DNA of 64,000 nucleotides from positions 496,001-560,000 of the forward strand of contig JAUYVI010000001.1 in NCBI GenBank assembly GCA_030715195.1. Reading direction: 5' to 3'. The notes below the pieces were generated by a model, which was not told the DNA's origin, made no database searches, and was given only the letters and a program-made list of their open reading frames with translations. The DNA is from Dongia sedimenti. GTDB taxonomy: Bacteria > Pseudomonadota > Alphaproteobacteria > Dongiales > Dongiaceae. Made by a program: the position numbers and the translations under genes. Shown here one piece after another: positions 1-64,000 of the stretch. Each line of letters begins with the position of its first letter. Within the stretch, counting starts at the first letter, position 1.

Positions 1-63
1 GCGACCGAAGCGCAGCTAGAACTGCTCGCGGCGTCGGTCGGCGACGAAAGCGAGGCCGGATGA
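1..63 (+). CDS. C-terminal tail of an upstream gene, possibly RuvB (partial)
   Basis: The first 20 codons form an open frame ending in TGA at 61-63, and the next gene's ATG overlaps that stop by the ATGA arrangement at 60-63. The tail (ending DESEAG) carries no recognisable motif. In alphaproteobacteria the gene before ybgC-tolQ is commonly ruvB, the Holliday-junction branch-migration ATPase, so the RuvB assignment rests on gene order alone. The tight overlap shows co-translation with ybgC. Confidence 0.45.
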   Translation, partial: ATEAQLELLAASVGDESEAG

Positions 64-521
64 GATCGGCCTCGGTGTCGTCGCAGCCGCGGAGTCAGGA
101 AACCCACATCCATCCGATCCGCGTCTATTTCGAGGATACGGATGCGGGTGGGATGGTGTACTACGCCAACTATCTCAAATTCGCCGAGCGCGCCCGGACC
201 GAGATGCTGCGTTCCGCCGGCTTCAGCCATGCCGAGATGGTGGCGCGGGACGGCCTGATGCTGGTGGTCAGGCGCTGCACCGCCGAGTTTCACCGCTCGG
301 CGCGGTTGGACGATGAACTCGCGGTCGAGACCCGGGTTGCTGGTCTGGCCGGGGCTTCAATTCTGCTTGATCAGGCGATTCGCCGCGGGAGCGATGTCCT
401 GGTCGAGATCACCGTCACGATTGCCTGCGTGACCAAGGAAGGGCGAGCGACCCGCCTGCCGGAACGGCTGCGCCAAGCGGTCGGGCCATCGGTGGGTCGG
501 GGGTCGATCGCCATAAACTGA
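60..521 (+). CDS. ybgC: YbgC-type acyl-CoA thioesterase of the Tol-Pal operon
   Basis: A 153-aa single-hotdog-fold thioesterase. The family hydrolyses short acyl-CoA or acyl-ACP thioesters in the cytoplasm and is routinely the first gene of tol-pal operons. The signature EDTDAGGMVYYANY is present at about residues 25-38, and Asp28 matches the catalytic Asp18 of E. coli YbgC. The ERARTEMLR stretch after the motif is also typical. The start ATG overlaps the upstream stop, which supports it; the first 15 residues are a poorly conserved extension. The length is close to the usual 130-150 aa. It lies 40 bases before tolQ in the same operon. Family assignment is firm; the physiological substrate is not known from sequence. 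Confidence 0.93.
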   Translation: MRSASVSSQPRSQETHIHPIRVYFEDTDAGGMVYYANYLKFAERARTEMLRSAGFSHAEMVARDGLMLVVRRCTAEFHRSARLDDELAVETRVAGLAGASILLDQAIRRGSDVLVEITVTIACVTKEGRATRLPERLRQAVGPSVGRGSIAIN

Positions 522-561
522 CCACAATGTTGCGCAAGTTGAAGAAAGAGCGAGACCAGAG

Positions 562-1368
562 ATGAACGAAGACACACCACCTCCCGCCGTACCGGTGGCG
601 CCGGTCGATGCCGGGGCCATCGATCCGTCCGCCGCCGCGGCTGCCATGCAGCAGGGCGCCGTCGGCCTGCCGAGCGCAGCACCCATGCACGACCTTTCGG
701 TCTGGGCCCTGTTCCTGCAGGCCGACTGGATCGTCAAGGCCGTGATGATCATGCTCCTCATGGCCTCGATCTGGAGCTGGGCGATCATTTTCGACAAGGC
801 GATCCGCCTGCGCGGCCTGCGTGCCAAGGCGCGGAAGTTCGAAGAAGCCTTCTGGTCCGGCGGCTCGCTGGAGGAGCTGTTCGACCGCATCGCCAACCGG
901 CCGACCGATCCCATGGCCTCGATCTTCGTCGCGGCGATGCGCGAATGGCGCCGCTCGGCGGCCAAGGGCCTGCTCACCACCGACTCGCTCAAGGAAAGCC
1001 TGCAGGACCGCATCGAGCGGGTCATGAACATCACGCTCGGCCGCGAGATGGATCAGCTCGAACGCTACATGGGCTTTCTCGCCTCGGTCGGTTCGGCGGC
1101 GCCGTTCGTCGGGTTGTTCGGCACGGTCTGGGGCATCATGAACAGCTTCGCCGCGATCGCCGGCTCGCAGAACACCAGCCTCGCGGTGGTGGCGCCCGGC
1201 ATCGCCGAAGCCTTGTTCGCCACGGCCTTGGGTCTCGTCGCCGCCATTCCGGCGGTGCTCGCCTATAACAAGCTGTCCGGCGATATCGGCCGCTACGGCA
1301 ACCGGCTCGAAGCCTTCTCCGGCGAGTTCGGCGCCATCCTCTCGCGGCAGCTCGAGGAGAAGCACTGA
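562..1368 (+). CDS. tolQ: TolQ proton-channel subunit of the Tol-Pal system
   Basis: A 268-aa inner-membrane protein of the MotA/TolQ/ExbB family. Together with TolR it uses the proton motive force to energise TolA, which supports outer-membrane constriction during division. Three hydrophobic segments are visible: about residues 53-75 (VKAVMIMLLMASIWSWAI), 165-190 (SVGSAAPFVGLFGTVWGIM) and 205-235 (PGIAEALFATALGLVAAIPA). The GLFGTVWGIM and IAEALFATALGLVAAIPAV stretches are family hallmarks. A Pro/Ala-rich N-terminal extension of about 40 residues precedes the first segment, as is common in alphaproteobacteria. Its stop overlaps the tolR start (ATGA), so the two are translationally coupled. 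Confidence 0.97.
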   Translation: MNEDTPPPAVPVAPVDAGAIDPSAAAAAMQQGAVGLPSAAPMHDLSVWALFLQADWIVKAVMIMLLMASIWSWAIIFDKAIRLRGLRAKARKFEEAFWSGGSLEELFDRIANRPTDPMASIFVAAMREWRRSAAKGLLTTDSLKESLQDRIERVMNITLGREMDQLERYMGFLASVGSAAPFVGLFGTVWGIMNSFAAIAGSQNTSLAVVAPGIAEALFATALGLVAAIPAVLAYNKLSGDIGRYGNRLEAFSGEFGAILSRQLEEKH

Positions 1369-1874
1369 TGGCCGTCAAGCTCGGCCACCACGGGCGGGCG
1401 CGGGGCTACGGGGCGCGGCGCAAGGCCCAGCCGATGTCGGAGATCAACGTGACGCCGATGGTCGACGTCATGCTGGTGCTGCTGGTCATCTTCATGGTGA
1501 CGGCGCCGCTGCTGACGGTGGGCGTGCCGGTCCAGTTGCCGAAGACCAAGGCGGCGGCGATGACCAATCCCGACGAGCCGATCGTCGTCAGCGTCGAGAA
1601 GGACGGCGGCGTCTTCCTGCAGGAGACCAGGATCGAGCTCGACCAACTCGGGCCCCGGCTGGCGGCGATCACCGCCAACAAGCCGGACACCACGATCTAC
1701 GTTCGCGCCGACCAGGACACCAATTACGGCACGTTCGCCCAGGTGCTGGCCGAGCTGCAGGCCAGCGGCTTCAGCAAGGTCGGGCTGGTGACCGATTCCA
1801 AGACGCCGGGCGACACGTCGCCCTCCAAGCCATCCGGCGGCGACAGCAAGGACAAATCCAAGCCCACCAAATGA
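1368..1874 (+). CDS. tolR: TolR biopolymer transport protein
   Basis: A 168-aa ExbD/TolR-family protein with one N-terminal transmembrane helix at about residues 31-52 and a periplasmic domain. The helix carries the conserved aspartate (Asp33 in VDVMLVLLVIFMVTAP) that forms part of the proton path with TolQ. The preceding INVTPMVD is the classic entry motif. The periplasmic part includes TIYVRADQDTNYGTF, typical of the dimerisation domain. The C-terminus has a Ser/Lys/Asp-rich tail of about 25 residues beyond the usual end. The start ATG overlaps the tolQ stop. Confidence 0.96.
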   Translation: MAVKLGHHGRARGYGARRKAQPMSEINVTPMVDVMLVLLVIFMVTAPLLTVGVPVQLPKTKAAAMTNPDEPIVVSVEKDGGVFLQETRIELDQLGPRLAAITANKPDTTIYVRADQDTNYGTFAQVLAELQASGFSKVGLVTDSKTPGDTSPSKPSGGDSKDKSKPTK

Positions 1875-1915
1875 CCGCCGGAAACGCTCCATATCTCTTC
1901 GGGTTGTTCTAGACC

Positions 1916-2818
1916 ATGCAACTGGTTTGGGCCGAACGCAGCTATCCGATCACCGGCGGGATTCTCGCGTCGGTGGTCTTTCATGTCTTGCTGGCGCTGC
2001 TGATCGTGCTGGGCGTGCCGTCCTTCTTCAAGCCGGAAGTGCTCGAGACCCCACCGACCATCGAGCTCGCGACCCTGTCCGACATCACCGCCGCGCCCAA
2101 GGTCGACAAGCAGGGCAAGCCGGACGACAAGCCGAAGACGCCGCCGGCGCCCGATACCAAGAAGCAGACCAAGCCGGAGCCGCCGAAGCCCGCGCCGCCG
2201 ACACCGGCTTCCGCTCCGCCGCCCGCGCAGCAGGAACAGGCCGCCGTCATTCCGGACAAGCCTCTGGAGAAGGAGCCGGATCAGAAGAAGCCTGAGCCGA
2301 AGCCGGAAGAGAAGAAGGTCGAGGAAAAGAAGAAGCCGGATAAGCCGAAGCCCGACAAGAAGCTGCAGCAGGATATGAATGAGCTGCTGAACAGCCTAGC
2401 GACCGATACGCCGGCGCCGGAGACCGAAGAGAAACCGAAGAAGACGGCGGCACCTGCCCCGGCCGAACCGACGGTCGGGCAGCAGACGGCGAACATCAGC
2501 GACGTCCCGCTGACCATGGCGGAATCGGACGGCATCGCCCGCCAGATCCAGCCCAATTGGAACATCGACACCGGATCTTTGCCCGGCGACCCTCATCAGT
2601 ACATGGCGTGGCTGCGGGTAACCTTTGGTCCCGATGGAACTGTTCAGGGGATCGAGTACTTGGAGCCACAGCGCGTGGCGTCCGATCAGCGCTATCGGAC
2701 CGTGGCCGAGAGCTGCAAGTGGGCGTTCCAGAAGACCCAGCGGATCACCTTCCCGCCCGGCAAGGAACAGCCGACGATCAAGTTCGGGTGCGATCCGGCC
2801 CTGATGGTGGGGTATTGA
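1916..2818 (+). CDS. tolA: TolA inner-membrane-anchored energy transducer
   Basis: A 300-aa protein with three domains in order: an N-terminal transmembrane anchor (about residues 14-36), a long Pro/Lys/Glu-rich periplasmic spacer (about 55-195), and a globular C-terminal TonB/TolA-like domain (about 205-300). The last contains QIQPNWNIDTG and a conserved Cys pair (SCKWAF, FGCDP). TolA bridges the inner membrane to Pal and TolB, transmitting force from TolQR. The spacer is shorter and richer in KPEPKP-type repeats than the Ala/Lys helix of E. coli TolA, which is usual in alphaproteobacteria. The gap to tolR is 41 bases. Confidence 0.93.
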   Translation: MQLVWAERSYPITGGILASVVFHVLLALLIVLGVPSFFKPEVLETPPTIELATLSDITAAPKVDKQGKPDDKPKTPPAPDTKKQTKPEPPKPAPPTPASAPPPAQQEQAAVIPDKPLEKEPDQKKPEPKPEEKKVEEKKKPDKPKPDKKLQQDMNELLNSLATDTPAPETEEKPKKTAAPAPAEPTVGQQTANISDVPLTMAESDGIARQIQPNWNIDTGSLPGDPHQYMAWLRVTFGPDGTVQGIEYLEPQRVASDQRYRTVAESCKWAFQKTQRITFPPGKEQPTIKFGCDPALMVGY

Positions 2819-2926
2819 AGCGGGGCTGTGATGGCGGAAAACTGCGATTAATGTTAGGGAAATTCATTCAAAGCGACTCGCCGCAGATGAGAAATCTGTC
2901 GAATCGAGCCTGGAGAGGTTGAGACC

Positions 2927-4237
2927 ATGAAGCGCTGGACTGCGATGATTGCCGTGCTCGTCACCCTGGTGGTGCCGCGTCTGGTTCTGGCCGAGCCGAC
3001 CATCATTCTCGGTGTCGACCATCCGCCACAGCCGTTGCCGATCGCGATCCCCAACTTCGTCGGCAACGGGCCGGACGCCCAGGCGGGCGCCGACATCGCG
3101 CGGGTGATCTCTGCCGACCTTGAGCGGTCCGGCCTATTCGCGCCGATCGATCCCAAGGCCTTCATCCAGGACAACGCCTCGACCTGGCAGTCGCCGCGCT
3201 TCCAGGACTGGAAGCTGATCAACGCCCAGGCGCTGATTGCGGGATCAACCCAGATTCTGCCCAACGGTCAGCGCGAAGTCGCATTCCGCCTTTGGGACGT
3301 GTTCGGGGGCCAGCAGATGCATGGCCTCACATTCAAGTCCAGTCCGGAGAACTGGCGGCGCATGGCCCACAAGGTGGCCGACGAGGTCTACAAGCGCATC
3401 ACCGGTGAGGACGGCTACTTCGATACCCGCATCGTCTACATCTCGGAGAGCGGTCCGAAGGACAAGCGCCGCAAGCAACTCGCCATCATGGACCAGGACG
3501 GCGAGAACCATAAGAATCTGACCGACGGCTCGGTGCTGGTGCTGACGCCGCGTTTCTCGCCCGCGAACCAGGACATCACCTACATGTCCTATTTCAACAA
3601 CAAGCCGCGGGTCTATCTCTTCAACATCAGCAGCGGGCAGCAGGAAGTCCTGGGCGATTTCCCGGGCATGACCTTTGCGCCGCGCTTCTCGCCCGATGGC
3701 TCCCGGGTGATCATGAGCATGGCCCAGGGCGGCAACACCGATATCTACGTCATGGACATCCGCACCCGCCGCTCGCAGCGGTTGACCGACAGCCCGGCGA
3801 TCGATACCTCTCCGTGCTATTCCCCGGACGGCTCGAAGGTCGTCTTCAACTCCGACCGCGGCGGCGAGCAGCAGCTCTACGTCATGGGCGCCGATGGCGC
3901 CAACGTGCAGCGGATCAGCAAGGGCAACGGCCGCTACGCCACGCCGGTCTGGTCGCCGCGCGGCGACCTCATCGCCTTCACCAAGATGGCCGGGGGCCAG
4001 TTCCAGATCGGCGTGATGCGACCGGATGGCTCAGGGGAGCGAATTCTCAACACCGCCTGGCTGGTGGAAGGCCCGACCTGGGCGCCCAACGGCCGCGTTC
4101 TGGCTTTCTTTTCCCAGGACCAGCGCGGGGTTACCAAGCTCCACAGCATCGACCTCACCGGCTATAACGAGCGCATCCTCAAGACCCCGATGGACGGCTC
4201 GGACCCGGCTTGGTCTCCCTTGCTTGACAATCAATAA
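2927..4237 (+). CDS. tolB: TolB periplasmic beta-propeller protein
   Basis: A 436-aa periplasmic protein. The N-terminus is a Sec signal peptide ending near LVLAEPT (cleavage about residue 22). An N-terminal alpha/beta domain follows ([10 protein letters not shown]), and then six WD40-like PD40 blades with repeated phrases such as [30 protein letters not shown] and [13 protein letters not shown]. TolB binds Pal and TolA and takes part in cell constriction. Length and domain order match the family. A GAGAGG-type ribosome-binding site lies just before the start. It sits between tolA and pal in the conserved order. Confidence 0.97.
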
Positions 4238-4402
4238 TCCACTATGTTCCGCGCCGATTCTGAGGGTTTTACGGCCCAATTTCGAGTACAATCACCTGTA
4301 GAATCGGCGAATCAGGCGGCGGTGGGCCCGGAACCCGGCGGGGGTCGGGGTATTATCCAGCAGGCGGCCTGTGACTTAAAAAGAGGATGAGAGGATAAGA
4401 AA

Positions 4403-4903
4403 ATGCGTCTCCAGATCTTGTCGGTCCTGGCTGCGGGGCTGCTCTTGGCGGCCTGCTCTTCGGACGAGCCGGTCGAAACGGCTTCGACCCAGGGTGCGGG
4501 CAGCACCACCCAGACCGGCGCGGCTTCCACCGGCACGGTGACCCCGGGCAGCGCGGAAGACTTCAACCAGAATGTCGGGAACACCGTTTATTTCGGCTTC
4601 GACCGCTACGACCTGACCGCCGAGGCTCAGTCGCAGCTGCAGAAGGAAGCGGCCTGGCTGCAACAGTACCCGCAGCACACGCTCACGATCGAGGGCCACT
4701 GCGACGAGCGCGGCACGCGCGAGTACAACCTGGCGCTCGGCGAGCGTCGCGCCAACTCGGTTGCGAACTACCTGACGGCGCTTGGCATCGACAAGTCGCG
4801 GATCAGCACCATCTCCTACGGCAAGGAGCGTCCGATCTGCACCGACTCCAACGAGGCCTGCTACTCGCAGAACCGTCGTGGCGTTTCGGCGATCAATCAG
4901 TAA
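4403..4903 (+). CDS. pal: Pal peptidoglycan-associated lipoprotein
   Basis: A 166-aa outer-membrane lipoprotein. The signal peptide ends in the lipobox LLAAC, with Cys18 as the lipidated residue. A Ser/Thr/Gly-rich linker (about 20-50) is followed by an OmpA-like peptidoglycan-binding domain. The domain shows VYFGFDRYDLT, the diaminopimelate-binding segment GHCDERGTREYN and the ERRANSVANYL helix. Pal links the outer membrane to peptidoglycan and is released or repositioned through TolA and TolB. The 165-base gap after tolB may hold its own promoter, but I could not identify a convincing one. Confidence 0.97.
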   Translation: MRLQILSVLAAGLLLAACSSDEPVETASTQGAGSTTQTGAASTGTVTPGSAEDFNQNVGNTVYFGFDRYDLTAEAQSQLQKEAAWLQQYPQHTLTIEGHCDERGTREYNLALGERRANSVANYLTALGIDKSRISTISYGKERPICTDSNEACYSQNRRGVSAINQ

Positions 4904-5137
4904 TCGCCGTTAATCGGTTGGACTGAGATGACGCGCTGCCGTCGCCCCGGAAGGGCGGCGGCGGCGCTTGTCGCATCTGAGGGGCGGAACCGGCCGATAT
5001 CCCGCCGGGTTCTCCCCCGAACGGAGCGGGGCGGCGCCATATTTCCGCCCAGAACCCAGCAAACTATGTTGGCCGGGTTTCCTGACAGGTGGACGCGCCG
5101 AACCGGCGGTGTCCCCTCAGTGTGAGGCAGCGGATCC

Positions 5138-6226
5138 ATGATCAGATTTGAAGCTTTTCGCAGCGGCCGGATGCTTGCCGGAATCGCAGTCGCCGGTCTC
5201 CTCGCGATGGCCGGCTCCCTGCCGCTGCACGCCGACGAGGTCGACGACCTGCGCGCCGAGGTGCAGCAGCTGAAGCAGCAGATGAACTATCTGCAGAACC
5301 AGATCCCGGGCGCCGGGGCGGGCGGTTCTTCCGGCGGCGGCACGATCGCCGCCCAGCAGGAAGTGCGGATGCAGCAGCTGAGCGGGCAGATGAGCCAGCT
5401 CCAGGGCCAGATCGAGCAGCTCGGCATCAAGGTCGATGATCTCTCGGGTCGCCTCGACCGCATGCAGAAGGACACCGAGTTCCGCCTGGGCCAGCTCGAG
5501 CAGGGCGGCGCCGGCGCCGCGGGCGCGGTTGCCGGTGCGGCCCCGACCGGCGCTCCCGCCGCGATGCCGGCCGCGCCTGCCGGCGGCGCGACCGTGGCCG
5601 AGCCCACGCCCTTGCCGCAATCGGCCGACCAGATGAACACGGGCGGCGGCCTGCCGGGACCGGAAGGCACCACCCAGCAGCTCCCGCAGCCGACTGCGCC
5701 GGGCACGCTCGGCACGATCTCGCAGAACACGCCGCTCCCGCAGGCACCGGCCGGCGCGGCCGAAGCCGCGGCGGCCGCGGCCGCGCAGAGTCAGGCCGCT
5801 GCCGTCGTCAACGCGGATCCGAGCAGCATCCAGCTCCCCGGCAATTCGCCCCAGGAGCAATACGAATACGCGACCGGTCTCCTGCAGCGCGGCGCCTATC
5901 CGGAGGCCGGGCTCGCCTTCAAGGCGTTCGTCGCGCAGCACCCGAAGGATGCGCTGGCGGGCAACGCCCAGTATTGGCTTGGCGAGACCTATTACGCCCA
6001 GAGCGACTACAAGAACGCGGCCATCGCCTTTGCCGAGGGTTATCAGAAGTATCCGAAGAGCTCGAAGGCGCCGGACAATCTGCTGAAGCTCGGCATGTCG
6101 CTCGGCCAGACCGGCCGCAAGGCGGATGCCTGCACCGCCTTCAAGCAGCTGGGCGCGCAATTCCCGAATGCCTCCGGCGCGATCAAGGACCGCACCGCCC
6201 GCGCCCAGCAGCGCTACGGCTGCTAA
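5138..6226 (+). CDS. cpoB: CpoB/YbgF periplasmic TPR coordinator of Tol-Pal
   Basis: A 362-aa secreted protein with a Sec signal peptide (about residues 1-32). An N-terminal coiled coil (about 33-115, including DDLRAEVQQLKQQMNYLQNQ) trimerises the E. coli homologue. A very long Ala/Pro/Gly-rich linker (about 120-225) follows. The C-terminal TPR domain (about 235-360) includes YEYATGLLQRGAYPEAGLAF and YWLGETYYAQSDYKNA. CpoB coordinates peptidoglycan synthesis with outer-membrane constriction. The linker is much longer than in E. coli, which is normal for alphaproteobacterial copies. It is the last gene of the tol-pal order. Confidence 0.93.
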   Translation: MIRFEAFRSGRMLAGIAVAGLLAMAGSLPLHADEVDDLRAEVQQLKQQMNYLQNQIPGAGAGGSSGGGTIAAQQEVRMQQLSGQMSQLQGQIEQLGIKVDDLSGRLDRMQKDTEFRLGQLEQGGAGAAGAVAGAAPTGAPAAMPAAPAGGATVAEPTPLPQSADQMNTGGGLPGPEGTTQQLPQPTAPGTLGTISQNTPLPQAPAGAAEAAAAAAAQSQAAAVVNADPSSIQLPGNSPQEQYEYATGLLQRGAYPEAGLAFKAFVAQHPKDALAGNAQYWLGETYYAQSDYKNAAIAFAEGYQKYPKSSKAPDNLLKLGMSLGQTGRKADACTAFKQLGAQFPNASGAIKDRTARAQQRYGC

Positions 6227-6248
6227 GCCTGGGCTCGGCGGCCTTCTT

Positions 6249-7550
6249 GTGCCGGCCGCTCCGCTTGCGCCCACGCTTTCGCCGGAGCGTTTCGCCGGCT
6301 TGATGGCGCGGCTCGGCCCGTTCGAGCGCGCGCCGCATCTCGCCGTCGCCGTGTCCGGTGGACCCGACAGCCTGGCCCTCGCGCTGCTGCTGGCCGAATG
6401 GGCCGGCAGCCGGAACGGTCGTCTCGACGCGCTGACCGTCGATCACCGCTTGCGGGCGGAATCCGGCGCCGAGGCGGAGCAGGTGGCGCGCTGGCTCGCG
6501 CATCTGCCGGGCGTCACCCATCGCATTCTCGCCTGGTCGGACGAGAAGCCGGCGGCCGGCATCCAGGCCGCCGCGCGCGCAGCGCGCTATCGGCTGCTGG
6601 CCGAATATTGCCGCGCGCGAGCGATCCTCCATCTCTGCGTCGCGCATCACCGCGACGACCAGACCGAAACCCACCGGCTGCGCGCCGGCCATGGCAGCGG
6701 CAGCATCGGTCTCGCCGGCATGAGCGCGATCCGGCCGCTCGACGGCGTGCGGCTGCTGCGGCCGCTGCTCGGCGTCGCGAAGGCGGAACTGCTGGCGCTG
6801 CTGACCGCGCGCGCGCAGCCCTGGATCGAAGACCCGAGCAACCGCAATCCCGCCTTCGAGCGGGTGCGTCTCCGCGCCACGGCGGAAAGCGCGACCGATG
6901 CCCAGGATGCCGCCGCGCTGCATCGGCTCGGCCTCGAGCGGCAGCGCGTGGAAGCCGAGGCCGCGTCCCTCCTGGCGGAGAGCCTGCTTCTCTATCCGTC
7001 CGGCTGGGCGGAACTGGACCTCGATGCGATCGCCGCGGGCGAGCGTGCGGGGCGGCTGGCCTTCGGCTGGGTGTTGCAATGTCTCGGCGGCAATGACTAT
7101 CCGGTCTCGGACCAGCGGCGGGGCGAAGCGCTCGGGCGGCTGGGGGCCGATTCCGGCGCCGATTTTACGCTCGGCGGCTGTCATCTGCGCCGCCGCGGGC
7201 AGCACGTGGAGGTCCACCGCGACTGGGGCGCGATCCGCCAGAGGATTCCGGCGGAACCCGGACTGCGCGCCCTGTGGGACGGCCGCTTCGAGGTCACGCT
7301 TCTCCCCGAATCGCCGCCCCTTTCGGGCCTCACGATCGCGCGACTGGGAGAGGCCGGGCTGCGCCAGCTGGGCCGGCTCGGGCATGGCCTTGCCGGCTGC
7401 GGCATCCCGGAGCCGGCCCGCAAGGCGCTCCCGGCCCTCTGGCAGGGCGACAGGTTGATTGCGGCGCCGCTGCTCGGCTTCGGCGGGGGGCTGCAGGCCC
7501 GGTTCCGGCCGGCCCGGGGCGCGGCATCTGGCGGCTTTACAGTTGCTTAA
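6249..7550 (+). CDS. tilS: TilS tRNA(Ile)-lysidine synthetase
   Basis: This enzyme ligates lysine to C34 of the CAU-anticodon tRNA-Ile precursor using ATP, so that it reads AUA. With a GTG start at 6249 (23 bases after cpoB) the protein is 433 aa. The PP-loop SGGPDS lies at residues 36-41. The HHRDDQTET motif and GLAGM follow, as in the family. An alternative start is the ATG at 6303, but it would leave only 17 residues before the P-loop. The frame is also open upstream into cpoB, which I attribute to codon bias. The C-terminal half is Arg-rich and poorly conserved. Identification is firm; the start is moderately certain. Confidence 0.88.
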   Translation: MPAAPLAPTLSPERFAGLMARLGPFERAPHLAVAVSGGPDSLALALLLAEWAGSRNGRLDALTVDHRLRAESGAEAEQVARWLAHLPGVTHRILAWSDEKPAAGIQAAARAARYRLLAEYCRARAILHLCVAHHRDDQTETHRLRAGHGSGSIGLAGMSAIRPLDGVRLLRPLLGVAKAELLALLTARAQPWIEDPSNRNPAFERVRLRATAESATDAQDAAALHRLGLERQRVEAEAASLLAESLLLYPSGWAELDLDAIAAGERAGRLAFGWVLQCLGGNDYPVSDQRRGEALGRLGADSGADFTLGGCHLRRRGQHVEVHRDWGAIRQRIPAEPGLRALWDGRFEVTLLPESPPLSGLTIARLGEAGLRQLGRLGHGLAGCGIPEPARKALPALWQGDRLIAAPLLGFGGGLQARFRPARGAASGGFTVA

Positions 7551-7570
7551 TTGCGGACGCACACTATGTA
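7543..7570 (+). promoter_or_regulatory. Candidate sigma70 promoter for ftsH
   Basis: TTGCTT at 7543-7548 and TATGTA at 7565-7570 are separated by 16 bases. They lie about 120 bases before the ftsH start and overlap the last codons of tilS. Only the sequence match supports this; a sigma32-type promoter was looked for and not seen. Confidence 0.4.
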
Positions 7571-7693
7571 AGGTCTTGGGATATTGGACCGCAGAAAAAG
7601 GCTTCCGGGCGCGCGGGCTGGTTCGCTTCGCCGGGGGCCTTTGATGTTTGACCGAAGCAAACTGCGCCGCACCGACCGGACGAGGATTGAAAA

Positions 7694-9625
<1,932 letters not shown>

Positions 9626-9639
9626 CTGGCTGGAACTTG

Positions 9640-10755
9640 ATGACCACGGAAACCACGGACGCGCGCGTCCCGAGCCCCGCCGATTGGCGGGGCTTTTCCG
9701 TTGCGGCGGACGGCGTCACCCGGCGCTATCTCCTGCCGCGCGGCTTGCTGCGCGGTGCCGCGGCGGAGCGGGTGATCGAAGCGGGCGCGGCCTTGCCCTT
9801 GGCCGGCGGCGCGATCGCCTTCTGCTTTGCGGAAGCCGCCGATCGCAAACCCGGCGCGGCCGGCATCCGCACGCCGCTTTGGCTGGGTGAGCTCGCCGGT
9901 CCGGATCGCGGATTGCTCGATGGCCTGACCGCCGCCCGCCCGCGCTGGGCCGGCTTCGACCTCGCCAAGCCCCTCATCATGGGCGTGGTCAACGTGACGC
10001 CGGACAGCTTCTCCGACGGCGGCGACTTCGCCTCCGCCGCGGACGCGATCGCGCAAGGCATCCGGCTGGCGGAGCAGGGCGCCGACATCATCGACATCGG
10101 CGGCGAATCCACCCGGCCCGGCGCCGCGGCGGTTTCCGCCGAGGAAGAGATTCGCCGCACCGTGCCCGTGGTCCGGGCCTTGGCCGAGCGCGGCCTCTGC
10201 GTCTCGATCGACACCCGCCATGCCGCGGTGATGGAAGCGGCGGTCGGCGCCGGCGCCCGCATCATCAACGACATCACCGCGCTCACCGGCGATCCCGCGA
10301 GCGCCGAAACCGCGGTCCGGTCCGGCGCCGCGATCGTGCTGATGCATATGCAGGGCGAGCCCCGCACCATGCAGGCCGACCCGCATTACGTGGACACCAC
10401 GCTCGACCTGCTCGACTACTTCACCGACCGCCTGGCCGCGCTCGGGAAACTGGGCGTCGATCCCGCCCGGATCGCCCTCGATCCCGGCATCGGCTTCGGC
10501 AAGAAGGATCCGCACAACCTGCTGCTGCTCCAGGAACTGGCGGCCTTCCAGGTGTTCGGCTGCCCGGTCCTGCTCGGTGTCTCCCGGAAGAGCTTCATCG
10601 GCCGCTTGAGCCGCAAGGAGCCGCCCAAGGACCGGCTGGCCGGTTCGCTCGCGGCGGGCTTGGCGGGCTTCGACCAGGGCGTCCAGATCCTGCGGGTCCA
10701 CGACGTGGCCGAGACCTATCAGGCCCGGGCGATCTGGCTGGCGGTGGGGCGGTAG
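9640..10755 (+). CDS. folP: FolP dihydropteroate synthase with long N-terminal extension
   Basis: This enzyme condenses 6-hydroxymethyl-dihydropterin diphosphate with p-aminobenzoate in folate synthesis. The TIM-barrel part begins around residue 110 and shows MGVVNVTPDSFSDGGDF, IIDIGGESTRPGA, SIDTRHAAV, IINDITAL, DPGIGFGK and the sulfonamide-site region GVSRKSFIG. With the ATG at 9640 (14 bases after ftsH) the protein is 371 aa, about 100 residues longer than E. coli FolP. The extension lacks a recognised motif, but it is in good codon context. Cytoplasmic. The extension is the only odd feature. Confidence 0.95.
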   Translation: MTTETTDARVPSPADWRGFSVAADGVTRRYLLPRGLLRGAAAERVIEAGAALPLAGGAIAFCFAEAADRKPGAAGIRTPLWLGELAGPDRGLLDGLTAARPRWAGFDLAKPLIMGVVNVTPDSFSDGGDFASAADAIAQGIRLAEQGADIIDIGGESTRPGAAAVSAEEEIRRTVPVVRALAERGLCVSIDTRHAAVMEAAVGAGARIINDITALTGDPASAETAVRSGAAIVLMHMQGEPRTMQADPHYVDTTLDLLDYFTDRLAALGKLGVDPARIALDPGIGFGKKDPHNLLLLQELAAFQVFGCPVLLGVSRKSFIGRLSRKEPPKDRLAGSLAAGLAGFDQGVQILRVHDVAETYQARAIWLAVGR

Positions 10756-10779
10756 GGCGCACGGCAGTTGGGGGCGGCC

Positions 10780-11391
10780 ATGGAAAATAGCATCTTAAGA
10801 GCTCTGACGATCTCCGCACTGATCCTTGCCGCGCTGTTACGACCAGCCACGGCGCAGAATCAGTCAGGGCCATTCTCAGACGCCTTCCTCAGTGACCCTG
10901 CGATGCAGATGCAGTTTACAGCTCTGTGGAACTCGGCCTTTGATCTCTGCAAAGCAGAAGGAGAAGGGCGGGTAGAAGATTGTTTGATCAAACGAAGCAC
11001 AGAGGCCGCCCAACACGGTCGTCTCATGGGTGCCTATTGTGCGCCCGTTTCCTCCGATATTGCCCGGCATGACTGCGTTGTGATGGGTTCCGTCGCTGCG
11101 GATCTCGTCGTTAAGTTCGGGCTCGACAGTGTCGACAATTTCATTGAATCACATGGGTCTGACGGCTTCGACGCCATAGATGCCGCCGGAACAATGCTAT
11201 GGTCGTATCTCGATCACAAGTGTTCAACGTCCGCTAAACCGGACGACTGCCAGCGCGACGAAGTTACGACGCGCTTGCAACCGCCATTTTCCAAAGGCTG
11301 CAAAACCCTCGATGGCGTGCACAGGCAGGTGGATTGCCTTCTGGCACGCTGGATTGCCGCCCAAGTGGCTGAAATAGCGGCACGGCTTTGA
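10780..11391 (+). CDS. Secreted cysteine-containing protein of unknown function
   Basis: A 203-aa protein. A GGGGGCGG Shine-Dalgarno stretch at 10770-10777 supports the ATG at 10780 over a TTG 12 bases upstream. Residues 1-26 form a Sec signal peptide (ALTISALILAALLRPATA followed by QN). The mature part holds eight cysteines in spaced pairs (for example LCKAEGEGRVEDC and HKCSTSAKPDDC), suggesting disulfides in the periplasm. I do not recognise a family. Its codon use is less GC3-biased than that of folP and glmM on either side, so it may be a later insertion between them. Confidence 0.75.
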   Translation: MENSILRALTISALILAALLRPATAQNQSGPFSDAFLSDPAMQMQFTALWNSAFDLCKAEGEGRVEDCLIKRSTEAAQHGRLMGAYCAPVSSDIARHDCVVMGSVAADLVVKFGLDSVDNFIESHGSDGFDAIDAAGTMLWSYLDHKCSTSAKPDDCQRDEVTTRLQPPFSKGCKTLDGVHRQVDCLLARWIAAQVAEIAARL

Positions 11392-11503
11392 TCGTCGAAC
11401 CATCTGAATGGCAATGTGGCGGTGACCGGATAGGCCGAAACCCCGCCCAAAAACCGCCATTCCCGGTGCTATAATTCCTGCCTGGGAACGAATCGGACCG
11501 AAA

Positions 11504-12859
11504 ATGACGCGCAAACTCTTTGGAACCGACGGGGTCAGGGGACTCGCCAACAGCGAGCCGATCACCGCGGCCACCGCCCTCAAGCTGGCCTTGGCGGCCG
11601 GCGCCCATTTCACCCGCGGCGACCATCGGCACCGGGTGATCATCGGCAAGGACACCCGGCTCTCCGGCTACATGCTGGAGACGGCGCTGACCTCGGGCTT
11701 CCTGTCCATGGGCATGGATGTGATGCTGCTGGGGCCGCTGCCGACGCCGGCGGTCGGCATGCTGACCCGCTCGATGCGGGCCGATCTCGGGGTCATGATC
11801 TCGGCCTCGCACAATCCCTATCAGGACAACGGCATCAAGCTGTTCGGCCCCGACGGGTTCAAGCTCTCCGATGAGATCGAGGCGGAGATCGAGACCCGCC
11901 TCGCCGGCAACGACCTCGCGGCGAGCCTGGCGCATTCCGCCGATCTCGGCCGCGCCCGCCGCATCGACGACGCGCCGGGCCGCTACATCGAGTTCGTCAA
12001 GTCGAGCTTCCCGAAGGGCCTCAGCCTCGCCAACCTCAAGATCGTGGTCGATTGCGCCAACGGCGCCGCCTACAAGGTGGCGCCCACCGTGCTCTGGGAG
12101 CTGGGCGCGGAGGTGGTCGCGATCGGCGTCGAGCCGAGCGGCACCAACATCAACCTGCATTGCGGCGCCATGCATCCGGAGCGCCTGAAGACCGCGGTCA
12201 AGGACCAGAAGGCCGATCTCGGCATTGCCCTGGACGGCGACGCCGATCGCCTCATCGTCGTCGACGAGCATGGCCGGATGATCGACGGCGACCAGCTGAT
12301 GGCGGTGATCGCGCAGTCCTGGTCCGCCTCCGGCCGGCTGAGGAACGGCTTCGTCACCGCCACCGTCATGTCCAACCTCGGCCTCGAGCGGTTCCTGCAG
12401 TCCCAGCGGATTGCGCTGAAGCGGACCCTGGTCGGCGACCGCTACGTGGTCGAGGAGATGCGCCGCAACGGCGGCAATCTCGGCGGCGAGCAGTCGGGAC
12501 ACATCATCATGACCGACTTCGCCACCACCGGCGACGGCCTGATGGCGGCCCTGCAGGTCCTGGCCGTCCTGGTCCAGGCGGATAAACCCGCCAGCGAGAC
12601 CCTGCGGCTGTTCGCCCCGCTGCCCCAGCTTCTCCAGAACGTGCGCTACCGGGCCGGCGCCGCCCTGCCGCTCGACCAGGCGGCGGTGAAGGCGGCGATC
12701 CAGGCCGGCGAGGCCGAGCTCACCGGCAAGGGCCGGCTGCTGATTCGCAAATCCGGCACCGAGCCGCTGATCCGCGTCATGGCGGAAGGCGAAGACGAGG
12801 AGCTGGTGGCCCGCGTCGTGGCCGACATCGTGAAGGCGGTCGAAGCCGCCGCCGCATGA
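11504..12859 (+). CDS. glmM: GlmM phosphoglucosamine mutase
   Basis: A 451-aa enzyme converting glucosamine-6-phosphate to glucosamine-1-phosphate for UDP-GlcNAc, and so for peptidoglycan and LPS. The N-terminal GTDGVRG is diagnostic. The phosphorylated active-site serine is Ser102 ([12 protein letters not shown]); the metal site DGDADR is near residue 245; the sugar-binding GGEQSGHII and the C-terminal phosphate-binding [12 protein letters not shown] are present. Length is standard. It overlaps the next gene by the ATGA arrangement at 12856-12859. Confidence 0.98.
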
Positions 12860-13275
12860 GGTGGTGCCTTCTGCTGCTGGTCTTGCTCGTGGCAAGCCCG
12901 GTGGCCGCCGCCGACCTGCTGCCCAGATTGGTCGGGGCGGGGTTCGCGCTCGAGCGGCCGGAGCCGCAGGCCGCCCGTCGCGGCGCCTATGCCCAGACCG
13001 AACTCACCCTCTACAGCCCGGGGCTCTCCTTCTGGGTGGATGTCGCGGCGCTCCAGGCCGGTGACCATCTCGTGCTGACTCTCAAGGATCCGGACGGCGG
13101 CCTGATGGCGGCGCGGGACCTCGACTTCGACCTGCCCAAGGACGACTACTTCGCCTTCGCCGGCATGAAGCGGCCATCCCGTGGCTGGAAGCGCGGGCCA
13201 TATACCGGCACGGTCCAGGTGGTCCGCGGCGACTGGATTCTGATCGAGGAGTCGATCCATACGGCCTTGCCTTAG
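12856..13275 (+). CDS. Small exported protein of unknown function after glmM
   Basis: A 139-aa protein whose start ATG overlaps the glmM stop. The N-terminus is a clear Sec signal peptide ([19 protein letters not shown], cleavage around residue 19). The rest looks like a small beta-rich periplasmic domain ([40 protein letters not shown]). The phrase resembles the helper domains that describe drug/metabolite binding, but I cannot name a family. Co-translation with glmM suggests an envelope role; that is inference. Confidence 0.75.
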
Positions 13276-13315
13276 ATCAATCGCCGATTAGAGTCCTCGA
13301 CCGGGAGTTTCTGCC

Positions 13316-13585
13316 ATGCCTTCGGTCCAGTTCACGTCGCATCTCCGCAAGGTGGCCCCGGCCGGCACGATCACGGTCGGCGGCGGCACCCTGCGCGCGG
13401 CGCTCGACGAGATCTTCGCCCGGCATCCGCAGGTGAAGTCCTATGTGCTCGACGACCAGGAGCGCCTGCGCAAGCACGTGGTCATCTTCGTCGATGGCGC
13501 GCGCGTTTCCGGCGGCAGCGACTTGATGCTGCCCGTGAATCCGTCGGCGCAAATCTATGTTCTTCAAGCATTGTCGGGAGGGTGA
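13316..13585 (+). CDS. MoaD/ThiS-like ubiquitin-fold protein
   Basis: An 89-aa protein with the beta-grasp pattern of the MoaD/ThiS superfamily: a leading beta hairpin, a helix (LRAALDEIFARHPQVKSYV), the VVIFVDGARV strand and a C-terminal di-glycine (LQALSGG). In MoaD and ThiS the terminal glycine is adenylated and thiocarboxylated to carry sulfur. No MoaE, ThiG or adenylating enzyme is adjacent, so this is unlikely to be the housekeeping MoaD. Its stop overlaps the next gene's ATG (13582-13585), tying it to the propeller protein. I recall the same two-gene pairing in other bacteria, but I cannot check this here. Confidence 0.8.
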   Translation: MPSVQFTSHLRKVAPAGTITVGGGTLRAALDEIFARHPQVKSYVLDDQERLRKHVVIFVDGARVSGGSDLMLPVNPSAQIYVLQALSGG

Positions 13586-14670
13586 CGATGGCGTCGCGCA
13601 TGTTGGTCGGCAGCCGCAAGGGACTCTTCATCCTGGAGCCCAAGGGCGGTGCCCAGGGACCGGAATGGGAGATCGCGCGGCAGGCTTTCCTCGGCCAGCC
13701 GGTCTCTCAGGTGCTGCACGATCCGCGCGACGGCGCGCTCTATGCCGCCCTCAACCTCGGGCATTTCGGCGCCAAGCTGCACCGCTCCGATGACGGCGGC
13801 GCGACCTGGATCGAGGTCGCGGCACCGGCCTTCCCCAAGGTCGAGGGAAAGGAAGATGCGCCTAGCCTCGGCATGATCTGGGCGCTCGAAGCCGCCGGTC
13901 CGGACATGCCCGGCGTCATCTGGGCCGGCACCATGCCGGCGGGCGTCTTCCGCTCCGAGGACCAGGGCGCCACCTGGATTCAGAACCCGGCCTTCGAGAC
14001 CATCCCCGGCAAGTCCGAATGGTTCGGCGGCGGCAATGACGCGCCGGGCCTGCATTCGATCGCGATCCATCCCAAGGACAGCCGGAAGATGGTGGTCGGC
14101 ATCTCCTGCGGCGGCGCCTGGGTCACCGGCGATGCCGGCGCCACCTGGGGCAATGCCGCGAAGGGGATGTGGGCCGCCTATATGCCGCCCGACCAGCGCG
14201 AGAACCCAGCGGTCCAGGACCCGCACCGGATCGTCCGCTGCCGCGACCATCCCGACACGCTCTGGACCCAGCACCACAACGCCCAGTTCCGGAGCACCGA
14301 CGGCGCCGCCGCCTGGAGCACGATCTCGGAGACCTTCGGCTTCGCGGTGGCGGCCCATCCGAGGAATGCCGAGACCGCCTGGTTCGTCCCGGCCCAGAAG
14401 GACGAGTTCCGCATCCCGGCCGACGGCGACTTCTGCGTCCTCAAGACCGAGGATGGCGGCAAGAGCTTCCGCCGGATCACCGCCGGCCTGCCGCCGAAAC
14501 CCTGCTACGACCTCATCTACCGCCATGCCCTCGATGTCGATGGCGAAGGCCGCGCTCTCGCCTTCGGCTCGACCACGGGAAATCTTTGGGCGAGCGGGGA
14601 TAGCGGCGAAAGCTGGCATGTCGTCTCAAATCATCTGCCGCCGATCTACTGTCTTAAGTTCGCACTTTAA
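13582..14670 (+). CDS. BNR/sialidase-like beta-propeller protein
   Basis: A 362-aa protein made of repeated Asp-box-like blades: SDDGGATWIEV, SEDQGATWIQN, TGDAGATWGN, STDGAAAWSTI, TEDGGKSFRRI and SGDSGESWHVV. No signal peptide is seen, so it is probably cytoplasmic. Asp-box propellers include sialidases, VPS10-type domains and photosystem assembly factors. No sialidase catalytic Arg triad can be assigned with confidence, so enzymatic activity is doubtful. It overlaps the MoaD-like gene by 4 bases, which argues for a joint function with a sulfur-carrier-like protein. Confidence 0.82.
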   Translation: MTMASRMLVGSRKGLFILEPKGGAQGPEWEIARQAFLGQPVSQVLHDPRDGALYAALNLGHFGAKLHRSDDGGATWIEVAAPAFPKVEGKEDAPSLGMIWALEAAGPDMPGVIWAGTMPAGVFRSEDQGATWIQNPAFETIPGKSEWFGGGNDAPGLHSIAIHPKDSRKMVVGISCGGAWVTGDAGATWGNAAKGMWAAYMPPDQRENPAVQDPHRIVRCRDHPDTLWTQHHNAQFRSTDGAAAWSTISETFGFAVAAHPRNAETAWFVPAQKDEFRIPADGDFCVLKTEDGGKSFRRITAGLPPKPCYDLIYRHALDVDGEGRALAFGSTTGNLWASGDSGESWHVVSNHLPPIYCLKFAL

Positions 14671-14888
14671 GATCCGGCTCACCTTCTGCATGAAGAGGAG
14701 GATGCTGCGCTAGAAATCTGATTATTCAGCTTATTTTTGTCTCACCGGTATTTCTCCCGGCGATGCTCGGGAACGGTTCCCGGCGCTGGTCGGGCAGCCC
14801 TCTCTGGCCCGCCGGCCCGCTCCCTGAGCTACTGCTGCGCGCCGGAACGCGCTCCGCAACGGCGCGACAGAAAGCCAGGGAGGAAGAG

Positions 14889-16109
14889 ATGTGCGGATTG
14901 CCTCACCATGCCGGCTGCGCGCACGGCGCGGACGGACACGACCGGCGCACCCTGCTGAAGCGGCTCATGGCCCTCGGCCTGACCGCGCCGCTCGCCAACC
15001 TCGTCCTCGACCGCAGGGCCATGGCGGCGACCAGCTTTCTCGACCGCGGCGAATTCATGGACGGCGTGACCGCGCTGGTCGCCCGGGCCAAATCCCCCGA
15101 GCTCCGCGAGGCCAAGCCCTTCGATCTCACCGGGCGCGAGCTGCCCTGGAAGGATCTCGGGATCACCCTCGCCAAGGGCCAGGAAGCGACCTTCCTGATC
15201 GGCGGCCGGGTCTGGCTCGCCCGCGAAGCGGACCTCTGGGTCGAACCGGGCGTCGCGTTCCACGTCCGCACCCGGGGCACCCGCCCCATGTTCAACCCGA
15301 TGAGCAACACCGGGACCTTGACCGCCGGCGCCGACGGTCCCCTCGAAATGGCCCGCTCGCTGGTCGAGTTCCAGGACCCGAAGGGTGAGCTGGCGGTGCC
15401 GAAGGAGGACTACGCCAAGGCCGACGCGCATATCTACGGCATCGTGCTGGTCTGGAACGGCAGCGCCCAGGCCGGTATCCAAAGCCTGCTCAGCCATGGC
15501 GATGTCGACGGCATCCTCGGCACGGAACTGGCCCGGCTCCAGTCGCCCCGCAAGCTGCCTGAGGGCTGGCACAACTTCTTCATGCTGGGGGGCGGCCCGG
15601 TCATCTTCAATGACATCGGCAACGGCGCGATCGCCGTCGAGCCGCTGAAGAACGCCGGCATTCTGCAGCGCCCGGTCGGCCTCGAGTTGAAGCCGGGGAC
15701 CAAGCTCAGCTGGCGCTGGATCGTCGAGGAGCTGCCGTCGCACCTGCCGGAGAACCAGCTCACCTCGCACGACTACCTCTCCATCGCCGCGGAATTCGAC
15801 GACGGCCTGGACCTCACCTACTTCTGGAGCGCGAGCCTGCCGGTCGGCACCGCCTTCCGCTGCCCGATCCCGCGCTGGACGCCGCTCGAGTTCCACATGG
15901 CGGTCCGCAGCGGCTTCGCCGATCTCGGCAAATGGGTCAGCGACGAGCGCGACATCTACGCCGACTACCAGCAGCACATCGGCGGCCCCGCCAAGACCGT
16001 GGTCAACGTCTGGCTGCTCGGCGTCTCCCTGTTCCAACGCCGCGCCGGCTCCGCCCGCTTCGCCGACATGCAGGTTTCGCAGCCGGGCGCGGAAACCTTG
16101 AAGCTTTGA
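14889..16109 (+). CDS. DUF3047 family protein with Tat-like leader
   Basis: A 406-aa protein. The strong Shine-Dalgarno GGGAGGAAGAG at 14878-14888 fixes the ATG at 14889 rather than starts further upstream. Residues about 20-48 look like a twin-arginine leader (DRRTLLKRLMALGLTAPLAN). The N-terminal half (about 50-250) includes GGRVWLAREADLWVEPGVAFHVR, a carbohydrate-binding-like strand set. The C-terminal half matches DUF3047, with LTSHDYLSIAAEFDDG and YFWSASLPVGTAFR. The function of DUF3047 is unknown. The gene is solitary, followed by the repeat element at 16194. Confidence 0.78.
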   Translation: MCGLPHHAGCAHGADGHDRRTLLKRLMALGLTAPLANLVLDRRAMAATSFLDRGEFMDGVTALVARAKSPELREAKPFDLTGRELPWKDLGITLAKGQEATFLIGGRVWLAREADLWVEPGVAFHVRTRGTRPMFNPMSNTGTLTAGADGPLEMARSLVEFQDPKGELAVPKEDYAKADAHIYGIVLVWNGSAQAGIQSLLSHGDVDGILGTELARLQSPRKLPEGWHNFFMLGGGPVIFNDIGNGAIAVEPLKNAGILQRPVGLELKPGTKLSWRWIVEELPSHLPENQLTSHDYLSIAAEFDDGLDLTYFWSASLPVGTAFRCPIPRWTPLEFHMAVRSGFADLGKWVSDERDIYADYQQHIGGPAKTVVNVWLLGVSLFQRRAGSARFADMQVSQPGAETLKL

Positions 16110-16193
16110 CGAGGCAGCATTGACCGCCACGCCTCCCCGTCTTCGAGCAAATTGTGTCAGCCGGGCGCCCGCCCGTCCATAAACGCTCACCTC

Positions 16194-16222
16194 TTGCGCT
16201 GGAACAAAAAAAGAACTATGAT
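16194..16222 (+). promoter_or_regulatory. Promoter of repeat-family copy 1
   Basis: TTGCGC at 16194-16199 and TATGAT at 16217-16222 are 17 bases apart with an A-rich spacer. Copy 2 has the same elements and copy 3 has variant elements at the corresponding place, so this looks like a conserved sigma70-type promoter. Confidence 0.6.
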
Positions 16223-16580
16223 GCTCTCGCGGTGGCCGTGTGTCCTCCGCGATCAATGCGTATTTGTTCTTGGCAAACCGGTGCCACTGCCTTCAGCCAA
16301 CATGAAGGACAGTGACCGATGTTGCGCGTGTCGCTTCTCTGAGGCGGTCGGCGTGCGCGCAACGTTGACCGGACGTTGACGAGATCAGATTCGCCCCTAG
16401 CGCAGACCGACGCAGACGAGATTAAGCTGTCTGCGTCCAACGCAGACCGGACGCAGACAGAATCAGGATGGCGCGGCGCCAACGCAGGGACACAGACGGA
16501 ATCAGGAGTGCCGAGTTCCAACGCAGACCGACCCCAGACGGAATTGCGCAACCCCGACCGGACCCCGACGGAATCAAGAA
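16194..16580 (+). repeat. Repeat-family copy 1: promoter, structured leader and array of ~40-base units (candidate ncRNA)
   Basis: Transcript direction is inferred as plus from the promoter at 16194-16222. The leader contains TCGCGG/CCGCGA able to pair around 16225-16252. A hairpin at 16285-16314 has CACTG plus CCTTCA pairing with TGAAGG plus CAGTG, with one bulged A. The array follows: a unit with ACGTTGAC-CGG-ACGTTGAC at 16362-16380, then units starting near 16401, 16440, 16482, 16521 and 16551 (steps of 30-42 bases). The unit at 16440 has ACGCAGAC-CGG-ACGCAGAC and that at 16551 has ACCCCGAC-CGG-ACCCCGAC. No transposase, start codon with Shine-Dalgarno or conserved frame is associated. Function unknown. 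Confidence 0.65.
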
Positions 16581-16990
16581 TCGATTCCAGGCCTGTTGAT
16601 GAAATCAGGCATTGACCGTCAAAGACTTAGCCCAGCACGACGGCGGCAAAGCAGGATATGTCCGTCAGGGTTCAGACCGGCGGCACCCAGCCAGCATCCA
16701 AGCTCGCGCTTCGCGGAGCTAAGGCACGGACTCCGAATACAAAAAGAAGAAGGACTGTCATTCCGCGGACGCGCCAAGCGGACGTAGCTGTACGACACCG
16801 TCTCTGCCCCTAAGGAGCGTTCAACGGTCTCGCTCGCTCTACGTAGTTATACTTATCGGAGCAGCGCCGAATTTAACTAGGAATAAAGAGGATGTGGATA
16901 GGATCACTCGGGCAAGCCCGACCGTAGGCCGGCGAAGTTTCCGACAGCCCCCGAGCGCGGGAGCGGCTGTTGCTCACCCTGGAGGAATCG
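16581..16990. other. Intergenic stretch before the chemoreceptor gene
   Basis: About 410 bases with lower GC than the surroundings and no credible gene on either strand. The 3' end carries a GGAGGA ribosome-binding site at 16981-16986 for the next gene. I see no clear promoter or terminator in it. Confidence 0.5.
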
Positions 16991-18697
16991 ATGCTTAAAC
17001 TCGCCAACTGGAAGATGCTTTACAAGCTGATGCTGCTGGTAGCGACGATGTCCGCTATCATCGTGGTCATCTCGGTTATCGGGGTATTCAGCCTGACCTC
17101 GACCGTTGCCACGACGAAGACGGTCGCGGGCGACGGAAAAATTGCTTTGCTTGGCGCCCGGATCAACCAGAACGTCCTTTACCTCAATCGTGCCGAGTTT
17201 CGTCTTGTCTCCGACCCGACGCCCGAAACATTCGCGGCAGTCACAAAGGTTATTGACGACAACAAGAAGCTTCTCAGCGATCGAATCGCCCAATCGCGAG
17301 ATGGTGCGGATCCCGAGGAGATCGCAAAGCTGGATGCCATCGACGCAAAGCTGAAGGCGTACCAGGATCACTTGTCGGGCACGCTGGAGATGGTGCGCCA
17401 GATCGGCGGCCAAGTCGTCCTTGGTGACGCCCAGAAGAAGCTTGCCGCGACAGCTATGGAGAGCCGCAAGGCCGCCGAGGCCGCAATCGCGGAAATCAAA
17501 GCCTACGCGGATTTTGAGTCCAATAAGTCTGACGCCCAGGCGGAAGCAGCCGCCAAGTCCGGCAGCGAAACCGTGATAGCGATGATCGTCGTGGCACTCG
17601 TCGGAATCGTCGGCGGGATCACGTTCGGCTACCTCCTCGCCTCCTTTGCCATCGCCAAGCCGATCGCGCATTCGGTCGGCAGCCTGAAGGAACTGTCGGA
17701 GGGCAATACCGAAAACAACATCTATGGCGTGGGCCGAAAGGACGAAGTCGGCCAGATTGCCGCGACCATGCAGGTCTTCAAGGAAAACTTGATCCGCAAC
17801 CGGGAAATGCAAGCCCGCGAGGCTTCCGAGCAAGAGGCCCGCGGTAAGCGCGCCAAGTTTATCGAAAACCTGACTTCTTCATTTGATCAAGAGGCGACCG
17901 CAGTCGTTAAGACGGTATCATCCGCCGCTACGGAGATGCAGGCCACGGCCAGCTCGATGTCGGCAACCGCGGAGGAGACAGCCCGGCAGGCGACAGCCGT
18001 AGCGGCGGCTTCGGAACAGGCTTCAGCTAACGTTCAAACTGTCGCGTCCGCCACCGAGGAACTCTCCTCCTCCGTTCAGGAGATCACCCGTCAGGTTGCG
18101 GAATCGACGAGGATCGCCGGCGATGCGGTCGTCCAAGCCGAAAGGTCCGGCCAATTGGTAAAAGCCCTTTCCGAGGCGGCGCAACGGATCGGCGCAGTAG
18201 TGAGCCTGATCAACGAAATCGCGAGCCAGACGAACTTGCTGGCGCTCAATGCGACAATCGAAGCTGCCCGAGCCGGAGATGCAGGCAAAGGCTTCGCGGT
18301 CGTCGCGTCCGAAGTGAAGAGCCTGGCCAATCAGACCGCCAAGGCAACCGAGGAAATCGGCGCTCAGATCGCCAGTATACAGCAGGCGACTGGCGAGACC
18401 GTCGGATCGATCGAGGAAATCACCGGGGTGATCCGTCGCATCAGCGAGATCACGACCACAATCGCCGCTGCTGTCGAGGAGCAGGGTGCGGCCACCCAGG
18501 AGATCGCCCGAAACGTTCAAGAGGCCGCGCGCGGCACCCAGGAGGTTTCTTCCAACATTGTCTCGGTTACCGAGGCTTCGCAGCACACCGGCACCGCCGC
18601 CACTCAGCTCCTTGGCGCCTCTGGTGACTTGGCAAAGCAGGCTGAGACCATGCGCACCCAGGTTGAGAAGTTCATCGCCGGCATTAAGGCGGCTTAA
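16991..18697 (+). CDS. Methyl-accepting chemotaxis protein
   Basis: A 568-aa chemoreceptor. The ATG at 16991 follows GGAGGA with 4 bases between, and is preferred over a TTG at 16970. Transmembrane helix 1 lies at about residues 12-35, a four-helix-bundle periplasmic sensor at about 36-190, and helix 2 at about 192-217. A HAMP domain follows ([21 protein letters not shown] and so on), and then a long cytoplasmic signalling coiled coil. The highly conserved tip reads [20 protein letters not shown] and [15 protein letters not shown]. No CheB/CheR tether pentapeptide is obvious at the C-terminus. The ligand cannot be predicted. The gene is monocistronic, ending at a strong hairpin. Confidence 0.95.
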
Positions 18698-18708
18698 AAA
18701 CCAGACAC

Positions 18709-18746
18709 GAGGGGTGCCCCGGCGTTGCTCCAGGGGCACCTCCTCT
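18709..18746 (+). terminator. Terminator-like hairpin after the chemoreceptor gene
   Basis: GGTGCCCC at 18713-18720 pairs with GGGGCACC at 18733-18740. The stem can be extended by GAGG on the left and TCCTC on the right. A short pyrimidine stretch (TCTTCCT) follows. It lies 12 bases after the stop. Confidence 0.6.
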
Positions 18747-18768
18747 TCCTAGATAGAGGAAGGGCGCC

Positions 18769-19047
18769 ATGCATCCTCGAATAGAAGTCCGGCGACTAGC
18801 CGTGGAGTCGCGTCAGCGAGAGATTTTGCGCCTTTCGATGATTGGTCTGTGCGATGCCTTACGCCGAGTATGTAGTCGTCTGGGTCAGGATCACTTCGCA
18901 ACTGTCTTCGGCCTTTGCGATACGATATGTGCGATCGTCTCCGATCCTAAGGCGAGTACCGATCGTCTGATCGCCATCGCGAATGCCTTTGAACGTTGGT
19001 CTCGCCAGTTCGCAACATCTCTGATCTCACTATCGGCCGCGTGCTAA
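18769..19047 (+). CDS. Small hypothetical protein, possibly helical
   Basis: A 92-aa open frame with a good Shine-Dalgarno (GAGGAAGGG, 5 bases before ATG). It contains regular helix-forming residues (REILRLSMIGLCDALRRVCSRL, shortened here: key residues Arg, Leu and Cys at i, i+3/4) and three to four cysteines. It lies between the chemoreceptor terminator and repeat copy 2. I recognise no family. Codon use is less biased than in core genes, so it may be spurious or recently acquired. Confidence 0.4.
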   Translation: MHPRIEVRRLAVESRQREILRLSMIGLCDALRRVCSRLGQDHFATVFGLCDTICAIVSDPKASTDRLIAIANAFERWSRQFATSLISLSAAC

Positions 19048-19152
19048 ATTCTCAAATTCCGCCAAGCTTGTTCCGAATGGGGCACCGGGCAGGCGGCTGT
19101 CCAAGTTTGACGTCTCTGGACCGATAGCCGGATCGATACCGGCCGTACCTTG

Positions 19153-19180
19153 TTGCGCCGGAACAAAAAAGAACTATGAT
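19153..19180 (+). promoter_or_regulatory. Promoter of repeat-family copy 2
   Basis: TTGCGC at 19153-19158 and TATGAT at 19175-19180 with a 16-base spacer. It is nearly identical to the copy 1 promoter, differing mainly by one A in the spacer's A-tract. Confidence 0.6.
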
Positions 19181-19770
19181 GCTTCTCGCGATGGCCGTCA
19201 TGCGCCTTCCGCGATCCAATGCGTGTTTGTTTTTGGCAAACCGGTTGCCACTGCCTTCAGCCAACGTGAAGGACAGTGACCGATGTTGCGCGTGCCGCTT
19301 TGCTGAAGAGGTCGGCATGCGCGCAACGTTGACCGGACGTTGACGAGATCAGACCCGGCCCCAACGCAAACCGAACGCAGACGAGATCAAGCTGTCTGCG
19401 TTCAACGCCGACAGGACGCAGGCAGAATCAAGGGCTTGCCGGGCGCCAACGCAGACGGGACACAGACGGAATGAGGAGTGCCGACCTCCAACGCAGACCG
19501 GACGCAGACAGAATCCGAACGACCTGCCGCCAGGGTTTACCGGAGGTTTACGGAATGGAAAATCGATCCGGGACTTTGGGCGCGACAAAGCAGTTTCACG
19601 CCAATGCTTTAAGGCGTGCTTCCAGCCCAAGAAACGGCAGCGGCCGTAAACCTGATTTCCGACCCAGACCGGACACCGACAGGAGCAAGCACGCGTCCCC
19701 GACGCAGACCGGACACAGACAGAATGAGACCCGCGTCCCCGACGCAGACCGGACACAGACAAGGAAAGGA
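19153..19770 (+). repeat. Repeat-family copy 2: promoter, structured leader and long array (candidate ncRNA)
   Basis: It is closely similar to copy 1 from the promoter through about 19350. The hairpin at 19249-19278 has the same stem and a one-base loop change. ACGTTGAC-CGG-ACGTTGAC lies at 19326-19344. Array units start near 19364, 19405, 19449 and 19491. A divergent unit at 19534-19551 reads GGTTTAC, CGGA, GGTTTAC. Further units are at 19662, 19702 and 19742, of which the last two follow an exact 40-base period. The array ends just before the azlD stop, so a transcript would run antisense to the azl operon's 3' end unless terminated. Confidence 0.65.
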
Positions 19771-19780
19771 CCCTGAAGCG

Positions 19781-20119
19781 TCAGATCGGCAGCAGCCAGC
19801 GCAGCAGCAGGAAGGCGACGACCCCGGCGCCGATCGTGGCGAAGAGGTTCTTGCCGAAATAGCTGACCGCCGCCGCGACCAGGGCGGCGAGCAGCGCCGG
19901 GTTGTGCCAGGTCGCGTCGAGCTTCGTGCCGTCGCCCGGATAGAGCACGGTCGGCACGATGATCGCCGTCAGCACCGCGACCGGCACGAAGGCCAGCGCC
20001 CGCTCGATGATCGGCGGGAAGCGGAAATGGTTGGCGAACAGATAGACCGGCCAGCGGATCGCCAGGTTGATCAGCGCCATGCCCAGGATCATCAGGGGGA
20101 TCATGACCGCGACGCTCAT
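19781..20119 (-). CDS. azlD: AzlD-family branched-chain amino acid exporter subunit
   Basis: A 112-aa membrane protein with about four hydrophobic helices (VAVMIPLMILGMALINLAI, ALAFVPVAVLTAIIVPTVLY, LLAALVAAAVSYF, LFATIGAGVVAFLLLRWLL). AzlD is the small partner of AzlC in branched-chain amino acid efflux. Its start overlaps the azlC stop by 4 bases (20116-20119), as is typical of the pair. Third gene of a MocR-azlC-azlD operon. Confidence 0.88.
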   Translation of the reverse strand: MSVAVMIPLMILGMALINLAIRWPVYLFANHFRFPPIIERALAFVPVAVLTAIIVPTVLYPGDGTKLDATWHNPALLAALVAAAVSYFGKNLFATIGAGVVAFLLLRWLLPI

Positions 20120-20886
20120 GGCCCCGGATCCTGCGCTGCCGGTCCGCTCGCCGGCGCGTCCAGCCCGCGCTTGCGGATATCGAGCGCGACGCCGACCACG
20201 ATCCCGGCCAGGGCCGCCAGCATCAGGCCGAGCTTATAGGGCAGGGGATTGGCGAGCACCGCGACCAGGCCGGCGGTGATCGCCGCGGCCCAATAGGGCA
20301 CCGAGGTCAGGAGCGGCACCACGATGCCGATGAAGGTCACGACCATGGCGAACTCCAGGCCCCAATTCTGCACTTCCGGATAGTTCTGTCCGACGGTGAT
20401 GCCGATGAAGGTCCAGAACTGCCAGTTCGCATACATGCCGCAGCAGGAGGCGAGATAGTACCAATGCGCGTTCGCTCCGCCGCCTTTTGTCCGATAGCGC
20501 CGTTCCATCACCGCGAAGGTCTCGTCGGTGAGGAAGGCGGCCAACGGAAACCGCCAGGCCTGCGTCAGATGCCGCACGTGGTCGACCAGGGTCGCGGCAT
20601 AGAGCAGGTGTCGCAGGTTCAGCACGAAGGTCGCGAACCACACGACCCAGATCCCCGATCCGCCGCCCAGCAGCACGACCGCGATGAACTGCGCCGAGCC
20701 GGAGAAGACGAACAGCGACATCGCCATCGTCTCCCAGGCGCTCAGCCCCGCGCCGGTCGCCAGCGTTCCGAACAGCAGGCCGAACGGAATCGACCCGAAC
20801 ATGAAGGGCAGGGTGTCGCGCAGGCCCCGCAGCGCTTCGCTGCCGGGCGTTTCCGTCCGCCCCTCCAGCACTTCAGAAGCGGCCAT
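20116..20886 (-). CDS. azlC: AzlC-family branched-chain amino acid exporter subunit
   Basis: A 256-aa inner-membrane protein. The hallmark region FMFGSIPFGLLFGTLATGAGLS is represented by IPFGLLFGTLA near residues 33-43, followed by VFSGSAQF and LNLRHLLYAATL. About seven transmembrane helices are visible. AzlCD exports branched-chain amino acids or analogues. The start is 3 bases after the stop of the MocR regulator, so the regulator is cotranscribed and probably controls the exporter. The substrate is inferred from the family only. Confidence 0.9.
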   Translation of the reverse strand: MAASEVLEGRTETPGSEALRGLRDTLPFMFGSIPFGLLFGTLATGAGLSAWETMAMSLFVFSGSAQFIAVVLLGGGSGIWVVWFATFVLNLRHLLYAATLVDHVRHLTQAWRFPLAAFLTDETFAVMERRYRTKGGGANAHWYYLASCCGMYANWQFWTFIGITVGQNYPEVQNWGLEFAMVVTFIGIVVPLLTSVPYWAAAITAGLVAVLANPLPYKLGLMLAALAGIVVGVALDIRKRGLDAPASGPAAQDPGP

Positions 20887-20889
20887 GGG

Positions 20890-22302
20890 TCAGACCACGC
20901 CCATATCGGCGCCGACGCTGACACCGGGTGCCGATCGCACCGTGGAAGCGATGATGTTCAAGCCGCGCTCCAGCACCGCCCGCTCCGGCGGCTCGCACAG
21001 GCAGAGCCGAATGGCGGAGGGCGCGTTGCGGGTGGTGGCAAAGGCGCCGGCCGGCGTCACCGCGACGCCGCGCATCCGGAGCTCGAGCGCGAAGGCCTCG
21101 GCCGACCAGGGTTCCGGCAGCCGCATCCAGAGATGATAGGCGCGCATCTCGTTCGAAAGATCGTGGCCGGCCAGGATCTGCCGCGCCAGCTTCTGCCGGG
21201 CGACCGCCTCGTCGCGATGGCCGTCGGCCAGCTCGCGGCCGATGCCGTTGCGGATCCAGTCGGCGCCGATCTCGGCGGTCAACGGCGTCGCCATCCAGGT
21301 GGTCGAGCGCACGACCTGGGTGAAGTCGTCGCGGCTGCCCATCGGCAGCGCCAGGTAGCCGACGCGGAGACCCGGCGCCATCGACTTCGAGAGGCTGGTG
21401 AAGTAATGCCCGAGCTCGGGCGCGAAGCTCGAAAGCGCCGGCGGGATATCCTGGCCCAGCAGGAAGCCGTAGACGTCGTCCTCGACGATCTTCACGCCAT
21501 AGCGCTGGCAGATCGCGGCGATCGCGCGCCGGCGCTCCACCGGAACGACCAGTGCCGTCGGATTCTGCAGGTTGGTCACGCAGTAGAAGACCTTGGGGTT
21601 GAGGTTCCGGCAGGCGGTCTCGAAGGCTTCGGGATCGATGCCGCTTTCATCCATGGCGACGCCGTGCAGGCGCACCCTGAGGAAGTCGGCGAGGCGGCGC
21701 AGTCCCGGATAGGTCAGGCATTCGGTGATGACGACGTCGCCGGGCTCGGTGATGGCGCCCAAGGCCGCGGTCATCGCGTGCTGGCCGCCGGCGGTGACGA
21801 TCACCCGGTCGGGCTCGATCGGGAATCCGCATTCAGTCAGCCATTGCGCGCCGGCCGCGCGATGCGCCGTCATCCCGGCATGCGGGTGATAGTCCATCAG
21901 CCGCGCGATGCCGGGTCGGCCGACGATTTCGGTCAGCGTCTCGGCCAGGATCGCGGCGCTGGTCATCGGCGTCGGGATGTTGACGGAAAGGTCGATGATC
22001 TGCGGCACGCCCAACGGCGCCTCGATGTCGATCACCGCCTGCGTCTTGCGGCGCCGCGCATCGGGACGCACGAAGGTGCCGCGCCCGACCTCGCCGCCGA
22101 TCAGGCCGCGGCGCTCGGCCTCGGCATAGGCGCGGCTCACTGTGCCGACCGTCACACCCAGGCGATATGCCAGGTCGCGGTGGGTCGGCAAACGGTCGCC
22201 CGGATTGAGCGCGCCGCCGCGCACATCGACCGCCAACGCTTCCGCAATCGCCAGATAGCGCGGTCCTTGGAACTGCTCTATTTCAGGTCGCCACATTGTC
22301 AT
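20890..22302 (-). CDS. MocR-type PLP-dependent GntR-family regulator
   Basis: A 470-aa protein with an N-terminal GntR winged helix (about residues 10-78: RLPTHRDLAYRLGVTVGTVSRAY). A class-I aminotransferase-like domain follows. The PLP lysine is in TSLSKSMAPGLRVGYLALP, and VIVTAGGQHAMTAAL and VEDDVYGFL are also family-like. MocR proteins usually sense PLP or amino compounds. The first ATG in frame is at 22302; starts further upstream need TTG. That ATG lies inside a perfect inverted repeat (22294-22312), so autoregulation is likely. It heads the operon with azlCD. Confidence 0.9.
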   Translation of the reverse strand: MTMWRPEIEQFQGPRYLAIAEALAVDVRGGALNPGDRLPTHRDLAYRLGVTVGTVSRAYAEAERRGLIGGEVGRGTFVRPDARRRKTQAVIDIEAPLGVPQIIDLSVNIPTPMTSAAILAETLTEIVGRPGIARLMDYHPHAGMTAHRAAGAQWLTECGFPIEPDRVIVTAGGQHAMTAALGAITEPGDVVITECLTYPGLRRLADFLRVRLHGVAMDESGIDPEAFETACRNLNPKVFYCVTNLQNPTALVVPVERRRAIAAICQRYGVKIVEDDVYGFLLGQDIPPALSSFAPELGHYFTSLSKSMAPGLRVGYLALPMGSRDDFTQVVRSTTWMATPLTAEIGADWIRNGIGRELADGHRDEAVARQKLARQILAGHDLSNEMRAYHLWMRLPEPWSAEAFALELRMRGVAVTPAGAFATTRNAPSAIRLCLCEPPERAVLERGLNIIASTVRSAPGVSVGADMGVV

Positions 22303-22312
22303 GATGACAATG
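22294..22312. promoter_or_regulatory. 19-base perfect palindrome over the MocR start, probable operator
   Basis: CATTGTCAT (22294-22302), one G, then ATGACAATG (22304-22312). A further half-like site TGACATCAT lies at 22320-22328. The palindrome covers the regulator's start codon and lies in the divergent gap with the DUF1127 gene. MocR regulators typically bind repeats in such gaps. Confidence 0.6.
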
Positions 22313-22404
22313 TACTGATTGACATCATTGGGCGTCAAGACATGATGCGTGCAATCGCGACATTGAATCGGAAGTCGCGAGAAACAGGCCTAAAAGCCTC
22401 ACAA

Positions 22405-22638
22405 ATGGAGAGTCAAATGTATCGATACAATTCAGAACGCAGCGGCTTTCGACCGAGCACCGGCGAGCGGCTGTCCGTCTTCGGAATGCTCGTTCGCCTC
22501 GCGGATCGACTTGCCGTCGGGCACGAGCGCCGACGGGAGCGTCTTGCGCTCGCCCGCCTGGATGACCGAATGCTCCGCGATATCGGTCTGACCGCGGCGG
22601 ATGTCGAGGGCGAGGTCACCAAGCCGTTTTGGAAGTGA
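22405..22638 (+). CDS. DUF1127 (YjiS-like) small protein
   Basis: A 77-aa protein; ATG 22417 is an alternative start giving 73 aa. The C-terminal half is a textbook DUF1127 domain: RRERLALARLDDRMLRDIGL followed by TAADVEGEVTKPFW. Proteins of this family are small and Arg-rich. Some DUF1127 members in Agrobacterium and Rhodobacter influence phosphate responses or RNA turnover. It is divergent from the MocR gene and 2 bases before the phzF-like gene. The role here is unknown. Confidence 0.85.
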   Translation: MESQMYRYNSERSGFRPSTGERLSVFGMLVRLADRLAVGHERRRERLALARLDDRMLRDIGLTAADVEGEVTKPFWK

Positions 22639-22640
22639 GC

Positions 22641-23429
22641 ATGCAACTCGACGTGTACCAAATCGACGCCTTCAGCGACCGGCCCTTCGCGGGCAATCCC
22701 GCCGGGGTCGTGCCGCTGAAGTCGTGGTTGCCGGACGCCGTGCTGCAATCGATCGCGGCCGAGATCAACCAGGCGGAGACCGCCTTCTTCGCGCCCGAAG
22801 GCGACCACTACCGCATCCGCTGGTTCACGCCGACCACCGAGGTGAAGCTCTGCGGCCATGCGACGCTCGCCAGCGCCCATGTGCTGCACGCCCTCGGCCA
22901 AGCGCCCGCGAAGATCGTCTTCGACAGCCTTTCAGGCCCGCTCTCGGTCGCCAAGGCCGGGCCGCGCCTCGAACTCGATTTCCCGCGCCATGACGTCCAT
23001 CCGCAGCCCGAAGCGCTGGCCAAGGTCGCCGCCTGCTTCGATGTGAAGCCGGTCGAGATGCATGTCAGCGAAAGCTATGACGCCTATCTGGCGCTGTATG
23101 AGAAGGCCGCCGATATCGCGCGTCTCACCCCGGATTTTGCGAAGCTGAACGCGCTCGACCGCACCGTCATCGTGACCGCGCGCGGCGACGACGGCATCGA
23201 CTTCGTCTCCCGCTATTTCGCGCCGACCGCCGGCATCCCCGAGGATCCCGTGACCGGCTCGACCCATTGCGTGCTCGCGACCTTCTGGTCGCGCGTGCTC
23301 GGCAAGACCGACTTCCACGCGCGCCAGGTCTCCAAACGCGGTGGCGACCTCTGGCTGAAGCTCGAAGGCGACCGCGTGAAGATCGCCGGCCACAGCACCG
23401 CGGTGATGCAGGGCACGATTTCGGTTTAG
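22641..23429 (+). CDS. PhzF-family isomerase/epimerase
   Basis: A 262-aa protein of the diaminopimelate-epimerase-like fold. DVYQIDAFSDRPFAGNPAGV is the N-terminal signature, represented by QIDAF and GNPAGV. Glu46 in QAETAFF is the catalytic position of PhzF. The second half repeats the fold, with IPEDPVTGSTHC near the end. PhzF isomerises dihydro-hydroxyanthranilate in phenazine synthesis, but most homologues, as here, lack other phenazine genes and have unknown substrates. GGAAG at 22631-22635 supports the ATG at 22641. Confidence 0.9.
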   Translation: MQLDVYQIDAFSDRPFAGNPAGVVPLKSWLPDAVLQSIAAEINQAETAFFAPEGDHYRIRWFTPTTEVKLCGHATLASAHVLHALGQAPAKIVFDSLSGPLSVAKAGPRLELDFPRHDVHPQPEALAKVAACFDVKPVEMHVSESYDAYLALYEKAADIARLTPDFAKLNALDRTVIVTARGDDGIDFVSRYFAPTAGIPEDPVTGSTHCVLATFWSRVLGKTDFHARQVSKRGGDLWLKLEGDRVKIAGHSTAVMQGTISV

Positions 23430-23468
23430 GCTTGAGGGTGGATGCACGACGTTTCCGCAAACTCGGTC

Positions 23469-23554
23469 GTCATCCCGGGACTTGGTCCCGGGATCCACGC
23501 CTTTTCTTCTTCGAGCCCCAAGGCGTGGATCCCGGCGCCTAGCGCCGGGATGAC
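23469..23554. repeat. Large interspersed palindromic repeat
   Basis: The left arm, from GTCATCCCGGG, and the right arm, ending CCGGGATGAC, are complementary over most of their length (23469-23503 with 23520-23554). Each arm also holds its own hairpin (CCCGGGA..TCCCGGG and CCCGGCGC..GCGCCGGG). Elements of this look are dispersed widely in alphaproteobacterial genomes between genes. It lies between the phzF-like and lysE-like genes and could also act as a terminator. Confidence 0.7.
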
Positions 23555-23578
23555 GGAGCTTAAAAGCGGAGCGCCCTG

Positions 23579-24199
23579 ATGATCGCCCCCGAATCCTTCC
23601 TGCTCTTCCTCGGCGCGGTGCTGATCCTGCTCGTGACGCCCGGCCCGAACATGGCCTTCGTGCTGACCAGCGGCGCCGCCTATGGCTGGCGCGGCGGTGT
23701 CGCCGCGGCGGTCGGGATCGGCGTGGTCGATCTCGTCTTCACCCTGATCTGCGCCTTCGGTCTCGCCGGATTGCTTTCCGCATACCCCGATATGTTCGAG
23801 GCGATCCGCTGGTTGGGCGCTGGCTATCTCGTCTACTTGGCCATCGCCTGCATCCGCAGCGCAGGGCGGAAAGGTGCGGGTGTCATCGAAACCGAACCGT
23901 CGCGCTGGGCGATCTTCGTCCGCGGGCTCGCCTCGAACATCGCCAATCCGAAAGCGATCCTGTTCTTCCTGGTCTTCATCCCGCAGTTCATCGATGCCGG
24001 TCAGGGCTCGGTCTTCGCGCAGTTCGTGCTGCTCGGCTGTGCGCTCGCGGCGATCGGCACGCTGTTCCACGGCGCGCTGGGTGCGCTCGGCGCGGCGGGC
24101 GCGGCGCTCGCCGGGCAGAGCGCCAAAACAAAACGCGGCCTGCAGGTGCTGCAGGCCGCGGTGTTTCTCCTGATCGCCGGTCGCTTGGTGCTCGGTTAG
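23579..24199 (+). CDS. LysE/RhtB-family amino acid exporter
   Basis: A 206-aa inner-membrane protein. The N-terminal [20 protein letters not shown] is the family hallmark (key part TPGPN at about residues 20-24). Six hydrophobic helices follow, and [21 protein letters not shown] is the second conserved block. The family exports amino acids and related small molecules by proton antiport. The substrate cannot be told. Its stop overlaps that of the convergent pstB (24196-24199), so the two transcripts meet without an intervening terminator. Confidence 0.9.
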
Positions 24200-24990
24200 C
24201 CGAAGCGGCCGGTGATGTATTCCTGGGTCTTCGGGTGCGACGGCGAGGTGAACAGTTTCTCCGTCGTGTCGAACTCGATCAGCTCGCCGAGATACATGAA
24301 AGCGGCGAAGCTGGTGCAGCGCGCCGCCTGCTGCATGTTGTGGGTCACGATCGCGATCGTGTAGTCGGTCTTCAGCTCGTCGATCAGCTCCTCGATCTTC
24401 GCGGTCGAGATCGGGTCGAGCGCGGAGCAGGGCTCGTCGAGCAGGATGACCTCGGGCTTCACCGCGACCGAACGGGCGATGCAGAGACGCTGCTGCTGGC
24501 CGCCGGAGAGGCCTTGGCCGCTGGTGTGCAGCTTGTCCTTCACCTCTTCCCAGAGCGCGGCGCGGCGCAGCGCCGATTCGACCCGCTCATCCATCTCGGA
24601 CTTCGAGAGCTTCTCGTAGAGCCGGACGCCGAAGGCGATGTTCTCGTAGATCGACATCGGGAACGGCGTCGGTTTCTGGAACACCATGCCGATCTTGGAC
24701 CGCAGGCTGTCCGCCGGTTCCTTGCTGGTCAGGATGTTCTGGCCGTCCATCAGCACCTCGCCTTCGGCGCGCTGCTTCGGATAGAGCTCGTAGATCCGGT
24801 TGAGGATCCGGAGCAGGGTGGACTTGCCGCAGCCCGAGGGACCGATGAATGCCGTCACCGTCTTCTCGTAGAGCGGCAGGCTGATATCCTTCAGCGCCTT
24901 GGACTGGTCGTAATAGAACGACAGGTTGCGGATCGAAATTTTTTCCTTCAGGCCCGCGGCGCGGACGTTGGTCATGGCTTCGGCGTTCAT
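24196..24990 (-). CDS. pstB: PstB phosphate ABC transporter ATPase
   Basis: A 264-aa ATPase. Walker [10 protein letters not shown] is at residues 50-58; the PstB-typical loop [12 protein letters not shown] follows. The signature [16 protein letters not shown] and Walker [16 protein letters not shown] are present, with the switch region [13 protein letters not shown]. It powers high-affinity phosphate import with PstSCA. The start overlaps the pstA stop by 4 bases. No phoU follows: the next gene is the convergent lysE-like gene. Confidence 0.97.
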
Positions 24991-25826
24991 TGGTGCGCCT
25001 TCTTTGCAGTCAGGATGCGGGCGAAAATGCTGAGGGTCAGCACCGACATGGTGATCAGCAGCGCGCCGGTCCAGGCCAGCTGCTGCCAGTCCACATAGGG
25101 GCTGAGCGCGAACTGGAAGATCACCACCGGCAGGCTGGCCATCGGCGCGTTGAGGTCGGCGCTCCAGAACTGGTTGTTGAGCGCGGTGAAGAGCAGGGGC
25201 GCGGTCTCGCCGGAGATGCGCGCGACCGCCAGCAGCACGCCGGTGACGATGCCGGTGCGCGCCGCCCGGTAGGCGATCGAGATGATCATCTTCCAGCGCG
25301 GCGTGCCGACCGAGGCGGCGGCCTCGCGCAGCGTATCGGGCACCAGGCGGAGCATATCCTCGGTGGTGCGGACCACGACCGGAATCACCAGGATCGCCAA
25401 GGCAACGCCGCCGGCGAGGCCGGAGAAGTGTCCCATGGTCGCCACCATGATCTCATAGACGAACAGGCCGATCACGATCGAGGGCGCCGAGAGCAGGATG
25501 TCGTTGATGAAACGGACGACATGGGCGATGCGGCGGTAGCGGCCGTATTCGGCGAGATAGGTGCCGGCCAGGATGGCGATCGGCGTGCCGACGACGATGC
25601 CCATCGCGGTCATGATCAGGCTGCCGACGATGGCGTTGAGCAGGCCGCCCTGGCCACCCGGCGGCGGGGTCATGTCGGTGAAGACGGCGAGATTGAGCCC
25701 GCTCGCGCCCTCATAGATCAGCGTGCCGAGAATGATGGCGAGGATCGAGAGCCCGAGGCCGGCCGCGGTGATCGAGAGACCCATGAAGATCTTGCTGCGG
25801 AGCCGGCGGCGATCGGCGATCTGCAT
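24987..25826 (-). CDS. pstA: PstA phosphate ABC transporter permease
   Basis: A 279-aa permease with six hydrophobic helices. The binding-protein-dependent-transport motif [20 protein letters not shown] (key part [11 protein letters not shown]) is in the penultimate cytoplasmic loop, followed by [15 protein letters not shown], typical of PstA. It forms the channel with PstC. It starts 1 base after the pstC stop region and overlaps pstB by 4 bases. Confidence 0.96.
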
Positions 25827-25827
25827 G

Positions 25828-26811
25828 TTACTTGCCCCGCTGTTCCATGCGGTGGAGCATCAGGCGCGCCGCCGCGAGGACGATGAAGGTGACCACGAAG
25901 AGGATGAGACCGAGCGCGATCAATGAGGACGTATAGAGGTCGCCGGTCGCCTCGGTAAACTCATTGGCGATGGTCGCCGAGATCGTGGTGCCGGGCGCCA
26001 GCAGCGAGGTCGCGATCTTGTGCGCGTTGCCGATCACGAAGGTGACCGCCATGGTCTCGCCGAGGGCGCGGCCGAGCGCCAGCATGATCGCGCCGATCAC
26101 GCCGGCGCGGGTGTGCGGGATGACGACGTTCTTCACCACCTCCCACTTGGTCGAGCCGAGACCATAGGCCGCTTCCTTCAGCATCGGCGGCACGGTCTCG
26201 AACACGTCGCGCGTCACGGAGGAAATGAAGGGCAGGATCATGATCGACAGGATGATCGCCGCGGTGAAGACGCCGATGCCATAGGGCGGGCCGGCGAACA
26301 GCTGCGCGAGGCCAGGAACATACGATGCCTTGTCGATGATCCAGGGCTGGAAGGTCTGCTGCAGGAACGGCGCCAGCACGAACAGGCCCCAGATGCCGTA
26401 GATGATGCTGGGGATGCCGGCCAGGAGCTCGATCGCAATGGCGATCGGCCGCGCCAGCCAGGCGGGGCTGAGTTCGGTCAGGAAGACCGAGATGCCGAGG
26501 CCGACCGGCACCGCGATGAAGAGCGCGATGGCCGAGGTCAGCAAGGTGCCGTAGATCGGCGCCGCGGCGCCGAAAATCTCGGTCACCGGGTTCCAGCTCT
26601 GCGAGGTGATGAAGCCGAGGCCGAATGCCCGAATCGCCGGCAGCGAGCCGTGGATGAGCGAGACGAACACGCCGCCGAGGACCAGCAGCACCAGAATTGC
26701 CGAACCGAAGGTGAGGGCATGCATCACCCGATCGCCGATCGGGCGCGCGCTGACTCTTGGTCTGGTCTCGCCCGTCGCAGTCAAAGTCTGGCTCAGTGAC
26801 ATTTCGGCCAT
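25828..26811 (-). CDS. pstC: PstC phosphate ABC transporter permease
   Basis: A 327-aa permease. A cytoplasmic N-terminal segment (about 1-30) is followed by six to seven hydrophobic helices. The transport-loop motif [18 protein letters not shown] and [18 protein letters not shown] are typical of PstC. The protein is of family length. It lies 124 bases downstream of pstS and adjoins pstA. Confidence 0.96.
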
Positions 26812-26935
26812 CTCGGCGCTTGATCCATACCAATTTCGTGGGGCGAAGGGTAGGGACCCTTCTTGGAACGCGACGGGGAGCCGGCTCGCGCCGACTCCCC
26901 TGCGCGCTTACGCGTCGGACAAGCGGTCTTGGGGA

Positions 26936-27991
26936 TTACATCCCAGCATAGACCGGCTTGCCGTCCGCGGTGATCTCGGCCCAGCTCTTCTTGACCAGGG
27001 TGACGAGGTCATCCGGCAGCGGCACATAGGCGAGCTCGTTCGCCATGTCGTCGCCGTTCTTGTAGGCCCAGTCGAAGAACTTGAGGGCCTCGGCAACTGC
27101 GGCCGGATCCTTCGGCTGCTTGTGGATCAGGATGAAGGTGGCACCCGAGATCGGCCAGCTTTCGGCGCCGGGCTCGTTGGTCAGCATCAGGCCGAAGCCG
27201 GGAACGCTGGACCAGTCGGCGTTCTTGGCCGCGGCCTGGAAGGCCTCGGCCGTCGGGGAGACCGCCTTGTTTTCCTTGTTCACCAGCTTGGTGAAGGTCA
27301 TGTTGTTCTGCTTGGCATAGGCGTACTCGACGTAGCCAATGCCGCCCGAGGTCTGGGTCACGTTGCCGGCGACGCCTTCGTTACCCTTGGCGCCGATGCC
27401 GACCGGCCATTCGACCGCGGTCGCCGCGCCGACCTTCGACTTCCAGTCGTCGCTCATCTGGGAGAGATAGGTGGTGAAGATGAAGGAGGTGCCCGATCCG
27501 TCGGAGCGGTGGACGACGACGATCGCCTGGTCGGGCAGCTTGACCGACGGGTTGTGCGACTGGATCGCCGGGTCGTTCCACTTCGCGATCTTGCCCTGGA
27601 AGATGTCGGCCAGGGTCTTGCCGTCGAGCACGATGTCGCCCGGCTTGACGCCTTCGAGGTTGACGACCGGAACCACGCCGCCCATGACGGTCGGGAACTG
27701 CGCGAGGCCGGCTGCGTCGAGGTCGGCGGGCTTCAGCGGCGCGTCGCTGGCGCCGAAGGTCACGGTGTCGGCCTTGATCTGCTTGATGCCGCCGCCGGAA
27801 CCGATCGACTGGTAGTTGAGACCGACGCCGGTCTCCTTGTGGTAGGCGTCAGCCCACTTGGCGTAGATCGGGTAGGGGAAGGTGGCGCCGGCGCCCGAGA
27901 TGTCGGCCGCGGTGGCAACCGCCGGGATGGCAAGAGCCGCGGAGCTGAACAAAGCAGCCGCCGCGATAAAGCGGGTCAAATCCAGTTTCAT
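26936..27991 (-). CDS. pstS: PstS periplasmic phosphate-binding protein
   Basis: A 351-aa protein with a Sec signal peptide (about residues 1-28, ending VATAAD). The mature protein begins [16 protein letters not shown], the PstS hallmark, followed by [13 protein letters not shown] and TFGASDAPL, and later [12 protein letters not shown], which lines the phosphate site. GGAGAGGCTCC just before the ATG at 27991 fixes the start over an ATG 54 bases upstream. First gene of pstSCAB; a candidate Pho box lies about 135 bases upstream. Confidence 0.97.
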
Positions 27992-28126
27992 AGGAGCCTC
28001 TCCTCCGTTGCGGAACGCAGAAATCTGCGCGCCGGTCCCCATCAACGACCCGCCGCTTGGTGCGACGTTGCTAAAAAAGGCGACCCACGCGATGGCGGGA
28101 AGCTAGGCAGGATCGGTTGCACTTTG

Positions 28127-28155
28127 ATGACACTGATTAGACGGGAATGTGTCAG
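28127..28155 (-). promoter_or_regulatory. Candidate Pho box upstream of pstS
   Basis: On the minus strand, three 7-mers lie in 11-base phase: CTGACAC, CCGTCTA and GTGTCAT, with 4-base spacers ATTC and ATCA. The consensus PhoB half-site is CTGTCAT. The outer two match well and the middle one weakly. It is oriented toward pstS, and no other gene is served on that strand. Confidence 0.5.
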
Positions 28156-28310
28156 ATCGGGGAAAATTGGGATTCCCCTGGGGATGACCAAGGTTAACAA
28201 GGGGTTGGCGGCAGCTTGCCGGGGGCCGGGAAATGGGCTACCACCCCTCCGAAGTCCATCGGCCCACAAGATCGGGCCAGCGCAACCCCCTGCACGAGAT
28301 CGGGCGTCCG

Positions 28311-29444
28311 ATGTCCTCACCCGGCGAAAGATTCCTTTTGCCCGCGGGCCTTTCCGACGGCCTGCCGCCGGAAGCCGGCTTCGAGGCGGCGATCGTCGAG
28401 CGGCTGATGGCGGCCTTCGGCGCCTGGGGCTACGAGCGCGTCAAGCCGCCGCTGATCGAGTTCGAGGACAGCCTGCTCTCCGGCCCCGGCGAGGCCATGG
28501 CGGCGGACACTTTCCGCCTGATGGACCCGATTTCGCAGCGGATGATGGGCCTCAGGGCCGATATCACGCCCCAGGTCGGCCGGATCGCCGCCAGCCGGCT
28601 CACCAACGCGCCGCGGCCGATTCGCCTGTCCTATGCCGGCCAGGTGCTCCGGGTTAAAGGCGAGCAGATGCGCCCCGAGCGGCAGATCGGCCAGGCCGGC
28701 GTCGAGCTCATCGGCACGACTTCCGCCGCGGCCGATGCCGAGGTGATCCTGCTCGGCGCCGAAGCCCTGAACGCCGTCGGCGTGCAGCAGCTCGTGGTCG
28801 ATCTCAACGTGCCGACCTTGGCGCCGGCCATCCTGCGCGATGCCGGCATCGCCGACCCGAAAGCGCTGATCGCGGCGCTCGACCGCAAAGATATGACAGC
28901 CGTGCGACAGTCCGCGGGCAGTCTGACCCCATTGCTGGAAGCGCTGATCCATGCCGTCGGTCCGGCCGACACCGCGATCGAAGCGCTGAACGCCCTGAAG
29001 CTCGACGGCGATGCGGCGATCCAGCGCGAGCGTCTGCGCGCCGTCGTGGCGCTGATCCGCGCCGCGCGCCCCGATCTCACGCTCACGGTCGATCCGACCG
29101 ATCACCGCGGCTTCGAATATCACACCGGCGTCACCTTCTCGCTGCTGGCGCCGAGCGTGCGCGGCGATTTCGGGCGCGGCGGCCGCTATGTGAACCAGGC
29201 CGGCGAGCCGGCGACCGGCTTCACGCTTTATCTCGACACCTTGCAGCGCGCCCTGCCGGCGTCGGCGGCGCCGAACCGCATCTTCGTCCCGCACGGCACG
29301 CCGCCCGCCGAGGCCCAGCGCCTGCGCGGCGAGGGCTGGGTGACGATCCAGGGCCTGGAAGCGGCGAAGGATGATGCGGCGGAAGCGCGGCGGCTCGGCT
29401 GCACGCGGCTCTGGCGCAACGGCCAACCTGTCGAATTGAAGTGA
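28311..29444 (+). CDS. hisZ: HisZ ATP phosphoribosyltransferase regulatory subunit
   Basis: A 377-aa HisRS-like protein lacking tRNA-binding C-terminal domain. It activates the short form of HisG, the first enzyme of histidine synthesis. Class-II-synthetase motifs are recognisable: FEDSLLSGPGEAMAADTFRLMDP, RADITPQVGRIAA, and YAGQVLR. The family-typical YHTGVTFSLLAP replaces the HisRS active-site loop. The ATG at 28311 gives a normal N-terminus; an ATG at 28233 would add 26 low-quality residues. The gene pairs with purA, 29 bases downstream, an arrangement often seen in alphaproteobacteria. Confidence 0.92.
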   Translation: MSSPGERFLLPAGLSDGLPPEAGFEAAIVERLMAAFGAWGYERVKPPLIEFEDSLLSGPGEAMAADTFRLMDPISQRMMGLRADITPQVGRIAASRLTNAPRPIRLSYAGQVLRVKGEQMRPERQIGQAGVELIGTTSAAADAEVILLGAEALNAVGVQQLVVDLNVPTLAPAILRDAGIADPKALIAALDRKDMTAVRQSAGSLTPLLEALIHAVGPADTAIEALNALKLDGDAAIQRERLRAVVALIRAARPDLTLTVDPTDHRGFEYHTGVTFSLLAPSVRGDFGRGGRYVNQAGEPATGFTLYLDTLQRALPASAAPNRIFVPHGTPPAEAQRLRGEGWVTIQGLEAAKDDAAEARRLGCTRLWRNGQPVELK

Positions 29445-29473
29445 TGGCCGAACTCAAGTAACGGAGTGGAAGA

Positions 29474-30766
<1,293 letters not shown>

Positions 30767-30796
30767 GCCGTCGCATCGCCGCTTTGCCGCCAGGGA

Positions 30797-31471
30797 TCAT
30801 GCGCCGAGCTGATACTGGATCTTCGATCCGTCGATCTCGAACTCGCCGCGCACCCAGAGGCTCGCCCGGTCGTACCAGATGCTGCCGGCGAGATAAGGCG
30901 TGATGAAGGCGTAGCGCGTGGCGGGGATGGTCCGGCCGGCGACCGCGATCGGCTCTTCGGCGAACTTGCGCGCGCTGATGCCGATCACACCGCCATGCTG
31001 CGCGTCCACCACCGTCTCCTGCTCCAGCACCGCCGGAGTCCACAGGCTGTTCGACGTCAAGGTCGCGGCGGAAGCGATGAACGGGCCGCCCTTGCTTTCG
31101 ACGCGGAAGCCCTGGGGCGTCGCCCGGCCCTCGACCAGCAAAGTGTCGCCATGCTCGACCGTCACGCTTCGCAGCGACACCAGCCGCCCGTCGCGCCAGG
31201 TTTCGGAGGAGCGGTGGGTGAACTTGAACAGCGTGAAGAACGCGACTTTGACCAGGAGCGACACGTCGGTGGTGACCCGCGTCTCACCGGTTTCCAAGGA
31301 ATAGAGAACCGTGTGGGTGCCGATCTTGTCGCCTTCATACAGCACCGAGAACCGTCGATCGGCGGCGGCGAGCGGCATGACGATCGCGGTTGCGGCCGGC
31401 GCGATGTCTGGAAAGGCGAGACCGACGGCGCCGCCCAGGCCCGCGGCCAGAAACCTGCGCCGCGGCAGCAT
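30797..31471 (-). CDS. DUF6134 family exported protein (copy A)
   Basis: A 224-aa protein. The N-terminus is a Tat-like leader (PRRRFLAAGLGGAVGLAF, cleavage about residue 27). The body matches the DUF6134 pattern: RFSVLYEGDKIGTHTVLY, SLLVKVAFFTLFKF, ETWRDGRLVSLRS, SLWTPAVLEQE and WVRGEFEIDGSKIQYQL. The family's function is unknown. It is clearly paralogous to copy B at 32573-33277, and the two flank a TAXI-type binding lipoprotein on the same strand. Confidence 0.78.
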   Translation of the reverse strand: MLPRRRFLAAGLGGAVGLAFPDIAPAATAIVMPLAAADRRFSVLYEGDKIGTHTVLYSLETGETRVTTDVSLLVKVAFFTLFKFTHRSSETWRDGRLVSLRSVTVEHGDTLLVEGRATPQGFRVESKGGPFIASAATLTSNSLWTPAVLEQETVVDAQHGGVIGISARKFAEEPIAVAGRTIPATRYAFITPYLAGSIWYDRASLWVRGEFEIDGSKIQYQLGA

Positions 31472-31533
31472 CGCTCCATTTTCAGCCGGGCGGAAAGGCA
31501 GCACGGGTAACCTCGCTGAATACAATGTCTGGC

Positions 31534-32538
31534 CTATGGCATCAGGCCGGCCTCGCGAAAATACTTGAGTGCTCCCGGGTGGATCGGGATGACGGCGCTG
31601 CTCGGCACCATGTCCTTGAGTTTCAGTTTCGCCAGCGCCGGGTGCAGGCGCCGGAAGTCGTCGAAGTTCTCGAACACCGCCTTGACCAGGGCATAGGCCA
31701 GATCGTCCGGGGTGCGGCTCGAGGTGACCAGGACGGCCCGCGTTCCGATGGTCGGCACATCGTCGGGATTGCCTGCATAGATGCCACCGGGGATGACGGA
31801 AGCCTCGTAATAGGGATAGGCCGCAAGCAGCTGGTCGATCTGCGGCCCGGCCACGCGGACCAGCTTCGCCGCGCAACCGGTGGTCGCTTCCTGGGTCAAG
31901 CCGCTGGGATGGCCGGCGACGAAGATGATCGCGTCCACTTTGCCGCTGCACAGCGCCTGGTTCTGTTCGGCGGAGCCCAACTCCCGCAGGCGCTCGGCAT
32001 CCGATATCGTCCAGTTGTAGTATTTGAGGACCACGTCGCGCGTGAAGGTGTATCCGGCGCCGCTGGTCCCGATGCCGATGCGCTTGTCGCGCAGGTCCTC
32101 GAAGTCGCGGATGCCGGAATCGGCCCGCGCCACGACGGTAAACTCGTCGGGATAGAGCGCGATCAGCATGCGCAAATTGGGATCTGCGCCACCGAAGGTG
32201 AACGGGCCGATCTTGTCGGGCGCAAACGGTCCGGCGCCGTGAAATGCGGCGTAGGCGACGTCGGTCTGGGACAGGCCGAACGACGACTTGCCGCTTTGTA
32301 CGCGCTTGATGTTCTCGACCGCACCTTCGGAGCTCAGCGCTATGCATGGAATCGGCTGATGCCCGCTCGGCAGGTTGAACATGCGGCAGATCGCGTTTCC
32401 GACCGGATGAAAGATGCCGCCGGGCGATCCGGTCGCGACCGTTACCGGGGCGGGGGCGAGGGCAATGGAAACGGCCATGCAACCCCCGACGGCGATCGCC
32501 AGGGGCACTGCCGCGAGTTTGAGCGTTCGTCTCAGCAT
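31534..32538 (-). CDS. TAXI-family TRAP-type solute-binding lipoprotein
   Basis: A 334-aa protein. The leader ends in a lipobox (AVGGC, Cys about residue 20), predicting a lipid anchor. The mature part reads VTVATGSPGGIFHPVGNAIC and GSAGYTF-like IGTSGAGYTFTRDVVL, both typical of TAXI (TRAP-associated extracytoplasmic immunogenic) receptors. No TRAP permease gene (fused DctQM) is nearby, so a partner must be elsewhere or it acts as a sensor. Flanked by two DUF6134 genes with 34-62-base gaps: one operon is likely. Confidence 0.86.
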   Translation of the reverse strand: MLRRTLKLAAVPLAIAVGGCMAVSIALAPAPVTVATGSPGGIFHPVGNAICRMFNLPSGHQPIPCIALSSEGAVENIKRVQSGKSSFGLSQTDVAYAAFHGAGPFAPDKIGPFTFGGADPNLRMLIALYPDEFTVVARADSGIRDFEDLRDKRIGIGTSGAGYTFTRDVVLKYYNWTISDAERLRELGSAEQNQALCSGKVDAIIFVAGHPSGLTQEATTGCAAKLVRVAGPQIDQLLAAYPYYEASVIPGGIYAGNPDDVPTIGTRAVLVTSSRTPDDLAYALVKAVFENFDDFRRLHPALAKLKLKDMVPSSAVIPIHPGALKYFREAGLMP

Positions 32539-32572
32539 GACCGATTGCTCCTTTTTCCGCTGGGCTGGCCCC

Positions 32573-33277
32573 TCAAGTGTCGAGCTCATACTGGATCTTC
32601 GCCCCGTCTCGCTCGAACTCGCCGCGCACCCAAAGATCTTCCTGGCTGTACCAGATGGCGCCGGCCAGATAGGGCGTGATGAACGAATAGCGCATCGCGT
32701 GAATTTGTCTTCCGGCGACGATGACGTCCTCGACGCCGACCTTGCGCGCGCTGACGCCGATGACGCCGCCGTGCTGCGCGTCGACCACAAAGTCCTGCTC
32801 CAGCACCGCCGGCGTCCACAGGCTGTTGGAGGTCAAGGTCGCGGCGGGCGCGATGAACGGGCCGCCTCTGCTGTCCACGCGGAATCCCTCGGGGGTTGCC
32901 GTTCCTTCAACGATCAGCGTCGTGTCGTGCTCGTAGGTCGAGCTGCGCAGCGACACCAGCCGCCCTGCGCGCCAGGTTTCCGCGGAGCGGTGACGGAATG
33001 AGAACACCGTGAAGATGCCGGCCTTGACCAGGAGCGAGATCTTGGTTTCCACCAGCGTCTCGCCGGTTTCGGCCGAATACTTGATCGTGTGGCTGCCGAT
33101 CTTGTTTCCCTGATAGAGCACCGAGAATCGCCGGTTCGCGGCGGCGTCCGGCATCAGAATCTTGGTCGCGGCGCGCGCGCCGCGCGGAATGAAGCAACCC
33201 GCCGCGCCTGCCAATCCGGCCTTCAGAAACGCGCGCCGCGTTCCGAACGCCCCTTTGCATCCAGAGCCCAATCGTGC
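32573..33277 (-). CDS. DUF6134 family exported protein (copy B)
   Basis: A 234-aa protein with the GTG at 33277 as start (GAGGGA lies 7 bases before it). An ATG at 33373 would add 32 Arg-rich residues before the leader. The Tat-like leader reads GTRRAFLKAGLAGAAGCF. The body parallels copy A: RFSVLYQGNKIGSHTIKY, SLLVKAGIFTVFSF, ETWRAGRLVSLRS, SLWTPAVLEQD and WVRGEFERDGAKIQYEL. Copy A and copy B are similar across the whole mature length, pointing to local duplication. Function unknown. Confidence 0.76.
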   Translation of the reverse strand, partial: ARLGSGCKGAFGTRRAFLKAGLAGAAGCFIPRGARAATKILMPDAAANRRFSVLYQGNKIGSHTIKYSAETGETLVETKISLLVKAGIFTVFSFRHRSAETWRAGRLVSLRSSTYEHDTTLIVEGTATPEGFRVDSRGGPFIAPAATLTSNSLWTPAVLEQDFVVDAQHGGVIGVSARKVGVEDVIVAGRQIHAMRYSFITPYLAGAIWYSQEDLWVRGEFERDGAKIQYELDT

Positions 33278-33602
33278 CACCCGGCAATCCCTCGATTGTC
33301 GCCAAACAGATTGATATCTATCATCGCGCGCGCGAGCGGCCTTGATGCAAATCAATCGAAGATTCGGCCGCAATCGGCCGGCGGCAATGGTTCCGCTCGC
33401 GAAGTTTTAAATATATCGCTGAAATATATTGTAATCTCTTACATAGGTACAATATTCGAGTATATCGCGGGTGACGACAATACGGCCCTCCCGGCCACTC
33501 CGTCCTTCAGCACTGCAATCGTTCGACAATCGGTCCTGATGTGTCTGACCTCGGACATGTCCCGCCCGCGGAGCGCGTCTCGTCGCGACCAAGGAGTATC
33601 CC
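33278..33602. other. AT-richer intergenic region with an ATATAT inverted repeat
   Basis: About 325 bases between the divergent DUF6134-B and entericidin-like genes. AATATAT at 33410-33416 pairs with ATATATT at 33424-33430. TTGTAA at 33429-33434 and AATATT about 16 bases further could be a promoter for the small gene. This is the most AT-rich stretch in this neighbourhood. Confidence 0.45.
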
Positions 33603-33746
33603 ATGCGCAAATTCAGCCTGATGACCGCCATCACTCTCACCGCCATGCTGCTGCTCTCCGCCTGCAACACCACGTCGGGTGTCGGCAAAGACATATCGAA
33701 GGCGGGCGGCGCGATCACCAACAGCGCGGACAAGCACTCGTACTAG
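33603..33746 (+). CDS. Entericidin-like small lipoprotein
   Basis: A 47-aa protein. The leader reads MTAITLTAMLLLSAC with a lipobox LLSAC, Cys21. The mature part NTTSGVGKDISKAGGAITNS is the entericidin A/B pattern (key: GVGKDI, then KAGGAI). Entericidins are tiny outer-membrane lipoproteins of an antidote/bacteriolytic pair in enterobacteria. Single copies like this are common in alphaproteobacteria and are often stress-induced. AAGGAG is present 8 bases before the ATG. Confidence 0.85.
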   Translation: MRKFSLMTAITLTAMLLLSACNTTSGVGKDISKAGGAITNSADKHSY

Positions 33747-33747
33747 A

Positions 33748-35376
33748 TCAGGCATAACCGGCGGCGTCCTCGAGGATCATCTCGGCGGCTTTCTCGGCGA
33801 TCATGATGGTCGGCGCGTTGGTGTTGCCCGAGGTGATCGTCGGCATGATCGAGGCGTCCGCCACGCGCAGCCCCGGCATCCCGCGCAGGCGCAGCCGCGC
33901 ATCGACCACCGCCATCGGATCGTCGCCCATCCGGCAGGTGCTGACCGGGTGGAAGATGGTGGTGCCGATCTGCCCCGCGGCATGCACCAGTTCCTCGTCG
34001 CTCGCGTAGCTCGGGCCGGGCATCAACTCCTTCGGACGATAGGGCGCGAAGGCCCGGCTCTCCAGCACGATGCGGCGGGTCAGCCGGATCGCGTCGACCG
34101 CCACGCGCCGATCGGCCTCCGCGGTGAGATAGCGCGGCTGGATCGCCGGCGCCTGGGTCGGATCCGCACTCTTCAAACGCACATGTCCGCGGCTCTGCGG
34201 ACGCAGATTGCAGACCGACGCGGTGAAAGCCGGGTAGGAATGCAGCGGCTCGCCGAAGCGGTCGAGGCTGAGCGGCTGCACGTGATACTCGACATTGGCG
34301 GTCGCATGCTCGGGTGACGACTTGGCGAAGGCGCCCAGCTGCGACGGCGCCATGGTCATCGGCCCGCGCCGGAATGCGGCGTATTGCAGCCCCATGCCGA
34401 TCCGGCCGAGCAGCTTGTTGGCGGTGATGTTGAGCGTCGGCAGGCCCTCGACACCGAAGATCAGCCGCAGCTGCAGATGATCCTGCAGGTTCTCGCCGAC
34501 GCCCGGCAGCGCATGCACGACCTCGACACCGTGACCGCGCAGCAGCTCCGGATCGCCGATGCCGGAAAGCTGCAGCAGATGCGGCGAATTGACGGCACCG
34601 GCCGAGAGAATGACCTCGCGCCCCACCCGCACCGTACGGACTTGTCCCTGGTGCCGAATCTCCGCACCGGTCACGCGTCCGCCTTCGACGATCAGGCGCA
34701 GCACCTGGGCATGGGTCCACAGCGTCAGGTTGGGCCGCTTCAGCGCCGGCTTCAGGAAGGCGCGGGCGGCCGACCAGCGCACGCCCTTGCGCTGGTTCAC
34801 CTCGAAATAGCCGACGCCCTCGTTGTCGCCGGCGTTGAAGTCGTCGACCGGCGGGATGCCCTGCTCGCCGGCAGCCTGGCGGAACACGTCCAGGATCTTC
34901 CAGCTCAAGCGCTGGCGCTCGACCCGCCATTCGCCGCCCTTGCCGTGCTTCGGGTCCGGTGCGCCTTCGCGGTGCTCGCTCTTGATGAAGGTGGGGAGCA
35001 CGTCGTCCCAGCCCCAGCCGGGATTGCCGAGCTGGCGCCAGTGGTCGTAATCCGCCGCCTGGCCGCGCATGTAGATCATGCCGTTGATGGCGGAGCAGCC
35101 GCCGATCACCTTGCCGCGCGGATAGTTGAGCGCGCGGCCGTTCAGCCCTTCTTCCGGCTCGGTCTTGAAGCACCAGTCGGCGCGCGGGTTGCCCATGGCA
35201 TAGAGGTAGCCGACCGGAATGTGGAACCAGATCCAGTCGTCCCGGCCGCCGGCCTCCAGCACCAGCACCTTGTACCGGCCGGAGGCGGTCAGCCGGTTGG
35301 CCAGGGTGCAGCCCGCCGAACCGGCGCCGACGACGATGAAATCGAAAGGGGAATCAGGCGATTGGGACGGCTGCAC
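33748..35376 (-). CDS. GMC-family FAD-dependent oxidoreductase (choline-dehydrogenase-like)
   Basis: A 542-aa flavoenzyme. The FAD-binding [17 protein letters not shown] is near residue 13. GMC signature 1 is [20 protein letters not shown] (key GGCSAINGM). Signature 2 is represented by [15 protein letters not shown]. The C-terminal HPVSTCRMG and [14 protein letters not shown] carry the catalytic His/Asn region. GMC enzymes oxidise primary or secondary alcohols, such as choline or aliphatic alcohols. No betaine-aldehyde dehydrogenase is adjacent, so the substrate is open. The GTG at 35376 is the best start; the frame continues open for 790 codons antisense to the next gene, which I regard as codon-bias shadow. 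Confidence 0.9.
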
Positions 35377-35481
35377 GCGCGGGACTATAGCATTGTCGTT
35401 TCGGATAAAATCGGACCACTGGTTACAGCCTGTTAACCATCGCAGGTCAATATGGCGGCTTGAATCCTTGGGCGTGGCGCG

Positions 35482-37500
35482 ATGGCGGATGACAGCGACT
35501 TGGTGATGCTGCGGGACCGGTTTGAGCTCAAACCGGCTTCCCGCCTGCCCCAATTCGACCAAGGCGACGCCCTGGCCTATGCGGTCGAGGATCGCAGTCA
35601 CACCGGGCGCAAGCTGTTCGCCCTGATCTGCTCCGGCACGGTGCCGTGCCGCGGGCTCAACCTGCCGGAGCGCCGGACGCAGATTCCCATGCTCTGGCCG
35701 GAGGCCGCGGGCATCGTCGATTGGCCGGTCTCGTCGTCGGGCGGCAGCACGGTCTGGGGCCGCCGTCCGGCCCTGGTCTATCCGCAGCCGGCCGGCGAGC
35801 GCCTGCAGAAGGATCCGAGTCAGCCGCTGCCGGTGCTGAACGAGCAGCTGATCGCCCGGAACATCATCAAGCCGGCGATGCTGGTGCTCAAGGAGCTGGG
35901 CCAGCTCGGCGTCGCCCATCGCGCGATCCGGCCGGGCAACATCTTCTACGCGCTCGGCAACAGCGGCGAGGTGGTGTTCGGCGAATGCTTCGCCGCGCCG
36001 CCGGGCAGCGACCAGCCGGTGGTCTATGAAACGATCGAGAACGGTCTGGCCAGCCGCATGGGCCGCGCGCCGGGCAGCCAGGCCGACGATCTCTACGCAC
36101 TGGGCGTGCTGGTGCTGCGCCTGCATTTGGGCAATGCGATGCAGGCACTGAACGACGAGGCGGTGATCGCGGCCAAGATCAATTTCGGCACCTTCTCGGC
36201 CCTGGCGGGCGGCGAGAAGGTCTCGCCGAGCATGGCGGAGATGCTGCGCGGCCTGTTGAGCGACAAGGTCTCCGACCGCTGGACCCTGCGGAATCTCGAG
36301 ATGTGGATGCTGGGCCAGTACTTCAATCCGATCCTGCCCAACCTGCCGCAGCGCGCCACGCGCCCGATTCGTCTCGGCGGCGGCGAGCATTTGAATCGGC
36401 CGGCCGCGGCCTATGCCATGGCGGTGAACTGGGACGAGGCCCTCACCAATGTCGAGAACGGCACCCTGGACAGCTGGCTGAAGCGCGGCTTCAACGATGA
36501 GAAGGTGAACGAGCCGCTGCAGCTGGCGCGCGGCCTGGCGATGAGCTACGGGCCCTCCACCGGCACCAAGCACCGGATGGTCTCGCGGCTCATCCAGTTC
36601 ATGGGGCCGTCTCTGCCGATCTGCTACAAGAGCATCCGCGTCAGCGGCACGGCGCTCGGCACCATGCTGGCCTCGGTGATCGATCAGCCGCCGCTGCGCA
36701 CCGAGTTCGTCGAGATGCTGCGCGCACGCCTGCCGCAGGGCTGGCTGGATCACCAGCCGAAGCTGACCTCGGAGCTGGCCTCGGTTCGCCGCACCCTCGA
36801 CGGCGTCGAGAAGATCGTCGAACGGCCGGGACCCGGCTACAGCGTGGAGCGCGTGCTCTACGAGCTCGATCCCGGCATGCCTTGCCGCAGCGAGCTGATC
36901 GGCGACTACTACGTCACCAGCCTCAAGGACCTGCTGCCGGCGATCGATGCGGCCTTGCCCGGCGCCGAGGCGGGCACCATGCCGATCGATCGCCATATCG
37001 CCGCCTTCACCGCGGCGAAGCTGGCCCGGCCGATCGAGCGCGAGCTGACGCAGATCGGCAACCCGGCGGACCAGTCCGGCTATCGCCTGGGCATCCTGCG
37101 CCTGCTCGCGGCGGTGCAGCGGCAGCATCCCAACCACGACCTGCCGCGGCTGGCCGAGACCTTGCTGGAATTGATGAAGCCCGTGGTGGAGAGCTTCCAT
37201 CGGTTGCAGGCGCGCAGCGAGATCCGCAAGAAGCTGGAGCAATGCGCGGCGCATTCCGACTTCGTGCAGATGGCGGAGCTGCTCGACGAGGAGGGGCCGT
37301 TCCGGCAGAGCGATACCCACGGCTTCGAGCACGCGCAGAACACCTATGCCGAGCTGGAAAAGGAAGCGCAGTGGCTGGAAGACGGCGGCCTGACCGATCC
37401 GGCGCGGGTGCAAGCCTCGGCGCGCGTGAGTGCCGCGATCAGCGCCGCCTTCCTGGCCAGCGGCGTGCTCGCGGCGTTCACCGTCGCCATGGTCCTGTGA
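35482..37500 (+). CDS. Protein-kinase-like pseudokinase with C-terminal membrane helix
   Basis: A 672-aa protein. Residues about 30-310 look like a degenerate Ser/Thr kinase fold. HRAIRPGNIF at 146-155 stands where HRDLKPEN is expected, so the catalytic Asp is Ala148. A DFG-like motif is not found (VVFGECF follows). QADDLYALGVLVLRLHLG at about 200-217 resembles kinase subdomain IX. No glycine-rich loop is evident. Residues about 320-640 are helical without a recognised domain, and about 645-670 form one transmembrane helix. The next gene, 7 bases on, is a small membrane protein. I infer a scaffold or sensor rather than an active kinase. Confidence 0.75.
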   Translation: MADDSDLVMLRDRFELKPASRLPQFDQGDALAYAVEDRSHTGRKLFALICSGTVPCRGLNLPERRTQIPMLWPEAAGIVDWPVSSSGGSTVWGRRPALVYPQPAGERLQKDPSQPLPVLNEQLIARNIIKPAMLVLKELGQLGVAHRAIRPGNIFYALGNSGEVVFGECFAAPPGSDQPVVYETIENGLASRMGRAPGSQADDLYALGVLVLRLHLGNAMQALNDEAVIAAKINFGTFSALAGGEKVSPSMAEMLRGLLSDKVSDRWTLRNLEMWMLGQYFNPILPNLPQRATRPIRLGGGEHLNRPAAAYAMAVNWDEALTNVENGTLDSWLKRGFNDEKVNEPLQLARGLAMSYGPSTGTKHRMVSRLIQFMGPSLPICYKSIRVSGTALGTMLASVIDQPPLRTEFVEMLRARLPQGWLDHQPKLTSELASVRRTLDGVEKIVERPGPGYSVERVLYELDPGMPCRSELIGDYYVTSLKDLLPAIDAALPGAEAGTMPIDRHIAAFTAAKLARPIERELTQIGNPADQSGYRLGILRLLAAVQRQHPNHDLPRLAETLLELMKPVVESFHRLQARSEIRKKLEQCAAHSDFVQMAELLDEEGPFRQSDTHGFEHAQNTYAELEKEAQWLEDGGLTDPARVQASARVSAAISAAFLASGVLAAFTVAMVL

Positions 37501-37507
37501 GGCGCCG

Positions 37508-38008
37508 ATGGCCGCATCCAACGCAGCCGCCAAGCCGGCGGCGCCGCAAGCGCCGAAGAAGCAGCGGCCGTGGCTGCTGATCAGCCTCGTCATGCCGGTG
37601 GCGCTGCTGCTGCTGCCCTCGACCCTCGTGCTGATTCCGGCGATGGTGCCGACCCTGGTGGCGCGGGTGGTCGATCCGGCGCCCGGCCGCCACCTGACCA
37701 TCACCGTGGGCAGCCTGAATTTCGCCGGCGCGCTCTGGTTCATGCACGACCTCTGGTCGGAGGGTCAGAGCTTCTCCGCGATCCTGCCGACCCTCGGCGA
37801 CATGCTGGGCTGGCTGGCGGCCCTGGTGGGCGCCGGCAGCGGCTGGGCGATCTATTCGCTGATGCCGATCGTCTCGCGCAGCATCGCCACCGCCAAGAGC
37901 AACCTGCGCCTCAACCGCGTCCGCAAAGCCCAGGAAGCGCTGGTCGAGGAATGGGGCGACCCGGTCCGCGGCGGCCACACCCTGCCGGCGGTGCCGGGAC
38001 AGGAGTGA
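37508..38008 (+). CDS. Small membrane protein paired with the pseudokinase
   Basis: A 166-aa protein. A basic, Ala/Pro/Lys-rich cytoplasmic start (about 1-22) is followed by a helix LLISLVMPVALLLLP, a hydrophobic stretch near LNFAGALWFMHDLW, and a third at GWLAALVGAGSGWAIYSLMPI. The tail is charged. No family is recognised. The short gap to the pseudokinase gene indicates one operon, and the latter also ends in a membrane helix, so the two may form a complex. Confidence 0.7.
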   Translation: MAASNAAAKPAAPQAPKKQRPWLLISLVMPVALLLLPSTLVLIPAMVPTLVARVVDPAPGRHLTITVGSLNFAGALWFMHDLWSEGQSFSAILPTLGDMLGWLAALVGAGSGWAIYSLMPIVSRSIATAKSNLRLNRVRKAQEALVEEWGDPVRGGHTLPAVPGQE

Positions 38009-38115
38009 GCGCCGCCCGGAGCGGCTGACCGGCTGGAACGGAAAGCCAGAAACCCTGTCGCTGCGGGAGGGCTTCCTCTTTCGGTTCCCGCCGGAGCGGA
38101 GGTTGTACGCACCGT

Positions 38116-38268
38116 TCCGGCCTTGCGGTGATCGTGATCTCGTCCTATCTCCCGGAAATCATGAACCTCTCCGACCGCATCCTGGTCTGCCGCCAGGGCC
38201 GCATCGTCGAGGAATTCGCCCCCGACGAGGCGACCGAGGAGAAGATCATGTACGCCGCGGTGCATTGA
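38116..38268 (+). pseudogene. 3' remnant of a sugar ABC-transporter ATPase gene
   Basis: Fifty codons and a TGA encode exactly the C-terminal 50 residues of the intact ATPase at 57797-59323 (SGLAVIVISSYLPEIM ... EEKIMYAAVH). The DNA differs at seven codons, all silent, and in the stop (TGA against TAG). No start codon, Walker motif or upstream ABC sequence is present; similarity begins abruptly near 38115. The fragment therefore derives from a diverged but functional paralogue, probably left by recombination. It is followed 27 bases later by the gene at 38296. Confidence 0.85.
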
Positions 38269-38295
38269 GACAGGCAGGATCACGAGGAACCGTTC

Positions 38296-38598
38296 ATGAC
38301 GGCCGATTCAGACGATGAATATCCCAGCGGCTTCCAATCCGGCCGCGCCTGGGCCGAGGCTACGGATGACGAGGCGGCCGTCGAGAACGTCGAGACCTTC
38401 ACCTACGACGCCGCCACCTCGTTCGATGAATTGCTGGCGCTCTACAAGCGCTGCATCGATCCGGAGGGCATCCTCGCGGAAGACGACATCCTCGACGGCT
38501 TCGAGGCGGACGGCCGCATGCTGACCAGCGAATACCTGTTCGGCTTCATCGACGGCGTGCAGGCCGCGATCAAGGCCGCGAAGGGCGTCCGGAACTGA
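38296..38598 (+). CDS. Acidic small hypothetical protein next to the ATPase remnant
   Basis: A 100-aa very acidic protein. It has segments ATSFDELLALYKRCIDPEG and SEYLFGFIDGVQAAIKAAKG, suggesting helices. The start follows GAGGAACC with a reasonable spacing. No family recognised. It may have followed the ancestral sugar ABC gene of which the remnant remains. Convergent with the VPLPA-CTERM gene 13 bases away. Confidence 0.65.
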   Translation: MTADSDDEYPSGFQSGRAWAEATDDEAAVENVETFTYDAATSFDELLALYKRCIDPEGILAEDDILDGFEADGRMLTSEYLFGFIDGVQAAIKAAKGVRN

Positions 38599-38611
38599 CC
38601 GCGGGCGCCGG

Positions 38612-39337
38612 CTAAGCCGCGGCGCCTTGGGCTCGCCGTCTCCGCCAGCCGACCAAACCCAGGCCGCTCAGCGCCGAGATGAACAGCGGCAAGGCGGCGG
38701 GAATCGGCGTGGTGCTGACCGCGACGGTGCCGATGGAGATGCTGTCGAGCGCCAGTCCTTCGATCAGGCTCGTATTGAAGGGCCCATCGGAACCCAGGCT
38801 CTGCAGCCGCACTTCGTCGAATGTGGCATCCGAGAAGCCATAGAAGCCGAACGCGCGCAACGGCTTGTCGGACGTGTAGAAATTGACACTGCCCTGATCG
38901 ACGACCGATCCGTTGTCCAGCAGCTGGAACTGAAAGGCCGGCGCGACACCCGGGTACCAGCCGCTCCCCGCCAGGAACTGAATGGCGTGAAAATCGGCCC
39001 CCGACGAGAGCCTGATCGCGGTGTAGCCGAAGCCGCCCCAGGCCTGATACCAGCTGCGCTGTCCCTCTTTTCCGGCGATCGACGAGGTGGTCCAGGTTCC
39101 GTTCCCGGTGCCGACATACTCGACGTCTATTCCACCCTCGGAATACACGGTGTTCTGCGGGAGATTGGTGCTGCTTGGAAGGCTTTCGAACCCATCGAAG
39201 TTGGTGACGGTGCCGAGAAAGCTCGACGTGTGAACGGTCGTCGCCGAAGCTTCGGTGATGGTCAGCCCCAGGATGATCGAAGCTGCCGCGCCGACGATCC
39301 GTGCGCGAGTCTTTAAGTCCTGCTTGCGTGCCATCAT
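38612..39337 (-). CDS. VPLPA-CTERM sorting-domain protein (first of two)
   Basis: A 241-aa exported protein. A Sec signal peptide (about residues 10-32, ending EASAT) leads to a beta-rich domain. The C-terminus is a sorting signal of the PEP-CTERM/VPLPA class: a variant IPAALPLF, then a hydrophobic helix (ISALSGLGLVGW) and RRRR. Such proteins are processed by exosortase and are often associated with exopolysaccharide. No exosortase gene is in the window. The frame continues upstream, but the two adjacent ATGs at 39335-39337 and 39332-39334 fit the signal peptide. Confidence 0.82.
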   Translation of the reverse strand: MMARKQDLKTRARIVGAAASIILGLTITEASATTVHTSSFLGTVTNFDGFESLPSSTNLPQNTVYSEGGIDVEYVGTGNGTWTTSSIAGKEGQRSWYQAWGGFGYTAIRLSSGADFHAIQFLAGSGWYPGVAPAFQFQLLDNGSVVDQGSVNFYTSDKPLRAFGFYGFSDATFDEVRLQSLGSDGPFNTSLIEGLALDSISIGTVAVSTTPIPAALPLFISALSGLGLVGWRRRRAQGAAA

Positions 39338-39605
39338 TGCCCCACGTTTGTAATGCCCCAACTCGCAGCCGCGAGTCCTTCGGACTTCGCGTCTGACCCT
39401 TCGTGCGCGCCACCGGCGCAATGGTTCGACGCTTTGCGGAAAAAGATTCGCGCGCGGCAGAAGATAGCCGTCTGTGGCGCTGGACCAGCCTGCGGGGTCA
39501 ATCGCTATGCCGCCCAGACCAAGCCGATTGCCGCGTGGTCCAAGACAAATCGAACATATTGACCTATGGTTCAATCTCCAGGGCGGAGGAACGCGAGGGG
39601 TGGTG

Positions 39606-40595
39606 ATGAGTTCTGGCGTGCTGGAATTTTCAACCGACGCTCTTCCCGAACGCGATCGGGTTTCCATCTGGCGGGAAGAGTTCGCCCGTGGCGTCGTCCA
39701 GATGGATGTTCGCCAGTTGGACGAAGAGGCCTTTCGCAGCGAATCCCGGATTCGCATTCTTCCCGATCTCAAGATCTGGTCGTCCTCGGTGACCGGTTGC
39801 ACGTTGGAGCGAACGCCCTCGCTGGTGGCCGACGGCGACGACAGCATCGTGCTCGGCATCATCAAGCGGGGCCGGACCGCGGTGGTACAGCGCGGCCAGG
39901 AGACGATTTTCAGCGAGGGCGAGGCGTTTCTCTGGGCGAGCGATACGGTCGGGACCTATCGCAGTCCCGGCGAGCAGGATTTCGTCACCTTCGCCTTTCC
40001 CCGGGAAAACCTCGCGCGCACGGTCGCCGATGTCGACAAGGCGCTGCTGAAGGCGATCCCCGCCTCGACGGAGGCGCTGCGTTTGCTGGTCGGCTACGCC
40101 GATCTGCTGCAGCACGCCAAGGCGCCGACCGAGCCGGAAATCCTTGCGCTGAGCTCCGCTCATATCCACGACCTGGCGGCGCTGGCGCTCGGCGCCACCC
40201 GCGACGCGGCGGTGGTCGCGAAGGGCCGCGGCCTGCGCGCCGCGCGCCTGCGGGCGATCAAATCCGACATTCTCGCCAATCTTTCGCGGCCGGGCCTCGC
40301 CGTCGCCGAACTCGCCGCACGGCACGGCATCTCGCCGCGCTATATCCGCGCCTTGTTCGAAAGCGAGCAGACGAGCTTCACTGAATTCGTGCGCGAACAG
40401 CGTCTGCGGCGCGCCCATCGCATCCTGTGCAGCACCGCCTCCGCCGGCCGCAGCATCGCCGCGATCGCATTCGATTGCGGCTTCGGCGATCTTTCCTATT
40501 TCAACCACAGCTTCCGGCGGCGATTCGGCACGACTCCCACGGACATTCGCAATCACGCGCACGGGAATTCCGCGGCGAATTCCCCCGGTCGCTGA
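39606..40595 (+). CDS. AraC-family transcriptional regulator
   Basis: A 329-aa protein. The N-terminal part (about 20-190) is an AraC-binding-like cupin domain of the type seen in regulators of the transcription activator NphR kind (for example LPERDRVSIWREEF). The C-terminal HTH pair covers about 225-320: LAVAELAARHGISPRYIRAL and IAAIAFDCGFGDLSYFNHSF, then FRRRFGTTPTDIR. GAGGGG before the ATG at 39606 supports the start. It lies between the two VPLPA-CTERM genes; the ECF-like sigma gene follows on the same strand. Confidence 0.88.
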   Translation: MSSGVLEFSTDALPERDRVSIWREEFARGVVQMDVRQLDEEAFRSESRIRILPDLKIWSSSVTGCTLERTPSLVADGDDSIVLGIIKRGRTAVVQRGQETIFSEGEAFLWASDTVGTYRSPGEQDFVTFAFPRENLARTVADVDKALLKAIPASTEALRLLVGYADLLQHAKAPTEPEILALSSAHIHDLAALALGATRDAAVVAKGRGLRAARLRAIKSDILANLSRPGLAVAELAARHGISPRYIRALFESEQTSFTEFVREQRLRRAHRILCSTASAGRSIAAIAFDCGFGDLSYFNHSFRRRFGTTPTDIRNHAHGNSAANSPGR

Positions 40596-40724
40596 CGCCG
40601 CGCGCGCGACGGGAGTCGGTGCCGCCCAAGCCGGGCGCAACGGCCGTCCAGCCCAAGCCGGAAACCAAGGGGACGGACTATCGTCCCCGGCGATTCATGG
40701 CTCTTCTTTTGAGGATTCCGAAAA

Positions 40725-41273
40725 TTGCGGCTTCTCGCTCGCAAGAACACGACCGCCCCGGCCGGGTGCGACGACTTGCGGGCGCGCGCGTCGCGGCAGG
40801 CGGCGGACGATATCGCCCTGCTGCAATGCACCGCCGGCGGCGATCGGACCGCGTTCGCGCAACTCTGCCGGCGTCTGCAGCACCCCTTGTTCGGCTATCT
40901 GATGATAGTCGCCGGGGATCGAGCGGCGGCGGAGGAATTGCTCGGCGAAACCTGGATCGAGATCTGGCGCCAGGCCGCGCGCTTCGACGGCCGCGTTGCG
41001 GTGAACGTCTGGGCGTTCTCGCTGGCACAGCACCGCGTGATCCGTCGCCACAGCAGGGCGTTTGGCGACCCTGCTCTGCCCCACATGAGCCCGGCGGCGA
41101 CGGATGCGCCGGCGATTCAGAATGCCGAACATCGCGCGATCTTGAATCTCACCTATCACCAGGAGTTCTCCGTTCGGGAGATCGCGGAGATCCTCGGGGT
41201 ATCGCCACCCATCGTGAGGGTTCGCATGTCCCAGGCTCGTCAATGCATTAAGACAGGCGCGTCGCCGACATGA
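40725..41273 (+). CDS. ECF-type sigma-70-like factor
   Basis: A 182-aa protein. Region 2 is at about residues 42-110: FAQLCRRLQHPLFGYLMIVA and EELLGETWIEIWRQAARFDG. Region 4 is at about 135-178: LTYHQEFSVREIAEILGVSP then IVRVRMSQARQ. The start appears to be TTG at 40725 (GAGG lies 10 bases upstream). It is a compact factor without an adjacent anti-sigma gene. Neighbouring VPLPA-CTERM genes could be targets, but no shared promoter motif was detected by eye. Confidence 0.78.
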   Translation: MRLLARKNTTAPAGCDDLRARASRQAADDIALLQCTAGGDRTAFAQLCRRLQHPLFGYLMIVAGDRAAAEELLGETWIEIWRQAARFDGRVAVNVWAFSLAQHRVIRRHSRAFGDPALPHMSPAATDAPAIQNAEHRAILNLTYHQEFSVREIAEILGVSPPIVRVRMSQARQCIKTGASPT

Positions 41274-41398
41274 AGTGAGATGTCGCGGCTCGGTCCAGTC
41301 CATGGCACGCACTTTCTGAGAGATTGCGAGCCCGGGGCGTTTGTTTCAGGGCTAGGGAGTGCGAAGCGCTCCGTGCGTCGGCCGCGATCTGCCCCCGC

Positions 41399-42103
41399 TC
41401 AGAATTTGGCCCTGCGCCGCCGCCAGCCCAGGAATCCAACGGTGCCGAGCGCCGAGACCATCAGTGGCAACGTCGCGGGGATCGGTGTCGTAGAGATCGG
41501 TACGGCGGCAACGGTCAGCGCGCCGAAATCAAGGACCCCATGGAAATTGCCGAAAGACGCTGTCGCGATGTCGAACGACAGGGATGCCGTGCACGCGACG
41601 CAGCTTGATATCGTGATCGCGGTAAAGATCGAACCGGGGAACGAGGACCCCGGCGCTGTCGAACTCAAACTGGCCTGCGCTTGCTCAAACTGCGGCGACG
41701 TCGGGGCGACCTGGTGATTGATGATCGCATAGGTCGGGACATTGGAGACAATCTCCCGGTTGCCGGTCGGCGAGCTGGGACCGCTGAAGGCGTGGCTCTG
41801 GCCGTTGATGGTGAGGTTCGCCGTCACGCCGCCGAAAATCTGATCGCCATTAAAACCCGGCACCGAGAATGTGGAATAGCTCCCCGCGGTCGAATCCATC
41901 GTGAAGACCAGGGTGTAGTCGGAACCCGCCAAATCGGCGCCCACCGTGCCGAAGACTCCGCTGCTGTCGATGGCGCTGCGGACCGTTCCGGTCCAGGTCG
42001 CGGTCATCGTGGTCGCGGCTGCCGGCGCTGCGGCCCCCAATACAGCGATCAGCGCGAGACCAACGAGTTTGGCGGAGAGGCGCGCGCAAATGGTTGCATG
42101 CAT
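41399..42103 (-). CDS. VPLPA-CTERM sorting-domain protein (second of two)
   Basis: A 234-aa exported protein. Signal peptide about residues 8-30 (LVGLALIAVLGAAAPAAA). The mature part is Ser/Thr/Gly-rich beta structure (TATWTGTVRSAIDSSGVFG and others), with a CVAC pair. The C-terminus matches the sorting signal: TPIPATLPLM, a hydrophobic helix, then GWRRRRAKF. It resembles the first VPLPA gene only at the ends, so they are not close paralogues. Confidence 0.82.
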   Translation of the reverse strand: MHATICARLSAKLVGLALIAVLGAAAPAAATTMTATWTGTVRSAIDSSGVFGTVGADLAGSDYTLVFTMDSTAGSYSTFSVPGFNGDQIFGGVTANLTINGQSHAFSGPSSPTGNREIVSNVPTYAIINHQVAPTSPQFEQAQASLSSTAPGSSFPGSIFTAITISSCVACTASLSFDIATASFGNFHGVLDFGALTVAAVPISTTPIPATLPLMVSALGTVGFLGWRRRRAKF

Positions 42104-42619
42104 GATCGTACCCGGGGTTGTTGGTGGCGGGAGATTAAACTACCGAACCGCGAAACAGCAACAGGTTGAATATGTCGGTCAGGCTGGAGTCTGCCAGCGC
42201 ATGAGATTCCAAACCACCGGCAATTCGGTTGGTGAATTCGGCCGTTCACGCTGCGCGAAATGTCGATGGCGTGGCATCGCTGCTTGTCTCGGCGCCAAAA
42301 AATTTAGTATGTTACTCGCGTATAGGCGGCACTCACTCCGCCGCCTCTCCGCCGTGCCGGGGCTTGAAGTCCCGATAACGCGGCGCCCCGTTCATACCTC
42401 CGCCGTGCCGGGCATTTGTTCCCGATAACGCGGCCATTCCGTCCACGCATTGAAACGACCGGTGCCGCGCGCATCGTGCGTTGCCGAATCTTGCATGCGT
42501 CACGTCCGGACTGGACACGGACAAAAATGCACCCGCGCGGCCGATGCCGACCGTGTCGTCCGCCGCAGAAGCTCAACCCCCGCGCAACTTGTACCGGGCT
42601 TTTACAGGAAGAGAAATCG
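42104..42619. other. Intergenic region with a promoter-like pair
   Basis: About 515 bases. TTGTCT at 42284-42289 and TATGTT at 42308-42313 with an 18-base spacer could serve the DUF2280 gene. A two-copy 50-base repeat follows (annotated separately). No gene is seen. A single CATTGAAAC near 42450 resembles a CRISPR repeat end but is not repeated. Confidence 0.45.
42347..42434. repeat. Two tandem copies of a ~50-base unit
   Basis: TCCGCCGTGCCGGG and CCCGATAACGCGGC occur at 42348 onward and 42371-42384, and again at 42399 onward and 42421-42434. The offsets are 51 and 50 bases, so one base was gained or lost. The middle of the unit differs between copies. No third copy nearby. Confidence 0.65.
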
Positions 42620-43390
42620 ATGCCGACCCTCACCGACGAGATCAAGACCTTCATCGTCAAAGGCTTAGCCTGCTACGACACCCCCTCCCAGGTGGCCGAG
42701 GCCGTCAAAGCCGAGTTCAACATCGAGATCACCCGACAGCACGTCTACGCCTACGACCCCAACGCTTCGCAACACATGGCCCCGCGCTGGCGAGAACTCC
42801 ATGCGGCGACCCGCGCGGCGTTGCTGCGCGAGCTGGCCGAGATCGGCATCGCCCATCGGGCGGTCCGCCTCCGCAGATTGGACCGCCTGGCCAGCCGCTC
42901 CGAACGCCACAACGTCACGACCGCGCTCAAATGCATCGAGATGGCGGCCAAGGAGTGCGGCGGCATGTATGAAAACCGCAAGCCGATCGTCGCGCAGCCC
43001 ACCGCGCCCCAGCCCGCCCTGCCGCAGTATGCGACGCCGGAGCCGCCCGCGCCGCAGCCTGCAGCGGCACAGGCCGCCATGCCGGAGCGCGCCGCCCCAC
43101 AGGCGGTCGCGCCACGGCCGCAGGCGACAGAGCTCCAGCCCACGACGCCGCGGCACGCCGTGCCGTTGCCCGTCCTGCCTCAGCCCGATCGGCCGGCGCC
43201 TTCCTGTCCGCGGCCGCTGGCCGTGCTGGCGCTACCGCCACAGCCTCCGTCGTCTTCCGAAGCCCGGCCGCTCAGCCGGGAGGAACGCTTCCGTGCCTGG
43301 GCCCGTGACCGGGATGCGCGGGACCGGGTGGTCGCCGCCGAGACGCTCTCGGACAGCGGGCGTATTTCGACCGCGCCGCCGGCTTCGTGA
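42620..43390 (+). CDS. DUF2280-domain protein, probably phage-derived
   Basis: A 256-aa protein. Residues about 1-118 match DUF2280: LTDEIKTFIVKGLACYDTP, VKAEFNIEITRQHVYAYDP and AHRAVRLRRLDRLASRSER. DUF2280 occurs in phage proteins near the small terminase. The rest (about 125-225) is a low-complexity Pro/Ala/Gln tail with repeated PAPQPA-like phrases. No other phage gene is nearby, so it looks like a domesticated or stranded gene. AGGAAGAG before the ATG gives good initiation context. Confidence 0.8.
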   Translation: MPTLTDEIKTFIVKGLACYDTPSQVAEAVKAEFNIEITRQHVYAYDPNASQHMAPRWRELHAATRAALLRELAEIGIAHRAVRLRRLDRLASRSERHNVTTALKCIEMAAKECGGMYENRKPIVAQPTAPQPALPQYATPEPPAPQPAAAQAAMPERAAPQAVAPRPQATELQPTTPRHAVPLPVLPQPDRPAPSCPRPLAVLALPPQPPSSSEARPLSREERFRAWARDRDARDRVVAAETLSDSGRISTAPPAS

Positions 43391-43413
43391 GGTGGGTGCA
43401 TCGACCTTCCGCT

Positions 43414-44592
43414 TTATGCGCGGTCGAGAATCCGCGAGACGCAGTTCAGCGATCCGAGCTGATCGGCCAGCGGCAGGAAATCGCCGCCGCGCACCACCTC
43501 GAAGCCGAGCCCTTCCCAGACCGCGGCGTTGGCATCGTCGGCGGCTTTCAGCTCGGGCCAGGGATCGAAGCCGTATTCCGGCAGGAAGACGCGGCAGCCG
43601 CCCGCTTGGCCCATGCACTCGACCCAGCAATTGTTGGCCGAGGCGTAGAACCATTCGCGCAGCTTCGCCTCCGGGTCGTCGAAATAGACGAAGGGCAGCG
43701 GGTTGCGGTGGACGTCATAGCCGCGGAGCCGCAGGCCGAACTCGATCTGCTCGAAGGCCTTGATCGGGAAGCCCTCCGGCAGCGGCAGGCCGATCAGCTT
43801 GCTGGCCCAGACCGGATCGCCGAGCAGGATGCGCTGGGTCCCGTCCGGCGCGGGTCCGGCCAGGGTCATGAACATGTCGAGATGGAAGATCGGCTGGCGC
43901 GATCCGTCGGCGGCGATGCTGCGGTCGATGTCCTGGCGCCAGCTCCAGTCGCCCGGCGTCCGCTCGAACCGGACCGGCCCGCGCCGTTCCAGCGGCGCGC
44001 AGGCGATGACCTCGATGGCGCGTCCGCTGTCGATCCCGGCTTCGCAAAGGTCGGCGCCGACGAAGCAGGTCTTGCCGTCCACCAGGATATTGCCGCCCGG
44101 CTGCGCCACGCCGAGCGCGATGCTGCCGTTCAGCCCGCAGGCCAGTCCGGCGGCGTCCGCGGTGTAGTCGTCCGGGTCGTGGGATCCGAGCACCGCGGTC
44201 GAGCCGTCGGCATTGCGCATGACCGTCACCCGATCCTGGGCCCAGGGCCAGAGCGCGGCGCCTTGCGGCGCGGCGATCACCGCGATCTCCGCGGCGAGGC
44301 CGAGACCGTCCACCAGCGCGCGGAGTTCCGCCGCGTCAGCTTCGTGAACGGCGAGCGAGATGCGCCGGAACCCGCCGGCCAGCCGCAGCAGGCGTTCCAG
44401 CATGCCCTGCTCGAAGCCCGGCAGGCGCCGCGTCGCCACCATGAAGACATGGTTGATCCGGCCCCGGGCGCTCGGCAGCAGTGCGCGTTCGCCCTGGGCC
44501 GGCAGGGCGGCGTCGGGCCTGCGCGGGAGCACGCCGCGCGGCCGGGGTTCGGCTGTCTCCGGACACCGCGTGAAGTTTCTCTGCTTCATCAT
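43414..44592 (-). CDS. Guanidino-group-modifying enzyme (agmatine/peptidylarginine-deiminase-like)
   Basis: A 392-aa protein of the five-fold beta/alpha propeller superfamily. The catalytic positions are visible: Asp120 in WPWAQDRV, GGN at 167-169, His237 and Asp239 in HLDMF, and Cys384 in LNCVSRIL. The late segment YASANNCWVECMGQAGGCRV and VFLPEYGFDPWP are also superfamily-like. Members hydrolyse or transfer the guanidino group of arginine, agmatine or peptidyl-arginine. It starts 7 bases after tfuA, so it is in the YcaO operon. I infer an arginine-modifying step on the cluster's substrate; free-substrate hydrolysis remains possible. Confidence 0.82.
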   Translation of the reverse strand: MMKQRNFTRCPETAEPRPRGVLPRRPDAALPAQGERALLPSARGRINHVFMVATRRLPGFEQGMLERLLRLAGGFRRISLAVHEADAAELRALVDGLGLAAEIAVIAAPQGAALWPWAQDRVTVMRNADGSTAVLGSHDPDDYTADAAGLACGLNGSIALGVAQPGGNILVDGKTCFVGADLCEAGIDSGRAIEVIACAPLERRGPVRFERTPGDWSWRQDIDRSIAADGSRQPIFHLDMFMTLAGPAPDGTQRILLGDPVWASKLIGLPLPEGFPIKAFEQIEFGLRLRGYDVHRNPLPFVYFDDPEAKLREWFYASANNCWVECMGQAGGCRVFLPEYGFDPWPELKAADDANAAVWEGLGFEVVRGGDFLPLADQLGSLNCVSRILDRA

Positions 44593-44598
44593 GCGGCG

Positions 44599-45330
44599 CT
44601 ACTCATCCTTCACCGCATGCAGCAATTTCATCCACTGCGTGGTCTCCTGGAAGTCCCAGGCATGGACCGGCTGCGGAACGCGGTCCGGCTGGGCGCGCAG
44701 CCAGTCCAGCACTTCCAGTGCGTCGAGACGCTTCTGGTCGACCGCGTTGGCCTGGAACCAGGCGCCGGCCGCCTGTGCCTCGTCGGGATCAAGATCGGCG
44801 CTGCGGCGGATGATCTCCGCATAGGTCCGTTCCGAGTAGTGGATCTGCCGCGCCGCTTCGGTGAGGCTGCGGACCGTGCCGGTCCTCACCACGCCCTGGC
44901 GGTCGAGCAGCGACAGGGTCGGCTCGACATTCACCATGGGCTCGGTCAGCGGCAGGAAGTTCAGCTCTTCCGGCGCGTGAAGCTGCGCGACCTCGGCATC
45001 ATCGACGATCTCGCCGGTGGCGTAGCGGCGATAGATCGTCCCGATCCCGGTCATGCCGTAGGCGGCGCACTCGGCGGCGCGGAGCGCGCCCATGCTGGCG
45101 CCCCCGGCGACGGGGAGGCCGAGCGAAAGGGCATAGAGCACTTCCTTGTGCCAGGGCGAGGCACTCTGGTCGAACAACCCGTCCACCAGGGCGATCGCGG
45201 TCACGCCGCTGCGCGCGGCACGGGCGATGTCGCCGCAGCGGGCGGGTCCGGCCCAGACGATGTCGTCCTGACGCCTGCGAAGGAATGCGAGATCCCGATG
45301 CAGGCTGGGACCCACGAAGATCACTTTCAA
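44599..45330 (-). CDS. TfuA-like protein
   Basis: A 243-aa protein. The TTG start at 45330-45328 overlaps the ycaO stop (TTGA); the N-terminus MKVIFVGPSLHRD is as in the family. The conserved core GGASMGALRAAECAAYGMTG and GTIYRRYATGEIVDDAEV is the TfuA hallmark. TfuA proteins work with YcaO enzymes in trifolitoxin production and in backbone thioamidation (McrA glycine in methanogens, thioamitides). The short C-terminal extension has an Asp/Glu-rich helix. No close methanogenesis or known thioamitide genes are present. Confidence 0.9.
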   Translation of the reverse strand: MKVIFVGPSLHRDLAFLRRRQDDIVWAGPARCGDIARAARSGVTAIALVDGLFDQSASPWHKEVLYALSLGLPVAGGASMGALRAAECAAYGMTGIGTIYRRYATGEIVDDAEVAQLHAPEELNFLPLTEPMVNVEPTLSLLDRQGVVRTGTVRSLTEAARQIHYSERTYAEIIRRSADLDPDEAQAAGAWFQANAVDQKRLDALEVLDWLRAQPDRVPQPVHAWDFQETTQWMKLLHAVKDE

Positions 45331-46628
45331 TGCAGTCGTCCGATCAGGGTCGCCAGTGCGCGCGCCCCCATCTTCGAACGCGGCCCGGTCAAGTCCGTCT
45401 GCAGGCCGGGAACGATCATCCGCACCACACTGATGCCGAAATCGTTCTTGATCGGCACGGCGATCACCTGCTCGATCCCGCGCCGCTTCAGCTGCGCGAC
45501 GATCGACCGGATTCCGCCGCCGAGGTCGGGCAGGGGACGCGCCGGAGCCGGCGGCACATTCGGATCGATGAAGGCCAGCAGTTCGACGATCGCCTTGCGC
45601 TCGGCGCCTTCGGCCTCCTCGTACATCTCCGGAAAGAGATCGTCGCGCGAGCCGGTGATGCGCGTGATCCGCGACTGCGCCGCCTCGGCGATCGCCTTCA
45701 CGATCGCCACCGGGCGCGAGACATGGCAGGCGGAGCCCGCGGAATGCGCGTAGCGCGGCACCAGCGGCGCGTTCGCCATGGCGCTGTCGCTGATGATCGC
45801 GGTGAAGGCCGGCAGGCCGATATCGCTGGTCATGTCGAGCAGTGTCAGGTCGAATCCCGCGGCGCGAATCCGCTGCTCGAACTGCAGCGTCTCCATTCCG
45901 TCGCTCGCCGCGACGCAGGCGACGCGCTGGCTGAGCTCGGCGGTCGACATCAGCTCGAGCAGCGCCGAAGCATCGCGCTCGATCAGCTCGCAGAGGCCGT
46001 GCAGGATCGCGGTTCTGAAATCGAAGCCGGAGGCCAACCCGTCGGTCGAGACCTGGAAGGCACCGCTGAAACCCGGCGGGTCGGGGCGATAGTCCGCGCC
46101 GACCAGCGACCATGGCACGTGCACCAGCCGCTTGGCGGTGAGATCGTAGCCCTGCACCCAGGCCAGCGGTTGGCTTCGATTGAGCCGGTCGAGGCGGCAG
46201 CGCGTGGACAGGTCCAGCGCCATGACGGGCGTGCCGGAACCGGAGAGTTCCGCCAGGCTCGCCCATTTCAGGCTGCCCGGCAGCCGCTCCGCCGCCGCCA
46301 GCTCGAGCGATTCCATGATGGCGGAGATGAAGGCCTCGTCCTTGAGCGCGCCCTTGCCCTGGCTGACCGAGAGCGAGCGCGAGTTCGGCCGGAAGGCAAG
46401 CGCCACCGGAATCCCGATGCGGTCGAGACCCGTCACTTCCGCGACCCGGGTGATGCCCGCGGCCGCGAAATGCGGACGGACCCGCTGGACGAGGTTCCGC
46501 AGGTCCGCCGCACGGTCGTCAGCGGCGGGACGATGGGCGTCCCACCGCTGACCGTCACAGGCGCTCTCGATCAGCAAACCGAGCGGCGCTCTGGTCTCCC
46601 CCTCCTGGACTGTACTGTCTGCCGTCAA
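45327..46628 (-). CDS. YcaO-domain enzyme (TfuA-associated)
   Basis: A 433-aa protein. A TTG start at 46628-46626 overlaps the previous gene's TGA; GAGGAAAAG lies just before it. YcaO enzymes use ATP to activate a peptide-backbone amide. The ATP/Mg helix IMESLELAAAER is at about 104-115, TDGLASGFDFRTAILHGLCEL leads to LIERDAS near 215-221, and the C-terminal block SVVRMIVPGLQ is present. The C-terminus is IGRLH and lacks the Pro-rich PxPxP end of azoline-forming YcaOs. With TfuA next door, a thioamide-type reaction is the more likely chemistry. The substrate is not evident. Confidence 0.9.
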   Translation of the reverse strand: MTADSTVQEGETRAPLGLLIESACDGQRWDAHRPAADDRAADLRNLVQRVRPHFAAAGITRVAEVTGLDRIGIPVALAFRPNSRSLSVSQGKGALKDEAFISAIMESLELAAAERLPGSLKWASLAELSGSGTPVMALDLSTRCRLDRLNRSQPLAWVQGYDLTAKRLVHVPWSLVGADYRPDPPGFSGAFQVSTDGLASGFDFRTAILHGLCELIERDASALLELMSTAELSQRVACVAASDGMETLQFEQRIRAAGFDLTLLDMTSDIGLPAFTAIISDSAMANAPLVPRYAHSAGSACHVSRPVAIVKAIAEAAQSRITRITGSRDDLFPEMYEEAEGAERKAIVELLAFIDPNVPPAPARPLPDLGGGIRSIVAQLKRRGIEQVIAVPIKNDFGISVVRMIVPGLQTDLTGPRSKMGARALATLIGRLH

Positions 46629-46990
46629 ACTTTTCCTCGGTCGACAAAATCTTGAATCAGCGGTGCCAGCGGACTCTTGCTCTGGAACAGCTGCTCGATC
46701 GGATGCGAACGCTTGATCATCACCAGCTTGCCGAGTTGGCTGGTGGAGAACGACAGGAAGACGTTGCGGGAGACCGCGTTGTCCTTCTTGACGTTGTCCA
46801 CCACGCTCTGCGCCAGGGCATCGCGACTCTTTTCGTTCGACGCGTCGGTACCCGCGGCGTCGCCCTGGAACATGCTGACGATGCTCAGCCACGCACTCTT
46901 CGGCACCGGAACCGCGGTTCCCTGTGCCTTGCTGATGAACCAGAGGTCGTTGTCGTCGTCGAGGTTCCCCACCAGGAAGTAGTCGGACAT
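46625..46990 (-). CDS. 121-aa protein opening the YcaO operon (function unknown)
   Basis: The first gene after the box at 47054-47071. The ATG at 46990 follows GGGGGATGAAAGG. It begins SDYFLVGNLDDDNDLWFIS and has VPVPKSAWLSIVSMFQGD and SFSTSQLGKLVMIKRSHP. There is no cysteine, no signal peptide and no repeated core. The stop overlaps the ycaO TTG. It may be a substrate carrier, a substrate itself, or an adaptor for the YcaO/TfuA enzymes. Nothing like a RiPP recognition element or a classic leader/core split is certain. Confidence 0.7.
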   Translation of the reverse strand: MSDYFLVGNLDDDNDLWFISKAQGTAVPVPKSAWLSIVSMFQGDAAGTDASNEKSRDALAQSVVDNVKKDNAVSRNVFLSFSTSQLGKLVMIKRSHPIEQLFQSKSPLAPLIQDFVDRGKV

Positions 46991-47053
46991 CCTTTCATCC
47001 CCCTTCGTTTGAGCGGTCTGATTCGCAAGACCAAGAAGACGGTAGAGAAAGGG

Positions 47054-47071
47054 GCGTGACTGGGGCGTGAC
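47054..47071 (-). promoter_or_regulatory. SARP-type direct-repeat box upstream of the YcaO operon
   Basis: On the minus strand GTCACGC, CCCA, GTCACGC: two identical heptamers in 11-base phase. It lies 63 bases upstream of the 121-aa gene and points toward it. Heptamer direct repeats with 11-base phase near the -35 site are the established binding mode of SARP-type activators. The same core occurs at 49389-49406. Confidence 0.65.
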
Positions 47072-47122
47072 CGGTTGCAGACGCCGGACTCGGTTGGATA
47101 AGAGTTTGATCGGATTGGGCTT

Positions 47123-47144
47123 GCCGCCGTGCGGCGACGGCGGC
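47123..47144 (-). terminator. Hairpin after the SARP-like regulator gene
   Basis: GCCGCCGT (47123-47130) pairs with ACGGCGGC (47137-47144) around a 6-base loop, 9 bases after the regulator's stop. No U-run follows on the minus strand, so this is only a possible terminator separating the regulator from the YcaO operon. Confidence 0.4.
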
Positions 47145-47153
47145 CTTGCGGCC

Positions 47154-49172
47154 CTAGTCGAGCCCGGCGCGCTTCAGCCCGTCGATGAAGTGCTCGGTGT
47201 CTTCGGGATTCCGGTTCGGGACGATGGCCCGGATCCGCTCGGCCTGGAAATCGGGATAGACGCTGCGGACCACCCGGCTGTAATGGCGGGCAAGCTCCAG
47301 ATCGCCCAGTTGTGCGGTGCAGGCGGCGAGCAGCCGGGCCGTGGCGGGGCTGTCCTCGACCGGACGCAGCGCCTGGAGTGCGGCCTTATAGTCGCCGAGT
47401 TGATAATAGATGCTGCCCAGGGCCCAGGAATACTCGTCCGGCGGAATCGGATTGAGCTCGATCGCCTTGTTGAACATGTTCAGGCCCTGCCGCGGATCGC
47501 CGGAATGGGCGAGAGAATCGGCGTAGCCTTCCAGGATATCGGCATCGTGCGGGTTCAGCGCCATGGCCTGGGCGAAGTCCTGCAGCGACTCGTCGTGGCG
47601 GCGCAGGTAGAGATTGGCGTAGCCCCGCTCCCGCAGCGCGCGCCCGTCATGCGGATCGAGCGACGCCGCCTTGGAGGCGAGATCCACCGATTCCTTCAGC
47701 AGGTCGTTCTCGATCATCCCGCGCACGACCCATTCGTAGGTCATGGTGCGCGCCAGGCCGACCACGGCGGCCGGATAGTTCGGCACCAGCGTGAGCGCTT
47801 CCTTGAACATGCGCCGGGCGCGGCGGATCGACTGCAGGTCGCTGCCATGCAGCAGGCGACGGCCTTCGAGCAGATTGCGATAGGCGGTGAACTCGGTCGC
47901 GGGAATCGGCGTCCGGACCTCGGCCTCGTCGATGGCGTTCACCATCGAGCGCAGGATGAGGCCGGTGACCCGCTCGAAGGTCCCGCCCAGGGTCGCGAAA
48001 GTGAAGTCGGTCTCGGTCGCCCACAGCACTTCGGAATTGCTGACATTGGTCAGGCGCACGCCGAAGCGATGGCCGTGCGTCGCCGGCATCAGCGAGGTGG
48101 CGACGGCGTAATCCACATCCAGCACCGCCATCGCCTCTTGCAGGTTGCCGCTGCCGAACGCGACCGAGGCGCCGGAATGGGCCGCGACCACGGCAAAGCG
48201 CCGGAACCGGCTGAGGCCGATGGTCAGGTCCTCGACGAAGCCCAGGGCCATCATCCGGGTCGCGTCGTCGGAAACGACGCTGATCGGCGGCAGGATCAGC
48301 ACGACGGGAATCTGACGCTCGGACTTCTGCGCCGGGCGGGTCTCGCGGTCGCGCGCGATCGGCTGGATGACCGATTGCTCCAGCGCCTCGGCGTCGCGAT
48401 GCCGGAGCGCCGCCGCCAGATCCATGGTCTGGGCGCTCGGCGGGACCCCGAGCTCCGCGGCGAGGGTGCGCTTGCAACGGCTGAAGATCCGCAGCGCAAA
48501 GCCGCGATCGCCGCGCGCCGTGCAGATCCGCATCATGGCGCGATAGGCCGCCTCTTCGGTCCGATCGACGTCGAGCACCTTCAGCGCCAGGCGCCAGGCC
48601 GCGTCGAAGCTGCCGGGATCGAGCGCCGCCTCCAGCGCGTCGCGCGCCGCATCGACGAAGCGGTCACGGATTTCCTCGCGATTGGCCTCCATCCATTCAT
48701 CGACCGCCGCCTCGTCGAAACCGAAGCCGTCGAGCAGGCGTCCGGTCCACAGCGCGAGCAAGGCCTCGCAGCGATTGGCGGCCGACTGCCGGTCGGTCCC
48801 GCCCCGCTGCAGCGACATGAAGGCGCCGTAGTCGATCGTGCAGGCGGCTTCATTGATGCTGACCACGTCGCCGCGGATGTCGAGCAGCACCAGATCGAAT
48901 TTCTGGCCGATCTTGAGGATGCGCGCGATCAGCTGGCGCAGGTTGGCGTTGGCCTTCTCGCGGTCGAAATCGCCCCAGAGGATCGACCGGATCTGGCTGC
49001 GGCTTGCACTTTTATTCTCAGACGCGGCCAGAATCGCCAGCAGGACAAATGCCTTGTCCGGCAGCGACTGGGTCTCCCCGTCCACCACGAAACGCGGCGG
49101 CCCGAAGAGCCGGACTTCCACCTTTGCGGCGGCGTCTGATTCGGCGGATTTCGACGAGATTTCAGTCCCCAT
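47154..49172 (-). CDS. SARP-like regulator: winged helix, BTAD and TPR domains
   Basis: A 672-aa protein from ATG 49172 (a TTG at 49343 would add 57 residues of low coding quality). An OmpR-type winged helix covers about 17-100 (EVRLFGPPRFVVDGETQSLP, SRSQIRSILWGD, ANLRQLIARIL). A BTAD follows (about 108-255: DYGAFMSL ... FSRCKRTLAAELGVPPS). A FlgO/TolB-N-like domain (about 295-425: VLILPPISVVS and VEDLTIGLSRFRRFAVVA) and then about five TPRs lead to the C-terminus. SARPs activate secondary-metabolite and RiPP clusters in actinobacteria. Here the gene is flanked by two matching boxes, one in each neighbouring promoter region. No signal-sensing pocket is recognisable. Confidence 0.88.
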   Translation of the reverse strand: MGTEISSKSAESDAAAKVEVRLFGPPRFVVDGETQSLPDKAFVLLAILAASENKSASRSQIRSILWGDFDREKANANLRQLIARILKIGQKFDLVLLDIRGDVVSINEAACTIDYGAFMSLQRGGTDRQSAANRCEALLALWTGRLLDGFGFDEAAVDEWMEANREEIRDRFVDAARDALEAALDPGSFDAAWRLALKVLDVDRTEEAAYRAMMRICTARGDRGFALRIFSRCKRTLAAELGVPPSAQTMDLAAALRHRDAEALEQSVIQPIARDRETRPAQKSERQIPVVLILPPISVVSDDATRMMALGFVEDLTIGLSRFRRFAVVAAHSGASVAFGSGNLQEAMAVLDVDYAVATSLMPATHGHRFGVRLTNVSNSEVLWATETDFTFATLGGTFERVTGLILRSMVNAIDEAEVRTPIPATEFTAYRNLLEGRRLLHGSDLQSIRRARRMFKEALTLVPNYPAAVVGLARTMTYEWVVRGMIENDLLKESVDLASKAASLDPHDGRALRERGYANLYLRRHDESLQDFAQAMALNPHDADILEGYADSLAHSGDPRQGLNMFNKAIELNPIPPDEYSWALGSIYYQLGDYKAALQALRPVEDSPATARLLAACTAQLGDLELARHYSRVVRSVYPDFQAERIRAIVPNRNPEDTEHFIDGLKRAGLD

Positions 49173-49486
49173 CACTCTCGATGGATCGCGGGGTGGCGCT
49201 TTGTCAATACCGCCGGCCGAACCCGGACTTTCACCGCGTGCGCCGGCGTGCTGCAACGCGGCCTCGCTGCAACACTGTGGCCGCCCGGTCGGAAGCGCCG
49301 CCGCCTTCATCGCAGATCTCATAGACTTGTTTCCTAGCTCCAAGTATTCGGTTGATTACAGTCAACAACGGGTTAACACGCGCCGCTTTTCACGCCCCAG
49401 TCACGCGCGCCTTGGTCTCCTCAGCACGCGGGTGAAGCGACCCGGCCCGAAGCCGGGCCGGATCAGTCAATCAAGGGGTGGACGTC
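49173..49486. other. Divergent control region between the regulator and the 153-aa gene
   Basis: About 314 bases. It contains the box at 49389-49406, an inverted repeat GTTGATTACAGTCAAC near 49352-49367, and a hairpin CCCGGC..GCCGGG at 49441-49457 just before the next gene's ribosome-binding site. The inverted repeat could overlap the regulator's own promoter, which I cannot place with confidence. Confidence 0.5.
49389..49406 (+). promoter_or_regulatory. SARP-type direct-repeat box upstream of the 153-aa gene
   Basis: TTCACGC, CCCA, GTCACGC on the plus strand: the same 17-base core as the YcaO-operon box, oriented toward the gene at 49487 and 80 bases before it. Finding one core at two promoters on opposite strands, each pointing to its gene, strongly suggests a shared activator. 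Confidence 0.65.
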
Positions 49487-49948
49487 ATGCAGATGCTCAG
49501 AACGGAAGCGCACGAGACGGCGGAGAAGCGGGTCGAATCCAAGGTCAGCCCGATCGGGATTTCCGTGCGTTACACGCCGGAAGCACTGGGCTTCCGGCGC
49601 GCCTTGCAGGCGCTGAGCGCCGCCTATGCCAGGGTCGGCAATGCGCTGAGCGATCGGCTGCAGCACGCCACTTCAGATCTCTCCGAGCTCACCATGCTGG
49701 GCGCGAGCTATGGCTGGGTGGTCGACCGGCGCCGCCTGGTGCAGACCTATCTGGAAGCCGAGCCGGCGGTGATGGCCTATGCCTGCGCCGATTTCGGCGT
49801 GCCCGAGCAGATCCAGTCGCTCGCGGAAGCGGCCGGGGAACTGGCCGGCGAATCCCACTCCCTGTTCTCCGCGCTCGGACTGCTCAATTACATCGATCAA
49901 GAGCTCGGCTGGGCCGCGGTCGGCGGCGCCCCGGCCGGAAACGCCTGA
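49487..49948 (+). CDS. 153-aa protein of the boxed regulon (function unknown)
   Basis: AAGGGG at 49473-49478 supports the ATG at 49487 over a GTG at 49478. It is a soluble, mainly helical protein: TPEALGFRRALQALSAAY, YARVGNALSDRLQHA, SYGWVVDRRRLVQTYLEAEP. The C-terminus reads ELGWAAVGGAPAGNA, where the GG and a short Ala/Pro/Gly tail faintly recall a leader/core boundary. It has one cysteine, in YACADFG. No family recognised. The upstream box ties it to the YcaO operon, so it could be the substrate, an immunity or a delivery protein. Confidence 0.7.
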   Translation: MQMLRTEAHETAEKRVESKVSPIGISVRYTPEALGFRRALQALSAAYARVGNALSDRLQHATSDLSELTMLGASYGWVVDRRRLVQTYLEAEPAVMAYACADFGVPEQIQSLAEAAGELAGESHSLFSALGLLNYIDQELGWAAVGGAPAGNA

Positions 49949-50050
49949 CAGAAGCGCACGACGGTTCGATCAAGAACCGCATCATCTCGAGCCATCCTCG
50001 CCCGGCGCCGCCCCCACCCGCGGTGACCGGGCGATCTTTTTCGCTCAGTG

Positions 50051-50617
50051 TCACTTCGACCGCGCCCGCCGGGACGGTTTCGCCGTCTCCAGCCAGGCCC
50101 GGGTCTCGCTCAGGATCTCATCCGAAAGTTCGAGATCGTCGCTCATGCGTGCGAGCACCAGCGCGCCCACCATCGCCGACCAGTTGCCGATCGCGATCCG
50201 CCGCCGCACCGCCTCGGTCTCGCCTTCGGCGCCACGGCTCAGACGCTCGATCGTCGCGCGAAGACCGGCGGTCATCGCGGCCCGGGCGGCGGGCGCCTGC
50301 CGGATCGTCTCGGCGCCGAGCCCCGCAGTCGAGCAACCGCCGGCGAAATCGTCGCGGTGCCGGGGGGAGAGATAGCGCCGGGTGAAGTCGGCAAGGTCGA
50401 TATCGCTGTCGGCCGGCTTGAGCGCCTGGGCCAGGGTCTCGGCGATCAGGTCGTCCTTGGATTTGAAATGGCCGTAGAAGCCGCCATGGGTCAGCCCGGC
50501 CGCCCGCATGACGTCGGCCACGGTCACGGCCTCGAACCCCTTGGCCCGAAACAGTTTACCGGCCGCGTCCAGGATCTTCTGGCGGTGCTCCGCCATCTGT
50601 TCACGTGTGACCCGCAT
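50051..50617 (-). CDS. TetR-family repressor
   Basis: A 188-aa protein. The N-terminal HTH reads ILDAAGKLFRAKGFEAVTV, DVMRAAGLTHGGFYGHFKSK (key THGGFYGHF). The C-terminal domain includes GGCSTAGLGAETIR, as in regulators of the TetR_C_16/AcrR-like group responding to small molecules. Divergent to an SDR gene with two identical-type operators in the gap, so it most likely represses that gene and itself. Confidence 0.92.
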   Translation of the reverse strand: MRVTREQMAEHRQKILDAAGKLFRAKGFEAVTVADVMRAAGLTHGGFYGHFKSKDDLIAETLAQALKPADSDIDLADFTRRYLSPRHRDDFAGGCSTAGLGAETIRQAPAARAAMTAGLRATIERLSRGAEGETEAVRRRIAIGNWSAMVGALVLARMSDDLELSDEILSETRAWLETAKPSRRARSK

Positions 50618-50661
50618 CGCATTCTCCGCTCGAGGCTTCGATCTTCCGCTTGACAGTATAC

Positions 50662-50701
50662 ATGATCACCATCATCTTTGCTGAAATATGATGACTATCA
50701 T
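50662..50701. promoter_or_regulatory. Twin TetR operators ATGAT-N4-ATCAT
   Basis: ATGAT, CACC, ATCAT at 50662-50675 and ATGAT, GACT, ATCAT at 50688-50701: two inverted repeats 26 bases apart in the gap between the TetR and SDR genes. TTGACA at 50650-50655 and TATACT (minus strand, 50655-50660) are possible promoter elements overlapping this region. Confidence 0.6.
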
Positions 50702-50732
50702 GAATACACAACCCCAGCCCCAGGAGAGATCG

Positions 50733-51521
50733 ATGTCTCAGAAGCCTACCGTCCTCATCACCGGTGCCTCGACGGGCATCGGCGCGGTCTATGCCGACCG
50801 CTTCGCCAAGCGCGGCCACGATCTGGTCCTGGTGGCGCGCGACCGCGCGAAGCTGGAGGCACTGGCGCAACGCCTGCGCCGCGAGACGGGAGTCGGCGTC
50901 GACATCCTGCCGGCCGACCTCACCGATGCCGCGCAAATCGGCGCGGTCGAGGCCCGGCTCCGCGATGACGCGCGGATCGGCATTCTGGTCAACAACGCGG
51001 GCGCCAGCCTGGCCGGCACCTTCATCGAGCAGACCACCGAGGCCACGGCGCAGCTGATCGGTCTCAACACCATCGCCGTCACCCGTCTCGCCGGCGCGGT
51101 CGCGCCGCGCTTCGTGAAAGCCGGTACCGGCGCGATCATCAACATCGCCTCGGTCGTCGGCTTGGCGCCCGAGCTCGGCTTGACGGTCTACGGCGCGACC
51201 AAGGCGTTCGTGACCTATCTCAGCCAGGGTCTCCAGCTCGAGCTCGGCCCGAAGGGCGTCTATGTGCAGGCGGTGCTTCCGGCGGCGACCCGCACCGACA
51301 TCTGGGCCAAGTCCGGCAAGGACGTGAACGCCATTCCCGGCATGATGGAGGTCGATGAAATGGTGGATGCCGCGCTGGTCGGCTTCGACCGCCGCGAAAG
51401 CGTCACCATCCCGCCGCTGCCCGAGGCCGAGCAGTGGACTGCGTTCGACGATGCGCGCAAGGCGATGCTGCCGGGCTTCGGCCGGGATCGCGCGGCAAAG
51501 CGCTACCAGAAAGCGGCGTAG
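50733..51521 (+). CDS. Short-chain dehydrogenase/reductase
   Basis: A 262-aa oxidoreductase. The ATG at 50733 follows AGGAGAGATCG. The cofactor motif TGASTGIGAVYADRFA (TGxxxGIG) is at about residues 11-17. NNAGAS is present. The catalytic Ser/Tyr/Lys triad appears as NIASVVG then YGATKAF (Tyr, Lys). The Arg in VARDRAKL suggests NADP preference. Substrate unknown. Divergent TetR gene with operators implies induction by a small molecule. Confidence 0.93.
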   Translation: MSQKPTVLITGASTGIGAVYADRFAKRGHDLVLVARDRAKLEALAQRLRRETGVGVDILPADLTDAAQIGAVEARLRDDARIGILVNNAGASLAGTFIEQTTEATAQLIGLNTIAVTRLAGAVAPRFVKAGTGAIINIASVVGLAPELGLTVYGATKAFVTYLSQGLQLELGPKGVYVQAVLPAATRTDIWAKSGKDVNAIPGMMEVDEMVDAALVGFDRRESVTIPPLPEAEQWTAFDDARKAMLPGFGRDRAAKRYQKAA

Positions 51522-51553
51522 GCTCGCATCTGGGCGTCACCGACCGCTGAGGA

Positions 51554-51868
51554 TCAGCGGTCGGTGCAGCGACCCTCATAGTAGACATCATAGATTCCGC
51601 CCAGGGTCCCGGTCGACAGCAGGACCGGCTCGCGCGACGTGATCTCGTAGCCGTTCGGGCAGGTCGCGGTGTCCTTCAGGCGCTGCTCGAGCCAGGACAT
51701 GCGCCAGGCCTCGCCGCCGGGCGAGGCTTCCGGATAGGCGGCATCGGCGATGGCGCGAAACTCGAAGCCGCCGGGGGTCTGCTCGAAGCGCGTCGATTCC
51801 GGTTTGCTCAAGGCCGCGCAGCCGCCCAGCAAACCGATCAGGCACAATGCAATCGTCCGTTCTCGCAC
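51554..51868 (-). CDS. Small lipoprotein of unknown function
   Basis: A 104-aa protein from a GTG at 51868; GGAGGAAAG lies 6 bases before it. The leader ends in a lipobox LLGGC (Cys near residue 17). The mature part FRAIADAAYPEASPGGEAW and CPNGYEITSREPV, with a closing Cys, looks like a small disulfide-bonded domain. No family name is certain. Convergent with the SDR gene. Confidence 0.7.
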   Translation of the reverse strand: MRERTIALCLIGLLGGCAALSKPESTRFEQTPGGFEFRAIADAAYPEASPGGEAWRMSWLEQRLKDTATCPNGYEITSREPVLLSTGTLGGIYDVYYEGRCTDR

Positions 51869-52001
51869 GCGACTTTCCTCCCGACCCGTGTTGAGGACTA
51901 AGCGCGGCGCGGCGATGGCGATCCCTGATCGCGGTCGGGCCGGTGGAAGATCGATAAGCCCGGGAAGGGGGCGGCGCTGACGCGGCAATCCGCGTGGAAG
52001 T

Positions 52002-52077
52002 TGGCGACCCCAAGGGGATTTGAACCCCTGTTCACGCCGTGAGAGGGCGTTGTCCTAGGCCACTAGACGATGGGGTC
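52002..52077 (-). tRNA. tRNA-Glu (CTC anticodon)
   Basis: On the minus strand the acceptor GACCCCA (52077-52071) pairs with TGGGGTC near the 3' end. The anticodon loop CTCTCAC gives anticodon CTC, reading GAG. The T-arm has GGTTCAAAT. A genomically encoded CCA follows the discriminator G. Full length is 76 bases including CCA. Confidence 0.95.
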
Positions 52078-52183
52078 GTCTCGGGCGCTCTGCGGCCCCT
52101 CTGATAGAGGAAGCCGCGACCGCGATCAAGTCCTGTCTCGATCCCGCTAAGCCCTGGAAATCGGCGGCAAAACGCCCCCGCTC

Positions 52184-53227
52184 TCAAGCCGCGGCGGCGG
52201 CCAGCTTGGTGGCCGTGGCGATGAAGGCGTCCACATCGGCCGGGTCGGTGTTGAAGGCGAGGACCAGGCGGATGGTGCCCGGCGCCGCGTCGGTCCAGTC
52301 ATAGAAGTTGAAGCCGGCGGCGCGGAGGCCCGCGAGGACGCCCTGCGGCAGGCGGATGAAGATCTCGTTGGCCTCGACCGGATGCAGAAGCGACACCTGC
52401 GGCAGGCGCTGCAGGCCTTGGGCGAGGCGCGTCGCCATCGCGTTGGCGTGGCGCGCGAGCTCGAGCCAGCGATCGCCCTTCAAATAGGCTTCGAGCTGCG
52501 CCGAGACGAAGCGCATCTTGGAGAGCAGCTGCCCGCCCCGCTTGCGCCGGACCGCGAACATCTCGGCCAGCGCCGGATCGAAGAACACCACCACCTCGGC
52601 GCCGAGCGCGCCGTTCTTGGTGGCGCCGAACGAGAGCACATCGACGCCGGCGCGCCAGGTGGTCTCGGCCGGTTTGACGCCGAGATGCGCCACGGCATTG
52701 GCGAAGCGCGCGCCGTCCATATGCACCTTCATCTTCCGGCTGCGGGCGATCTCGGCCAAAGCCGCGATCTCCGCCGGGCGGTAGCAGGTGCCGGCCTCGG
52801 TCGCTTGCGTCAGGCTGAGCGCCGCCGGCTGCACGCGATGCGGATCGCCGGTCAGCGTCTGCTCGAGCATGTTGCGCAGGCCGTCGGGTGTCACCTTGCC
52901 GCTCGCACCCGGCAGCGGCACCAGCTTGGCGCCGCCGGTGAACAGCTCCGGCGCGCCGCATTCGTCGAGCTGGATATGCGCTTCCTCATGGCAGAGCACG
53001 GCGCCATAGGGCGGCGTCAAGGCGGAGAGGGCCAGCGCGTTGCAGGCCGTGCCGGTGGCGACGGCGAAGGCCTTGACCGGCGTCTCGAAAATCTCGCTGA
53101 GGCGTGCTTCGACGCGCTCGGAATAGGGATCGGCGCCATAGGACGTAACCGTGCCCGCATTGGCGTCGATCACCGCCTGGAGGATATCCGGCGCCGCGCC
53201 GGCCACGTTGTCGCTGCGAAAATCCAT
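52184..53227 (-). CDS. Low-specificity threonine aldolase-like enzyme
   Basis: A 347-aa PLP enzyme of the fold-type-I aldolase/beta-eliminating lyase group. MDFRSDN begins as in the family. HEEAHI (about 80-85) provides the stacking histidine, DGAR at 171-174 binds the ring nitrogen, and Lys204 in SFGATKNGALG is the Schiff-base lysine. It interconverts threonine or allo-threonine with glycine and acetaldehyde. Divergent to rluD with overlapping upstream regions. Confidence 0.94.
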   Translation of the reverse strand: MDFRSDNVAGAAPDILQAVIDANAGTVTSYGADPYSERVEARLSEIFETPVKAFAVATGTACNALALSALTPPYGAVLCHEEAHIQLDECGAPELFTGGAKLVPLPGASGKVTPDGLRNMLEQTLTGDPHRVQPAALSLTQATEAGTCYRPAEIAALAEIARSRKMKVHMDGARFANAVAHLGVKPAETTWRAGVDVLSFGATKNGALGAEVVVFFDPALAEMFAVRRKRGGQLLSKMRFVSAQLEAYLKGDRWLELARHANAMATRLAQGLQRLPQVSLLHPVEANEIFIRLPQGVLAGLRAAGFNFYDWTDAAPGTIRLVLAFNTDPADVDAFIATATKLAAAAA

Positions 53228-53264
53228 CGCCTCTCACCTCGAAGAAATCTGTAGTCTCGCGCCG

Positions 53265-54251
53265 ATGAACGACGCACCCGAAAGCACCCGGCTCGAGATC
53301 GCCATCGCCGACACGGCGGGCGGCGAACGGCTGGACCGAGCCCTCGCCATAGCCCGGCCCGAACTCTCGCGCAGCCGGATCAAGGCCTTGATCGAGCAGG
53401 GACATCTCAAGCTTGGCGGCGGGACGATAATGGACCCGGCGCTGAGGGTCAAACCGGGCCAGGTCTTCACGTTGGAGATTCCGCCGGCCGTAGCCGCGCA
53501 GCCGCAGGGCCAGGCGATCGACCTCGACATCGTCTACGAGGACGACGATCTCATCGTCATCGACAAGCCGGCCGGCATGGTGGTGCATCCGGCACCCGGC
53601 AATCCCGACAACACCCTGGTCAACGCGCTGATCGCCCATTGCGGCGATAGCTTGAGCGGGATCGGCGGCGAGCGCCGGCCGGGCATCGTGCACCGCATCG
53701 ATAAGGACACCAGCGGCTTGATCGTCGCCGCGAAGAACGATGCCACGCACCAGGCGCTCTCCGCGGCCTTCGAGAAGCATGACATCGAGCGCGCCTATCT
53801 CGCCCTGGTCTGGGGCGTGCCCTCGCCGACCTCCGGCGAGATCACCGGCAATATCGGCCGGCATCCGGTCGATCGGAAGCGCATGGCGGTGGTGAGCCGG
53901 GGCGGCAAGCCGGCAACCACCCGCTATCGCGTGCTGAAGAGCTTCGGGCTCGGCGCCGCCCTGGTGGAATGCCGGCTGCTGACCGGCCGCACCCATCAGA
54001 TCCGGGTGCATATGACCAAGCTCGGGCATCCGCTGATCGGCGACCCGGTCTATGGCAAGCCCACGGCGGCGCGGCGCGGCCGATTGCCGCGGGACGCCCG
54101 GGCGGCGGCGGAAGCCTTTCCCCGGCAGGCGCTGCATGCCACGCTGCTCGGCTTCGACCACCCGAGAACCGGCCAGCACCTGGTCTGGCGGTCCGAATCG
54201 CCGGAGGATTTCCGCCGGCTGGAACGGGTTCTCGGCGCGGCCGTTTCATAA
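53265..54251 (+). CDS. rluD: RluD-type large-subunit rRNA pseudouridine synthase
   Basis: A 328-aa protein. An N-terminal S4 domain (about 10-70: RLDRALAIARPELSRSRIKALIE) leads to the RsuA/RluA catalytic domain. HRIDKDTSGLIV at about 143-154 holds the catalytic Asp146. RTHQIRVHM and GHPLIGDPVYG are typical of RluD/RluC. RluD modifies positions 1911, 1915 and 1917 of helix 69 in E. coli 23S rRNA. Classification as RluD rather than RluC rests on overall similarity, so the symbol is likely but not certain. Confidence 0.88.
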   Translation: MNDAPESTRLEIAIADTAGGERLDRALAIARPELSRSRIKALIEQGHLKLGGGTIMDPALRVKPGQVFTLEIPPAVAAQPQGQAIDLDIVYEDDDLIVIDKPAGMVVHPAPGNPDNTLVNALIAHCGDSLSGIGGERRPGIVHRIDKDTSGLIVAAKNDATHQALSAAFEKHDIERAYLALVWGVPSPTSGEITGNIGRHPVDRKRMAVVSRGGKPATTRYRVLKSFGLGAALVECRLLTGRTHQIRVHMTKLGHPLIGDPVYGKPTAARRGRLPRDARAAAEAFPRQALHATLLGFDHPRTGQHLVWRSESPEDFRRLERVLGAAVS

Positions 54252-54350
54252 ATATCGGCGGAAAAAGAAGGCGTTAGCGAAGCGGCGCGGCACCTCTTGA
54301 ATTGCCGGCCTGTTAACCTAAATTAACCTAGTGGTTGACCACGCAGCTCA

Positions 54351-54424
54351 GGTATAGGCCGACTATACCTATAGGTGATGGGAGACCGCAGTGAAGCGGG
54401 CCTATCCTCGTATCAGTTGATAGG
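54351..54424. promoter_or_regulatory. Inverted repeats in the rpoH leader
   Basis: GGTATAG (54351-54357) and CTATACC (54363-54369) are perfectly complementary around five bases. CCTATC (54401-54406) and GATAGG (54419-54424) form a second possible hairpin. They lie 37-110 bases before rpoH. They could be an operator or structured leader; RNA thermosensing is known for rpoH in enterobacteria, but nothing here shows a thermosensor. Confidence 0.45.
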
Positions 54425-54460
54425 CGTGCCGAGGCTAGTTCGGACGGGGATTTGAAAAAC

Positions 54461-55354
54461 ATGGCGACGACCACATTGCGTACCTTACCTGCACTGAGCA
54501 GCGACAGCGGCCTCTCGCGCTATCTCTCCGAGATCCGCAAGTTCCCCATGCTGGAGCCCGAAGAGGAGTTCATGCTGGCGAAGCGCTACGCCGAGCATGC
54601 GGATCCCGAGGCGGCCCATCGCATGGTGACGAGCCACCTCCGCCTCGTGGCGAAGATCGCCATGGGCTATCGCGGCTACGGCCTGCCGATTTCCGAGATC
54701 ATCTCGGAAGGCAATGTCGGCCTGATGCAGGCGGTCAAACGCTTCGATCCCGACCGCGGTTTCCGCCTGGCCACCTACGCCATGTGGTGGATTCGCGCGG
54801 CGATTCAAGAATACATCCTGCATTCCTGGTCGCTGGTGAAGATCGGCACGACCGCGGCGCAGAAGAAGCTGTTCTTCAACCTGCGCAAGGTGAAGGGCCA
54901 GCTCAAGGCGATCGAGGAAGGCGACCTGCCGCCGGAAACGGTGAAGGAGATCGCGACCCGCCTGGACGTGCCGGAGAACGACGTCATCGACATGAACCGG
55001 CGCCTGGCCAGCCACGACCACTCGCTGAACGCGCCCCTGCGCATCGACGGCGACGGCGAATGGCAGGATTGGCTGGTCGATGAGACCGAGAGCCAGGAGA
55101 CCCGCCTCGCCGACGACCAGGAGTTCGGCCGCCGCTCGAAGCTGCTGGAGCGCGCGATGGGCATCCTCAACCCGCGCGAACGCCGCATCCTGGTCGAGCG
55201 CCGGCTGAAGGAAGAGCCGGCGACGCTGGACGACCTCTCCAAGGAGTTCAACATCTCCCGCGAACGCGTGCGGCAGATCGAGGTGCGCGCCTTCGAGAAG
55301 ATCCAGCGCTCGATCCGCAACTCGGCGATCGAAGAGCGGCTGACCACGGAATAA
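54461..55354 (+). CDS. rpoH: RpoH heat-shock sigma factor (sigma32)
   Basis: A 297-aa sigma factor. The ATG at 54461 is preferred over a TTG at 54452. Region 2 reads VTSHLRLVAKIAMGYRGYGL and EGNVGLMQAVKRFDPDRGFR, followed by MWWIRAAIQEYIL. The RpoH box QKKLFFNLRK is at 134-143, which separates it from RpoD. Region 4 has FNISRERVRQIEVRAFEKIQ. It directs heat-shock gene transcription. A strong hairpin follows. Confidence 0.97.
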   Translation: MATTTLRTLPALSSDSGLSRYLSEIRKFPMLEPEEEFMLAKRYAEHADPEAAHRMVTSHLRLVAKIAMGYRGYGLPISEIISEGNVGLMQAVKRFDPDRGFRLATYAMWWIRAAIQEYILHSWSLVKIGTTAAQKKLFFNLRKVKGQLKAIEEGDLPPETVKEIATRLDVPENDVIDMNRRLASHDHSLNAPLRIDGDGEWQDWLVDETESQETRLADDQEFGRRSKLLERAMGILNPRERRILVERRLKEEPATLDDLSKEFNISRERVRQIEVRAFEKIQRSIRNSAIEERLTTE

Positions 55355-55365
55355 GACACCGAGAA

Positions 55366-55420
55366 GCGCCAGGGTTTCCACGGGGCGATGCCGGGCGGGA
55401 GCGCGGCATCGCCCCTGGCG
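55366..55420 (+). terminator. Strong terminator-like hairpin after rpoH
   Basis: GGGGCGATGCCG (55382-55393) pairs perfectly with CGGCATCGCCCC (55404-55415) around ten bases. Outside it CGCCA and TGGCG can also pair. Only a short TTT follows, so factor-independent termination is plausible but not certain. Confidence 0.6.
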
Positions 55421-55512
55421 TTTCGTGCCGCGGACCCTGACGGACAAAGACCCGGGAAACCGCCGCAAACGTCTGATGCCGTTTGCGAAATCAAGCCTCA
55501 GCCGGCATGGAG

Positions 55513-56257
55513 TTTCTTCATTCCGTCGGGGTCCTGTCGGGGTGACTTGCGCTTTGCGCAGGGCTCGCACATTCGCTCCGCCGAATCCGCATGGATTGTT
55601 TTTCTGTCTGGGTCAGGTCTGGGTTGACGCGGCGCGGTCAGCACGCCGGGAGCCCTTGCTTCATCCGGTGACGGCTGGGTCAAGATTTCCGAGGGTGCCC
55701 GGTTCGATCGAGCGGGGCCGGCTTGCCGGCGGCGCACGTCTCACGCGCCTTTCGAAGCCGCACTGACGATGTCAAACAACGTGCGGATTGTACCACGATC
55801 GACGGCGCTTGTCCGGCGCGGCACCGCATCTCCGCCGTACGCAGTCGTCGTCGGACAAGAAAACGGCTGGCATCGGTTGCCGCGCTGCGTCACATGATGC
55901 GGCAACCCCGCCGCCACAACTCTCGCCAAGCGCGCCTTGCCCGACCGGCGTCGGCGTCAATTCGTCCGGTCTGCGTTGGAGCGCGCAGTCTTGATCCTGT
56001 CTGCGTCCCGTCTGCGTTGGCTACATGCGAGCCTTATGCAGCGGGTGTCGGCACTGCGTTGGACGCAAACAACTCTTATCTCGTCAACGTCCGGTCAACG
56101 TTGCAGTGCCGAAAGACCACGCCCGCGCAGCATCGGCCCCGTTCGATTGTGCTGAACGGGCGCGCGGCACCGGAAAGTCGATTCCGCAGCGGGATCGCAG
56201 CAAGCGCGACACGGCACATACGAGAAAGGTTATAATTCTTTTGCCGCTCGTCTGCAA
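55513..56257 (-). repeat. Repeat-family copy 3, inverted: promoter, leader and array (candidate ncRNA)
   Basis: Read on the minus strand. The leader hairpin at 56160-56138 has CCCGTTC pairing with GAACGGG; it lies where copies 1 and 2 have CCTTCA/TGAAGG, so the pairing is kept with different bases. ACGTTGAC-CGG-ACGTTGAC lies at 56101-56083. ACGCAGAC-GGG-ACGCAGAC is at 56017-55999, and a partial unit is near 55980. More distant units read ACCCAGAC-CTG-ACCCAGAC at 55624-55606 and ACCCCGAC-AGG-ACCCCGAC at 55543-55525. The leader is diverged from copies 1 and 2 but alignable. The array is sparser, with about 350 bases between 55960 and 55630 showing no clear unit. Confidence 0.6.
56229..56257 (-). 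promoter_or_regulatory. Promoter of repeat-family copy 3
   Basis: On the minus strand TTGCAG (56257-56252), 17 bases, TATAAC (56234-56229). The spacer and -10 context (GGCAAAAGAAT) recall those of copies 1 and 2. Confidence 0.55.
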
Positions 56258-56351
56258 TTCTGCGTTGTGAATTCGGGCGTCTCGCATGAGGCGGTCCACC
56301 ACTCCGACCCCGATCTTCCAATGTCCGTCTGCAGCGGGAAAGGACGGGGGC

Positions 56352-56696
56352 TCAGCGTGCCCGCCAGCCCATGATCCAGCGCACCTTGTCATTGCGGATT
56401 TGCTCATGGGCCTGATGCGTCAGCGCCGCCGCATCGGCGGGCGACAGGCGCATCGGCGCTGCTTGCAGTGACTTCGCGAACCGCGCCTCTTCGTCCCGAC
56501 ACAGCGCCATCGCGGCATCGGCCGCTTCCTCGGCCGGCTTGTCGGTGTTCGCCTCGTTGGCCGAGCTGAACAGCGCGCACTTCTCCCAGCCGTTCCTCAA
56601 CGCCAGGCTTCGGTCATCCAATGCGGACGACGGCGCAGCGCATGCGGCAACGCCCAGCGCCAGGGCCAGCCCGAAGTGGTCTGCTCTCTTTCTCAT
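56352..56696 (-). CDS. Small lipoprotein of unknown function
   Basis: A 114-aa protein from ATG 56696; an upstream start would add 16 residues. The leader LALALGVAAC ends in a lipobox (VAAC, Cys near residue 19). The mature part is helical (AANEANTDKPAEEAADAAMA-like; key: alternating Ala/Glu, then CRDEEARFAKSLQAAP and THQAHEQIRNDKVRW). No family recognised. Divergent from the gene at 56868. Confidence 0.65.
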   Translation of the reverse strand: MRKRADHFGLALALGVAACAAPSSALDDRSLALRNGWEKCALFSSANEANTDKPAEEAADAAMALCRDEEARFAKSLQAAPMRLSPADAAALTHQAHEQIRNDKVRWIMGWRAR

Positions 56697-56867
56697 CCGC
56701 ACGAACCCTGCCGTTTTCGGACTCGGAAAGTAGCGCAAACACAACCTTTGGAATAGTCTAGATTGTGGCGCGATTGTCTGGTTCTGACCCCAAAGCGGAC
56801 GCTATTCATGAGGATCAGACCATGGTGATATTGACAAGCGGTGCGAGCTGAGGGGCTGGGGAATCCT

Positions 56868-57473
56868 GTGAGGCCGAGCAAGAAGTTCAGCATTATCGCC
56901 TTGGGTGTTCTGCTGCTGTCCACGAGCTGCAATCAGCCCGTGCCGACCAAGACCGAGGGCTTGCTGGAAGGGGTTTCGACGGTTCCCGCCCTGTCGACAG
57001 AGCGCTGGCAGATCGTTCAACTGCCAGCACGCCATCAGTACATTGCCGGTATCGCCGGGGCGACAGGCCGTGGATCAATGCTGGTTTCATGCGAAACGCA
57101 GAGCGACACACTTACGGCATCGATCATCCTGCAGGAAGAGTTGTCGGGCAATCCAAGCAGCCGGAGTGTCGACCTCTTGCTCGACGAGGGAGGATTTGTG
57201 TCGCCGCGTTGGAAGCCGCGGAATCAGGTCGCCGGCACTCCCTCGGCATTCGATATCGTCTACGACATGGACGACTACCCGGACTTCGACAAGGCCTACT
57301 ACGTCTATGCGCATGACTTCTGGATCCTTATCAGCAATCTGGAGAAGCATGAAAGGGTCGTTGCCGTGGTGCGGAAGGGGAGGACGGAGGTCTCACGCTA
57401 TACGTTCTCGCTGGTCGGGGCCGAGACGACGATCGATGCCGCCGTCCATCGCTGCGGGCAACAGAAACCTTAG
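56868..57473 (+). CDS. Exported protein of unknown function
   Basis: A 201-aa protein from GTG 56868, preferred over a GTG at 56841 because GGGGA lies just before it. The leader FSIIALGVLLLSTSC could be a lipobox (LSTSC) or a cleaved Sec signal. The mature part is beta-rich: MLVSCETQSDTLTASIILQE, FVSPRWKPRNQVAG, and near the end YTFSLVGAETTIDAAVHRCG. The layout (strand pairs, then FSLxGAxxxIDAAVxxC) faintly resembles IalB-type periplasmic proteins, which I do not claim. Codon bias is weaker than in core genes. Confidence 0.65.
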   Translation: MRPSKKFSIIALGVLLLSTSCNQPVPTKTEGLLEGVSTVPALSTERWQIVQLPARHQYIAGIAGATGRGSMLVSCETQSDTLTASIILQEELSGNPSSRSVDLLLDEGGFVSPRWKPRNQVAGTPSAFDIVYDMDDYPDFDKAYYVYAHDFWILISNLEKHERVVAVVRKGRTEVSRYTFSLVGAETTIDAAVHRCGQQKP

Positions 57474-57796
57474 TGACTATCTGTCGCCGGCAGGCGACAA
57501 CGGTGCTGGCGCAAGCGGTCTGGAAGAAAGATGTCCGTTCCTGACCCGAAGCGGACATCGTGCAAGAACTGGGGTCCGGTGGGAATTGTGTCGATCACGG
57601 AGGGGTTGAGATGCTGAAGGCCGCCCGGGGGAAAACCTGTTGAGGCAGCAAGGCCAGGGCGTGTTCCGGCTTGGTGGCCCTCAAGCAGCGTCAAGCCCTC
57701 ACCCCGACCCTCTCCCTACGGGCGAGGGAGTTGACGGAGTGCTCGCCGGTGCCTCGCTCGAAGATCGCTGCCGCGTTTTCCCGCGAGGTGGAGATT
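57474..57796. other. Intergenic region before the convergent ABC ATPase
   Basis: About 320 bases between two convergent genes. A direct-repeat-like TGACCCGAAGCGGAC at about 57542-57556 echoes one at about 56785-56800 before the previous gene. The palindromic element at 57696-57730 is annotated separately. No gene is seen. Confidence 0.5.
57696..57730. repeat. Short palindromic intergenic repeat
   Basis: CCCTCTCCC (57708-57716), TAC, GGGCGAGGG (57720-57728): an imperfect palindrome within CTCACCCCGACCCTCTCCCT-type sequence, which is common between genes in alphaproteobacteria. It may also terminate the convergent transcripts. Confidence 0.6.
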
Positions 57797-59323
57797 CTAA
57801 TGCACCGCCGCGTACATGATCTTCTCCTCGGTCGCTTCGTCGGGGGCGAATTCTTCGACGATGCGGCCTTGGCGGCAGACCAGGATGCGGTCGGAGAGGT
57901 TCATGATCTCCGGGAGATAGGATGAGATCACGATCACCGCGAGGCCGGAATCGGCGAGGCGGTTGATCAGCTGGTGGATCTCGGCGATGGCGCCGACATC
58001 GACGCCGCGGGTGGGCTCGTCGAAGATCACGATCCGCGGCTGCTGAATGAGGCCCTTGCCGATCACCACCTTCTGCTGGTTGCCGCCGGAGAGCTCGACC
58101 ACCCTTGCATTGTCGTTGATCGCCTTGACGTTCAGCCGCCCGGTCCAGTCCTTGGCGAGCGCGCGCATTTCCCGAAGGCTGATATAGGCCTTCTTCTCCA
58201 GGTTGGCGGCGAGCAGGCCGGAATAGAGGTTCTCGGCGATCGACATGGTCTCGAAGAAGCCCTCGGTCTTGCGGTCCTCGGTCACGTAGATGATGCCGTC
58301 CTTGACCGCCTCGCGCGGCACGGTATAGCGCACCGGCCGGCCCTCGAGCTCGATCGCGCCACCGGCGAAGAAGTCTCGCTTGTAGATGCCGGAGACCACC
58401 TTGAAGGTCTCGGTGCGGCCGGAGCCGATCAGGCCGAACACGCCGGTGATCTGGCCCTCGTAGATCGAGAAGGAATTGTTGCGCACGACATTGCTCATCG
58501 AGATGTCCTGCACCGAGAGCACGCGGCTGCCCGGCTTGCGGATCTCGTCGGCTCCGCGCTTCTTGTTGTAGATCTCGCCGGAGAGCGTGCGGCCGACCAT
58601 GGCGCGGACGATCTTCTCGCGGTCGAACGCGCCGGCATGGTCGGTGACCACCAGCTCGCCGTCGCGCAGGATGGTGATGCGGTCGGCATGGGCGAGGGCT
58701 TCTTCCAGCGCATGGCTGATGAAGACGATCGAGACGCCGCGGCTTTTGAGCCGGTGCATCAGCGCGAAGAAATGCCGTTTCTCCTCGGGGGTCAGCGAGG
58801 CGGTCGGCTCGTCGAAGATGATGACCTCGGCATTGTGGTGGACCGCGCGCGCGATCTCGACCATCTGCCGCTTGGCGGCGCCCAGGGTCGAGACGATCGC
58901 GGTCGGGTCCACGGCGAAGTTCAGCGATTGCAGGAATTGCTGTGCCGAGATGTAGATGCCGCGGAGACGGTTCAGGAACTTCTCGCTGCCGAGATAGAGG
59001 TTCTGGGCGACCGTCATCGAGGGCACCAGGCTGGTCTCCTGGAACACCATGGCAATGCCGGCCTCGAGCGCCTCGAACGGCGACTGGAAGGAGACTTCCT
59101 TTCCGTGCCAGGTCATGGTGCCGCCGCTCGCCGTGACGACGCCGGCCATCACCTTGGTCAAAGTCGACTTGCCGGCGCCGTTCTCGCCGAGCAGCGCATG
59201 GATCTCGCCCTTGCGGAGATCGAAGTCGACCTCCTTTACCGCGGGCACGCCGCGATAGAGCTTGCTGATCTTGCGCATCTCGACGATGGGCGCGGCGGTG
59301 GCGGTCTGTTCGCTGGCGCTCAT
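57797..59323 (-). CDS. Sugar ABC transporter ATPase (RbsA/MglA-like, double domain)
   Basis: A 508-aa protein with two ABC domains. Domain 1: Walker A GENGAGKST near residue 50, FQETSLVPSMTVAQNLY, and VIIFDEPTASLTPEE. Domain 2 has the degenerate Walker A GLIGSGRTE, then LSGGNQQKVVIGKGL and IVIFDEPTRGVDVGA, typical of RbsA/MglA. It powers import of a carbohydrate-like substrate with the neighbouring permeases. The ATG overlaps the stop of the propeller gene upstream (ATGA at 59320-59323). A 50-codon copy of its end occurs at 38116. Confidence 0.95.
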   Translation of the reverse strand: MSASEQTATAAPIVEMRKISKLYRGVPAVKEVDFDLRKGEIHALLGENGAGKSTLTKVMAGVVTASGGTMTWHGKEVSFQSPFEALEAGIAMVFQETSLVPSMTVAQNLYLGSEKFLNRLRGIYISAQQFLQSLNFAVDPTAIVSTLGAAKRQMVEIARAVHHNAEVIIFDEPTASLTPEEKRHFFALMHRLKSRGVSIVFISHALEEALAHADRITILRDGELVVTDHAGAFDREKIVRAMVGRTLSGEIYNKKRGADEIRKPGSRVLSVQDISMSNVVRNNSFSIYEGQITGVFGLIGSGRTETFKVVSGIYKRDFFAGGAIELEGRPVRYTVPREAVKDGIIYVTEDRKTEGFFETMSIAENLYSGLLAANLEKKAYISLREMRALAKDWTGRLNVKAINDNARVVELSGGNQQKVVIGKGLIQQPRIVIFDEPTRGVDVGAIAEIHQLINRLADSGLAVIVISSYLPEIMNLSDRILVCRQGRIVEEFAPDEATEEKIMYAAVH

Positions 59324-60372
59324 CACATGATCTCCAGGATCGCGTGGCCGCCCTTGGACGCGGCGAACACGCGGCCACCGACTTCCGCGACGGAGGTCAC
59401 GCCATGCCGATGGCCGTTGGCGCGGCTGTGGAAACTCGCGACCGGGCGCAGCTGCCCGTCCAGCTTCACCACCAGCCCATAGGAGCGCGAGGGCGACCAG
59501 GGCTTGTGGATGCCCATGGTGCGGACGCCGCCGCATTGCAGCGGCTCCAGGAAATTGGTGCCGGAGGCGAGCGCCGGGGCGATCCAGTATTCCCGCGGCA
59601 CGTCGCGCATCATCTGCCGGCGATAAACGTCTTCCAGCAGGGTGAACTCGATCAGCCGGTTGCGTGGCGCGAACAAAGCCAGCCAGACGCCGCCGTCGCC
59701 CGCGGGCGAGAGCCGCGCCGGATAGCCCGGCAGCTTCTCCAGGATCGGTTTCTGGGCGCCGTCGGCGGCGAGCCGGACGACCCGGTGCTGCCACGCCTCG
59801 GCGACGATCACGGTGTCGCGGTCGACCAGGAGTCCGTTGGGGAAGGCGAGGCCCTGCACCACCAGCTTGGCGCCGCCCTTGCCGGCAAGATCGAGGCGCC
59901 AGACCGAGCCGAAGGCGTTCTTGCTCATGAGATCGACCGCCCAGTCGGAGGGGCGATGGCGCGCCGAGCCTTGCGCGACATAGAGGGCGTCGGTGCCGTC
60001 GAAGGCGAGCGCGGTGGGGCAGGCGAGGTTGGCTGTCGCCGGCAGCTGGCGCGGGCTGCCGTCGCGCGGCATCAGGCCGAGGTCGCCGTTGTCGAGGCCG
60101 ATCGCGAGGTCGCCCGCCGAGGAGACCGCCAGCGCGGTCACCGGCGCGTCGAAGCTCTGGATCTCCTCGATCCGGCCGCCGTGCCAGGCGAAGACTTTGT
60201 GATGCGACGAGAAGATCAGCCGCTCTCCGTCGCTGCAGAGATTGTCCGGCGCTTCGACCTCGAGCGCCACCGGCGCGTCGTCCAAGGCGGTGTTCGGCTT
60301 CAAGGCGCCGTCCATCGGCGGGATGGTGACCGCCTTGCCGCGGAAGATGTCGAGGATGGGGTCGAAGATCAT
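59323..60372 (-). CDS. SMP-30/gluconolactonase-like propeller protein
   Basis: A 349-aa soluble protein. The ATG at 60372 overlaps the stop of the fused permease gene (ATGA). The sequence reads EAPDNLCSDGERLIFSSHHK, QGLAFPNGLLVDRDTVIVAE, LPGYPARLSPAGDGGVWLA and GHRHGVTSVAEVGGRVFAAS: six-bladed SMP-30/strictosidine-synthase-like blades. Metal-binding Glu/Asn/Asp positions are partly conserved (PDN, FPNGL). Such enzymes hydrolyse sugar lactones. Placed inside a carbohydrate ABC operon, it may act on the imported compound. Confidence 0.87.
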   Translation of the reverse strand: MIFDPILDIFRGKAVTIPPMDGALKPNTALDDAPVALEVEAPDNLCSDGERLIFSSHHKVFAWHGGRIEEIQSFDAPVTALAVSSAGDLAIGLDNGDLGLMPRDGSPRQLPATANLACPTALAFDGTDALYVAQGSARHRPSDWAVDLMSKNAFGSVWRLDLAGKGGAKLVVQGLAFPNGLLVDRDTVIVAEAWQHRVVRLAADGAQKPILEKLPGYPARLSPAGDGGVWLALFAPRNRLIEFTLLEDVYRRQMMRDVPREYWIAPALASGTNFLEPLQCGGVRTMGIHKPWSPSRSYGLVVKLDGQLRPVASFHSRANGHRHGVTSVAEVGGRVFAASKGGHAILEIM

Positions 60373-62492
60373 GGCTTCTCCCCCCAATAGGCCACCGGCG
60401 CGGTCCAGTTCGGATCGGCGTCGGGGATCTTGTAGCGGCCGATCCGGTTGTTGAGGATGCCGCCGATATAGAGCCAGCCCTTGTGCTCGCGCATCGACGT
60501 CACCATCGGATGCGAGATGCCGGTGAGGTCGCCGAGCGTGCCGAGGATCTTGCCGGTCTCGTCGAACTTGACGACGCCGCCGGTGTTGATATTGGGGAAC
60601 AGCCAGTCGTCCATCGGCAGGTTGCGGGTCATCCGCTTGCGCATACCGGGATGGCGCAGCGCCAGATCGAAGCTCGGCGTGCGCATGCCGAGCCAGGCCA
60701 TCCAATAGGTGCCGTCGGAGGCGCGGTTGATGTTGTCGGGATAGCCCGGCATGTCCTTGATCACGACTTCGAGGGTGCCGGCCTTGGGCCCGTCGAACCA
60801 GTAGCGGTGCACCGAGCAGGCCCAGCTCTCGGCCAGGAACAGCGACTGGCCGTCATGGGCCATGCAGACGCCGTTGGCGTAGCGCAGCTTTTCCAGAACG
60901 GTGGTCGTCTTGCCGGTCTTCGGGTCGTAGCAGAGCAGGCGGCCGGTCGGCCGCGCCTCGATCGAATCCAGGGCCCATTCATGGGCGTCGTAACGGGTGG
61001 TGGAATCGGTGAAGAAGATCCGCCCGTCCGGCGCCACGTCGCAATCGTTGGGATCGCGCAGCCGCGCGTCATCGACCACCGAGGTCCAGGTGCGCCTTGT
61101 CTCGGCCGAGAGGCGCGTCACCTGCCGGTCGGGCGAGATCGAATAGAGCCCCATCGCACCGACGCAGGAGAGGAGATTGCCGGCCTGGTCGAATGCGAGG
61201 CCGAGCGGGAAGCCGCCGGTATGGGCGAAGACCTCGGACTTCTTATAGTCCGGCGCGAAGAAGCGAATGATCTCGCCATGGCGCGTGCCGCAATAGAGGT
61301 GGTCGTCGCGGTCGAGGATCACGTCCTCCGGCCCCTCCAGCTCTTCGAGGCCGATGTATTCGGTGCGCGAGATCGCGTTGTTCAGCGCATACGGTGTGCC
61401 CGAGCCGGGCAGAGCGGAGGGGGCGTCGTCCATCCGGTGATGCACGGGCGTGACGTAGACTTCGTCCAGCACCTTGTGGCGGTTCTTCAGCCAGCGGATG
61501 TCGAGGGTGACCGCGACCGCCAGCATCAATCCCAGCGCCATCTGGTTGGCGCCGGTGCCGGTGCCGATGCGCACCAGGCCGTTCATCGTCACCAGCACGA
61601 TGATCGCACCCATGACGCCCTTGACGATCGAGCCGCGGCCGCCGCCGAGGCTGTTGCCGCCGACCACGGCTGCCGTGAGGGCCCAGATTTCGAGATAGGC
61701 GCCGGTTCCGGGACCCGCGCCGGAGAGGCGGCAGGCCACCAGGAAGCCGGTCAATCCGCAGCAGAGGCCGGAGATCACATAGGTGAGGAACACCGTCCGG
61801 CGCACCCGGATGCCGGCATTGTGAGCGGAGCGGCGCGAGCCGCCGACCGAGAGGATGTGCCAGCCCGGCCGCGAGCGCGTCATCGCGACATGGGCGACGG
61901 CGGCGATGACGACGGCGATGATCACCGCGACGGAGACGCCGTAGACCGTCTCGTCGGCGATGAAATCGAGCACGTCGGAGGCCATCTGCGATTGCTGGAC
62001 CTGGGTGCTGTACTTGATCACCAGGATATCGAAGACGGCCCGGCCGATGATCAAGGTGACCAGTGTGGTCAGGAAGGCCCGCAATCGCATATAGCCGATC
62101 AGATAACCGTTGATGCAGCCGAAGGTGAGGCCGACTCCGAGCGCCGCGATGAAGGCGACCCAGAGCGGCTGCTCCCAGACGAAGAAGGTGATGACCGCGG
62201 CGAAGGCGGACATGGCGTAGTTCGATCCGACCGAGAGATCGATGCCGCCGCCGAGGATGACGATGGTGAGGCCGGTCACGATGATCGAGAACTCGCCGAG
62301 CTGGCGCGTGGAATCGCTCAGGGCCGCGGGCTTGAAGAAGCCGGGGATCAGCGTGCCGAAGATCGCGATGGTGATCACCAGCGCCACGAACGGGATCGCG
62401 TTGTCCGTCCACCTTTTGGTGAGGATCTCGCCGATCAGGTGATCGGGGATATGATTGTAGCGAAGGCGCAGCAGCCGCTCGCGCAGGGTCAT
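60369..62492 (-). CDS. ABC sugar permease fused to an SMP-30/strictosidine-synthase-like propeller
   Basis: A 707-aa fusion. Residues 1-340 are a RbsC-like permease with GGGIDLSVGSNYAMSAFAAV, VVGGNSLGGGRGSIVKGVMG and about eight to nine helices. A linker (about 341-380) leads to a propeller (about 381-707): GPEDVILDRDDHLYCGTRHG, DPNDCDVAPDGRIFFTDS, LRYANGVCMAHDGQSLFLAE and DMPGYPDNINRASDGTYWMA, the strictosidine-synthase pattern. The ATG at 62492 gives a normal permease start; an upstream start would add 17 poor residues. The fused domain would lie in the cytoplasm if the permease has the usual topology. There is no stop or frameshift at the junction. Confidence 0.93.
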   Translation of the reverse strand: MTLRERLLRLRYNHIPDHLIGEILTKRWTDNAIPFVALVITIAIFGTLIPGFFKPAALSDSTRQLGEFSIIVTGLTIVILGGGIDLSVGSNYAMSAFAAVITFFVWEQPLWVAFIAALGVGLTFGCINGYLIGYMRLRAFLTTLVTLIIGRAVFDILVIKYSTQVQQSQMASDVLDFIADETVYGVSVAVIIAVVIAAVAHVAMTRSRPGWHILSVGGSRRSAHNAGIRVRRTVFLTYVISGLCCGLTGFLVACRLSGAGPGTGAYLEIWALTAAVVGGNSLGGGRGSIVKGVMGAIIVLVTMNGLVRIGTGTGANQMALGLMLAVAVTLDIRWLKNRHKVLDEVYVTPVHHRMDDAPSALPGSGTPYALNNAISRTEYIGLEELEGPEDVILDRDDHLYCGTRHGEIIRFFAPDYKKSEVFAHTGGFPLGLAFDQAGNLLSCVGAMGLYSISPDRQVTRLSAETRRTWTSVVDDARLRDPNDCDVAPDGRIFFTDSTTRYDAHEWALDSIEARPTGRLLCYDPKTGKTTTVLEKLRYANGVCMAHDGQSLFLAESWACSVHRYWFDGPKAGTLEVVIKDMPGYPDNINRASDGTYWMAWLGMRTPSFDLALRHPGMRKRMTRNLPMDDWLFPNINTGGVVKFDETGKILGTLGDLTGISHPMVTSMREHKGWLYIGGILNNRIGRYKIPDADPNWTAPVAYWGEKP

Positions 62493-62533
62493 TGAATGAT
62501 CCGGTGGTCTTGGAAACTCGGAGTATGCGGCAT

Positions 62534-62616
62534 CCCCACCCAACCCTCCCCCAAAGATGGGGGAGGGCTTTTCTCTTCTCCCTCCCCCGACTTCGGGGGA
62601 GGGCAGTGGTGGGGGT
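62534..62616. repeat. Double-hairpin intergenic repeat
   Basis: CCCTCCCCC/GGGGGAGGG at 62544-62567 and again at 62580-62603, with a TTTTCTCTTCT bridge and outer CCCACC/GGTGGG able to pair. It lies between the binding-protein gene and the fused permease on the minus strand, and could attenuate transcription between them. Confidence 0.6.
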
Positions 62617-62647
62617 GCCTCACAAAGACTCTATCGTCGACGCGCGC

Positions 62648-63673
62648 TTAGAACTTGCCCGCCTGCAGGTCCTCGACGCTCCAGCAGAGGCCGGGCCGCA
62701 GGTCCTCCTTGGTGGTCGCCTTTTCCAGCGTGTAGATGTAGGTCTTCGACGTGCCCGCCGGCTGCCCGCTCTGCAGCAGGTACTTGATGATGGCGTTGAG
62801 GTCGCGGGATTCGCCGACCACGTCGGTCATCACGATGGCGTAGTAGGTGCCGTCCTCCAGCGCTTTGCAGGCCGAGGCGGCGCCGCCACCGGTGGTGACC
62901 AGCTTGACCTGGTCCTTCTTGCCGGCTTCCTTGATCGCCGCCGCGGCACCGACCGCGTCGCCGTCCCAGAAGTCGATGATGGCGCAGATATCCGGATGCT
63001 GCTGCAGCATGGTCGCGGTCACCGTGCGCGACTGGGTCTGATCCCAGTTCGAGAACGGCTCGGCCACGATCTTGAAGTCGGGATACTTCGCCAGGACTTT
63101 CTTGATGCCGTTGTATTGCAGGATCGAGGTCGCGTTGGCGGCATCGCCCTGCACCAGGCCGATCTCCTTCTTCGGCGAATTCGCGCAGCCCTTGACCGCG
63201 GCTTCGGCCTCGAGCTGGCCGAGCCGGTCCCAATCGCTGCCGACATAGGCGTCGGCCGGGAAGTTCATCGGGTTGTCGATCAGGACGACGTAGATGCCTT
63301 CCTTGTGCGCCTTCTTCAGAACCTTCGAATAGGACTGGAGGTCGGGCGAATGCACCACCAGCACATTCGGCTTCGGCTCGGAATTGACCAGATCGGTCAG
63401 CGCCTGGGTCCCGGCATCGGTCACCCAGTTCGGATCGCGGCTGTCATAGACGCCGCCCCAGGCCTCGACTTCGCGCTTCAGAAACGCGTTCCAGCCCTGG
63501 GCGAGGTCGAAGCCCATGGCCATCGGCACCAGCACGACGCGCTTGCCCTTGAGCGCCGCGGCATAGGCGGCCGGTCCCGGATCGTCCTGGGCTTCCTGCG
63601 CCTGTGCGGCGTGCAGCGTGACGGTGCCCAACGCCGCCAGTCCGATGGCGGCCAGTGTCTGTTTCAATCGCAT
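62648..63673 (-). CDS. Sugar ABC transporter periplasmic binding protein
   Basis: A 341-aa protein with a signal peptide (about residues 1-26, ending AAQAQ). It is of the Peripla_BP_4 class: KRVVLVPMAMGFDLAQGWNA, YVVLIDNPMNFPADAYVGSD, IGLVQGDAANATSILQYNGI and ICAIIDFWDGDAVGAAAAIK. It delivers a carbohydrate or similar ligand to the neighbouring permeases. The ligand cannot be told; the lactonase-like genes suggest a sugar lactone, aldonate or similar (inference). Confidence 0.94.
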   Translation of the reverse strand: MRLKQTLAAIGLAALGTVTLHAAQAQEAQDDPGPAAYAAALKGKRVVLVPMAMGFDLAQGWNAFLKREVEAWGGVYDSRDPNWVTDAGTQALTDLVNSEPKPNVLVVHSPDLQSYSKVLKKAHKEGIYVVLIDNPMNFPADAYVGSDWDRLGQLEAEAAVKGCANSPKKEIGLVQGDAANATSILQYNGIKKVLAKYPDFKIVAEPFSNWDQTQSRTVTATMLQQHPDICAIIDFWDGDAVGAAAAIKEAGKKDQVKLVTTGGGAASACKALEDGTYYAIVMTDVVGESRDLNAIIKYLLQSGQPAGTSKTYIYTLEKATTKEDLRPGLCWSVEDLQAGKF

Positions 63674-63719
63674 CTTCGGCTCCCTTGCCTGTTGGATGAT
63701 TTTGTCTTGTCGTTGAACG

Positions 63720-64000
63720 CTAGATATCGCCTTGCTGTGCCGTCTGCTCGTCGCGGGGGTTGAGCAGGCCGTCGATGATGATCGCCGTCAGCAGGATGAT
63801 CGACTTGATCAGGTTCTGCTCGACGTTGGTGAAGTCCATGATGGTCATGGCGTTGCCCATGATGCCGATCAGCAGGGCGCCGACCACGACGTTGCGCATA
63901 TAGCCCTTGCCGCCGGAAAGACCGATGCCGCCGATGACGCAGACCAGGATCACGTCATAGAGCATGTTGGAGTTCACCACGCGCACGTTCATGCTCTGGA
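63720..64000 (-). CDS. Second sugar ABC permease, C-terminal part (runs off the window)
   Basis: The visible C-terminal 90-odd residues show VILVCVIGGIGLSGGKGYMR, VVVGALLIGIMGNAMTIMDF and NLIKSIILLTAIIIDGLLNP, the RbsC-like end. The frame stays open to the window edge, so the N-terminus lies beyond 64000. First visible gene of the operon, 47 bases before the binding-protein gene. With the fused permease it would make a heterodimeric channel. Confidence 0.88.
   Translation of the reverse strand, partial: QSMNVRVVNSNMLYDVILVCVIGGIGLSGGKGYMRNVVVGALLIGIMGNAMTIMDFTNVEQNLIKSIILLTAIIIDGLLNPRDEQTAQQGDI

Follow-up and report, generated by a model that had tools for sequence, protein, structure and literature searches.

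The locus described here raises the question of whether a YcaO-TfuA pair and a guanidino-modifying enzyme could be devoted to one and the same small bacterial protein. It lies in Dongia sedimenti, within an analysed stretch of 64,000 nucleotides (the window), and the six genes listed for it by an earlier sequence-only reading are all present. A minus-strand block encodes, in nearly overlapping succession, a 121-residue protein (P0004, 46625..46990), the YcaO protein (P0003, 45327..46628), TfuA (P0002, 44599..45330) and a pentein-type guanidino enzyme of 392 residues (P0001, 43414..44592). Ahead of this block, also on the minus strand, stands the gene for a BTAD/SARP-like regulator with TPR repeats (P0005, 47154..49172), and a 153-residue protein to which no family was assigned (P0006, 49487..49948) is encoded on the plus strand. 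The 121-residue gene is the first of the operon and its stop codon overlaps the TTG start of the YcaO gene in the sequence TTGA, a junction repeated where the YcaO stop meets the TTG start of TfuA, whilst a gap of 6 bp separates TfuA from the pentein gene. PADLOC gave no match for P0001 to P0006, and a defence system was rejected.

The YcaO domain of P0003 is unambiguous (PF02624, 213.1 bits against a cut-off of 25.7; TIGR00702, 182.1 bits against 75.65), as is the assignment of P0002 (PF07812, 135.7 bits against 30). The best NCBIfam scores for both proteins came from the models for McrA thioamidation, TIGR03266 and NF033432, which require 365 and 235.2 and gave 189.7 and 176.9 respectively; since both cut-offs were missed, a McrA-type target was ruled out. 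The nearest solved sequence to P0003 is MJ1094 (E 7.7e-23), which we take to be a thioamide-forming YcaO of a methanogen. A C-terminal PxPxP motif is a feature of azoline-forming YcaOs, and on reading the sequences it is absent from the C-termini of the six YcaOs aligned. YcaO domain, adjacent TfuA and absence of PxPxP are the features by which a TfuA-associated (thioamidation-type) YcaO is predicted, and P0003 with P0002 has all three.

The pentein carries the residues attributed to it, Asp120, GGN166-168, His237, Asp239 and Cys384, and the numbering is correct. W117, D120, G166, H237, D239 and C384 are invariant in all 11 rows of an alignment that includes P0001, and Gly167 and Asn168 are almost so; Asp, His, Asp and Cys in that order are presumably the catalytic residues of the guanidino-modifying pentein superfamily. 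The 11-row profile and four canonical agmatine deiminases could be aligned over 263 columns (E 5.4e-5, probability 66.5), and a Vibrio protein that matches P0001 at 1e-11 scores 39.5 bits for PAD_porph (cut-off 25), linking P0001 to that family. P0001 itself has no Pfam or NCBIfam match above cut-off; PF04371 matches none of the six members of the pentein set and is reached solely by relatives outside the operons. The genome has its canonical agmatine deiminase elsewhere (C1:752174-753157, PF04371, 379.9 bits), as all 17 genomes of the order have a copy, and because of this separate copy a housekeeping agmatine deiminase was rejected for P0001, which disposes of the plain agmatine deiminase that had been named as the outcome fatal to a joint system. 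Neither P0001 nor its profile has a real match among solved structures, and the structure model of P0001 (pLDDT 48.3) was too poor for the protein that headed its Foldseek results, human PADI6 (E 2.2e-3, prob 0.63, TMq 0.24), to count as evidence.

Conservation of the deiminase-like gene beside ycaO-tfuA in relatives had been set as the other test of the proposal, and it was found. Regulator, small protein, YcaO, TfuA and pentein occur in identical order in five of the seven genomes of the genus (TfuA is interrupted by a stop in one of the five), whilst the other two have no match to YcaO, TfuA or pentein, so that the gene set is all-or-none within the genus. In the four operon-bearing relatives an HTH gene follows the pentein. 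The same order recurs on two rhizobial plasmids, of Rhizobium daejeonense and Neorhizobium sp.; a sample of 398 genomes of the phylum contained two genomes with the operon and one weak match (E 3.7e-4), and a search of viral contigs found no relative.

The enzymes are also found apart. BLAST found no pentein in the stretches around 11 of 16 TfuA places (one on a contig of just 4.6 kb), nor is there one in the three annotated Rhizobium BTAD operons read, a count that excludes the unannotated record L070; conversely, relatives of the pentein occur without neighbouring YcaO or TfuA. The window pentein is distant from those of its genus relatives (E 1.3e-9 to 2.8e-14), and that such diverged enzymes both stand directly after TfuA argues for functional coupling. 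Taking agmatine deiminases as the outgroup (support 54/38) neither established a single origin of the operon penteins nor led to its rejection. Among those compared, the YcaO (40%) and regulator (35%) nearest to the window's belong to pentein-free Rhizobium operons, and the nearest BLAST match of the window pentein is a Paenibacillus protein standing without YcaO; from these affinities, a pentein may have been recruited at least twice into a backbone of SARP, small protein, YcaO and TfuA, with its own small protein each time.

The small protein is less uniform than the genes around it. P0004 has no Pfam or NCBIfam model above cut-off, and its slot is filled by a protein of 136-143 residues in all six related pentein operons, to which hhalign gave it a homology probability of 0.4. 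Local alignment of the two did no better than shuffles (p 0.54 and 0.51), and global alignment gave p 0.0175 when end gaps were penalised and 0.22 when they were free. The first 22 residues (p 0.003) and a shared motif, R-x(2,4)-P-[IL]-x-x-[AL]-[LF] (reached in 0.0018 of shuffles), are suggestive only, because both were selected after inspection. The relatives' small protein was detected solely together with the operon, in two of 72,556 plasmid records (one being the query's own) and in three of 385 genomes of the class; the window's own genome gave no match. For P0004, four weak matches to Leisingera transporters on plasmids (E 0.06 to 1) were judged to be chance. Neither P0004 nor the small-protein profile has a real match among solved structures, and a structure model of the small protein (pLDDT 52.0) was too poor and gave no structural match at E <=0.001. 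On reading, the small proteins have no clear leader/core pattern or repeats. No protease or exporter is encoded in the window operon or in the two annotated rhizobial plasmid operons (the plasmid gene table being incomplete), so that neither the window nor the two plasmids show the arrangement expected of a RiPP cluster, in which a leader-core precursor is accompanied within its operon by an exporter or a maturation protease.

The regulator is SARP-like as proposed, with BTAD (PF03704) at 71.1 bits against a cut-off of 22.1 together with TPR models, although Trans_reg_C, the OmpR-type N-terminal DNA-binding domain, reached only 17.9 of the 26.2 required. Its start is probably the ATG at 49172 rather than the TTG of the longest open reading frame, which runs to 49343. 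The reported box, which precedes both the 121-residue and the 153-residue genes, is real: TCACGCCCCAGTCACGC occurs exactly at 47054-47070 on the minus strand and again at 49390..49406 on the plus strand. Before the 121-residue gene the SARP-type box, in which the 7-mer TCACGCC is repeated at 11 bp, covers 47053..47070 on the minus strand. With up to three mismatches the window holds three sites (the third with three) against 0.41 expected, and the 11-bp direct repeat of SARP type TCACGCCNNNNTCACGC has just two exact sites in the 6.13-Mb genome, both in this locus. Over the five genus loci, 10 sites were found against 3 for seven control spacings combined. SARP-type direct repeats are described as standing 8 bp ahead of the −10 element (PMC10936776), and at the 121-residue promoter a candidate −10 element, TACCGT (47039..47044, minus strand), lies 8 bp past the downstream repeat. 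The 153-residue promoter has the repeats with TCTCCT at the −10 place, and a hexamer starting with TA occupies that place in five of the 10 boxes.

P0006 has no Pfam or NCBIfam model above cut-off, its two Pfam rows being at chance level. Because the box precedes its gene here and in four relatives, the gene probably belongs to the regulon; a homologue adjoins the operon with the same kind of box in all four operon-bearing relatives, which with the window makes five of five genus loci. Beyond that homologue, three of the four relatives have an ABC-transporter-like gene set that on reading resembles sugar uptake. Weaker homologues, one with an internal stop, occur in the two genus members that have no operon. 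At the two rhizobial operon loci BLAST found no match to P0006, and hhalign found no homology between it and the rhizobial proteins of 73-88 residues.

The best reading, to be held tentatively at somewhat under an even chance, is a two-enzyme modification cassette acting on a small protein. The SARP-like regulator would activate two promoters, that of the operon from the 121-residue gene to the pentein gene and that of the 153-residue gene. The 121-residue protein, encoded first and putatively coupled in translation to YcaO, would be the substrate; YcaO would spend ATP to activate a backbone amide, TfuA would assist sulfur insertion to give a thioamide, and the pentein would next alter the guanidino group of an arginine on the same protein, most likely producing citrulline. 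The larger claim, that this is the first system in which a dedicated small protein receives both a backbone amide modification and a change to an arginine guanidino group within one SARP regulon, with a pentein recruited at least twice, is unlikely to hold in full, if far from negligible.

Several observations count against the cassette reading, namely that the operon, unlike many clusters for peptide products, has no protease or exporter, that P0004 is not detectably homologous to its counterpart in relatives, that TfuA-YcaO pairs and penteins exist without each other, and that in genus relatives the regulator-side box points away from the operon. The small protein might instead be a partner, in recognition or sulfur relay, with P0006 or a housekeeping protein encoded elsewhere as the target, in the way that other YcaOs act on McrA or ribosomal uL16. 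A length of 121-143 residues is large for a precursor, every genus locus has the box before P0006 or its homologue, and YcaO enzymes thioamidate folded proteins elsewhere (PMC5589413, PMC13063428); yet P0006 has no match at the rhizobial loci and homologues where there is no operon, and it is the small gene that leads the operon and overlaps YcaO. A partner role is unlikely, if worth keeping in view.

It is rather improbable that the pentein works on a free small molecule or serves another product, sharing regulation but not substrate with YcaO-TfuA. The thiovarsolin amidinotransferase, conserved in its cluster but deleted with production unaffected (PMC6511847), speaks for this and against the cassette reading, as do the pentein-free Rhizobium BTAD-YcaO-TfuA operons, but the position of far-diverged penteins directly after TfuA argues the other way. 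Still more doubtful is an ordinary thioamidated RiPP, whose long precursor would be trimmed to a short product by general proteases, the product leaving the cell with no exporter of its own: more than 500 TfuA-related clusters are reported for Rhizobium (PMC8120280) and Rhizobium operons of like layout hold a 46-47-residue protein in the small-protein slot, but neither leader/core pattern nor repeats are evident, and the operon has no protease or transporter.

The make-up of the conserved gene set suggests two alterations of a small protein, one of the backbone and one probably of arginine. If the joint reading of the cassette is true, the locus would offer a small and testable system in which a single bacterial protein receives two rare modifications under a switch of its own; the window, four genus relatives and two rhizobial plasmids together give seven operons for comparison. 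TfuA-YcaO work would then extend past short secreted peptides and into bacteria in which a survey counts more than 500 TfuA-related clusters for Rhizobium alone (PMC8120280).

Several known systems share part of this layout. Glycine thioamidation of McrA in methanogens likewise uses a YcaO-TfuA pair on a protein, but the window genes fall below its equivalog cut-offs, and to our knowledge that system has neither pentein nor SARP. Citrulassins are, as far as we know, lasso peptides made without YcaO-TfuA. Citrulline-bearing RiPPs from bacterial peptidylarginine deiminases are known (PMC13174530), and the citrulassin enzyme, compared by description, resembles the proposed role of the pentein in its PAD-type deimination of a RiPP arginine (PMC13174530, PMC12971885). 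The std cluster of Streptomyces thermodiastaticus places, with YcaO-TfuA, a thioamide beside ureido-bearing homocitrulline, but its ureido group comes from a carbamoyltransferase acting on lysine, not a pentein (PMC13174530).

The pairing of chemistries had been called unknown from any characterised system, and a literature search found no paper joining YcaO to agmatine deiminase and one joining it to arginine deiminase and RiPPs. That novelty needs qualifying, since the thiovarsolin (var) cluster of Streptomyces varsoviensis is a partial precedent, combining YcaO and TfuA with a precursor and, from the guanidino superfamily, the dispensable amidinotransferase VarS (PMC6511847). By the description in that source, it differs in being actinobacterial, in its short repeating precursor, in the pheganomycin type of VarS and in its ATP-grasp, heme-oxygenase-like and MFS genes. 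The BTAD-47aa-YcaO-TfuA-88aa-HTH operons on plasmids of R. beringeri, R. ruizarguesonis and R. phaseoli have no pentein and encode a protein of 46-47 residues in place of 121-143, but share with the window both the family of the regulator and the order of the genes.

On the minus strand the gene set runs from P0005, a BTAD/SARP regulator with TPR repeats, through P0004 (121 aa, outside any known family), P0003 (YcaO) and P0002 (TfuA) to the pentein-like enzyme P0001, with the four operon genes, P0004 to P0001, coupled by two TTGA stop/start overlaps and one 6-bp gap. P0006 (153 aa) is encoded on the plus strand, divergent to the regulator. The sequence-only reading was right about this gene set: the genes are present, and their order is kept in relatives. 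Its proposal of a joint system required the pentein gene to stand beside ycaO-tfuA in other genomes, and four genus relatives and two plasmids share that order. In the four relatives, the order is regulator, 136-aa protein, YcaO, TfuA, pentein and HTH protein, with a P0006 homologue adjoining. On the plasmids, one from Rhizobium daejeonense and one from Neorhizobium sp. NCHU2750, genes for a 143-aa protein, YcaO, TfuA, the pentein and an HTH protein follow one another in this order; a BTAD-type regulator lies upstream in Neorhizobium, and only the end of a homologous regulator in R. daejeonense, where the plasmid record stops. The operon is real and conserved, and its genes are apparently co-regulated. 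The tfuA of one genus relative (G004; L013 5539-6354) is broken by a stop codon, and may be inactive or reflect an assembly error.

Convergent to the pentein gene, a DUF2280 protein (42620-43390, plus strand; PF10045, 114 bits) carries a long proline/alanine-rich tail. Two further proteins (38612-39865 and 41399-42103, both minus strand) share the C-terminus TPIPA(A/T)LPL...GWRRRR, which resembles PEP-CTERM sorting signals.

A search of 143 genomes, the one with the window among them, gave matches to P0001 in 5, all from its genus, of which five of seven members are thereby covered; the remaining two have no match to YcaO, TfuA or the pentein. Relatives were found in 4/385 genomes of a class sample, all within the genus, and in 3/398 of a phylum sample, the third match being weak. 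A genome-contig search returned a single relative, in a Saprospiraceae genome, at a locus with no match to YcaO or TfuA. The operon is present in two of the six plasmid records that hold a P0001 relative, and no YcaO or TfuA annotation lies near the relative in the three read of the other four. Such plasmid relatives without YcaO stand ahead of a DNA/RNA non-specific endonuclease gene (Paenibacillus polymyxa, L030 8743-11881), close to an S-type pyocin gene (Vibrio maritimus, L032 8671-9837) and close to TIR-domain and type III-B CRISPR genes (Aureispira, L033 8215-9618), and may be effectors or defence parts. The P0006 family also occurs away from the operon, with P0006-like proteins (loci L049-L054) encoded once in each of the two operon-less genus members, one with an internal stop, and as a second copy in each of the four operon-bearing relatives.

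No Pfam or NCBIfam model matched P0001. Its identity as a pentein is based on residues W117, D120, H237, D239, N320, N321 and C384, invariant in an 11-row alignment with its relatives, on the match of this 11-row profile to four canonical agmatine deiminases (263 columns aligned, E 5.4e-5, probability 66.5), which is lost with the window sequence alone or the operon sequences alone as query, and on a Vibrio relative (E 1e-11) that exceeds the PAD_porph cut-off. The canonical WxRD reads WxQD in the operon enzymes. Overall, the sequence evidence points more to an enzyme of deiminase type than to an amidinotransferase, short of proof; the predicted structure (pLDDT 48.3) is too low in confidence to help. 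A canonical agmatine deiminase is encoded elsewhere in the genome.

The 7-mer TCACGCC is repeated at 11 bp upstream of both the 121-aa and 153-aa genes. The exact pattern has no third site in the genome and 19 more with one mismatch; a reversed control pattern has 5 sites in total, genome-wide. Across five genus loci (122,503 bp), TCACG-N6-TCACG occurs at 10 sites, two per locus, with 3 sites for seven control spacings combined; no such box was found at the rhizobial operon loci. In published SARP promoters the repeats are spaced by 11 or 22 bp, and 8 bp separate the downstream repeat and the −10 element (PMC10936776); PMC5930380 likewise gives the 11-bp spacing. At this 8-bp distance, a TA-starting hexamer follows 5 of the 10 boxes: the one before the 121-aa gene and, in each of the four relatives, the one before the P0006 homologue. 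The window's box before P0006 has TCTCCT there, and the four remaining boxes of the relatives also lack such a hexamer. In one relative (L012), the box falls within the longest P0006 ORF, so the true P0006 start must be later. The relatives' other boxes point away from the operon to a divergent gene of 264-270 aa (L010 12756-13550; L011 358-2933; L012 104-2580; L013 9935-10747), which suggests a wider regulon there; the case for the box acting directly on the operon is therefore strongest in the window. The divergent proteins had no Pfam match in the three scanned, and a histidine kinase follows the gene in the two scanned.

P0001 matches the P. polymyxa protein, which has no adjoining YcaO, at 8e-37 and the operon enzymes of its genus-mates at 1.3e-9 to 2.8e-14, values that come from searches of different method and scale. 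The window's YcaO (40%) and regulator (35%) are closest to a pentein-free Rhizobium operon, and its small protein is also unlike that of the relatives. Far-apart penteins, these affinities and the differing small protein would together fit a second, independent pentein pairing in the window. In the YcaO tree, the YcaOs of the other six operons group in a single clade (100/99) and that of the window is not firmly placed; the pentein tree is compatible with a single origin too (support 54/38).

The window's YcaO is closest to methanogen YcaO models and sequences, and the literature describes YcaO-TfuA pairs as carrying out thioamidation that depends on ATP and sulfur (PMC13174530). YcaO with its adjoining TfuA would most likely yield a thioamide, and the likeliest substrate would be the small protein, since it is encoded first in the operon and, in relatives, is found only with it. 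The pentein would then modify an arginine of this protein; an Arg before P-[IL] is common to all seven small proteins compared, a motif chosen after inspection. Two chemistries on one substrate, as the sequence-only reading had it, is a plausible interpretation. A second TfuA-YcaO pair of the same genome (L014, G000:C12:3877-6678) is divergently transcribed, with neither pentein nor SARP found by BLAST.

No published YcaO system with an agmatine deiminase, or with an arginine deiminase and a RiPP, was found in the literature searched (mostly non-subscription). A survey published in 2021 describes 613 families of TfuA clusters, with many clusters in Rhizobium, and in its main text the terms deiminase, BTAD and SARP never occur (PMC8120280). 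We rate the operon as a variant of the TfuA-YcaO systems. The thiovarsolin cluster likewise pairs YcaO and TfuA with a further enzyme, there an amidinotransferase, which was dispensable (PMC6511847), and here a pentein.
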